32,916 nucleotides of DNA, from the IMG/VR virus record IMGVR_UViG_3300038469_000141, positions 1-32,916 of that record, one strand, 5' to 3'. This DNA is from a virus. The position numbers and the translations under genes are program-made. Under the pieces are notes generated by a model. The model searched no databases and had not been told where the DNA came from. It saw nothing but the letters and a program-made list of their open reading frames with translations. Shown here one piece after another: positions 1 to 32,916 of this stretch (positions within the stretch are counted from its first letter, which is position 1; each line of letters opens with the position of its first letter).

Positions 1-205
1 GCTCCGGCACGCACCACTCCCCAAAGAACTCCCGGCGAAAGGCCCTCGCGACCGGTGATTCGGCGACGCTTCCAAGGACAGTGAGACCGTGCTTGGGCGC
101 ATCGTCGCCAACCACGAGCTCGCCGTCCGGTCGGCACGCCGTGCACTCGATCACGCTGGTGAAAAGCTCGATACGGCCGCGGCCGTGGCAGTCTGGGCAG
201 TTCAT
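1..205 (-). CDS. Partial zinc-knuckle protein (C-terminus beyond left edge)
   Basis: The start is ATG at 205 on the minus strand, and the frame stays open to the left edge (68 complete codons). Residues 3-10 read CPDCHGRG and a second Cys pair (CTAC) follows near residues 24-27. This is half of a DnaJ-type CxxCxGxG zinc finger. The rest resembles no family I recognise. The N-terminus resembles that of the gene at 3428-4756 (CPDCRGRG ... CEPCRGTG), so the two probably share a domain. It lies 7 bp downstream of the gene at 213-560 and probably belongs to the same leftward transcript. A zinc-binding role is inferred from the cysteines; no specific function is assigned. Confidence 0.7.
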   Translation of the reverse strand, partial: MNCPDCHGRGRIELFTSVIECTACRPDGELVVGDDAPKHGLTVLGSVAESPVARAFRREFFGEWCVPE

Positions 206-212
206 TGCTCGC

Positions 213-560
213 CTACTCCGTTTCCCCGTCTGGGGCGTATTCGCCGTCCCACGCCCCCTCACCGCGGGCCCACGCGAGCGCGGCAGCATGGCCGGACAGC
301 GCGTCGGCCTCGGACGTGTACCGCAGGCACCCAAGATCAGCGCCGTCGTCGCCGAACACCATCGTTTCCCACAGCACCGGAGCTCCCTCCCCGTGGCGAA
401 GGTCGAGCCCCAAAAACACGGTGCTGACGACCCGACCGCCGACGCGATCGACGGCGACGGCGCGCGTGTCTGGCAGCGAGACCAGCTCCGCCACGCTGCC
501 GACAGCCTGGATCGTTACCCTGCCATCGGGATCGATATTGCGACGGTACCACCGGCTCAT
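213..560 (-). CDS. Unknown small protein (115 aa)
   Basis: The start ATG (560) overlaps the stop of the HTH regulator gene by 4 bp (ATGA, 557-560), so the two are probably translationally coupled. The protein is acidic and looks beta-rich. Features are an N-terminal MSRWYRRNIDPDGRV, a central VSTVFLGLDLRHGEG segment followed by VLWETMVFGDD, and an acidic tail. There is no signal peptide or membrane segment. Short phage proteins with the pattern ...VSTVFLGLDH..., VLWETMVF... are common next to early or accessory genes but have no known function. The reading frame is supported by the overlap and by sensible codon use. Confidence 0.75.
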   Translation of the reverse strand: MSRWYRRNIDPDGRVTIQAVGSVAELVSLPDTRAVAVDRVGGRVVSTVFLGLDLRHGEGAPVLWETMVFGDDGADLGCLRYTSEADALSGHAAALAWARGEGAWDGEYAPDGETE

Positions 561-763
561 CGGTGCCCACCTTGCCGCAAGAGACTGCCCACCGTCACAC
601 CCAACGCGTCGGCCAGCTCACATAGTCGCGCCAGCGAGGGCACACGGTGACCCGTCTCGTAGTGCGAGATCGTGGCCGCCGACGACCCCACCGCTTCCGC
701 GAGCTGCGCCTGGGTGAGCCCGGCATCCCGGCGGGCGGCAGCGAGCTGCGTTGCGAGCTCCAT
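557..763 (-). CDS. Cro/CI-type HTH transcriptional regulator (68 aa)
   Basis: This is a minimal XRE-family helix-turn-helix protein covering almost its whole length. Residues 5-60 follow the consensus: an N-terminal helix (LAAARRDAGLT), the HTH (QAQLAEAVGSSAATISHYETG), then RVPSLARLCELADALGVTVGSLL. There is no C-terminal peptidase or dimerisation domain, so it resembles Cro or a small antirepressor-type regulator more than full-length CI. It is transcribed divergently from the rightward genes starting at 821. The intergenic region is only 57 bp, so it probably controls that divergent promoter pair. Its own promoter places the transcription start at or next to the ATG, suggesting a leaderless mRNA. 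No integrase is visible, so lysogeny cannot be claimed. Confidence 0.9.
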   Translation of the reverse strand: MELATQLAAARRDAGLTQAQLAEAVGSSAATISHYETGHRVPSLARLCELADALGVTVGSLLRQGGHR

Positions 764-770
764 TCCCCGA

Positions 771-799
771 CCTATAGCACTCGGCTTGCCTCGTGTCTA
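771..799 (-). promoter_or_regulatory. Putative leftward promoter for the HTH regulator (leaderless)
   Basis: On the minus strand TAGACA (799-794, 5/6 match to TTGACA) is followed after exactly 17 bp by TATAGG (776-771, 4/6 match to TATAAT). Only 7 nt separate the -10 from the ATG at 763, so transcription should begin at or almost at the start codon. The short palindrome CTATAG (772-777) overlaps the -10 and could be part of an operator. This is prediction from consensus only. Confidence 0.5.
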
Positions 800-814
800 T
801 CAGGTGGCTATATA
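786..814 (+). promoter_or_regulatory. Putative rightward promoter for the accessory operon (leaderless)
   Basis: TTGCCT (786-791) and TATATA (809-814) are 17 bp apart. Only 6 nt separate the -10 from the GTG at 821, so this transcript would also start at its start codon. The -10 lies in the perfect palindrome CTATATAG (808-815), which resembles the CTATAG in the opposing promoter. Both may be sites for the HTH protein encoded at 557-763. This is a consensus-based inference. Confidence 0.45.
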
Positions 815-820
815 GAGGAT

Positions 821-1063
821 GTGTCCGCCACCGCCACCATCACCCTCGACTTCACCGACTCCGGCCAGACCCACACGCTGCGCGGCCGCGTGACCCTGAC
901 AGGCGATCGGGTCCTGGTCGAGCCGGCCGGCCACCTGCGCGTGGGGCTGTCCTACGATGCCGCCGTGCGCGCTCTCGCGCTCGCGCTCACCGACGGCCGG
1001 TGCTCGGCCGGCCGCAAGATCGACACCGCGATCGCCCGCGGCGCAACGGTGCTCGGCGCATGA
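821..1063 (+). CDS. Unknown small protein (80 aa), first gene of rightward accessory run
   Basis: I chose GTG at 821 because the frame then begins just after the divergent promoter region and a -10 (TATATA) lies 6 nt upstream. The upstream part of the frame overlaps the HTH gene and has no coding character. The N-terminal half looks like beta strands (ATITLDFTDSG, LRGRVTLTGDRVLVEPAG). The C-terminal half looks helical (SYDAAVRALALALTDGRCSAGRKIDTAIARG). I do not recognise a family. It overlaps the next gene by 4 bp (ATGA, 1060-1063). Confidence 0.65.
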   Translation: MSATATITLDFTDSGQTHTLRGRVTLTGDRVLVEPAGHLRVGLSYDAAVRALALALTDGRCSAGRKIDTAIARGATVLGA

Positions 1064-1272
1064 CCGTCTCATGGGCCCCGGCCTTCGTCGACGCCGACCC
1101 ATGCGGCGTCACCCCCTGCGCCGCCGAGCACGATGCCACGATCGCCCTGGTCACGACCGCGGCGACCGGCCGGCCGTACGCGCGGCAAGTCCGTCACCTG
1201 CGCAGCGAGCACGGCGAATCCGAGCTCGTCCGGCGCGCGCGCTGGCTCGCGGCCCAGATCGCCGACCAGTAG
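1060..1272 (+). CDS. Unknown small protein (70 aa)
   Basis: The start ATG overlaps the preceding stop (ATGA), which fixes the start and suggests translational coupling. The product begins MTVSWAPAFVDADP, has two Cys in DPCGVTPCAAEH, and ends in a basic helix (YARQVRHLRSEHGESELVRRARWLAAQIADQ). There are no membrane segments and no known domain. It is followed by a 69-nt gap holding the hammerhead ribozyme in front of the gene at 1342, so its mRNA would form the 5' fragment released by ribozyme cleavage. Confidence 0.6.
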   Translation: MTVSWAPAFVDADPCGVTPCAAEHDATIALVTTAATGRPYARQVRHLRSEHGESELVRRARWLAAQIADQ

Positions 1273-1275
1273 GCG

Positions 1276-1338
1276 CGTAACGCCCCGCTGACGAGCCCCA
1301 CAAGGGCGAAACGCCGGTTCCCGGCGTCCGGAGATACG
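1276..1338 (+). ncRNA. Type I hammerhead self-cleaving ribozyme in a 5' leader
   Basis: All core elements are present in order. The 3' half of CUGANGA is CTGACGA at 1288-1294. Stem II is GCCC (1295-1298) and GGGC (1304-1307), a perfect 4-bp stem with the canonical G-C closing pair and a CACAA loop. The box GAAA follows at 1308-1311. Stem III is ACGCCGG (1311-1317) with CCGGCGT (1321-1327), 7 perfect pairs closed by TTC. The nucleotide before the cut is C1328. Stem I is open: G1287-C1329, C1286-G1330 and C1285-G1331, then an internal loop, then CGTA (1276-1279) with TACG (1335-1338). Stem I being open makes it type I. Predicted cleavage is between 1328 and 1329. The downstream product would begin CGGAG with a 5'-OH, 13 nt upstream of the ATG at 1342. 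Stem I contains the likely Shine-Dalgarno GGAG (1330-1333). Confidence 0.9.
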
Positions 1339-1341
1339 AAA

Positions 1342-2280
1342 ATGAGCAAACCGCAACACACCACCATCATCGTCCACACGTCCGCCAGCCGCGCCGTCCG
1401 CCACGCCTGCCAACACGGCTGGCACCGGATCGACGTCGGCCCGCAAGACCTGACCCCACAGCAGCGCGATTGGCTCGCCGACAACGTGATCGAGAGCGAA
1501 GGGGCCAGGCTGCCCGAGGCGTTCGACGTGGCCCCACCGACCCTGGAGGGGCTGCGGACGGCCATCGACGCCGCGCTCGCAGCGTACGCGAAGGACATCG
1601 AGCTAATGAGGGCCGAACAGGACCGGGCCCAGGCCGAGGTGCAGCGGCATGAGGCCGAGATCGACCGGGTGTTCGCCCGCGAGCTCGAAAAGGCACGCAC
1701 CTGTCCGATCGGCGAACTCGTCAGCACCGGGTCGGGCCAGGCCGCGACCGGCGCCCCGCTAACTCAAGCCTATTGTCGGGCCGCCGAGCGAGCGGGCCTT
1801 GCGGGCAACACGTGGGTCGATCTGACCGGCCGAGGTGCGGAGCTTGCGGAGTTCGTCGCCCAGCGCGAGGCTGCACTCGAGGCCACCCGCGCCGAGGGCG
1901 AGGCAACCATCCGGCGAAACCGCGCCGTCCTGCTCGCCTGGCTGCGCGAGAGCGACCAACCCGAGGCCGCCGAGCGGGCGGAAGAGGGCCTTTTGCCGAT
2001 GAGCGAGCTGGAGGACCTGGCCGACGCGCACCTTTTTCGCAGGGTGCTGCCGTGGGGGGAGCTGGACCACGCCGACCGCTTCCCGGTCAGGTGCGAGGGG
2101 CTCACGTCCGGGCAATATCACGCCCTGAAAAGGCTCCGGGTACTCGCCGACAACGTGCCCGGGATGACGGTCCACGAGGGCCAGTGGACCACCGACAGCG
2201 AGGAGCCCCTGGCGTGGGCCTTGGTGACGATCTCCCGGTTCGGGTACGATTTCGACCGCTTCGTGCCGCTCGGGGAGTGA
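1342..2280 (+). CDS. Unknown coiled-coil protein (312 aa) downstream of hammerhead ribozyme
   Basis: The ATG at 1342 has GGAG at 1330-1333, 8 nt upstream, and this lies inside the ribozyme's stem I. The protein has a short N-terminal domain (HTTIIVHTSASRAVRHACQHGWHRIDV). A long charged coiled coil spans about residues 70-120 (KDIELMRAEQDRAQAEVQRH), with a second helical stretch around residues 170-200. The C-terminal part (about 210-312) is globular. I see no catalytic motif, signal peptide or membrane helix and do not recognise the family. Its expression may depend on ribozyme processing, because the start region lies just 3' of the predicted cleavage site. Confidence 0.8.
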   Translation: MSKPQHTTIIVHTSASRAVRHACQHGWHRIDVGPQDLTPQQRDWLADNVIESEGARLPEAFDVAPPTLEGLRTAIDAALAAYAKDIELMRAEQDRAQAEVQRHEAEIDRVFARELEKARTCPIGELVSTGSGQAATGAPLTQAYCRAAERAGLAGNTWVDLTGRGAELAEFVAQREAALEATRAEGEATIRRNRAVLLAWLRESDQPEAAERAEEGLLPMSELEDLADAHLFRRVLPWGELDHADRFPVRCEGLTSGQYHALKRLRVLADNVPGMTVHEGQWTTDSEEPLAWALVTISRFGYDFDRFVPLGE

Positions 2281-2289
2281 GCCTGCCGA

Positions 2290-2331
2290 TTGTGGTGGTC
2301 TACACAGTAGCAAGGTGCTAGACAACCACAA
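2290..2331 (+). promoter_or_regulatory. Long dyad/hairpin between genes, abutting a Shine-Dalgarno
   Basis: The arm TTGTGGTGGTCTA (2290-2302) pairs with TAGACAACCACAA (2319-2331), 12 of 13 positions with one G/A mismatch and a 16-nt loop. The hairpin starts 10 nt after the stop of the gene at 1342-2280. Its last base overlaps AAGGA (2330-2334), the Shine-Dalgarno of the gene at 2343. There is no T-tract, so an ordinary intrinsic terminator is unlikely. An operator, an mRNA processing site or an attenuating hairpin are possible. Confidence 0.6.
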
Positions 2332-2342
2332 GGACACCCGAC

Positions 2343-2546
2343 ATGCCCGCCCAACTCCCCCTGGCCCCCAGTGCGCACACGATCCGCCAGATCGTGGCTC
2401 GTGCGATCAATCTCGTGCAGATCGGTTGGCCCCCGGCCGACGCCTGGCACGAAGCCACCCGCCGCGGCGAGCTGCGCGGCTACAGCCCCAGCGAGCAAGG
2501 CCGCGCCCTGGACAACTTCGAACTCGGCGAGCAGGTATCGCGATGA
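2343..2546 (+). CDS. Unknown small protein (67 aa)
   Basis: ATG at 2343 has AAGGA 8 nt upstream (2330-2334). The protein is mostly helical: HTIRQIVARAINLVQIGW, then PPADAWHEATRRGELRGYSP and SEQGRALDNFELGEQV. It has no cysteines, signal peptide or membrane helix. I do not recognise the family. Its stop overlaps the next start by 4 bp (ATGA, 2543-2546). Confidence 0.65.
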   Translation: MPAQLPLAPSAHTIRQIVARAINLVQIGWPPADAWHEATRRGELRGYSPSEQGRALDNFELGEQVSR

Positions 2547-2848
2547 TCGAGCTGCACTGCCCCTGCGGCTCGGGATGCCCTCCGACGGTCGAGCACACCT
2601 GCGGCGAGCTCGCCTGTCGAGTCTGCGCCGAGGACCCGGCCGGATGCCACCACTGCCACACCCCCCAGCACGAGTGGTGCCCCTGCGGCAGCGGGCACGT
2701 CGCCAACACCGAGCGCTGCCTGCTGTGCGACCTGCACGAGAGCTGCGACGTGTGCATCCAGTGCCAAAACTGCGACGACCTGCAGCGCCACGACCCCGGC
2801 AGGTACCACCGCTGGGCGGCCCGTCGCCAGCTGGAGGGCGGATCGTGA
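2543..2848 (+). CDS. Cysteine-rich zinc-binding-like protein (101 aa)
   Basis: The start ATG overlaps the previous stop. About one residue in five is Cys, arranged in many CxxC or CxC pairs: CPCGSGCP near the N-terminus, then CGELACRVC, CHHC, a second CPCGSGH, CLLC, and CDVCIQCQNC. Several His residues lie beside them. This is the pattern of a compact multi-zinc protein (treble-clef or rubredoxin-like knuckles). The repeated CPCGSG suggests an internal duplication of about 45 residues. Zinc binding is inferred; the biological role is unknown. It is coupled at both ends by 4-bp overlaps. Confidence 0.75.
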   Translation: MIELHCPCGSGCPPTVEHTCGELACRVCAEDPAGCHHCHTPQHEWCPCGSGHVANTERCLLCDLHESCDVCIQCQNCDDLQRHDPGRYHRWAARRQLEGGS

Positions 2849-3174
2849 GCCGCCGCAGGTCGCCGCCGACGCCCGACCCGCTCGCGACACGGACGGGGGC
2901 CTATCTCGACGCTCACACCGACGGGCAGATCGAGGGCTGGATCTCCGCCGCCCGCAGGGTCGCAGCCCTGCACGGCCCCGTCGCCGCACACGATGTGCTA
3001 ACCGAGGCCGCCAGGCGCTGGCCGCAACGTCGCGAGATCGGCTACGCACTTGCGCACCTCATGGACGCGACGCTAGCGATCGTGGAGCGGCTCACACGGC
3101 CCGAGCCCGAGCCAGATCCCGCAGCGACCGACGGCGGTGATCCCAAGGGCAGTGCCGACGACGGTACCAGCTGA
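2845..3174 (+). CDS. Unknown small protein (109 aa)
   Basis: The start GTG at 2845 overlaps the preceding stop TGA (GTGA), following the pattern of this region. After a basic, Pro-rich N-terminus (VSRRRSPPTPDP) there is a helical core (GQIEGWISAARRVAALHGPV, DVLTEAARRWPQRREIGYAL, AHLMDATLAIVERLT). An acidic disordered tail rich in Pro, Glu and Asp follows. No known domain is recognised. It is the last gene before the largest non-coding gap of the left arm. Confidence 0.65.
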   Translation: MSRRRSPPTPDPLATRTGAYLDAHTDGQIEGWISAARRVAALHGPVAAHDVLTEAARRWPQRREIGYALAHLMDATLAIVERLTRPEPEPDPAATDGGDPKGSADDGTS

Positions 3175-3427
3175 CGCCGCAGTCACACGCAGCGGGCAGC
3201 GAGGGCACAACGCAGCGCGGCAGGGCGTCACCACTGTGCGACGTTTGCAGGGAGGCAGCCTGTGAACCGCGACCGCTGGCGCGCTCGCACCTCGGTCCTG
3301 TCCTTTTGTGTACCTCACTGCAAATTGGGGCAACTCGGCGGACGTGTCTGTAATGGTGCGCACATCTGCGCTGTGAGCGTTGCCGCGACCAGTGGTCACG
3401 TGTTAGACCGTGGGGCAGGGGGTCGAT
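3175..3427 (+). promoter_or_regulatory. 253-bp intergenic region with a weak promoter candidate
   Basis: No convincing gene lies here, and the section around 3300-3360 is less GC-rich than its surroundings. TTGGGG (3325-3330) and TGTAAT (3349-3354) are separated by 18 bp and could form a promoter for the operon starting at 3428. Just before that gene, AGGGGG at about 3417-3422 is a good Shine-Dalgarno. CACGTG (3398-3403) is a perfect hexamer palindrome. I see no clear terminator for the upstream genes and no further ribozyme core. Confidence 0.3.
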
Positions 3428-4756
3428 ATGCCCGAAAACTGCCCGGACTGCCGCGGTCGCGGCATTGTTGACCTGCTGCTGAACACCGTCGACTGCGAAC
3501 CCTGCCGCGGGACCGGCAAGAAAAATCCGCAGCCGCAGCCCGAGGAGATCCCGGGCGCGGCGTTCAAGCCGGAGATCACTTTCGATGTGGGGGCGTGCGA
3601 GCTCCCGACGGCCGTCGATGCGACGGCAGAGTTCGATCTGCGCCGGCTCGGGCCGCATAGCTGGGAAATCGACCTGCACGCTCTGCCGATCGGGTACCTC
3701 CTGGGCCGCCTCATCCCCGACACGGCCAAGATCCAGGTGCACGCGCACCCCGATGACATTGCGATAGCCCTCGTCCTCGTCGGCCGGCGGCCCGGGTGGA
3801 TGTCTCTCAGCGACTGGCGGACGCCTCGCGGCAAGGTGCAGATGTGGCCGGTCGGCGAGCCCGATCCACGCGAGCCCGACCACAACGAGCGGGCGCTTCC
3901 GGCCTGTGCGTCGTCTAACACCGTGAGCGGGCGTCTGCGCGAGGTCCAAATGCTGATCAGCCGCGGCCTGTTGGACCCAGATCAGGTCCGCGGGCTTTTG
4001 GACACGCCCGACCCCAAGCGCATGCAAGGCGACGAGCGGGCGGCCGATCGCAAGCTGGACGCGGCCGGAGATTGCTTCGGCCCCGAGGACTACCTCGCAT
4101 TCGGGCCGACGCGTCCAGCGAGGCGCCCGCCCGAGCCACCGAACGAGCGCCGGCGGGCGTGTGAAGCGGAGTTCGCCCCGGAGAACATCGCCAAACTCCA
4201 AGAGCATCGCGTCGGCTGGGGATGTTGGGAAGTGTCGACGTACGCGTACGACGAACACCTGCCGATCGATCCGGTCGTGGTCACCGCCAAGGTGTTCGAC
4301 AGAAAGACCGGAAACACGCTTCTGACCGAGACACTTGCGGCTCGTCGCGTTGCCGCCATGCTCGATGTCCTTTGGCTCTTCCTGCGCAAGCGCGTCGAGC
4401 CGTGGCAGCAACCGATCATGATGCTGCGCGGCAACCACACGGTGTTTCGCGTCTGGCTGCCGCCCGGCTGCCGCCTTGCTGTTGAAGCGGACAATACGAA
4501 GTTTTCCGTCTGCGAGGTCACGAACAGGGCCGACGGCGAAACCGTGCGGACGTTCGGCCTGGACCTCCACACGCAGGAGACGGTGTGGCTGCACCTGCAG
4601 GCGATCGGACACCGACTCGCAGACATCGACATGAACCCGTGCGATGCCGATGCGGCGGCCATCGTGCTGCGGGCCCACAGGTGGCGGCCAAGCTGGATGC
4701 ACCTTGCCAACCGCGAGTATGTCGCACCGGGCACGATCGAAGTGGTGGCGCGATGA
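3428..4756 (+). CDS. Mosaic protein: zinc knuckle, portal-like segment and duplicated domain (442 aa)
   Basis: I chose ATG at 3428 for its strong AGGGGG Shine-Dalgarno 5-6 nt upstream. Residues 5-30 hold two CxxCxGxG knuckles (CPDCRGRG, CEPCRGTG) as in half a DnaJ zinc finger. Residues about 79-142 and about 376-442 resemble each other; both contain (I/L)DLH, later RPxWMxL, and end in a V-rich strand. Residues about 163-216 closely match the C-terminal region of this phage's own portal protein. Both have SNTVSGRL, then EVQ, then GLL, then LLDxPD. The middle (about 245-320) is unrecognised and contains a hydrophobic-helical stretch, VLWLFLRKR. No enzymatic motif is visible. It overlaps the next gene by ATGA. 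Confidence 0.8.
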   Translation: MPENCPDCRGRGIVDLLLNTVDCEPCRGTGKKNPQPQPEEIPGAAFKPEITFDVGACELPTAVDATAEFDLRRLGPHSWEIDLHALPIGYLLGRLIPDTAKIQVHAHPDDIAIALVLVGRRPGWMSLSDWRTPRGKVQMWPVGEPDPREPDHNERALPACASSNTVSGRLREVQMLISRGLLDPDQVRGLLDTPDPKRMQGDERAADRKLDAAGDCFGPEDYLAFGPTRPARRPPEPPNERRRACEAEFAPENIAKLQEHRVGWGCWEVSTYAYDEHLPIDPVVVTAKVFDRKTGNTLLTETLAARRVAAMLDVLWLFLRKRVEPWQQPIMMLRGNHTVFRVWLPPGCRLAVEADNTKFSVCEVTNRADGETVRTFGLDLHTQETVWLHLQAIGHRLADIDMNPCDADAAAIVLRAHRWRPSWMHLANREYVAPGTIEVVAR

Positions 4757-5211
4757 CCAAGCCAACGCGACCTGCCGACCCAACGAAGCATCCCCTTCAA
4801 CGTCGTTGTGAAGTAGGTCAGACAATGGCCGCCGACGACATTCTGCCCGACCTGCGCCGCCTTGGCGCAGCCCAGTGCTCCCCGCAAGAGGCAGCGGGGT
4901 GGCTGCACGTCCACCATGGCGTGCCGTATGCCGACACGGTGGCCCGGATCGTCACCGGTGACCTACGCGACGAGTACGATGCGGCATGCCGGTGCGGCGT
5001 CGCAGCGGTGCGCATGGAGCTGCGATCGCAGGTCAACGCGTGCGAGAGACATGCCGGGGCACGGATCGCCGCGTGCGCCCGGTTTCTCGACCGCGTCGAT
5101 GCGGGGCCTGAAGACGCCGACCTCATGGCGCTACGCCGGGCGGTCGCTGCGATGACGCCCGCCGAACGTCACGACCTTTTGCACGGCGAAGCGGAAAGGG
5201 ATGAGGCATGA
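4753..5211 (+). CDS. Unknown helical protein (152 aa)
   Basis: The ATG overlaps the previous stop (ATGA, 4753-4756), fixing the start. An internal ATG (MAADDILPDL, 4825) is a possible alternative start giving 128 aa. The protein is helical and contains GAAQCSPQEAAGWLHVHHGV, a Cys pair (CRCG) and paired Cys-His residues (CERH, ACAR) mid-protein that could bind metal. A C-terminal acidic helix (PAERHDLLHGEAERDEA) closes it. No family is recognised. It overlaps the next gene by 4 bp. Confidence 0.65.
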   Translation: MTKPTRPADPTKHPLQRRCEVGQTMAADDILPDLRRLGAAQCSPQEAAGWLHVHHGVPYADTVARIVTGDLRDEYDAACRCGVAAVRMELRSQVNACERHAGARIAACARFLDRVDAGPEDADLMALRRAVAAMTPAERHDLLHGEAERDEA

Positions 5212-5591
5212 GTGACGGTGGCAAGTACGGCAGGGATCTGTATAGAAGGAAAACATCGGAGGAGATCTACGCCGAGATGGAGCGAAACAGTGGCCCTCGG
5301 TGGATAGAAAAACCGGAGCGGGCCATGGTGATCCGTGCCTTTGAGGAGCACGGGCCCCTACGGCTGCGCTACGCTGACGGGTGGGGCGCCGCGCTGACGC
5401 GCGCGCAAGTACGGGCGGTGCGCGCGCTCATGTGGCACCACGACGCGGTCAGCGTGTCGGTGAACCCTGAAGATCGTGCCCTCGCCGCCGATCTTTTCGA
5501 CGGCTGGCCCGGCTGCACGATAGAGACCGGCACCGAGTGCCCCCCAGGCACGGCCGAGGTGCGCCCAGCGGATTGGCAGCAGGCCCGATGA
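5208..5591 (+). CDS. Unknown protein (127 aa)
   Basis: The start overlaps the previous stop (ATGA). The N-terminus is charged (SDGGKYGRDLYRRKTSEEIY). The centre is a hydrophobic-polar mix (LRLRYADGWGAALTRAQVRAV), and the C-terminal part contains a Cys pair around GWPGCTIETGTECPPG. There is no membrane helix or known motif. It is followed by another 4-bp overlap, as for most genes in this run. Confidence 0.65.
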   Translation: MSDGGKYGRDLYRRKTSEEIYAEMERNSGPRWIEKPERAMVIRAFEEHGPLRLRYADGWGAALTRAQVRAVRALMWHHDAVSVSVNPEDRALAADLFDGWPGCTIETGTECPPGTAEVRPADWQQAR

Positions 5592-5737
5592 CCGACACCG
5601 AGGCCCGCGTGCTCGCTGCGATCGCGCTCCGGGTCAATCGCCTGCGGATCGTGCTCGACATCGTCGATCCGTGGGTGATCCACACTGTCGAAACCCTCGC
5701 CAAGAGGCACAGCAAGGCCCAGCGCCAATGGCCATGA
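5588..5737 (+). CDS. Unknown small protein (49 aa)
   Basis: The start ATG overlaps the previous stop (5588-5591) and its own stop overlaps the start of the LexA-like gene (5734-5737). These are the main reasons to accept this short frame. The product is one long amphipathic helix (EARVLAAIALRVNRLRIVLD) followed by VDPWVIHTVETLAKRHSKAQ. No function is assigned. Confidence 0.55.
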   Translation: MTDTEARVLAAIALRVNRLRIVLDIVDPWVIHTVETLAKRHSKAQRQWP

Positions 5738-6021
5738 CCAGTCACATCATGGGCCTCACGTCGGCCCAAACGCGGATGTTTCGCCACATCGTGCGCTACC
5801 AGGCCAAGCACGGTTACCCGCCATCGCGCCGCGACCTCGCGGCGGCGATCGGCTCCGAGTCGGTCAACGCGTCCAGCTCACACCTCGCGGCCCTCGAACG
5901 CGAAGGGTGGATCGCCCTGGACGGCGGCCGCGCCCGCGGGATCCGGATCCTGCGGATGCCCCCCGAGTGGGAAGTGCGGGGGATCTGCGAGCACTGCGGC
6001 GGCACAGGGGTAGCCGAGTAG
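5734..6021 (+). CDS. LexA-type winged-helix DNA-binding protein (95 aa), in small-terminase position
   Basis: Residues 8-73 match the N-terminal DNA-binding domain of LexA: LTSAQTRMFRHIVRY, then GYPPSRRDLAAAIG, SSHLAALEREGWI and the wing GGRARGIRIL. There is no S24 peptidase half, so it cannot be an autocleaving SOS repressor. The tail ends in CEHCGGTGVAE, a single CxxCxGxG knuckle like those of the genes at 1-205 and 3428. ATG at 5734 makes the usual ATGA overlap; ATG at 5728 would add two residues. It lies 7 nt upstream of the large terminase, where many phages encode the DNA-binding small terminase. It could be either a regulator or an unusual packaging factor; only the fold is well supported. 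Confidence 0.8.
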   Translation: MTSHIMGLTSAQTRMFRHIVRYQAKHGYPPSRRDLAAAIGSESVNASSSHLAALEREGWIALDGGRARGIRILRMPPEWEVRGICEHCGGTGVAE

Positions 6022-6028
6022 GCAGCAC

Positions 6029-7459
6029 GTGGCGCGCTCGCGCCGGTGGTCAATGTCGCTTTTCGCCGCCGCGGCCCACCGGCGGCGGCAGCAAAGACCG
6101 CTCGGCGACCTGCTCGCCGGGCTGTCGCAGCAGCAGCAATCGTTCGTTCGCTCGCGGGCGCGGCTGCGGATCGTCGGTGGTGGTCGGCGCTCGGGCAAGA
6201 CCGAGTCGTTCGTCGCGGCGCTGGTCGCTGTCGCAGCAGGCCGGCCCGGTGCTTATGCGCTGTATATCTCGCTCACCCGCACGCTGGCCAAGCACACCGT
6301 GTGGGAGCGGATCAAGGCCCGGCTGCGACGGATCGGCCTGGACTTCCGGGCCGACGAAACCGAGTTGATCTTGCGGGTCGTCGGCGGCGGACAGATCCGG
6401 CTCGGGGGCGCCGACGACCGTCGCGAGATCGAGAAATACCGATCGCTGTACTATGACCTGGTCATCGTCGACGAATGCGGCGCGCAGGCCGACTACCTGC
6501 TGCGGCCCCTGGTCGTCGACGTGCTGCGCCCGGCGCTCATGGACCACGGCGGCAGCCTGGTGCTGGGCGGCACACCGGCGCCACTTCTCGCCGGGTTTTG
6601 GTATGAGCGCGACGGCCCACACTCGACCGTTCGCGCCGCAAGGTGGCGGTGGACGATCGCCGACAACCCGCTGTTTGCGGGCCGTTGGCAGGATGAGCTC
6701 GCGGCCGTTCGCGAGGAGAACGGCTGGGATGAAAGCAACCCGACCTACCAACGGGAGTACCTCGGGATCTGGGTGCAAGACCTGTCGGTCCTGGTGTACC
6801 CGTTCGATCCGGCATTCAACGCGGTCGACGAACTACCGCGCCGATCGCCGACGGGCGTCGCCCTGCCGCCCGGCGACTGGCGTCACGTGATCGGGGTGGA
6901 CGTGGGGCAGACGTCAGCCACGGCGATGGTCGTGCTGGGCACGCACCGCCTTTTGCCCGATGAGTACCTCGTGCATTCCGAGGGGCGGCCGGGGATGCTC
7001 ACGCACGAGATCGCCGGCAGGCTGCGCGAGCTGGTCACGATCTACCACGCGGGGATCGTGCTGGACTCGGGCGGCATGGGGGCGCAGCACGCCGCCGAGT
7101 TCGCCGCCCGCTTTCCGCTGCCGATCACGCCAGCCAAGAAAACCGAGAAACGGGCGCAGATCCGCAGCTTTCGTGACAGGTTGATCGCCGGGCGGATCAA
7201 GCTGCTGAACTTGCCGACGCTCGACCCGGTGCGGGACGAGTGGGCCGTGCTCGGGTGGGACCCCGCCGCACACGGGCTTGACCACCATCCGGCGCAGGCC
7301 GACCACTTTTCTGACGCCGCCCTTTACGCCGACCGTGAGCTGGCCCATTATCGGGCAGAGCAAGCCGCGATGCGGCGCCGGCCGATCCCATGGGGACCCG
7401 ACTTTGATGACGACGACGACGACGCCGGTGGGCGACGGATCCCAGTGTGGGAGCAATAG
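6029..7459 (+). CDS. terL: Terminase large subunit (ATPase and nuclease)
   Basis: This is the DNA-packaging motor that pumps the genome into the prohead and cuts it. The N-terminal ATPase has Walker A GGRRSGKT (residues 51-58), Walker B LVIVDE (144-149) and the coupling motif LGGTP (179-183). The C-terminal RNase H-like nuclease shows its acidic triad at D291 (GVDVGQTSATA), D346 (IVLDSGG) and D429 (HFSDAALYA). The length (476 aa) is normal for the family. The start is GTG at 6029; ATG at 6053 is a plausible shorter alternative. An aspartate run (FDDDDDDAGG) lies near the C-terminus. It is first in the packaging/structural operon and sits next to the LexA-like gene. Confidence 0.95.
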   Translation: MARSRRWSMSLFAAAAHRRRQQRPLGDLLAGLSQQQQSFVRSRARLRIVGGGRRSGKTESFVAALVAVAAGRPGAYALYISLTRTLAKHTVWERIKARLRRIGLDFRADETELILRVVGGGQIRLGGADDRREIEKYRSLYYDLVIVDECGAQADYLLRPLVVDVLRPALMDHGGSLVLGGTPAPLLAGFWYERDGPHSTVRAARWRWTIADNPLFAGRWQDELAAVREENGWDESNPTYQREYLGIWVQDLSVLVYPFDPAFNAVDELPRRSPTGVALPPGDWRHVIGVDVGQTSATAMVVLGTHRLLPDEYLVHSEGRPGMLTHEIAGRLRELVTIYHAGIVLDSGGMGAQHAAEFAARFPLPITPAKKTEKRAQIRSFRDRLIAGRIKLLNLPTLDPVRDEWAVLGWDPAAHGLDHHPAQADHFSDAALYADRELAHYRAEQAAMRRRPIPWGPDFDDDDDDAGGRRIPVWEQ

Positions 7460-7471
7460 GCCACCGGGCCC

Positions 7472-8110
7472 GTGGCGCTGGCGGTAGTCGTCCGAGGCGC
7501 AACCGATCGCGAGGTCCGCAAGGGTCGCGATCGCTGGTACGCCTGGCTTACACCACACCAGGGCCGCGGGATCGACCCGCAGACACGTCGCAGCCGGCCC
7601 CGCCGCCAGCCCGACGGCAAGCCGACCCCGTTCGCGGGCGCCAAGGTGGACGGGTACCCCTGGCCAAGCGTCGCAGCGCCGGTGTGGCGCGACATGGTCG
7701 CGGCCTACGTCGCATCCCGGCTATCCTCGGGGGCGCTGTATGTCTTGATCGCCGACCTGGTCGGTGATGGTGCGACGCACGAGACGGTGGGCACGGCGAT
7801 CGTGTCCACATGTTCGGCCCATGCGCCTGGCGTTCTCGAGTTCGTCCGCGTCAACTCGCTGGTGCGCTACTCTGCGCCCAACGTTCACCGGGCGATCGAT
7901 GTCGCCGGCGAGCTTGTCGCCACGGCCCTGCAGATCACCGGCGGCGACCTTGTCTGCGCCGCCCTGCCCCAGTATGCCGGCGGGGTCGAGATCCCCGCGG
8001 TGACGCGGGGCCGAAAGCTGTACGCAAGTCGAGCGGCTGCGCCAGACGTGGCGGCCGCAGTCCAGGATCTTGGCGAAGGCGCCGACGCACACGCTGCCGC
8101 GCCGTCTTGA
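7472..8110 (+). CDS. Unknown protein between terminase and portal (212 aa)
   Basis: The start is GTG at 7472, 12 nt after the terminase stop; no strong Shine-Dalgarno is visible, so the start is uncertain. The N-terminal 50 residues are strongly basic (DREVRKGRDRWYAW, RRSRPRRQPDGKP). The rest is a mixed alpha/beta domain with alternating hydrophobic strands (SSGALYVLIADLVGD, TVGTAIVSTC, ITGGDLVCAALPQYAGG). There is no P-loop, Cys cluster or membrane helix. Its position suggests a packaging or head-assembly accessory, but no family is recognised. It ends in a TTGA overlap with the next gene. Confidence 0.65.
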   Translation: MALAVVVRGATDREVRKGRDRWYAWLTPHQGRGIDPQTRRSRPRRQPDGKPTPFAGAKVDGYPWPSVAAPVWRDMVAAYVASRLSSGALYVLIADLVGDGATHETVGTAIVSTCSAHAPGVLEFVRVNSLVRYSAPNVHRAIDVAGELVATALQITGGDLVCAALPQYAGGVEIPAVTRGRKLYASRAAAPDVAAAVQDLGEGADAHAAAPS

Positions 8111-8553
8111 TCCTCAACCCCGACACGCACCCCGAGCGTCACGCACAGGGCGGTGAGGCCTTCGCGTGGGTGGCCCGGACGCTGCGCGACGACGTGCTGG
8201 CTGACCCGGCGTACCACACGATCGTCGTGATGGTCGGTGTGCCTGGCGCGGGCAAGTCGACCGCGGCCAAGCGGTACGACGCAACCGGCGTTTGTGTGCT
8301 CGACCAATGCCACGTCGACCCGGCCCGACGCCGGGCACTGTGCCGGCAGATCAAGAAAACCGGGCGCCGCGCTGTTGCGGTGCTCGTGTCGTGCCACACG
8401 GCGCTTGCGGTGGGCCGACGCGAGGGTCTCGTGCCCGGGTGGAAGATCCGCGACATGGCCAGCCGCCTGCGCGCGCATCCGGTGTCGCACGGCGAGGGAT
8501 GGGACGAGATCGTGCGGATTGACGGGACGGGGGATCGACGTGGCTACCAATAG
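8107..8553 (+). CDS. P-loop kinase of the polynucleotide-kinase-like (AAA_33) type, compact form (148 aa)
   Basis: The start is probably TTG at 8107 in a TTGA overlap with the preceding stop. Residues 38-52 form a strand and Walker A: HTIVVMVGVPGAGKST. The C-terminal region (about 101-137) has the lid pattern of T4 Pnk-like kinases: AVGRREGLVPGWKIRDMASRL, then P....GEGWDEIVRI. The segment between the P-loop and the lid is short. LDQCHVDPARRR (65-76) follows the P-loop closely, whereas family members usually have some 40 more residues there, including a separate catalytic Asp/Arg motif. It may therefore be a reduced kinase with an altered substrate, or inactive. The substrate (5'-OH nucleic acid or a small molecule) cannot be told. 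It overlaps the portal gene by 14 bp. Confidence 0.75.
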   Translation: MILNPDTHPERHAQGGEAFAWVARTLRDDVLADPAYHTIVVMVGVPGAGKSTAAKRYDATGVCVLDQCHVDPARRRALCRQIKKTGRRAVAVLVSCHTALAVGRREGLVPGWKIRDMASRLRAHPVSHGEGWDEIVRIDGTGDRRGYQ

Positions 8554-10426
8554 CGGTCCGTGGTGGGAACAGCCCAAGAATGACGTAGATCGCTGTCTGC
8601 TCGCCGACTTTGCGATCATCGCCGGCCACCACCGCGAGCGGCGGACGATGCTGGAGGCCTACCGCGCCGCGTACCGTGACATTCCGTTCGGTGGGCTCGA
8701 CTCGCTGGGCTTTATTCGGCACAGAAAGAGCCGATACCCGCTGCTTTCGGGCGCACTTGACAGTGCCGTCGCCCGGCTGATCACCACGCGCCCGCGCCCA
8801 CAGGTCGTGACCGTCGGCGGCCGGTGGAAGCTGCAGCGCCTCGCCAAGCTGCGGCAGCGCTGGCTTGACGGCGAGTATGAGCGCCTGGACGCCTATGGGA
8901 TCTTGGACCGGCTCACCCTGGACGCGGGGATCTACGGCTCGGGGGCGGTCAAGGTGTCGGCCGTCCGCAACCGATGCACCGCGCAGCGCACGTGGATCGG
9001 CGACCTGTTCACGGACCCGTCCGAGGAGCGCTACCCGCCGGTGATGACGCTCTATCAGGCGATGCCGTGCTCGCGCGGGCAGCTGATCGGCATGTTCCCC
9101 AAAAAGCGATCGGCGATCGAGCAGATCCCGCCGACCACGATGCACCAAGACGCGTTCCCCGATATGGTGATCCATGGCTACGAAAACCGCGATCGTGTCG
9201 CGGCAGTCGAGGCGTGGCGCCTGCCCTTCGGGCCCGACGAGCCTGGACGGCGCGTCATCGTCAGCGACGGCGTGACGCTGGTCGACGAGGACTGGACGCA
9301 CGCGTCTGTGCCATTCGCATTCCTGCACTGGCAGCCCGATCCGGAACGCTTTTGGGCGCAGGGCCTCATCGAGCGCGGGCTGGGGATCCAAAGCGACCTC
9401 AACGACCTGACTGATATCAGCCAAGAGTCCTACAACAAGTTCACGCCGTATTGGCTGATCCCCGACGGGTGCGAAGTGTCGGTCAAGCGGATGACCGACG
9501 AGATCGGCAACGCGATCTACTACAAGGGCAACAACCCGCCGACGCTCGCCGCCCCGCCGCCGGTCGCTCCCGATTTCCTCAACCGCGAGGAGACGGTGGC
9601 GGCGCGGGTGATGAAGGCCACCGGTGTGCCCGAGCTCGGGGCGATGGGCGTCAAGCCGGCCGGGCTCAACTCGGGCAAGGCGATCGTGGCGTTCGCCGAC
9701 GAAACAAATGGGCGGTTCATCATGCCCGGCCGCTCGCGCGAGCGGTGCTCCATGGAGTTCGCCAAACTGCTGCTACGCACTGCAAACGAGGTCGCAGAGC
9801 AAGGCAGCGCGCAGGCGCTGCGGGTCTACGGCGGCAAGGGGCGACTGGAAATCGCCGACTATGCCGACATCGTGGCGCAGGCAAACGAGCTCGGGGACGA
9901 CGACGTGTTCGAGGTGCGGGTATTCCCCGTGTCGGCGCTATCCAACACCGTATCCGGCCGTTTGGATGAAGTCCAGACCATGGTCAATCTCGGCCTACTT
10001 GGCCAAGACCAGGACCAGATCCGTGAGCTCTTGGACATGCCCGACCTCGAGAGGGCGACCGATCTCGCGTCCGCACGGCGAGATGCGGCACGACGGCAGA
10101 TCGACAAGTGCCTAGACGGCGAACAGGGCGTCGCCGGCATGTACATGGATCTCGATTTCGCGGTAAAGCACGCGCTGGTGGAGCTCAACCTTGCCGACGT
10201 GTCCGGCGCCGAGGAAGACGCGCCCGAGGTGATGGAGTGTTTGCGCAACTTCCTTTCGCACGCCGAGCTCTTGCGCAAGAAGGCGTCGGCCGACGCCGCA
10301 GCCGAGCAAGCCGCGATAACGGGACCGCCACCCGGGCCGATGGGCCCTGGCGGTCCGCCACCCCCGGCAGGGCCGATGGGCCCGCCGCCTGAAATGCCGC
10401 CGATGCCTGGAGGGATGCTCCAATGA
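8540..10426 (+). CDS. Portal protein (628 aa)
   Basis: This is the dodecameric ring at the head vertex through which DNA enters and leaves. I chose GTG at 8540 (GGGG about 6-7 nt upstream; VATNSGPWWEQPKNDVD). Supporting features are its position after the terminase, its length, the N-terminal helical region with RYPLLSGALDSAVARLITTRP, and the tryptophan-rich FAFLHWQPDPERFWAQGLIE. A long stem/crown part contains SDLNDLTDISQESYNKFTPYW. The C-terminal hallmark is SNTVSGRLDEVQTMVNLGLL followed by IRELLDMPDLERA (bases about 9941-10062). The last 40 residues are a Gly/Pro/Met-rich tail (GPPPGPMGPGG). The SNTVSGRL segment recurs in the gene at 3428. It overlaps the scaffold gene by ATGA. Confidence 0.85.
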   Translation: MATNSGPWWEQPKNDVDRCLLADFAIIAGHHRERRTMLEAYRAAYRDIPFGGLDSLGFIRHRKSRYPLLSGALDSAVARLITTRPRPQVVTVGGRWKLQRLAKLRQRWLDGEYERLDAYGILDRLTLDAGIYGSGAVKVSAVRNRCTAQRTWIGDLFTDPSEERYPPVMTLYQAMPCSRGQLIGMFPKKRSAIEQIPPTTMHQDAFPDMVIHGYENRDRVAAVEAWRLPFGPDEPGRRVIVSDGVTLVDEDWTHASVPFAFLHWQPDPERFWAQGLIERGLGIQSDLNDLTDISQESYNKFTPYWLIPDGCEVSVKRMTDEIGNAIYYKGNNPPTLAAPPPVAPDFLNREETVAARVMKATGVPELGAMGVKPAGLNSGKAIVAFADETNGRFIMPGRSRERCSMEFAKLLLRTANEVAEQGSAQALRVYGGKGRLEIADYADIVAQANELGDDDVFEVRVFPVSALSNTVSGRLDEVQTMVNLGLLGQDQDQIRELLDMPDLERATDLASARRDAARRQIDKCLDGEQGVAGMYMDLDFAVKHALVELNLADVSGAEEDAPEVMECLRNFLSHAELLRKKASADAAAEQAAITGPPPGPMGPGGPPPPAGPMGPPPEMPPMPGGMLQ

Positions 10427-11415
10427 CCACACCGATCGCACCTGTCACCGCTCCGCCTTCCGCCGCACCGGCGGCACCTTCGCCGCCCGCGGCGCCCGCA
10501 TCGGTACCCGACGCCGCACCTGACCTGGTCGCCCTGGCGATCGCCCAGCTCGATGCCGCGGACGCTCCCTCCGGCACACCACCGGCCGAGGTGCCCCCCG
10601 CCGACGCTCCGCCAGCAGAGACCGCGCCGACCGAAGTGCCGCCCGCCGCCCCCGAGATCGAGCCGATCCCGTCGCTGGAAGATCTCGAGAAGCAGCTCCA
10701 GGCCCGCACCGCCGAACGCCAAGCGGCCCTCTATCACGCGGAGCTGCAGCGCAAGGCGCAGCAGTGGGACGCCCACGAAAAAGCCAACGGCAAGGCGATC
10801 GCGATCGAGGACCTTGTCCGGGACCCCCACGGGACTCTGCTGCGGGCAGGTGTGGACATCGAACACATCCTGCGCGCCACATCGGCGATGGTGCTCGACC
10901 CGGCAAAGGCGGCCGTGGACCAGCGCGTCGCCCAGGTCGAGCGGGAGAATGCCCAGCTAAAACAGTGGGTTGAGGAGCAGCGGCAGGCGCAGCAGCGGTC
11001 GCAGATCGAAGACCACTTCGACGCGATCGCCACCGCCGACGCGGCCCGCCGACCTCATGTCGCTGGACTATCGCGCGCGCAGCGAGTATCCCAAGCGTGG
11101 GAGCTCGCCGCAGAATACTCCGCAAGGGGGTTCACTTTTCGCGACGATGCCCACCTAGCGGATGCGCTAGAGGCACAACTACGGCAGCGGAACTCCGCAG
11201 CACCACCGGCGGCAGCCGCCGGAACGAACACGCAAACGGCCGCGGCAGCGAGCACACCAGGGCAGGCAGCGCCACCTAAGGCGACCGCCCCGACGCTGAC
11301 CCACGATCTCGCCGCAAGCACGACGCAACGGGCTCTTGAGTCCGACGAAGAGCGGGTAGCCGCTGCCATTGCGTTCCTTGACGCGGCGAAGCGATCCGCG
11401 AGTGCCACGCCGTGA
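10423..11415 (+). CDS. Scaffold-like head assembly protein (330 aa)
   Basis: It sits between portal and major capsid, the usual place for the scaffold. The first 80 residues are Pro/Ala-rich and disordered. Charged helices with coiled-coil character follow (SLEDLEKQLQARTAERQAAL, VAQVERENAQLKQWVEEQRQ; about residues 85-195). Another Ala/Pro/Thr-rich linker and a C-terminal helix (ESDEERVAAAIAFLDAAKRS), which could bind capsid, complete it. This acidic-helical, low-complexity profile is typical of scaffolds. No protease domain is present. Both ends overlap neighbours by 4 bp, which suggests coordinated stoichiometry with portal and capsid. Confidence 0.7.
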   Translation: MTTPIAPVTAPPSAAPAAPSPPAAPASVPDAAPDLVALAIAQLDAADAPSGTPPAEVPPADAPPAETAPTEVPPAAPEIEPIPSLEDLEKQLQARTAERQAALYHAELQRKAQQWDAHEKANGKAIAIEDLVRDPHGTLLRAGVDIEHILRATSAMVLDPAKAAVDQRVAQVERENAQLKQWVEEQRQAQQRSQIEDHFDAIATADAARRPHVAGLSRAQRVSQAWELAAEYSARGFTFRDDAHLADALEAQLRQRNSAAPPAAAAGTNTQTAAAASTPGQAAPPKATAPTLTHDLAASTTQRALESDEERVAAAIAFLDAAKRSASATP

Positions 11416-12653
11416 CAGCAACAATCGCAAACGTCACCCAGATTCTCAAAACCCTTTATTCGGACTTCGTCCCCATGGTGGGGATCGGGCGAAATGTCGC
11501 CTGGGGTCTGATCCCCAAACACACCGATTTCACCGGACGCTACAAGTCGCTGCCGCTGCAATACGGCAGTATGGTCGCGTCGCACACGTTCGGTTCGGCG
11601 CAGACCTACGCCAACTCGGGCAGCTTCGCCGAATTCCTGCTCACGCGGTCGCAAGACTTCCTCACTCCGCAGATCAACGCGGAGCTGTGGGAGGCCGCGG
11701 ACAGCAGCGGCGCGCAGGTGGCCTACGCAAAGCGTGTCGTAGACACGGCGATGAAGCGGCTGGCTCACCGGCTCAACCGCAACCTGCACCGCAACTACGG
11801 TGGCGCGGTGGCGCAGATCACCTCGGGTGGCAACACCCAGACGATCACCGTCACAGAGCCGGCGGACCTGTACGCGATCTCGGTCGACGACTACCTCGTC
11901 TCGTCCAACACGGACGGCACGTCGGGGTCGGTCGATCTCAACCCCACGCGCGTCTCGGCGATCGACCGGACGGCGGGGACGATTACCACCGATGCGGCTG
12001 GGTCATGGGACACGGCGGCGGGCGGGTTCTCCAACTCCGACTTTCTGTTCCCCGCGGGCGACTTTGGAGTAGCGGGCTACGGGTTCGGGTCGTGGATCCC
12101 GAGCTCGGCGCCGGGCGCCACGTCGTTCTTTGGCCAGGATCGGAGCCTGGACACCGTGCGGCTGGGCGGGCTGCGGATCACCGCAACCGCTGCAGACTCG
12201 ACACTCGAGAATCTCTTGATCCGTGCCGCCGCAGAGTGCGACGCGCAGGGTGGTGAGCCCGACACCTTCATCACGAACACGCTACACATCGCCCAGTTCA
12301 TGCAAGAGCTCGGTAACAAGGTGCGGATCACGACGGTCCCGGCGATGACGGCCAACGGCCCGAGCGGCAAGATCGGGTTCTCGGCGATCATGCTCATGAC
12401 TCCATACGGGGAGATCCGGATCGTCGGTGACCGCGACTGCCCGCGTCACGTTGGGTGGATGCTCACCATGGACACGTGGGGCTTTTACGGCCTCAAGGCC
12501 GCGCCGCGGATCTTCGACTACGGCGGCGGCGATTGGCTGCGCATGGGGTCGGAGGACTCTCTCGAGATGCGCTGCGGCTGGCGTGGGCAATTCGGATGCA
12601 ACGCACCCGGGCACAACGCCCGCGTGATCATGACGGCGCTGACCAACCCGTAA
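11412..12653 (+). CDS. Major capsid protein (HK97-like fold expected, 413 aa)
   Basis: The start is GTG at 11412, in a GTGA overlap with the scaffold stop. The location and size fit a major capsid protein. An N-terminal arm (TILKTLYSDF-like helix, then VAWGLIPKHTDFTGRYKSLP) precedes a helix-rich region (SQDFLTPQINAELWEAADSS, AKRVVDTAMKRLAHRLNRNL). A central Gly/Ser/Thr-rich beta insertion follows (about 130-215). The C-terminal P/A-domain part contains NTLHIAQFMQELGNKVRITT, FSAIMLMTPYGEIRIVGDRD and WGFYGLKAAPRIFDYGGGDW. There is no N-terminal maturation protease domain, in keeping with the separate scaffold. Fold assignment rests on context and pattern only. Confidence 0.8.
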   Translation: MTATIANVTQILKTLYSDFVPMVGIGRNVAWGLIPKHTDFTGRYKSLPLQYGSMVASHTFGSAQTYANSGSFAEFLLTRSQDFLTPQINAELWEAADSSGAQVAYAKRVVDTAMKRLAHRLNRNLHRNYGGAVAQITSGGNTQTITVTEPADLYAISVDDYLVSSNTDGTSGSVDLNPTRVSAIDRTAGTITTDAAGSWDTAAGGFSNSDFLFPAGDFGVAGYGFGSWIPSSAPGATSFFGQDRSLDTVRLGGLRITATAADSTLENLLIRAAAECDAQGGEPDTFITNTLHIAQFMQELGNKVRITTVPAMTANGPSGKIGFSAIMLMTPYGEIRIVGDRDCPRHVGWMLTMDTWGFYGLKAAPRIFDYGGGDWLRMGSEDSLEMRCGWRGQFGCNAPGHNARVIMTALTNP

Positions 12654-12656
12654 GCC

Positions 12657-13427
12657 ATGCCGCGCACCCGCACCCTGGCCGAGATGACGGCACAGGTCCG
12701 GTCGATCACCGACCAGACCGTGCCGGCGGGCGGCGACGCGAGCGCTGCGTTCATCACGGACGCGGAGATCGCCGTTTGGCTGCACCAGGGTGCGGCGCGG
12801 CTGTACGCCAAGATCGTGCGAGCCGATCCAGACTTCTATCTGACCACCGAACAGCTCTCCACGACGTCGGGAACGCTGGAGTACAACATCCCCGATCTCG
12901 AGTGGAGCGACGGGCAGCAGGGCGAGGATCTCATGTATCTGCGCGGCGTCGACCTGGTCGACGGCACCAACCGGTACACGCTCAAGAGCTTCAATTTCCA
13001 AGATCGCAACCGCTTCCGCAATGTCCCCAGTGGCTCGCTGCCGGGGTTGCGGCCGCGGTACCGGCTGGCACGCAACGCGATCTCGGGCGTGTCGGCGGCG
13101 ATCATCTTCGATCGCGACCCAGGCACGAACACCTACGACGTCCATTTTATCCCCCACATGTCGGCGGCGGCCCTGGAGACCGTCGACCTTGACGGCGTAT
13201 CGGGGTGGGAAGACTACGCGGTGTTCTACGCGGCGACCCGTTGCCGGGCCAAGGCCGACGAGGACGCATCCGCCGAAGAACGCGAGCTGGCCCGCCTGGA
13301 TGCTGAGATCTTCGCGATGTTCCGCGAACGCCACATTGACGGCGATGAGCGCATGACGTGCACACGCCGGCGCCGCACGTGGCACCCCTTTGCAGTAGGC
13401 CACTGGGCCGACGACTGGAGCGAGTAG
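12657..13427 (+). CDS. Head-tail adaptor/connector-like protein (256 aa)
   Basis: The ATG lies 3 nt after the capsid stop, without a clear Shine-Dalgarno. The N-terminus (TLAEMTAQVRSITDQ, FITDAEIAVWLHQGAARLYA) has the pattern of phage adaptor proteins. These start with helices that recognise a portal, followed by LTTEQLSTTSGTLEYNIPDL, a beta segment also common in adaptor and gp4-like proteins. The C-terminal part (WEDYAVFYAATRCRAKADED followed by EERELARLDAEIFAMFRERH) is helical and charged, with a basic RRRRTW tail. Position after the capsid gene agrees. The assignment is by pattern and gene order. Confidence 0.6.
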   Translation: MPRTRTLAEMTAQVRSITDQTVPAGGDASAAFITDAEIAVWLHQGAARLYAKIVRADPDFYLTTEQLSTTSGTLEYNIPDLEWSDGQQGEDLMYLRGVDLVDGTNRYTLKSFNFQDRNRFRNVPSGSLPGLRPRYRLARNAISGVSAAIIFDRDPGTNTYDVHFIPHMSAAALETVDLDGVSGWEDYAVFYAATRCRAKADEDASAEERELARLDAEIFAMFRERHIDGDERMTCTRRRRTWHPFAVGHWADDWSE

Positions 13428-13428
13428 G

Positions 13429-13953
13429 ATGGCGAACTCTGCATGGCCCTTGCGTGTCCCGAGCCGCGTTGCCGGTCCGCACGTGTGGCGCGACGTATCG
13501 ACCGGGCGCCTTCGGTGGGCCTACGGCGGTCTTCACTGGTGGGTGCAGCGGATCCGCGTGGGAGGTTTCAGCGGTGCCGGTGCGACAAGCCAAGAGCTCG
13601 ACCTGCACGACTACAACGCCAACAACCTATTTCCCGCCGACGTGTGGCTGCAAGAGGGGTCGCACATCGTGCTGATCACCGACTTTTCCGGCGGGGCGGT
13701 AAGCGCGTGCACGTTCGAGTTCGGCGACGCCGGCGATCCCAACGGTCTTTTGACCGCGTCGGACGTGTTCACCGGCGCAACCAACGACGTGCCGATCTTC
13801 ACCACAGGCGCGGCGCAGTATGCCTTGCGGTATGAAGCCGCGTTCATTCCCTCGGGCACGCTGCGCACGACCACGGCCAACGTGTCGGCGCTGACCGCGG
13901 GCGAGCTGGAGATCCGGATCCCGTACCGCAAAAACTTGGATGTGGCGGCATAA
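13429..13953 (+). CDS. Unknown virion-associated protein (174 aa)
   Basis: ATG at 13429 has GGAG 7 nt upstream. The sequence is beta-rich and aromatic at the start (WRDVSTGRLRWAYGGLHWWV). It has a likely jelly-roll-like core (SHIVLITDFSGGAVSACTFE, GAAQYALRYEAAFIPSGTLR) and ends ELEIRIPYRKNLDVAA. No Cys cluster, signal peptide or membrane helix is seen. The stop TAA shares its last A with the next ATG (13953). Its position among head/tail genes suggests a decoration or minor structural protein; its family is not recognised. Confidence 0.6.
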   Translation: MANSAWPLRVPSRVAGPHVWRDVSTGRLRWAYGGLHWWVQRIRVGGFSGAGATSQELDLHDYNANNLFPADVWLQEGSHIVLITDFSGGAVSACTFEFGDAGDPNGLLTASDVFTGATNDVPIFTTGAAQYALRYEAAFIPSGTLRTTTANVSALTAGELEIRIPYRKNLDVAA

Positions 13954-15437
13954 TGGCGAACCGAACCTTCGAAGTTCGCAACGCTGGTGTGGGCCCACGG
14001 GGGTGGACGCCGGGGGTCTGCACCAGCAACTATTTTCGGGCGATCGCACAGGGAGTATTCCGCGACGCGTGGGTGCCTGAGGTGATCTGGGTCGTCGAGG
14101 TCAATGACACGACGATCAACGCCGGCACGGGCCTGACCCAGACCACGACGCTCACGGTGTCGGCCACGGGGTTCGCGGCAGGGCGCGCCACGATAACGTT
14201 TTCGGGCGGCAACCTGTCGTCGCCGGTGGAGGTGACAGCCGACGCGGAGATCGGCGACGCCAATACCGATCTCGCGGCGGCGATCGAGGCTGCGATCCAA
14301 GCCGAGCGCGGCGCGTCCCTGTCCGACACGGTGGCCGGCGAGACGGTGGCCTCCAACGTGGTGACCGTGGTGATGGTCGCTGGGATCCCGCCGGTGACGG
14401 TCGCCGTGGCCTTCGAATCGGCGCAGGCGATCGACCTGGTGTGGTCGGGCACGCTGCAAAACGGCAGCTACACGGTACGGCTGGCGAGCGCCGACCTGGG
14501 CGACCCCGTGGATGTGACGGTGGTGCGTGTGGGCGGCAGCCCTGCCGCGATCACGGACATGATCGTGAGCATGGAGGCGGCGGCCGAGGCCCTCATCGCG
14601 ACGACGCTGGCTGACGTCCTTGTGTCGGCCGATGACGACGCAACCGACACGAACGCGTTTTTGTTCGAGACGGCGATCGCGGCCGTGACGATGTCGGACG
14701 TGTCGGTCAAGCCCATGTCATTTACGACGACATTCGGCGGGACCGAGGCCAACGGCAACTATGATCTGACGTTCGACCACGCATCGTTGCCCGGGCCTGT
14801 GACGGTGCGTGTGGTCCGTGCGGGTGGTGTCCCGGCGACAAACGACGATCTCGCTGCGCAAATGCAGACGGATGTCGAGGCGCACTCGGCCCTATCGGCG
14901 CTCATCGACGCGGCCGCGTCGTCGGCCACGGCGGCGGTGAATACGTTCATCACATACGCCGGGATCGAGGGTCTGACGATCACGTCATCGGCTCCGGCTG
15001 GGGCGACGCTTGTCGTCGACGACACGTCGCCAACGCTGGCGATCAACGATGCTACGCCGGCTGGCACCACGATCGACGTGGCGCACTCGGCGGCCATCGA
15101 CCTCAACACGCTGGCCGGCGAGCTCGGTTTCCCGGCCAACTCATGGCGCGGGCCGGTGACGGCCGAGGTGATCGAGGCGTTTTCAGCGAGCCGGACGCTC
15201 ACGATGGGCGACGCAGCGGACCCGGATGCGGTGCTGGGGTCCACGCCGCTGGCCCTGGACGCGACGGGGCAGCTGGGGTCCGTGGCGGCTGACGCCGAAT
15301 ACATGGCGCGCCCCGAGGCCGCTTGGGAGCCGACGGTGACGATCGCCATGGGGACGACGATGACGACGTCAATCGGCCGGGTGGAGCTGCGCGTGACGTG
15401 TGCGCCGCTGACGGCAGTGGGAGACCCGACACCATGA
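13953..15437 (+). CDS. Structural-like protein with three tandem ~95-aa modules (494 aa)
   Basis: After an N-terminal segment (MANRTFEVRNAGVGPRGWTP, about 1-55) come three similar modules at about residues 64-155, 160-252 and 257-360. Each has beta strands around a G-N/S-Y/T turn and a P-V-x-V strand (SSPVEVT, GDPVDVTVV, PGPVTVRVV). A helix then follows (DLAAAIEAAIQAERG, MIVSMEAAAEALIATT, DLAAQMQTDVEAHSALSALI) and closing strands. The C-terminal 130 residues are different (SWRGPVTAEVIEAFSASRTL and TTSIGRVELRVTC). A fourth copy of the module is in the neighbouring gene. The amino-acid composition (Ala, Thr, Val, Asp; almost no Lys or Cys) suits an extracellular or virion protein. The function is probably decoration or fibre; this is inference. 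Confidence 0.65.
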   Translation: MANRTFEVRNAGVGPRGWTPGVCTSNYFRAIAQGVFRDAWVPEVIWVVEVNDTTINAGTGLTQTTTLTVSATGFAAGRATITFSGGNLSSPVEVTADAEIGDANTDLAAAIEAAIQAERGASLSDTVAGETVASNVVTVVMVAGIPPVTVAVAFESAQAIDLVWSGTLQNGSYTVRLASADLGDPVDVTVVRVGGSPAAITDMIVSMEAAAEALIATTLADVLVSADDDATDTNAFLFETAIAAVTMSDVSVKPMSFTTTFGGTEANGNYDLTFDHASLPGPVTVRVVRAGGVPATNDDLAAQMQTDVEAHSALSALIDAAASSATAAVNTFITYAGIEGLTITSSAPAGATLVVDDTSPTLAINDATPAGTTIDVAHSAAIDLNTLAGELGFPANSWRGPVTAEVIEAFSASRTLTMGDAADPDAVLGSTPLALDATGQLGSVAADAEYMARPEAAWEPTVTIAMGTTMTTSIGRVELRVTCAPLTAVGDPTP

Positions 15438-16213
15438 GCGACAGTTATCTGCACCCCAGCCAAAAGTGGAAGCGGTGGCGTCGCAAGGACGATACGGCCG
15501 ACGACCCATCGTGGGTCTCGCTGTTTCAGGATCCGAACGCGCTCACGATCACGGTGGGCGGAACGACGGACGACGGGGTCTATTCGATCACCGTCGACCC
15601 GCAGGACCCACGCCAGCCGCATTTGGCGTCGGTCACAAACGAGTTTGATCGCCAGGCGGCGGAAACGGACGCACAGATCGCCACCGCGCTGGAGGCGCTC
15701 ATCGCGGCCGACATCGCGGCGGGTGGGTCGCTTTTCGACTACTTTTCCGATTCGTCGGTTGCGGGCGAAGTGATCACGCTGGTCGTCAAGCCGACGGCGC
15801 CGCCGTTCGTGATCACGCTGGTCGACCCCGGCACGGCCACATTGACGATCGCGCCCGATGACGTCTTTCCGATCACGCGGCAGATCGTGCCTCACCGTGG
15901 GGCTGAAAAGCGGGTCACAGCCCTCGACGTGTGCTTTGTCCCCGTGGACTCCAGCAATGTGCCCGTCGACGATGACAACGCGATGACGCTCACGGCCCAG
16001 TTTGTCGACCAGGTCACACGAGCGACCCACTGGGAACCGACGCTTGTCACGACCGTGCGCGCGTCGGCCGAAAGCACCGGCCTATCAATCCAGTCGAGCC
16101 TTCGGATCCCCGTGCACGGGTCCGAGGCGTTCGGGATCCGCCTGTCAGCGCTGACGAACACGCCCACCGGATACGATGCCCTCGAGGTTTGGTATCGGGA
16201 GGTCGACGTGTAG
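15434..16213 (+). CDS. Virion accessory protein carrying a fourth repeat module (259 aa)
   Basis: ATG at 15434 overlaps the previous stop (ATGA). After a charged N-terminus (HPSQKWKRWRRKDDTADDPS), residues about 36-140 repeat the module of the neighbouring gene. They have ITVGGTTDDGVYSITV, a helix (TDAQIATALEALIAADIAAG) and closing strands. The C-terminal half (PHRGAEKRVTALDVCFVPVD, TLTAQFVDQVTRATHWEPTL, YDALEVWYREVDV) is a beta domain. It also resembles the ends of the genes at 13429 and 13953, which likewise finish in an edge strand. It is probably a structural protein. The next start, GTG 16215, lies 1 nt after the stop TAG (16211-16213). Confidence 0.6.
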   Translation: MSDSYLHPSQKWKRWRRKDDTADDPSWVSLFQDPNALTITVGGTTDDGVYSITVDPQDPRQPHLASVTNEFDRQAAETDAQIATALEALIAADIAAGGSLFDYFSDSSVAGEVITLVVKPTAPPFVITLVDPGTATLTIAPDDVFPITRQIVPHRGAEKRVTALDVCFVPVDSSNVPVDDDNAMTLTAQFVDQVTRATHWEPTLVTTVRASAESTGLSIQSSLRIPVHGSEAFGIRLSALTNTPTGYDALEVWYREVDV

Positions 16214-16214
16214 T

Positions 16215-17390
16215 GTGCGCGAGCGGTTCTCACGGCAGGGCGATCCGGACATCGACCGGTTGCGACGCGAAACGATTGTCGCACTTGAAACGCTGAACCT
16301 CCGGATCGCGCGGATCCTTGGCATTCCCGCGAACACCCTGTCGGGCGGGACGCTGGAGGGAGTTGCGGCGGTCGGCGGTGGGACCACGGGTGGGGCCTCG
16401 CTGGGTGACACGGTGGCGGGGATCGCCGAGGATGTCGCCGAGATCGCGGCGGGGACGATCCAGATCGACCATGGGACGCTGTCGGGCCTGACCGACGACG
16501 ATCACGCCCAGTACCTGCTCGTCAGCGGTACGCGGGCGATGACCGGGGCCCTGAACATGGGGTCGCAAAGCATCACGTCGGCCAACGCGGGGACCTACTC
16601 GGGGACGGTCACCGCCGGAGCACTCTCGACCAGCGGCAACGTGACGGCCACGGGGACGGTGACGTGTGCTGGGCTGACATGCTCATCGGTGACGTCGTCG
16701 GGGGCGATCTCGGGGACGACGATCACCGGTACCGGCATCGTGACCGGGTCCGAGCTGCGGACGACCGACGACGTGCGGATCACGGAAAGGGCGTCGGCAC
16801 CGTCGACGGCGGCCTCGTTCGGCTACTTTTGGGTGGTCGACGACGCGCCGAACAACGCGATGTTCACCGACGACGCCGGGCTCGATCACCCGCTGTCGTA
16901 CTCGGACGAGGTGCTACTGCACCCCAACGATTTTGTGGCCCTGTCGGGGTCGACGGTGACGCTGGCGACCTCGGGGGGCGGGTATCGGCAGCTGGAGTAC
17001 GACGGGACGAACGACAACTACGCGGTGCACTCGTTTTGGCTGCCGCGCAAGTACGCCGGATCGACGATCACGGTGACGCTGGCGGTGTCGGGGTCGGCGG
17101 CGAACGGAAGCTCGCGAAACATCCGGTGGGAGGTCGCACTCGAGACATGCTCAGCCGGCACGGACGTCACAACGACGTCATTCGACACGGCGACGGCTCA
17201 GGACGCGATGCCGACGGCGACGGCCGAGCAGCTGTCGTTTGTGACGTTCACGCTGGCGACTGCCGACATGGACGGTGCTGTCGCAGGCGACATGATGCGG
17301 GTTCGCGTGGCACGCTTGGGGTCGCATGCCAACGACAACTACTCGGGGACGGGGCGCGTGCACCTCGTCCGCGTGAGGGAGACGGTCTAG
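16215..17390 (+). CDS. Tail fibre-like protein (391 aa)
   Basis: I chose GTG at 16215 (VRERFSRQGDPDIDRL), directly after the previous stop. Residues 83-118 carry the fibre signature HGTLSGLTDDDHAQYLL, then GTRAMTGALNMGSQSI, widespread in phage fibres. A Gly/Thr/Ser-rich repetitive stretch follows (about 119-185) with short repeats such as TVTAG, TATGT and TITGTG that would form a trimeric beta structure. A C-terminal globular domain completes it (YRQLEYDGTNDNYAVHSFWL ... GRVHLVRVRETV). No enzymatic motif is visible. It is probably a receptor-binding or neck fibre. Confidence 0.75.
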   Translation: MRERFSRQGDPDIDRLRRETIVALETLNLRIARILGIPANTLSGGTLEGVAAVGGGTTGGASLGDTVAGIAEDVAEIAAGTIQIDHGTLSGLTDDDHAQYLLVSGTRAMTGALNMGSQSITSANAGTYSGTVTAGALSTSGNVTATGTVTCAGLTCSSVTSSGAISGTTITGTGIVTGSELRTTDDVRITERASAPSTAASFGYFWVVDDAPNNAMFTDDAGLDHPLSYSDEVLLHPNDFVALSGSTVTLATSGGGYRQLEYDGTNDNYAVHSFWLPRKYAGSTITVTLAVSGSAANGSSRNIRWEVALETCSAGTDVTTTSFDTATAQDAMPTATAEQLSFVTFTLATADMDGAVAGDMMRVRVARLGSHANDNYSGTGRVHLVRVRETV

Positions 17391-17798
17391 ATGCCGGCGC
17401 CGGTGCAGTGGCAGTTGGTCGAGATCCCCCTGGGGCAGGGCCTGTCGGAGAAGACGGCCCGGCTGTTCCGCAAGCCGGGGACGCTGCGAGCGGCTCACAA
17501 TGTGGAGTTCGATCGGGAAGGTGCGCTCAACAAGCGCCGCGGATACACGCGCGTGACGCTGACGCAGGAAGTCACCGATCGCACGTGTGACCAGGTGTTC
17601 GTGGGGCTGTGCATGTTTGGCGGGTCGCTCATCATCCTCGGCCTTGACAACGTGTATGAGATGGCCTCGATTGACGCGGACATCAACGGCCAGACGGACA
17701 CGATCGTCGAACGCGGGCCCCACCTTCGCGGGCACCTGAAGATCCGGCAGGTGGTGTCGGCCGGGTATGGCGATCCGCAGTGGGAGGACGTGACGTAA
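17391..17798 (+). CDS. N-terminal part of tail nozzle/stabilisation-like protein (135 aa), ends at in-frame TAA
   Basis: The ATG follows the fibre stop directly. The N-terminus is characteristic of podophage nozzle (gp10-like) proteins: WQLVEIPLGQGLSEKTARLF, then PGTLRAAHNVEFDREGALNK RRGYTR. Those proteins are normally single chains of several hundred to about 1,000 residues. Here translation meets TAA at 17796-17798, and the next codon is ATG of the gene at 17799 in the same frame. The two parts read as one continuous protein if the stop is passed. I interpret them as a split gene, a readthrough site, or a stop made by mutation or sequencing error. Confidence 0.65.
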   Translation: MPAPVQWQLVEIPLGQGLSEKTARLFRKPGTLRAAHNVEFDREGALNKRRGYTRVTLTQEVTDRTCDQVFVGLCMFGGSLIILGLDNVYEMASIDADINGQTDTIVERGPHLRGHLKIRQVVSAGYGDPQWEDVT

Positions 17799-20700
17799 AT
17801 GCCCCTGGCGACCGGCATCGACCTCGGGGACTGCTGCGGATACCTGGTATCTGACACGTACTTCCAGTGCTTTTCGTGGCGCAACACGGCCCGCAACCGC
17901 GTGGAGGCCGTCGTTTATGCCGTGCTGCCCAACAGCGCGTGGGTGGCCGTGTGGGGGCCCGGCGTCGTGTCCGAGGCCACCGGAGACGGCGTGGTCGACG
18001 ACCCCAAGTGCGTCGCGCAGGACGGGTTTTTCGTCGTCCAGTGGATCGAGGTCGAAGGCGAAAGCACGGCGCTGCTTTATCGCAACATGCTCAACCTGGC
18101 CAACCTCGACGCGGGATGGGCGAGCGCTGGCGCGGGGGAGACGGTTGGCAGCCAGGTGCTGCACGGCCTGTGCATCCTGGAGGGCACAACCGACATGATC
18201 GTCTCTGTTGAGGCGTACAGCAGCACGGAGGTCCGCGTGCGCCGCAGCGAATCGCCGTTCAATTGGACGTCGGACGTGTATGAGGTGCTTTTGACGCTCA
18301 GTTGTACGCAGGTGCTGGCCGTCGACGCGCACGACACCGACAACACCGTCGGGAACATCCTGATCCTGTGGGGAAACGACAGCGTTTCGCAGCAGCTGTA
18401 CATGACCCGGGTGGACGCCGACGATGGCACATCGAACCAGACCAGCAATCTGCTGTTCAATGAGGCGGCCTATTCTGGCCTTGTGATCCCGATGGCCGTC
18501 GGTGCGCGGCGGCTGTCGGCAAACAATCACCTCGTTGCCGCGGAGTTCGCCTACACCGCCAACTTCGCGGCCGGATCGCCCGACGATCGCGTGCGGCGGG
18601 TGGCCATCAAGCGCGTGCTTGCGTCAACGGCCACAGAAGTCAACTACAACATGCACGCCGAAGGCGTGGGCCTGGTGTCGCGGCCGTTTTTGTACGCGTC
18701 GGGCACGGCTGGGGTCGACAACGCCTTCGTGGGCGTGTCGCATGCGTCCGCGTCGGACGCCTACCCATACCAGTCGATGGCGGGGTTTGTGCTCGACCTG
18801 CGCTACCAGCAGTTCGCCGCGGCGACGGCCGACGCACAGGTGCAACCCGTGCCCGTCGCGTCGATCAACTGCGGCGCCCTGTTCGACGGCCGATGTGCGG
18901 GCACGCCGGGGCTGTCGCCCGACATCCCCTACACGTCCGAGGGCAAGCGAAACAACCATATCAGCAACACTGCCGGCCCCCCGCACCATGCCATGGGCCC
19001 GGACCTGAAGTCCGTGGTGTTCGCCGGGATGTTCTTTGAGCGCCTGTCGCAGTCGTCGGCCGGCGCACTGCGGCCGGTAAACGCGGCCGTGCGTGGCGTG
19101 GTGTTCTATCCCGATGAGCCGTTCACCAGTCGCCGCGACGACGAACCGAGCGCGCTTGCCGACAACTTCAAGATCTGCCAGCCCCGCTCGCTTGGCCGCG
19201 CCGTGGAGATCGGCGGGGTGTTGGTGTTCGCGGGCGCGATGCCATCGGTGTACGACGGGACCCAGGTGGTGGAGCTCGGCTGGCCGTGGCTGCCCGAGAT
19301 CCTCGACCTGGCCGCCGACGTGCTGGTCGGCGACGGTTTCGGCGCGGGGACATACTACATATGTGCAACGTATGAGTGGCGAGACAGCAAGGGCCACCTG
19401 CACCGATCGGCACCGTCGCAGCCGATCTCGATCACCCTGGACACCGACGAGGACATCATCGTTCGCGTGCGGTGCATGGGGATCTCGGTCAAGGATGCCG
19501 ACTTTCACTACCCGTCGACCGCTCCGATCGAGATCGCGATCTGGCACTCGGTCGACGAAGGGCAGACGTTCTACCGCACGTTCGCCGGCAGCGCGGCCGT
19601 GCTGCCGATCGGCGACACGCCGCAAAACGACCGCGACGAACCGTGGCTGGATGTCACGCTTACCAGCGGCGGGACGCCATTTTCCACGTCGTCCGAGCTT
19701 CTGTCCTGGTCGCTGGGCGCCGGCGGCTGGAATCTGCCCGTGCCGATGACACCGCCGCCGTTGCGGGTGATCGAGGCGTGGAACAATCGCCTTTTCGGTG
19801 CCTCGGAAGATGGCGTTTTGTACTACTCCGACGAGGTGCTGCCCGCGCCCGGCGGATCAGAGAACGTGGTGCCCGAGTTCTGGGCCGAAAACGCGTTCCG
19901 CTACCCGTGGGACGGCGAGATCGTCGCCATGCAGGTGATGGACAACGATCTTATCGTGTTCACGCGTGACGCGATCTATGCGATGGGCGGACAGGGCAAC
20001 GATGGGACCGGTCAGGGCGCCACGCTTTCGGTGCAGGTGATCGAGCGCGGCACGGGGTGTTTGGAGCCGAAATCCGTCGTGCTCGCGCCGCCGGGCATTT
20101 TCTTCCAAAGTGACAAGGGCGTTTACTTGCTCAACCGGGGCAAGCAGCCCGACTACGTGTCGGCCGGCGCGGCGATCGAGGAGCGGATCCGCCGGATGGG
20201 CAACCTTCGCGGCGCGGTGCTCTTGCCCGATCGTCACCAGATCCGGTTCGTCGGCAATGACGCGCCCGGCACGACGGCCGACCCGGCGATGTTGATCTAC
20301 GACTACCTGCACCGGCAGTGGTCGTGGACCGACCAGTTCCCCCTACTCGCTGGGGCCTCGACCGCGCTCAACACCATGCAGGCCACCGCCGCCTACCGGG
20401 CGATCGCCGGCGAGACGCTCCACGTTGTGCTGCAGCAGGGGGGGCTTGCGGTCGAGCGGGCCGCGTCGTCGACCGTCTACGCCGACGAGAACTACACCAC
20501 CACGGTCGCGATCCCCATCGACATCCAGACCGAATGGATCCACCTCGCCGGCATCGCCGGGCTCAAGCGGATCCGGGAGATCGCGATCCAGGTCGAGCGG
20601 GAAAACGACTCCGACCTGTCGTGTGACGTCTGGTACGACGAGAACGGCACATTCGACGAGACCACGGCCTATGAGACCTACACGTGGGCGTCGGGCGCCG

Positions 20701-20879
20701 ATGACTTTGGGGTGATCCGCCCGAGCCGCCAAAAGGTGTCGGCGGTGATGCTGCGGATCTACGAGTCGGGAACGGTCGCGCAGACTGAAAACATCCGGGT
20801 TGTGTCGATCACCATCGAGATCGGCACCAAGACGCGGATCAAACGGGTGGGCTCGGGGGCCCACGGGGCGCTACAGTAG
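17799..20879 (+). CDS. C-terminal part of tail nozzle/stabilisation-like protein (1026 aa)
   Basis: The start is ATG at 17799, immediately after the TAA and in frame with the gene before it. Its middle and C-terminal parts show patterns typical of podophage nozzle proteins: IVAMQVMDNDLIVFTRDAIY, then GTGCLEPKSVVLAPPGIFFQ, DKGVYLLNRG and RQWSWTDQF. It also contains WNNRLFGASEDGVLYYSDE. The first residues (MPLATGIDLGDCCGYLVSDT) do not look like a true N-terminus, because they begin in the middle of a likely beta-propeller. There is no Shine-Dalgarno just upstream, so expression needs reinitiation or readthrough. It ends 8 nt before the next gene. Confidence 0.7.
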   Translation: MPLATGIDLGDCCGYLVSDTYFQCFSWRNTARNRVEAVVYAVLPNSAWVAVWGPGVVSEATGDGVVDDPKCVAQDGFFVVQWIEVEGESTALLYRNMLNLANLDAGWASAGAGETVGSQVLHGLCILEGTTDMIVSVEAYSSTEVRVRRSESPFNWTSDVYEVLLTLSCTQVLAVDAHDTDNTVGNILILWGNDSVSQQLYMTRVDADDGTSNQTSNLLFNEAAYSGLVIPMAVGARRLSANNHLVAAEFAYTANFAAGSPDDRVRRVAIKRVLASTATEVNYNMHAEGVGLVSRPFLYASGTAGVDNAFVGVSHASASDAYPYQSMAGFVLDLRYQQFAAATADAQVQPVPVASINCGALFDGRCAGTPGLSPDIPYTSEGKRNNHISNTAGPPHHAMGPDLKSVVFAGMFFERLSQSSAGALRPVNAAVRGVVFYPDEPFTSRRDDEPSALADNFKICQPRSLGRAVEIGGVLVFAGAMPSVYDGTQVVELGWPWLPEILDLAADVLVGDGFGAGTYYICATYEWRDSKGHLHRSAPSQPISITLDTDEDIIVRVRCMGISVKDADFHYPSTAPIEIAIWHSVDEGQTFYRTFAGSAAVLPIGDTPQNDRDEPWLDVTLTSGGTPFSTSSELLSWSLGAGGWNLPVPMTPPPLRVIEAWNNRLFGASEDGVLYYSDEVLPAPGGSENVVPEFWAENAFRYPWDGEIVAMQVMDNDLIVFTRDAIYAMGGQGNDGTGQGATLSVQVIERGTGCLEPKSVVLAPPGIFFQSDKGVYLLNRGKQPDYVSAGAAIEERIRRMGNLRGAVLLPDRHQIRFVGNDAPGTTADPAMLIYDYLHRQWSWTDQFPLLAGASTALNTMQATAAYRAIAGETLHVVLQQGGLAVERAASSTVYADENYTTTVAIPIDIQTEWIHLAGIAGLKRIREIAIQVERENDSDLSCDVWYDENGTFDETTAYETYTWASGADDFGVIRPSRQKVSAVMLRIYESGTVAQTENIRVVSITIEIGTKTRIKRVGSGAHGALQ

Positions 20880-20887
20880 GGGGCACG

Positions 20888-22051
20888 ATGATCTGGTATC
20901 CGTTCAAGAACGTCGTGGAGACGGTCCGAAACCGACGCAACCCGCAGCAGTGGAGCAACGCCGATCCGAACTATCAGCCGGAGTATGGCGCGGGCACGGG
21001 TGGAAATGAGGCGATGTCGCGTCTGCAGCAGCAGGCGATGGCCAACCAGGGGATGGCGGGTCAGTTTGGCGGGCAGCAGCAGTCCGCTTACGACATGTAC
21101 GCGGCGCAGGCTCGCGGCGAGGGGCCATCGCTCGCCCAGGAGCAGCTCAAACAGGCCACATCGCAGAACGTCGCGAATCAGCAGGCCATGATGGCCCAGG
21201 GGCGCGGTGGCAACATCGCCGGCATGTCGCGGGCGGCCGCGGCTGCGGGTGCCGGGGCGCAGGCAGCCGGCAACCAGCAAGCGGCGCAGCTGCGGGCGCA
21301 AGAACAGCTCGCGGCGATGGGCGGCATGGCGGACATGGCCAACACCCAGGCGCAAATGAATATGCAGCAGCAGCTTGCTTATGAGCAGATGTTGCAGCAG
21401 TCGCAAATGGCTCAAATGGACGCGTCGCAGCAGCAGAACCAGTTTCAGCTGCAGCGGGATTTTGCGCAGCAGCAGGCCAACCGCGATTTTGGGCTGGGCA
21501 TCGCCGATCGGTTCATCGGCGGGGGCATGGGCGCGGCGCAGACGGCCGCGATGTTCTCGGACGAGCGCGTCAAGACCAACGCTCAGCCCGGCGGGCTGCA
21601 GGCCTCGCAGGCGGTCGGGTCGCTCACGCCGACGACCTATCAGTACAAATCCCCCGAGTATGGTCCGGCGGGCACGCGGATCGGCGTGATGGCGCAGGAC
21701 CTCGAACGCTCGCCTGCGGGCGCGCAGCTCGTGCAGAACACACCCGCAGGCAAGACCGTCGACGTTGCCGGAGGCATGTCGCTGGCGCTCGCGGCATCCG
21801 CCGACCAGGAAAAGCGTCTGCGCATGCTCGAACGCGGCTACATGCTGCAGCAGCAGGGCGGGCAAATGGCCAGCGCACCGACGGCCCCCAGCGCGATGCA
21901 GCTTTGGCAGCAGCAGCAAATGGGTGGCGCGGGGGCGCCGTCGCCCGGCATGTTCGCCCCCGGCTCCGCGTCGCCGATGGCTGCGGGCCCAATGCAGCCG
22001 CAAGAGTACGGCCAGTTTGCCCCCTATTGGAACGTTCCGCAGCCCAGGTAA
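20888..22051 (+). CDS. Gln/Ala-rich virion protein with embedded S74-like chaperone domain (387 aa)
   Basis: ATG at 20888 has AGGGGG about 4-5 nt upstream. Residues 40-200 are Gln/Ala/Met-rich (QQQ runs, QAMANQGMAGQFGGQQQSAY, QMNMQQQLAYEQMLQQSQM) and probably helical, similar to internal or ejected virion proteins. Residues about 224-315 match the Peptidase_S74 intramolecular chaperone: SDERVKTN (224-231), LTPTTYQYKSPEYGP, then RIGVMAQDLERSP, and a closing helix (SADQEKRLRMLERGY). In known S74 proteins cleavage occurs at the Ser-Asp junction, here S224-D225. A Met/Gly/Pro-rich tail follows. It precedes two ejection-type genes. Confidence 0.75.
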   Translation: MIWYPFKNVVETVRNRRNPQQWSNADPNYQPEYGAGTGGNEAMSRLQQQAMANQGMAGQFGGQQQSAYDMYAAQARGEGPSLAQEQLKQATSQNVANQQAMMAQGRGGNIAGMSRAAAAAGAGAQAAGNQQAAQLRAQEQLAAMGGMADMANTQAQMNMQQQLAYEQMLQQSQMAQMDASQQQNQFQLQRDFAQQQANRDFGLGIADRFIGGGMGAAQTAAMFSDERVKTNAQPGGLQASQAVGSLTPTTYQYKSPEYGPAGTRIGVMAQDLERSPAGAQLVQNTPAGKTVDVAGGMSLALAASADQEKRLRMLERGYMLQQQGGQMASAPTAPSAMQLWQQQQMGGAGAPSPGMFAPGSASPMAAGPMQPQEYGQFAPYWNVPQPR

Positions 22052-22057
22052 AAGACA

Positions 22058-24130
22058 ATGGCCACAACCGCAAGCGCAGCACAAGACGCCCAAGCCGCCC
22101 AAGCCGCCGCCGACCGGATCGCCGCCGAAAAACAGGCGCGGGCCGACCGGGAGGCCGAACTCGCGGCGCAGCAGACCGCGCGCAGCGAAGAGCTGGCCGC
22201 GGCCGCCGAGCAACCATCCCCGGTCGTCGGCGACGCGTCGACGCTGCCGACGCTCGATCCGTACGCCAACCCCTATGGGGGTGTCGAGCGCGCCCGGCAA
22301 GAGCTGGAGGCAAAGCGGCAAGAACAACTCGGGATCCTTGCCAGCCTGCCGGGACCTGTGCGCATCGCGAGCAAGATTTACCCGCTGGTGGCCGAGCGTG
22401 CGGGTGAATACTTCGGGCAGGGACAGCCGCAGCAGTTCGTCCCCGAGCCGTTCGTTCCCGAGAAATACCCGAGATTCGAAGGCGAATCCGATCGCGATTA
22501 CGCCGCCAGGATCAACACGGCGCAGGCCGGACACCAGATTACCCAGGGGATGGCAAAACTGGCATTTGAGCGCAAGCAAGCCGAGGCGGTGAAGACCGCC
22601 CCGCCTGTGTCACTGGGCACCGTGGGGCAGCCAGGCATGATGGCCGGCATGCGCGGCGCCGCCGAAGGCGTGGCAGAAGCGCAGATCCGGCAGGCCACGG
22701 CAATCAGTGCGGCACAAGAACAGGCGGCGCTGCAACAGGGACGCGCCGCACGGGCCATGCTCGACCTCGAAAAGTCGCGACGTGACGAGCGCGAGCGGCT
22801 TGGAAAGGCGTTCTCGCAGTACGATCACGAGTCGCAGCAGGCGCTCAATGAGCTGAACAAGGCTCCCGAGACGGCCGCCGACGTGTTTCGCGGCATGGGA
22901 AAAGGGGCACAGGTCGCCGCGGCGCTGGGCATGATCGCGGGCGGATGGCTCGCAGGTGCCGGCAAGGGGTCGGGCACACAGATGGTCGACCTCATGAGCC
23001 GGATCGCGTCCGAGCGAAACGAGGCCCGAAAGACGAAATGGACCGCGGCAAACATGGCCGCCGAGAAAAAGCGTGACTGGATCGAGCGCAAAGTTTCGCT
23101 TCTGGGCAATGAACAAGCGTCGGACCTCTACACGCAAAAACTGGTCGCTGAAGCCGGCGCCGCCGAGATCCGCAAGGCGATCGCGCAGACCACCGTGCCC
23201 ACGGCCAAAGCCAACCTGCACCAAGAACTGGTCGGGCTTGAGACGCACCTACGCGACATCGGCAACCAACTCAAGACCCAGCTTGCCCTTACGCCGCAGT
23301 CGACCGTGGTCGACCCGTACGCGGGTGCCCGACGACAGGCGCGGGCCGCGATTCGGGAAATCGAAAAGGCGGACACCGGGATCATTGCAAAGGGCTACGC
23401 GGACGCCTTTGGCCAGGCGAGCAAACAGCATCACGATTGGTCGGTGGAAGAATTCAAGACCAAGGCGCAATCGATGACCGGCGAAGGCGGCACGGTCAAA
23501 CAGGCACAGTTTCTCGCCAAGGAGGTCGCGCCATATATCGGAGTGAACCTCGGGATCGACTCGTTCATTGAGCGCCACCAGTCGAAGGATGTCGCCGGTC
23601 GTGGCACTGGACTCGCGACGTACTTTTGGTCCGAGGATGGCCGCGCTGTGCGAGAAGACATCATGGAGATCATGCAACGGCAGTTGCGGTCGGAGTCTGG
23701 CGCCGTGCTCTCCGACGAGGAGATCGAACGTCGCTTCAACTCGGCCTACTCCGGCATCGGCGACAATGAAATGATGCGCAACCTGGAACGGCTCAAAACG
23801 GCCAACTCCCGATTTATCCAAGGCGTCGGCGCGGCCGTCACCGACGAAACATGGGAGTACTACCAGGACAACCTCGCCCGTCGCACGGGTCAGTCGCGCG
23901 GTGTCGCGGCGGTGGGCTCCGGCGACGTCGATGCCGATGCCGAAGCGCTCGGCGGAAAACGCGTCGGCGCGCAGCAAGGTGGAGGGGTTGACGACATCGA
24001 CCTGGTCGAGCAAGCCAACTTGCTGCGATCGACGCTGCCGGGGGTGGAGCCGATCGAAAAAACACCGCGCGGTGGGACCGTCGTCGGCCCAACGCAATCG
24101 CTGCCGCGCGCCGGGATGTTCACCCAGTAG
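22058..24130 (+). CDS. Putative internal virion/ejection protein (690 aa)
   Basis: ATG at 22058 lies 6 nt after the previous stop. The N-terminal 70 residues are Ala/Gln/Glu-rich coiled coil (AAQAAADRIAAEKQARADRE). Several more helical, charged regions follow (QARAARAMLDLEKSRRDERE-like, FSQYDHESQQALNELNKAPE). One hydrophobic Ala/Gly stretch near residue 290 (VAAALGMIAGGWLAGAGKGS) could insert into membrane. The last 100 residues contain DDIDLVEQANLLRSTLPG. No lytic or protease motif is visible. Large, Ala-rich, helical proteins just downstream of the nozzle are typical of podophage DNA-ejection proteins; the assignment is by analogy. Confidence 0.55.
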   Translation: MATTASAAQDAQAAQAAADRIAAEKQARADREAELAAQQTARSEELAAAAEQPSPVVGDASTLPTLDPYANPYGGVERARQELEAKRQEQLGILASLPGPVRIASKIYPLVAERAGEYFGQGQPQQFVPEPFVPEKYPRFEGESDRDYAARINTAQAGHQITQGMAKLAFERKQAEAVKTAPPVSLGTVGQPGMMAGMRGAAEGVAEAQIRQATAISAAQEQAALQQGRAARAMLDLEKSRRDERERLGKAFSQYDHESQQALNELNKAPETAADVFRGMGKGAQVAAALGMIAGGWLAGAGKGSGTQMVDLMSRIASERNEARKTKWTAANMAAEKKRDWIERKVSLLGNEQASDLYTQKLVAEAGAAEIRKAIAQTTVPTAKANLHQELVGLETHLRDIGNQLKTQLALTPQSTVVDPYAGARRQARAAIREIEKADTGIIAKGYADAFGQASKQHHDWSVEEFKTKAQSMTGEGGTVKQAQFLAKEVAPYIGVNLGIDSFIERHQSKDVAGRGTGLATYFWSEDGRAVREDIMEIMQRQLRSESGAVLSDEEIERRFNSAYSGIGDNEMMRNLERLKTANSRFIQGVGAAVTDETWEYYQDNLARRTGQSRGVAAVGSGDVDADAEALGGKRVGAQQGGGVDDIDLVEQANLLRSTLPGVEPIEKTPRGGTVVGPTQSLPRAGMFTQ

Positions 24131-24133
24131 CCC

Positions 24134-26770
24134 ATGGCGAGCCCAGCCGATACCGTCAAAGTCGCCAAGGGCCGCGACGTTCTCGAGATCCCGGCTGATC
24201 GCGTTGAGGATGCGGCGACACGCGGCTACAGGCCCGTGTCTGCCGAACGTGCGCAGGCGATTGCGGTCACCAAAGAGGCGTCCGAGCAGGGGGGACGAGC
24301 CGCGGTGGAGGCCGTGGGCCGGGGCCTGTTCTTCGGGCTGACCGACCTCGCGGCCGCGCGGCTGGGCGCCGATACCGAAGCGCTGGCCGCCCGCGCCGAG
24401 GGGACACAAGCGCTTGAGTTCGCTGGGGCGATCGCTCCGGTCCTCTTGTCGGGCGGCGCCGGTGCGGTCGGGCTCGGGGCGAGGGCCGGTGCGGCCGGCG
24501 CCCGGGCCGGTGTCCGTGGCGCCCTGGCTGCCGCGCCCACAGCCCTGGTATCCCGCACAACCGCCGGCGTCGGTGAGGCCGTCGCGTCGCGCCTGGGCGG
24601 CGGCGTGCTCGCCCGCGCGGCCGGGCACGGTGTCGGGGCGGGCCTGGAGGGGATGGCCTACGGGGCCGGGGCCGTCGTGTCCGAGGCCTCGCTTGGGGAC
24701 GCGGACATCACTGCGGAGAAGCTCCTGGCAGGCGCGGGGGAGGCTGGGATCATGTCGGCCCTGCTGGGCGGGGGCGTGTCGCTCGCGGGCTCAGGGCTGG
24801 CAGCAGCTGCGCGAGGGGGCCGACGGATCGCGGGGTCGGCATTTGAGCGGGTCGCCGGGGCTGGCGATGACCTGGCCGATCCCGCGGTCCGGGCGGCCGC
24901 GTTGGGAGACGGCCCGGGGGCCCGGCTTGCCCACGCCGAGGCCCGGGCACTGGGGGCCGACGCAACGCAGCACGCCTCGATCGACGCGCTCGCCAACGCC
25001 TCGCGCACCGAAGGCGGGCGGCAGATCTTGGCCGCGGCCAGCCGGCCCGTCGCCGACAGCCTCGGGGAGATCGGCCTGCGCATGAGGTCCGTGGTCGGCA
25101 CGCGCACCGATGACGCCTTTGAGGCCGCCCAACGCGAACTCGCGTCCACGGCGAAGATCGGCACCCGCGGCGCCGGCGAGGCCCTGCAGCTGGTGTCGGC
25201 GCGGATCGATGACGCGATCAAAAACCCCGCGGGCTGGGGATTTTCCGACCCACTGTCGGCCGGGGCGCTTCGCCAGGCGCGCAAGATCCTGCGCGCGTCG
25301 GACGACGACCTTATCGCTTCCCCGGCCAAGGCTCACGCCACGCTGCACCGGGCGGCGAACGACCTGGATGACTTGATCTCACAGCACCGTGCCGTCGGCT
25401 CGCGCGACGCGGCGCAACTGGAGGGCTTTCGCGATGCGCTGCGCGGCATGGTCGACGACGGCGCGATGTGGGGCCCCAGGGGCCGAGGCATGCTCGACGT
25501 CTACGCGGCCCGCAAAGCCGAATCTGCCGCGTTGGACAAGCTGCCCAACCGCGTCAAGTTGGCGATGGAAAACGGCGTCACCGACTCCAATGCGACGTTG
25601 GTCGCCCGGTACGGCGAGCAGATCGGCGAGGTGCTGGCCGCCCGCAGAGTGACCGCCGACGCCCTGGAGAACGTCGGCCAGGACGTCAAGGCACTACGGC
25701 AGGCGATCGATGAAGCCGATGGCGGCGTGGTGTATGGCCGCGAGGTCGCAGCGATGCGCGAGCACCGGGGCAACGTGGGCCGCCTCGAGGAAGGCGCGCG
25801 GGCACGGCTGGCACGCGGCGGCGCGTCGACGATCGCCCAGTCGGTCGGCGGCGTGGCCGGCGGCCTGGTCGGCTGGGCGGCGGGCAAGGGCGTGGGCGCG
25901 GCGCTGGGGGCCTTCACCCGGCCGATGACGACGCTGCGCGTAGCGGCCCGGGTCCGGCAAATGCTCGAATCGTTCGACGGCGCCGAGAAGGCGGCCTTTT
26001 CTGCGGCCCGGGGCTTTGTCGAGGGCGCCAAGGTGGCGGCCAAGGGCGTGGGTGCGGCAGCCCGCACTGCGGCCGCCAAGGGGGCGGGCAGTCTGTACGC
26101 CGCCAAGACCCCCGAAGCAAAGCGCAGCCGCGAAAGGCAGATCGAGGCACTGCGCGACATGGTCGTCCAGCTCGCTGGCGACCCGATGGCCATCGGCGAG
26201 CGACTGGAGTCCGAGGTTTTCGACCTGCGCCACGTGGCACCCGCGGCCGCCGACCTGATCCCCAAGATCGGCGCCAAGGCGACAATGTTCCTCATGAGCA
26301 AGCTGCCGCCAGTGCACACTCCCAAGTTTGGCGGCGGCAAACCGCTGGTCGACCCGGCGCAGCTGACCAAGTTCGGCTCCTATGCCGAAGCGCTCGCCGA
26401 CCCGCTGTCCAAGCTCGCAGCACTGGCGACCGGTGGCCTGCAGACCGAGCACGTCGAGGCGATCGCCGCCTGTTATCCCAAGCTGTTCGAGCGGTTCACG
26501 GCGCAGATCATGGAGGCCGTCGGTATGGCCAAGAAAAACGGCAGGCCGGTGCCCTACCAGGCGCGCGTGCGGGTCGGCTCACTGTTCGGAATCCCGCTGG
26601 ACGACTCGCTTGAACCGGGTTTCGCGGCGTCGATCAATGGCGGACCGCCGCCGCCGGCGGAGATGCCACCGCCGGGCACGACCGTCCGGGGCACACTTTC
26701 CAAGGCGCCGATTGAGCGGGATTCGAGCCGCACGACAATCGAGCACCTCGAAAAGGGCGGCGTGCGGTAG
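24134..26770 (+). CDS. Large Ala/Gly-rich ejection-like protein with membrane-prone segments (878 aa)
   Basis: ATG at 24134 lies 3 nt after the previous stop. The N-terminus (DTVKVAKGRDVLEIPADRVE followed by DAATRGYRPVSAE) looks globular. Hydrophobic Gly/Ala segments follow near residues 95-120 (FAGAIAPVLLSGGAGAVGLG), 195-225 (GIMSALLGGGVSLAGSGLAA) and 570-600 (VGGVAGGLVGWAAGKGVGAA). Between them are long helical charged regions. The C-terminal 180 residues contain LIPKIGAKATMFLMSKLP and repeated pairs of basic residues. The profile resembles ejection proteins that form a channel through the cell envelope. No transglycosylase motif is seen. The stop is 11 bp from the stop of a convergent gene. 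Confidence 0.55.
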   Translation: MASPADTVKVAKGRDVLEIPADRVEDAATRGYRPVSAERAQAIAVTKEASEQGGRAAVEAVGRGLFFGLTDLAAARLGADTEALAARAEGTQALEFAGAIAPVLLSGGAGAVGLGARAGAAGARAGVRGALAAAPTALVSRTTAGVGEAVASRLGGGVLARAAGHGVGAGLEGMAYGAGAVVSEASLGDADITAEKLLAGAGEAGIMSALLGGGVSLAGSGLAAAARGGRRIAGSAFERVAGAGDDLADPAVRAAALGDGPGARLAHAEARALGADATQHASIDALANASRTEGGRQILAAASRPVADSLGEIGLRMRSVVGTRTDDAFEAAQRELASTAKIGTRGAGEALQLVSARIDDAIKNPAGWGFSDPLSAGALRQARKILRASDDDLIASPAKAHATLHRAANDLDDLISQHRAVGSRDAAQLEGFRDALRGMVDDGAMWGPRGRGMLDVYAARKAESAALDKLPNRVKLAMENGVTDSNATLVARYGEQIGEVLAARRVTADALENVGQDVKALRQAIDEADGGVVYGREVAAMREHRGNVGRLEEGARARLARGGASTIAQSVGGVAGGLVGWAAGKGVGAALGAFTRPMTTLRVAARVRQMLESFDGAEKAAFSAARGFVEGAKVAAKGVGAAARTAAAKGAGSLYAAKTPEAKRSRERQIEALRDMVVQLAGDPMAIGERLESEVFDLRHVAPAAADLIPKIGAKATMFLMSKLPPVHTPKFGGGKPLVDPAQLTKFGSYAEALADPLSKLAALATGGLQTEHVEAIAACYPKLFERFTAQIMEAVGMAKKNGRPVPYQARVRVGSLFGIPLDDSLEPGFAASINGGPPPPAEMPPPGTTVRGTLSKAPIERDSSRTTIEHLEKGGVR

Positions 26771-26781
26771 TCCGGGGTTGG

Positions 26782-27084
26782 TCATGCCTCGACGTGCTCG
26801 CCGAGATAGCGGCCGCAGGCGCAGTCGATGATCTCGCCACTGTCGACGTTGTAGGCGAGCAACTCGCGGGGCTGTAGCGTGTCGTCGGGCTCGATCCGCG
26901 TCGCCGCGATTACGATCGCTTCGATCACCGCGGCGTGTATACCACGGCGGTGCGTGCCGCCAAAAGTGAACACGAGCACGATGTCCCACCAAAGCCGCGG
27001 ACCACACCGGATCGCCACGTGCACTCCTGGATTGATCACCCGCAGCTTGGCGATGATCGAGCGGACAGCCTCGGCCGCGTTCAC
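26782..27084 (-). CDS. Unknown small protein (100 aa)
   Basis: The start is GTG at 27084 in a GTGA overlap with the stop of the Lys-rich gene (27081-27084). The product begins with a helix (AAEAVRSIIAKLRVINPGVH), then beta segments (VAIRCGPRLWWDIVLVFTFG, IHAAVIEAIVIAATRIEPDD). It ends with CACGRYLGEHVEA, with Cys residues close together that could bind metal. It is not a membrane protein despite hydrophobic strands. It is the last gene of the leftward group and converges on the ejection-protein gene. Function unknown. Confidence 0.6.
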   Translation of the reverse strand: MNAAEAVRSIIAKLRVINPGVHVAIRCGPRLWWDIVLVFTFGGTHRRGIHAAVIEAIVIAATRIEPDDTLQPRELLAYNVDSGEIIDCACGRYLGEHVEA

Positions 27085-27260
27085 GCGGCGTTCATCCTGC
27101 GGCGATGGGGTCGCTTCGCAGGACTGCCCAGCCAGACCCGTTCGTCGACGGGGACCGGGAAGGGGTCGCGCGGCGTCACGTCGTGATCGCCGATCGGTTG
27201 GGGCTTGCCGTTGGGTTGGCGCTTGGCGGGCTTCTTGGGCTTTTTGGGTTTGGCGTTCAT
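27081..27260 (-). CDS. Small basic protein (59 aa)
   Basis: ATG at 27260 overlaps the lipoprotein gene stop by 4 bp, and its own stop overlaps the next start, so the frame is fixed by two overlaps. The N-terminus is Lys/Pro-rich (MNAKPKKPKKPAKRQPNG) and resembles DNA-binding or disordered tails. The middle is acidic/Pro-rich (DHDVTPRDPFPVPVDERVWL) and the C-terminus is again basic (KRPHRRRMNAA). Function unknown. Confidence 0.55.
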   Translation of the reverse strand: MNAKPKKPKKPAKRQPNGKPQPIGDHDVTPRDPFPVPVDERVWLGSPAKRPHRRRMNAA

Positions 27261-27619
27261 GGCACTTCTCCCGCGGCGTCGAGCTCGATCGCCAGTTGCC
27301 CCATCGCGGCGTCGAGGTCGGTCGCCAGCTCTCGCTTTTCCGTGTCGGTCATGTCATCGGCGCCCGCGGGGGCCGTCGCCTGCTCAGCCTTTTGCGCGAG
27401 CCCGGTCGCCCTGTCGATCGCCGCCTTCAGGCCGACGGTCAAAAGCCGCGCGCCAAGACACGCGGCGGCGCTGCTGTAGTCGGGCAGCGAGCGTGCGCAG
27501 TCCAGAAGGCGCGGCACGTCGACGCGCGACATGACGGCCCCCAGCGTGGGCGGCAGCGTGGGCGGTGGCTGGCAAGCCGCGAGCGTGGCGGCGGTGACGA
27601 TGACGGCAGCGTGACGCAT
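27257..27619 (-). CDS. Small lipoprotein (120 aa), possible outer spanin
   Basis: ATG at 27619. Residues 1-16 form a short type II signal peptide (MRHAAVIVTAATLAAC) with lipobox LAAC, so Cys16 would be lipidated after processing. A Pro-rich start (QPPPTLPPTLG) follows, as in Rz1-type outer spanins, but the protein is longer than typical Rz1. The rest is helical (RLLDCARSLPDYSSAAACLG, then a C-terminal acidic helix). It lies in a leftward group after a holin-like gene, which suggests a lysis role. Alternatives are a membrane-surface exclusion lipoprotein or an unrelated envelope protein. Confidence 0.65.
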   Translation of the reverse strand: MRHAAVIVTAATLAACQPPPTLPPTLGAVMSRVDVPRLLDCARSLPDYSSAAACLGARLLTVGLKAAIDRATGLAQKAEQATAPAGADDMTDTEKRELATDLDAAMGQLAIELDAAGEVP

Positions 27620-27663
27620 GTCCTGTCATCGTCGGCCCCAGCGGCCGGCTCGCGCAAGGGGTC

Positions 27664-28074
27664 CTATGTCTCACCGCTGCCCGGCGGCTCGCGAAACGTG
27701 TGTACGGTCGTGTCGGGCACGGGGCGCACGAGCCCTTCGTGATACGCCGTCGCCTCGCGCGACAGCATCCGCGCGACCACCCGCGACGCGTTGTGGCGTT
27801 CGAGTAGGTACCGCACGGCCGCGGCGACCATCAAGATCCCGGCCTGCACCTGGGCGATCTGGTCGACCGACCATCCGAAGGCGGAGAACAGCCCCGCCGA
27901 CGCCGCCACGACGAACACCCCACCCACGACCAGGGCGAGCGGGTCGGCGGCCGCCAGCGGCCACGGCCTCACGTCGCGACCAGAGACCGGGCGTTGTCCG
28001 CCCCCCGACGGGTGGATCGTGTCCACGGCGAGCACCCCGGAGATCGATGACGATGCGCTTGGGTCGTCGGCCAC
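27664..28074 (-). CDS. Holin-like membrane protein (136 aa)
   Basis: Two hydrophobic segments (DPLALVVGGVFVVAASAGLF and IAQVQAGILMVAAAVRYLLE), separated by FSAFGWSVDQ, match the pattern of small phage holins in which a second helix starts near a Q-A/V-Q motif. The N-terminal 50 residues are polar and the C-terminal tail is charged. I chose GTG at 28074 because a -10-like TACCCT lies 5 nt upstream; other GTG codons further in are possible (uncertainty about the N-terminal 40 aa). It is transcribed divergently from the gene at 28097. Holins permeabilise the inner membrane; the role is inferred from topology and from the nearby endolysin. Confidence 0.6.
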   Translation of the reverse strand: MADDPSASSSISGVLAVDTIHPSGGGQRPVSGRDVRPWPLAAADPLALVVGGVFVVAASAGLFSAFGWSVDQIAQVQAGILMVAAAVRYLLERHNASRVVARMLSREATAYHEGLVRPVPDTTVHTFREPPGSGET

Positions 28075-28079
28075 GCCCA

Positions 28080-28089
28080 AGGGTACAAT
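28080..28089. promoter_or_regulatory. Overlapping divergent -10 elements (bidirectional, leaderless)
   Basis: The plus strand reads AGGGTACAAT. Rightward TACAAT (28084-28089, 5/6 to TATAAT) lies 7 nt before the ATG at 28097. Leftward TACCCT (28085-28080) lies 5 nt before the GTG at 28074. The two elements share the TA step at 28084-28085. Each distance would put the transcription start at the start codon. No good -35 is seen on either side. A similar arrangement occurs at 29100-29109. Confidence 0.45.
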
Positions 28090-28096
28090 GGCCGCG

Positions 28097-28813
28097 ATGC
28101 CCACCCGGTTTTTTTTCCGTGCCTCCACCGCTGCCAGTGTGTCGCCCGCGTTTTCCGCGGACTGGGATGACACCGCGGAGGCAGCTCGCCGCCTACTCGC
28201 GACCACACGACTTTCGACGGATACCCTCGCCGGGGGCTCCGCGATCGACTGGTCGGCCGGCGATCTTGCGCTCGATCGGCAGTATGTGTCCGACCCCCTC
28301 GCGGCCGGCATCGACTTTGCCGGGATGTATGTCAGCGCATCGCTGCGCGCCGCCGAGTCAAACGCGGACGATAACGCCACGTGGCGCGCTGGCATTCGGC
28401 TGGTCAACGCCGCTGGCACGGTTGAGCGCGCCGTTTTGCTCGCCGTGGGTGCGCACAGCTCGGGCACGGAAATATCGTCGGGGGCCTACCTGTCGCGCCG
28501 CGCGATCCAGGCGGCGCAGATCTCCGCGAGCCTGGGTTATCGCACACAGGCAGGTGATCGGCTGGTGGTTGAATTGGGCTACTCCGATGCCTCGGGCACC
28601 ACGCCCGACGTCAACGCAGTATGGGGCAGCTCAGGCGGCGCTGGCAATGGCGGGACCGGTGACGATCTGCCCTACGGCGAAGGTGCTTCCGCGTCGTACA
28701 ATCCTTGGATCGAGTTCTCCGGCACAATCATCACGCTTGCGCAGGCCCAGGCGATCGTGGCGCAGGGGGTGTGGGGCCCGAAGATCTGGGCGCCTGTGGA
28801 CACGGCCTGCTAA
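28097..28813 (+). CDS. Beta-rich phage structural-like protein (238 aa)
   Basis: I chose ATG at 28097 (MPTRFFFRASTAASVSPAFS) rather than the in-frame ATG at 28088, because TACAAT overlaps the latter and homologous phage proteins commonly begin MPTRFYx... A WDDTAEAARR segment follows, then beta strands (DLALDRQYVSDPLAAGIDFA, MYVSASLRAAESNADDNATW, GTVERAVLLAVGAHSSGTE), Gly/Ser loops and a C-terminal PWIEFSGTIITL. This is the profile of a single beta-sandwich virion protein, perhaps receptor-binding or decoration; this is inference. Its stop TAA overlaps the stop of the convergent gene at 28810. Confidence 0.6.
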   Translation: MPTRFFFRASTAASVSPAFSADWDDTAEAARRLLATTRLSTDTLAGGSAIDWSAGDLALDRQYVSDPLAAGIDFAGMYVSASLRAAESNADDNATWRAGIRLVNAAGTVERAVLLAVGAHSSGTEISSGAYLSRRAIQAAQISASLGYRTQAGDRLVVELGYSDASGTTPDVNAVWGSSGGAGNGGTGDDLPYGEGASASYNPWIEFSGTIITLAQAQAIVAQGVWGPKIWAPVDTAC

Positions 28814-29094
28814 TCGCCGGCGCCGCGAGCTTCCAAAACTTCCTGCCACACACCATCATTGCGGGCCAAGAGCCACGCGATCACGCGAACGGGGACCTTC
28901 ACCGTCTTGGTTCCGGCACACAGTTCGACGTGGGATCCCGTCGACGGGCCGACGACGGTCGTCGGATAGATCGATAGCTCAATGTGCTGACCACGATCGG
29001 CGATCTGCACGACCGTTTCCACGCTGCCTACCCTGCCCCACGCCCAGCCCTCGGGAGCCGTCGCCGGTGCGTGTCGTGCTGCCACGGTCCGCAT
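28810..29094 (-). CDS. Unknown small protein (94 aa)
   Basis: ATG at 29094. Residues 14-90 look like a small beta/alpha domain (RVGSVETVVQIADRGQHIEL, SHVELCAGTKTVKVPVRVIA, WLLARNDGVWQEVLEARG). There is no membrane segment, signal peptide or known motif. The start is 21 bp from the endolysin start on the other strand. Its stop shares CTAA (28810-28813) with the convergent gene's stop. The frame is supported by even distribution of charged residues. Function unknown. Confidence 0.55.
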   Translation of the reverse strand: MRTVAARHAPATAPEGWAWGRVGSVETVVQIADRGQHIELSIYPTTVVGPSTGSHVELCAGTKTVKVPVRVIAWLLARNDGVWQEVLEARGAGD

Positions 29095-29099
29095 CGTAC

Positions 29100-29109
29100 C
29101 GGGTATCCT
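29100..29109. promoter_or_regulatory. Second overlapping divergent -10 pair
   Basis: The plus strand reads CGGGTATCCT. Rightward TATCCT (29104-29109) lies 6 nt before the ATG at 29116. Leftward TACCCG (29105-29100) lies 5 nt before the ATG at 29094. Both use the TA at 29104-29105. It resembles the site at 28080-28089 (GGGTA at the centre of each). The leftward gene also has AGGA about 10 nt upstream, so it might not be leaderless if its transcript starts further back. No -35 is evident. Confidence 0.4.
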
Positions 29110-29115
29110 GCGCCC

Positions 29116-29898
29116 ATGTCGATCTTTGATCGGATCAAGGCCCTGGTCGCCCCCGTGTTCGACGCGTCGGGACCCTGGCGGCCCGACCTCAATCACCCGT
29201 CCGCCTCGCGGGGCACACCCCCAGCCCCCTCGCCAGTGCTCGGGATCATCGACCTCCAGCGGCCGGCTGCGGCCCAGCGCTACGGCTCGGGGCGGCTCAA
29301 GCGGACGCGGTTCCCAGCTGTCGACCTGTCCACGCGCCAGGTGGTGATCGTGCTGCACCAGGCCGGTGTTGAGCGCAGCGATGAGGCCTGGCGCAAGTCG
29401 GCCCACCGGGTGACCTGTCATTACGCGGTGGGGCCGTCGGGCGTGGTGTTTCGCGTGCATCCGCCGCCCACCCGGCTGGTCGCCGCAAACCGGGTGGACC
29501 GGTACCCGTGGCACGCGATCTCGATCGAGGTGCTGGCCAATCTCGAGGGCGTGGCGGGCTCGGGCAAGTGGTGGATGCCTGCCAAGTACGGCCGTGGCCA
29601 GCTGGGTGATCTTCAGATCCAGGGCTGTCGGCTAGCGATCATGACGGCCTGCGACGACATTCGGGCGGCAGGCGGCGAGGTGTTCGGGATCTTGCCGCAC
29701 CGCACCACGGGGCGTGATTCGGTCGGTCGCCCCAACCGGCCGATCTGCCCGGGCTCCGCCGTGTGGTCGCATTGTGGGGAATGGGCTGGCGCCGCGCTCG
29801 GGCTACGGGTGCCGGGGCCGGGGTGGTGCCTGGGGGGGATGTCGGTGCCGCAGACGTGGCACGGCCCGTGGTGGGAGCATTGCACGCGGTATCTGTGA
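29116..29898 (+). CDS. Endolysin: N-acetylmuramoyl-L-alanine amidase (Amidase_2-like, 260 aa)
   Basis: Cleaves the amide bond between muramic acid and the stem peptide in peptidoglycan at the end of infection. Zinc-ligand and catalytic candidates follow the Amidase_2/T7-lysozyme order: H81 in VVIVLHQAGV, H102 and Y103 in CHYAVGPSGVVFRVHPP, E138 in ISIEVLANLEG, H195 in ILPHRTTGR, and C211 in RPICPG. The N-terminal 70 residues are linker-like and have no signal peptide, so a holin or pinholin is needed for release. The C-terminus is aromatic (TWHGPWWEHCTRYL). I chose ATG at 29116 because TATCCT lies 6 nt upstream and there is no Shine-Dalgarno. Confidence 0.85.
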   Translation: MSIFDRIKALVAPVFDASGPWRPDLNHPSASRGTPPAPSPVLGIIDLQRPAAAQRYGSGRLKRTRFPAVDLSTRQVVIVLHQAGVERSDEAWRKSAHRVTCHYAVGPSGVVFRVHPPPTRLVAANRVDRYPWHAISIEVLANLEGVAGSGKWWMPAKYGRGQLGDLQIQGCRLAIMTACDDIRAAGGEVFGILPHRTTGRDSVGRPNRPICPGSAVWSHCGEWAGAALGLRVPGPGWCLGGMSVPQTWHGPWWEHCTRYL

Positions 29899-30018
29899 TA
29901 GCGTGGGGCGTGTCGGCGCGCTTTGTGCGGGTCTGTTTGCGCTGCGGCGCAAGGCCCTCCGCATGTCGCTGCCTTGACCACACCGGCCGATCGTCACACG
30001 CTGTGCCGGTGAGCGCGC

Positions 30019-30024
30019 TACGAT
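30019..30024 (+). promoter_or_regulatory. -10-like TACGAT upstream of GTG 30031
   Basis: TACGAT lies 6 nt before the GTG at 30031, the same spacing as at 821 and 29116. No -35 element is seen at 17 bp. It suggests another leaderless transcript, in the 132-bp gap after the endolysin. The rest of this gap (29899-30018) holds no supported gene. Confidence 0.35.
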
Positions 30025-30030
30025 CTCCCG

Positions 30031-30324
30031 GTGGACGACCCCGCGACGATCGCGATCTCCGCCAGCACGTTCGCGTCGGTGATCGCGGGGTGGGCGGCGC
30101 TTCGGGTCACGGTGCGACGCCACGCGGAGGAGATCCGCGAGCTGCGGCGCGAACTCGACCGTCGGGCCGAACAGATCGCCTCGCTGCAGCGCTGGCGGGA
30201 GCGGGCCCGGGGGGCGGAGATCGCCAGGACGGCGGCGCGGCAGGCGACGCGGGACGACACGCAGCCGATCTCAATCACGTCGCCTGGGTCGGTCACCTCA
30301 GGGTATCGCCCCGACGACGACTAG
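30031..30324 (+). CDS. TM/coiled-coil protein (97 aa), possible inner spanin
   Basis: The start GTG is 6 nt after TACGAT. The N-terminus is a weak membrane-prone helix (TIAISASTFASVIAGWAAL), followed by a strong coiled coil (VRRHAEEIRELRRELDRRAE, then QIASLQRWRERARG) and a disordered tail. The topology (short N-terminal TM, periplasmic coiled coil) and position just after the endolysin fit an i-spanin. Its usual partner is an outer-membrane lipoprotein, which could be the product of 27257-27619. Its stop overlaps that of a convergent gene (CTAG). The assignment rests on topology and context. Confidence 0.6.
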   Translation: MDDPATIAISASTFASVIAGWAALRVTVRRHAEEIRELRRELDRRAEQIASLQRWRERARGAEIARTAARQATRDDTQPISITSPGSVTSGYRPDDD

Positions 30325-30545
30325 CGACGTGGTCCGACCTGCTCGCGGCCCTCGCCTTCGGCACCGCGTTGGGCCTGCTCGCCTGGACCGTTGTCCGGGT
30401 GCTGCTGCGATGAGTGCCAAAAGCCGTCGTGGCACGTGGCGAGGTGCGGTTGCCCGTCGGCAGACCACGCAGACCAGTCGCCGCGTGATGACTGGCGCCA
30501 CGTGATCGGCTGGCCGCATGCGCCGCACGACGCCGGGCGCGTCAT
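30321..30545 (-). CDS. Small zinc-ribbon-like protein (74 aa)
   Basis: ATG at 30545 makes an ATGA overlap with the pentapeptide gene stop, fixing the start. Residues 7-10 are CGAC (two Cys separated by GA), then GQPITWRQSSRGDWSAWSAD and ATCH about 25 residues on: one CxxC plus Cys-His. Small phage proteins of this kind are common and of unknown function. The C-terminal 30 residues are Gln/Glu/Gly-rich and probably disordered. The stop (30321-30323) overlaps the convergent gene's stop. Probably zinc-binding; no further role can be named. Confidence 0.6.
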   Translation of the reverse strand: MTRPASCGACGQPITWRQSSRGDWSAWSADGQPHLATCHDGFWHSSQQHPDNGPGEQAQRGAEGEGREQVGPRR

Positions 30546-31498
30546 AGCTTGCATCTCTCCCTCAAGATCCGTTCCATCAACACGTACGCCGGCGGCGGAT
30601 CGCCGCAGCGCCATAGGTGTTGCTTCTCGGTGAAGTTCACTGCACGCTGAAAATACTTGCCTTCGTACGGACATGGCCCGCCGCTCGCCCACGCATCGAA
30701 GGCCATCGGATCGTCGTGGCAAAACGCGTCGAACAACATCGCGTCGCGAGTCAGATCGTCGGATAGCTCGCCCCAGATCGCCAACAGGACCATTGTCGGC
30801 GCGGGCCATTTGGTATCGGTGATAGTGGCGCCGCGGAGGTTGGCGCCGCTGAGATTGGCGCTGCTGAGGCTGGCGCCGGTGAGGTTGGCTTCGCGGAGGT
30901 CGGCACCGCTGAGGTTGGTGCGGTAGAGGTTGGCGCCGCGGAGGTTGGCGCCGCTGAGGTCGGCGCTGCTGAGGTTGGCGTCGACGAGGTGGGCGCCGCG
31001 GAGGTCGGCACCGCTGAGGTTGGTGCGGTAGAGGTTGGTGCGGTAGAGGTTGGCGCCGCTGAGATTGGCGCTGCTGAGGTTGGCGCTGCTGAGGTTGGCG
31101 TCGACGAGGTCGACGCGGGCGAGGTTGGTGCGGTAGAGGTTGGCTTCGCGGAGGTCGGCACCGCGGAGGTCGGCGTCGACGAGGCTGGCGCTGGTGAGGT
31201 TGGCTTCGCTGAGGCTGGCGCCGGTGAGGTTGGCGCAGCGCAGGTTGGCGCCACTGAGGGTGGCGCCAAATAGGCTGGCGCCGCTAAGGTTGGCACCTCT
31301 GAGTTTGGCGCAGCTAAACTTGGCCCCGTCGAGGCTGGCGCGGCATAGATTGGCACCGTCGAGGTTGGCACCGTCGAGGTTGGCACCGTCGAGGCTGACG
31401 CCGCTGAGATTGGCCCCGCGGAGGTTGGCGCGCTGGCCACCCGGCTCGCCACGGCGCCACCTCCCGTGCAGGCGTAGTGTCTCTGCGAGATCTGTCAT
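30542..31498 (-). CDS. Pentapeptide-repeat protein with long repeat region (318 aa)
   Basis: ATG at 31498 overlaps the neighbouring gene's stop (ATGA). Residues about 22-227 consist of some 41 pentapeptides of the A-(N/D/S)-L-x-x type ([20 protein letters not shown]). They form a right-handed quadrilateral beta helix, as in Qnr/MfpA, which mimic DNA. Residues 227-318 are a C-terminal domain ([60 protein letters not shown]), also found in the next gene. The repeat count is large; many family members have fewer. No enzymatic motif is visible. Possible roles are DNA mimicry, counter-defence or scaffolding; this is inference. Confidence 0.85.
30818..31435 (-). repeat. Tandem ~15-bp repeat array coding pentapeptides (long copy)
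   Basis: About 41 repeats of 15 bp (618 bp). On the plus strand each reads approximately GAGGTTGGCGCCGCT with variation. Sub-blocks ([14 protein letters not shown]) recur at intervals, suggesting unequal crossover and slippage. This array lies in the gene at 30542-31498. Confidence 0.85.
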
Positions 31499-32040
31499 TG
31501 CCTGCACTTCTCCCTTAGGATCCGTTCCATCAGTATGTACGCCGGAGGCGGATCGCCACAGCGCCATAGATGCCTTTTCTCGCGGAAGTTCACCGCACGC
31601 TGAAAGCGCCTGTTTGCATACGGGCACGGCCCGCCGCTCGCCCATGCGTCGAAAACCATCGGATCGTCGTGGCAAAACGCGTCGAACAACATCGCGTCGC
31701 GCGTCAGATCGTCGGATAGCGCGCCCCACTCCGCCAGCAGGACCATCGTCGGAGATGGCCAGCTGGTGTTGGCAATCCTTGCGTCACCGAGGTTGGCGCC
31801 ACTGAGGTTGGCATCGCTGAGGTTGGCACCGCTGAGGTTGGCGCAGCTGAGGTTGGCGCCACTGAGGTTGACATCGCTGAGGTTGGCACCGCTGAGGTTG
31901 GCGCAGCGCAGGTTGGCGCCACTGAGGGTGGCGCAGTGGAGGTTGGCGCAGCGGAGGTTGGCACCGCTGAGGTTGGCATCGCTGAGGTTGGCGCAGCGCA
32001 GGTTAGCGCCGGGGACGAGCTTGCTTGTGTCGATCTTCAT
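31495..32040 (-). CDS. Pentapeptide-repeat protein, short paralogue (181 aa)
   Basis: ATG at 32040 overlaps the methyltransferase stop (ATGA). Residues about 10-90 form 16 pentapeptides ([15 protein letters not shown]). Residues 91-181 are a C-terminal domain about 83% identical by eye to that of the longer paralogue ([60 protein letters not shown]). The pair arose by tandem duplication and their repeat regions then expanded or contracted independently. The C-terminal domain is probably the functional or binding unit; the repeat region is the part that varies. No function is assigned beyond the fold. Confidence 0.85.
31771..32013 (-). repeat. Tandem ~15-bp repeat array coding pentapeptides (short copy)
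   Basis: About 16 repeats of 15 bp, plus-strand unit approximately GAGGTTGGCGCCACT. The units are more uniform than in the longer array (mainly [15 protein letters not shown]), which suggests recent expansion or gene conversion. The array lies in the gene at 31495-32040. Confidence 0.8.
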
Positions 32041-32615
32041 GGGCCACACACCCCGCGATCCCACCGGAGCACCGGCCAAGCCGAGAACGCGTCGCGAAAC
32101 AACGGGGCCTCGGAGCCGTAGTACAGGGCCGCGATCTCGGTGCGGTTGCCCGTCTTGATCTCCCCAGCGGCACACACGAGGCTGCCCGCGCCGTCGACGA
32201 TGTCGACCGCCGCGGGAAACGCCGCGCGCCCGAGCCACGCTACCGCGCTGGCGTAGGGCCAGACATGACGGCGCCAGTAGTCCGATCCCGGCGCCGCGGG
32301 GCAGATCGAGATCACGTGCAGGGCGTGCCGGCCGTACACGCGAAGCTGCCCCGCGATCCGCTCGGCGGTCTTGGCCGCGGCGGAATATGGACCGTTGACA
32401 AGCGCGCGCACGGGCAGCCTGTCGAGGGGCGATGTCCAGTCGATCGCGTAGGCATCCTCGCCGCGTCGTGCGTCAAAAACGTAGTTTGCCGACCACGACT
32501 GTTCGGGATCCCAAAACGGATCGAGGTCGATCTCTTTCCACATGCGGGCCACCGCGTTCATGATCTCGTCGTTCGTGAGGTAGCGGTTTTGGGGATCAAG
32601 CCATGTCGGGTTCAC
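32037..32615 (-). CDS. Phage Dam-like DNA N6-adenine methyltransferase (192 aa)
   Basis: I chose GTG at 32615 ([20 protein letters not shown]), with AAAGG 8 nt upstream and overlap with the preceding gene. The pattern matches small phage DNA adenine methylases (PF05869-like): an opening YLTNDEI helix, LDPFWDPE (31-38), a DW segment ([11 protein letters not shown]), the catalytic-type NGPYS (74-78) in place of NPPY, then [18 protein letters not shown] and a C-terminal segment. The Pro-to-Gly change in NPPY could alter activity. It probably methylates phage DNA against restriction. It lies in the leftward cluster with pentapeptide proteins. Confidence 0.75.
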
Positions 32616-32916
32616 CGTCGCCGCCTTTCCCCACCGCCACGTCAACGGCCTTTTGAAACCGCGAATAGAAGTTCATCACTGAGCGCCATTGGGACATCCC
32701 GGCGCGAACGGCACGGAGCGCGTCACTGACCGGCATGTCGCACAGATCGCCATAGCCCTCCGAAATGCGATCAAGCGCCACCCTTGTGCCTTCGACGATG
32801 CCCGCAGCAAACGCCGCGCTACTCGCCATGGGCAGTCCGGACGACAGGGCCTGGCGACAGAACCTCGCAAACGCCCTGTCGTCGTCCCAAGGCTGCGACA
32901 GATCGACCCCGGTGAT
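32596..32916 (-). CDS. Partial unknown protein (N-terminus beyond right edge)
   Basis: The frame is open from the right edge to the stop at 32596-32598 and encodes at least 106 residues. It begins ITGVDLSQPWDDDRAFARFC, so the real start lies outside. An internal ATG at 32829 could give a 77-aa product, but the upstream codons (QPWDDDRAFARFCRQALSSG) look like real protein. It is helical, with SNxYG-like segments (AALDRI... DLCDMPVSDALRAVRAGMSQ). It overlaps the methyltransferase start by 20 bp. Function unknown. Confidence 0.6.
   Translation of the reverse strand: MTGVDLSQPWDDDRAFARFCRQALSSGLPMASSAAFAAGIVEGTRVALDRISEGYGDLCDMPVSDALRAVRAGMSQWRSVMNFYSRFQKAVDVAVGKGGDGEPDMA

Follow-up and report, generated by a model that had tools for sequence, protein, structure and literature searches.

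A phage gene leader with a type I hammerhead ribozyme motif that holds the Shine-Dalgarno sequence in its stem I

The role of bacterial and phage hammerhead ribozymes is an old open question. In prophages, hammerheads flank genes, and the processing of long phage transcripts has been proposed (Perreault et al. 2011, PMC3088659); several of these hammerheads cleave in vitro, and one set does so in E. coli (Perreault et al. 2011, PMC3088659). In the haloviruses HF1 and HF2, a hammerhead is located 13 nt 5' of the start codon of a helicase, and the 5' end of the mRNA has been mapped to not more than 3 nucleotides from the hammerhead cut (PMC3088659). Hammerhead switches have also been engineered in which the Shine-Dalgarno sequence is sequestered (Wieland and Hartig 2008, as described in PMC5052635 and PMC10381313).

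The window analysed here is the whole stretch of 32,916 bases of an IMG/VR virus record (G+C 0.68), and it has a hammerhead motif on the plus strand at 1276-1338. When compared with the phage and prophage hammerheads of RF00163 (PMC3088659), this motif is alike in its core, its three stems, its open stem I, its phage setting and its intergenic place in an operon, and it differs in having a stem I of three contiguous base pairs followed by a mismatch, a score below the gathering score and the Shine-Dalgarno sequence inside stem I. As in the HHphage ribozyme of HF1 and HF2 (PMC3088659), the distance to the start codon of the downstream phage gene is 13 nt; the core of the HHphage ribozyme carries insertions, and the host there is archaeal, whereas the core of the window copy is canonical. 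With the Wieland-Hartig switches, as described in PMC5052635 and PMC10381313, the window copy shares a bacterial 5' leader with a Shine-Dalgarno sequence and an anti-Shine-Dalgarno strand across the cut, and unlike these switches it is natural, has no aptamer and has a much shorter and weaker stem I. No natural hammerhead with the Shine-Dalgarno sequence in stem I was found in the literature searched, in which subscription journals and preprints are thinly covered, so that novelty is only weakly indicated.

The hammerhead motif and its predicted cut site

The stretch 1276-1338 is confirmed as a real type I hammerhead motif with a complete core; it is seen on reading the sequence, in a structural scan and with a covariance model (R1), and it gives an Rfam match below the gathering score. 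The core positions of type I hammerheads (C3 U4 G5 A6 N7 G8 A9, G12 A13 A14, the pair A15.1-U16.1 and H17) are read as CUGACGA at 1288-1294 (CTGACGA in the DNA), GAA at 1308-1310, A1311, U1327 and C1328. Stem II (1295-1307) is a perfect hairpin of 4 bp between GCCC (1295-1298) and GGGC (1304-1307), closed by the loop CACAA, and stem III (1311-1327) is a perfect hairpin of 7 bp (1311-1317 with 1321-1327), which starts at the A15.1-U16.1 pair and is closed by the loop UUC. This agrees with the original prediction of a complete invariant core and of perfect stems II and III with small loops. The core-adjacent pairs 10.1-11.1 (G1295-C1307), 1.1-2.1 (G1287-C1329) and 15.1-16.1 (A1311-U1327) are intact. 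From the hammerhead consensus, the cut is predicted to be 3' of C17 (1328), between 1328 and 1329.

Stem I is the weak element of the structure. Its 5' strand, CCCCG (1283-1287), is paired at four of five positions with the 3' strand CGGAG (1329-1333), as seen from the sequence and from the alignment of related copies; three contiguous base pairs (1285-1287/1329-1331) are followed by the mismatch C1284.A1332 and by the pair C1283-G1333. The Shine-Dalgarno sequence GGAG (1330-1333), also assigned from relatives with an equal layout, is part of this 3' strand, as was claimed, and it is located 8 nt 5' of the ATG. The distal pairing of CGU with ACG (1276-1278/1336-1338) is only marginally favourable in the folding calculations, and the fold in which stem I is forced is about 1-2 kcal/mol better than the fold with stems II and III alone. 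Stem I of the window copy is the shortest among all hammerheads collected, and its weakness corrects the original description. In the minimum-energy fold of 1260-1345, nucleotides 1267-1270 are paired with 1287-1290, which disrupts the core, while stems II and III still form. The loop II of the window copy (CACAA) is unlike the common U..AU loops; its ACAA and, in stem I, GGAG with an A directly after it, which bear on the putative contact of stem I with loop II, recur in the copies L319:434 and L133:7156.

When both strands of the window are scanned for the exact core with at least 3 bp in stem II, at least 4 in stem III and at least 3 in stem I, a single motif is identified, whereas 60 Markov shuffles yield none. 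Markov sequence with the dinucleotide make-up of the window has 4 motifs in 293 Mb, corresponding to an expectation of 0.0009 for the window, and in no case among these 4 are stems II and III as long as those of the window copy. No type II or type III hammerhead is present elsewhere in the window, on either strand.

The original prediction named the Rfam hammerhead models as one of its tests. With these, Hammerhead_1 (RF00163) matches the ribozyme with 25.9 bits, but this is below the gathering score of 34, which is the curator's score cut-off and lies outside the structural definition; no Rfam family reaches its gathering score in the window. The E-value of this match is 6.3e-6 when the single family is searched over the record and 0.027 over all 4227 families, and no other Rfam family gives E<1 in the window. 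When the limit is relaxed to E 10, Hammerhead_1 also matches 13 of 14 control genomes, so that the E-value, and not the match alone, is informative. R1, trained on 59 phage hammerheads with the window excluded, scores the window copy at 46 bits (E=4.5e-12), within a range of 24-62 bits for the other members; part of this score is expected, because the training set was collected by patterns that the window copy also satisfies, and the chance figure of 0.0009 is independent of this set. The complete core and stems, the low chance expectation, the sole Rfam match and the R1 score support the assignment as a type I hammerhead. The ribozyme is probably active.

Two further matches were rejected. 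A second R1 match on the minus strand (16532-16510; 9.7 bits, E 1.3) is a chance match, and membership in RAGATH-1 (RF03152) is not adopted at 25.7 bits, far below the gathering score of 56.3. This weak RAGATH-1 match takes in a small hairpin, CGCC/GGCG, at 1260-1275, which spans the upstream stop codon.

The leader position in the window and in other phages

The genes around the ribozyme are on the same strand. Upstream are an ORF of 138 aa (647-1063), with a coding-like GC by codon position of 0.73/0.59/0.81, and an ORF of 70 aa (1060-1272; 0.73/0.58/0.92), which overlap at ATGA and have no family match. The stop codon TAG of the latter (1270-1272) is 3 nt 5' of the ribozyme, and the downstream gene (1342-2280), an orphan of 312 aa, has the GC pattern of a real gene (0.73/0.50/0.87). 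The gap of 69 nt between this TAG and the ATG at 1342 is almost all ribozyme, leaving little room for a separate promoter, and it has no in-frame ATG, GTG or TTG. The leader position before a phage gene is thus as originally described, and so is the cleaved leader, since the ATG is 13 nt past the predicted cut; cutting between 1328 and 1329 would leave these 13 nt with GGAG from the second base.

The 312-aa protein is predicted to be largely helical, in a low-confidence model (pLDDT 58.9) that is too poor for a structure search; it has no PHROGs match, its Pfam matches are all below the cut-off, and its gene has no relatives in IMG/VR or INPHARED. PHROGs matches identify a terminase (phrog_2, 6029-7459) and a head-tail adaptor (phrog_332, 8237-10426). 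Among cultured phages the terminase has distant matches, the best being phage DSL-LC06 (E 9e-9, 29% identity), and the searches for relatives of the terminase and of the connector returned none or distant ones only. Close copies of the window ribozyme were searched for and none were found, and an R1 scan of the distantly related phages L122, L123 and DSL-LC06 shows no hammerhead.

A core-pattern scan of IMG/VR finds at least 116 structural hammerheads, the window copy included, whereas Markov versions of these loci contain 1, and together with two further scans at least 307 distinct hammerheads in at least 198 loci are obtained. Among the matches listed, an ATG-started ORF begins within 80 nt 3' of the cut for 269 of the 307 hammerheads, with a peak at 20-40 nt; one of the three scans selected for a nearby ATG, and the first core-pattern scan, which did not, has the same peak. 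For phage hammerheads sampled from IMG/VR, a short 5' leader is therefore the usual setting. The distance in the window, 13 nt, is shorter than the common 20-40 nt. The claim that such a position is undescribed is not supported: in most of the about 300 hammerheads collected, the cut is 20-40 nt 5' of a start codon, and with the published HF1/HF2 case at 13 nt (PMC3088659) the leader position is not new in kind. In many contigs there are several hammerheads, each before its own small ORF. Perreault et al. proposed that hammerheads trim long phage transcripts, and this is supported by the finding that leaders are the usual home of these ribozymes, often in series before successive small genes.

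Some of the collected loci have other features. The records IMGVR_UViG_3300037205_000035 (L319 and L327) and IMGVR_UViG_3300015371_000033 (L200) each have about 10 type I hammerheads in a few kb, many of them directly before successive small ORFs. In L032, L128, L130, L131, L134, L141, L166 and L197, the hammerhead is followed by a conserved stretch starting AAGGACAC, mostly with no close start codon, and this stretch is perhaps another structured RNA 3' of the hammerhead. In L125, L129, L136, L140, L142, L148, L161, L165, L167, L171, L178, L189 and L193, the hammerhead precedes GGAGTATCCC or GGAGTTTCCC and a stretch that resembles a hairpin, and this conserved 3' flank does not look like a leader.

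Compact copies with the Shine-Dalgarno sequence in stem I

Less ordinary than the leader position itself is a recurrent compact subclass, which we define by a stem I that includes a Shine-Dalgarno core and by a distance of 4-12 nt from this core to the start codon. It resembles the engineered Wieland-Hartig switch. The window copy, with GGAG at 1330-1333 and 8 nt to the ATG, belongs to it. Including the window, at least 15 copies are found in 10 contigs: one each in the window, L200, L310 and L315 (where the ORF runs past the contig end), two each in L133 and L311, three in L322, and further copies in L326, in L335 and in the contig of L319 and L327. Additional probable copies of the subclass are located in L327 at 6348, 5559, 5192 and 108. 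In the hammerhead at L327:5509-5559, stem II begins with a U-U mismatch, the cut site is an A, and an ATG follows 10 nt downstream. In L322 (321-1018), three hammerheads with the Shine-Dalgarno sequence in stem I follow one another, and each cut is separated by exactly 13 nt from the ATG that starts a small ORF. Among genome contigs, 23 sequences match the subclass pattern and only one of these is a structural hammerhead, in a Chamaesiphon MAG (L343:3560), having GGGAG in stem I and no ORF start near the cut.

The copies were collected by scans for GGA or GGAG at 0-4 nt from the cut, followed by a structural filter; the start codon was not selected for, and the spacing between the cut and the ATG can therefore be tested. 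An ATG at 9-16 nt past the cut is found for 12 of 39 hammerheads with a Shine-Dalgarno-like sequence in stem I and for 1 of 106 without it (Fisher p=3.7e-7, the true p being larger as several copies come from some contigs). In the alignment of 15 copies, every cell of stems II and III is paired, as are 87.8% of those of stem I. The scan required only the first pair of stems II and III and no pairing in stem I, but the structural filter set a minimum of 3 pairs for stems I and II and of 4 for stem III, so that these percentages are partly built in; this does not apply to changes on both sides of a pair, which occur somewhere in the alignment for five of the six stem I pairs while the Shine-Dalgarno sequence is kept. 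The covariation over the whole structure is 0.708, compared with 0.157 when shuffled, and sliding the partners by 1-3 columns reduces the pairing from 95% to 35-43%. The C opposite the A of GGAG in the window copy is also present in L311:1976.

Transcript trimming and alternative roles

The explanation that best covers these data, to which we give a probability of roughly three in four, is that a type I hammerhead in the leader of the phage gene cuts a polycistronic transcript between 1328 and 1329. Transcription through 1272-1342, cleavage in vivo and an effect on translation are what we infer from this arrangement. The cut would probably occur during transcription. By analogy with the known hammerhead reaction, the upstream genes would keep a 3' end that carries a 2',3'-cyclic phosphate and is capped by the ribozyme's stems II and III, and the 312-aa ORF would be on an mRNA that starts with a 5'-OH and the 13-nt leader. 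The short stem I, the missed Rfam gathering score and the core-disrupting minimum-energy fold count against this explanation, as do the searches that returned no close relative and the R1 scan that showed no hammerhead in L122, L123 and DSL-LC06. As the nucleotides of the Shine-Dalgarno sequence double as stem I 3' strand, an intact ribozyme and 30S binding at GGAG should be mutually exclusive, and cutting and initiation would be coupled to some degree. The placement of the Shine-Dalgarno sequence in stem I would tie cleavage to the translation of one defined gene, and the function is therefore testable by a simple reporter.

It is possible, as a tentative alternative, that the ribozyme is a translation switch, in which the uncut stem I hides the Shine-Dalgarno sequence and self-cleavage frees the anti-Shine-Dalgarno strand, turning the gene on. 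For the subclass, this is in agreement with the covariation of stem I with the Shine-Dalgarno sequence and with secondary-structure predictions, which ignore tertiary contacts, ribosomes and co-transcriptional folding. In these predictions, the mean unpaired probability of the Shine-Dalgarno sequence of 14 subclass copies increases from 0.24 before to 0.64 after cutting, rising in all 14, compared with a change from 0.56 to 0.66 for 74 ordinary leaders (p=1.5e-5); stem I is thus predicted to hide the Shine-Dalgarno sequence in the relatives and cleavage to expose it. The leaders of L322 and L310 are among those with the largest predicted effect. The engineered form of Wieland and Hartig is also reported to work in E. 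coli (PMC5052635, PMC10381313). The freeing of the ribosome site that was claimed for the window is therefore predicted for its relatives, but for the window copy itself the effect is weak: the change is small (0.64 to 0.76), it depends on the length of the downstream sequence folded, and with a longer downstream stretch the value falls from 0.46 to 0.22, whereas the other copies keep the direction of the rise. Furthermore, a constitutive ribozyme regulates nothing unless the cutting is slow or modulated. As stem I of the window copy is the weakest, with 3 bp followed by C.A, transcript trimming is better supported than the switch for this copy and is the role that we consider most likely; translation gated by cleavage is a plausible reading of the subclass but a weak one of the window copy. 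The wider proposal of a natural phage class, in which stem I is both the substrate strand and a Shine-Dalgarno/anti-Shine-Dalgarno lock and self-cleavage activates single genes in long transcripts, is put forward with considerable doubt; if true, it would be the natural counterpart of the engineered Shine-Dalgarno switch. Given the recurrence of the layout in about ten viral contigs, self-cutting RNA may serve some phages in trimming, and perhaps in opening, the starts of single genes.

The overlap of the Shine-Dalgarno sequence with stem I also fits a different coupling, in which stem I would be opened by a 30S subunit at GGAG and the ribozyme kept from acting, such that only untranslated messages are cut. 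The weak stem I with its C.A mismatch (also in L311:1976) would favour the ribosome in this competition. Nevertheless, co-transcriptional cutting is expected to be faster than the loading of the 30S subunit, and a cut 5' of the Shine-Dalgarno sequence would leave the message undestroyed. We regard this coupling as improbable.

That the motif is instead a decayed, inactive hammerhead retained by chance, as could be suggested by the shortest stem I of the set, the missed gathering score and the departing loop II, is unlikely when considering that every core position is unchanged, that stems II and III are perfect, that the R1 score is within the range of the other members, and that natural hammerheads commonly have weak stems (PMC3088659).
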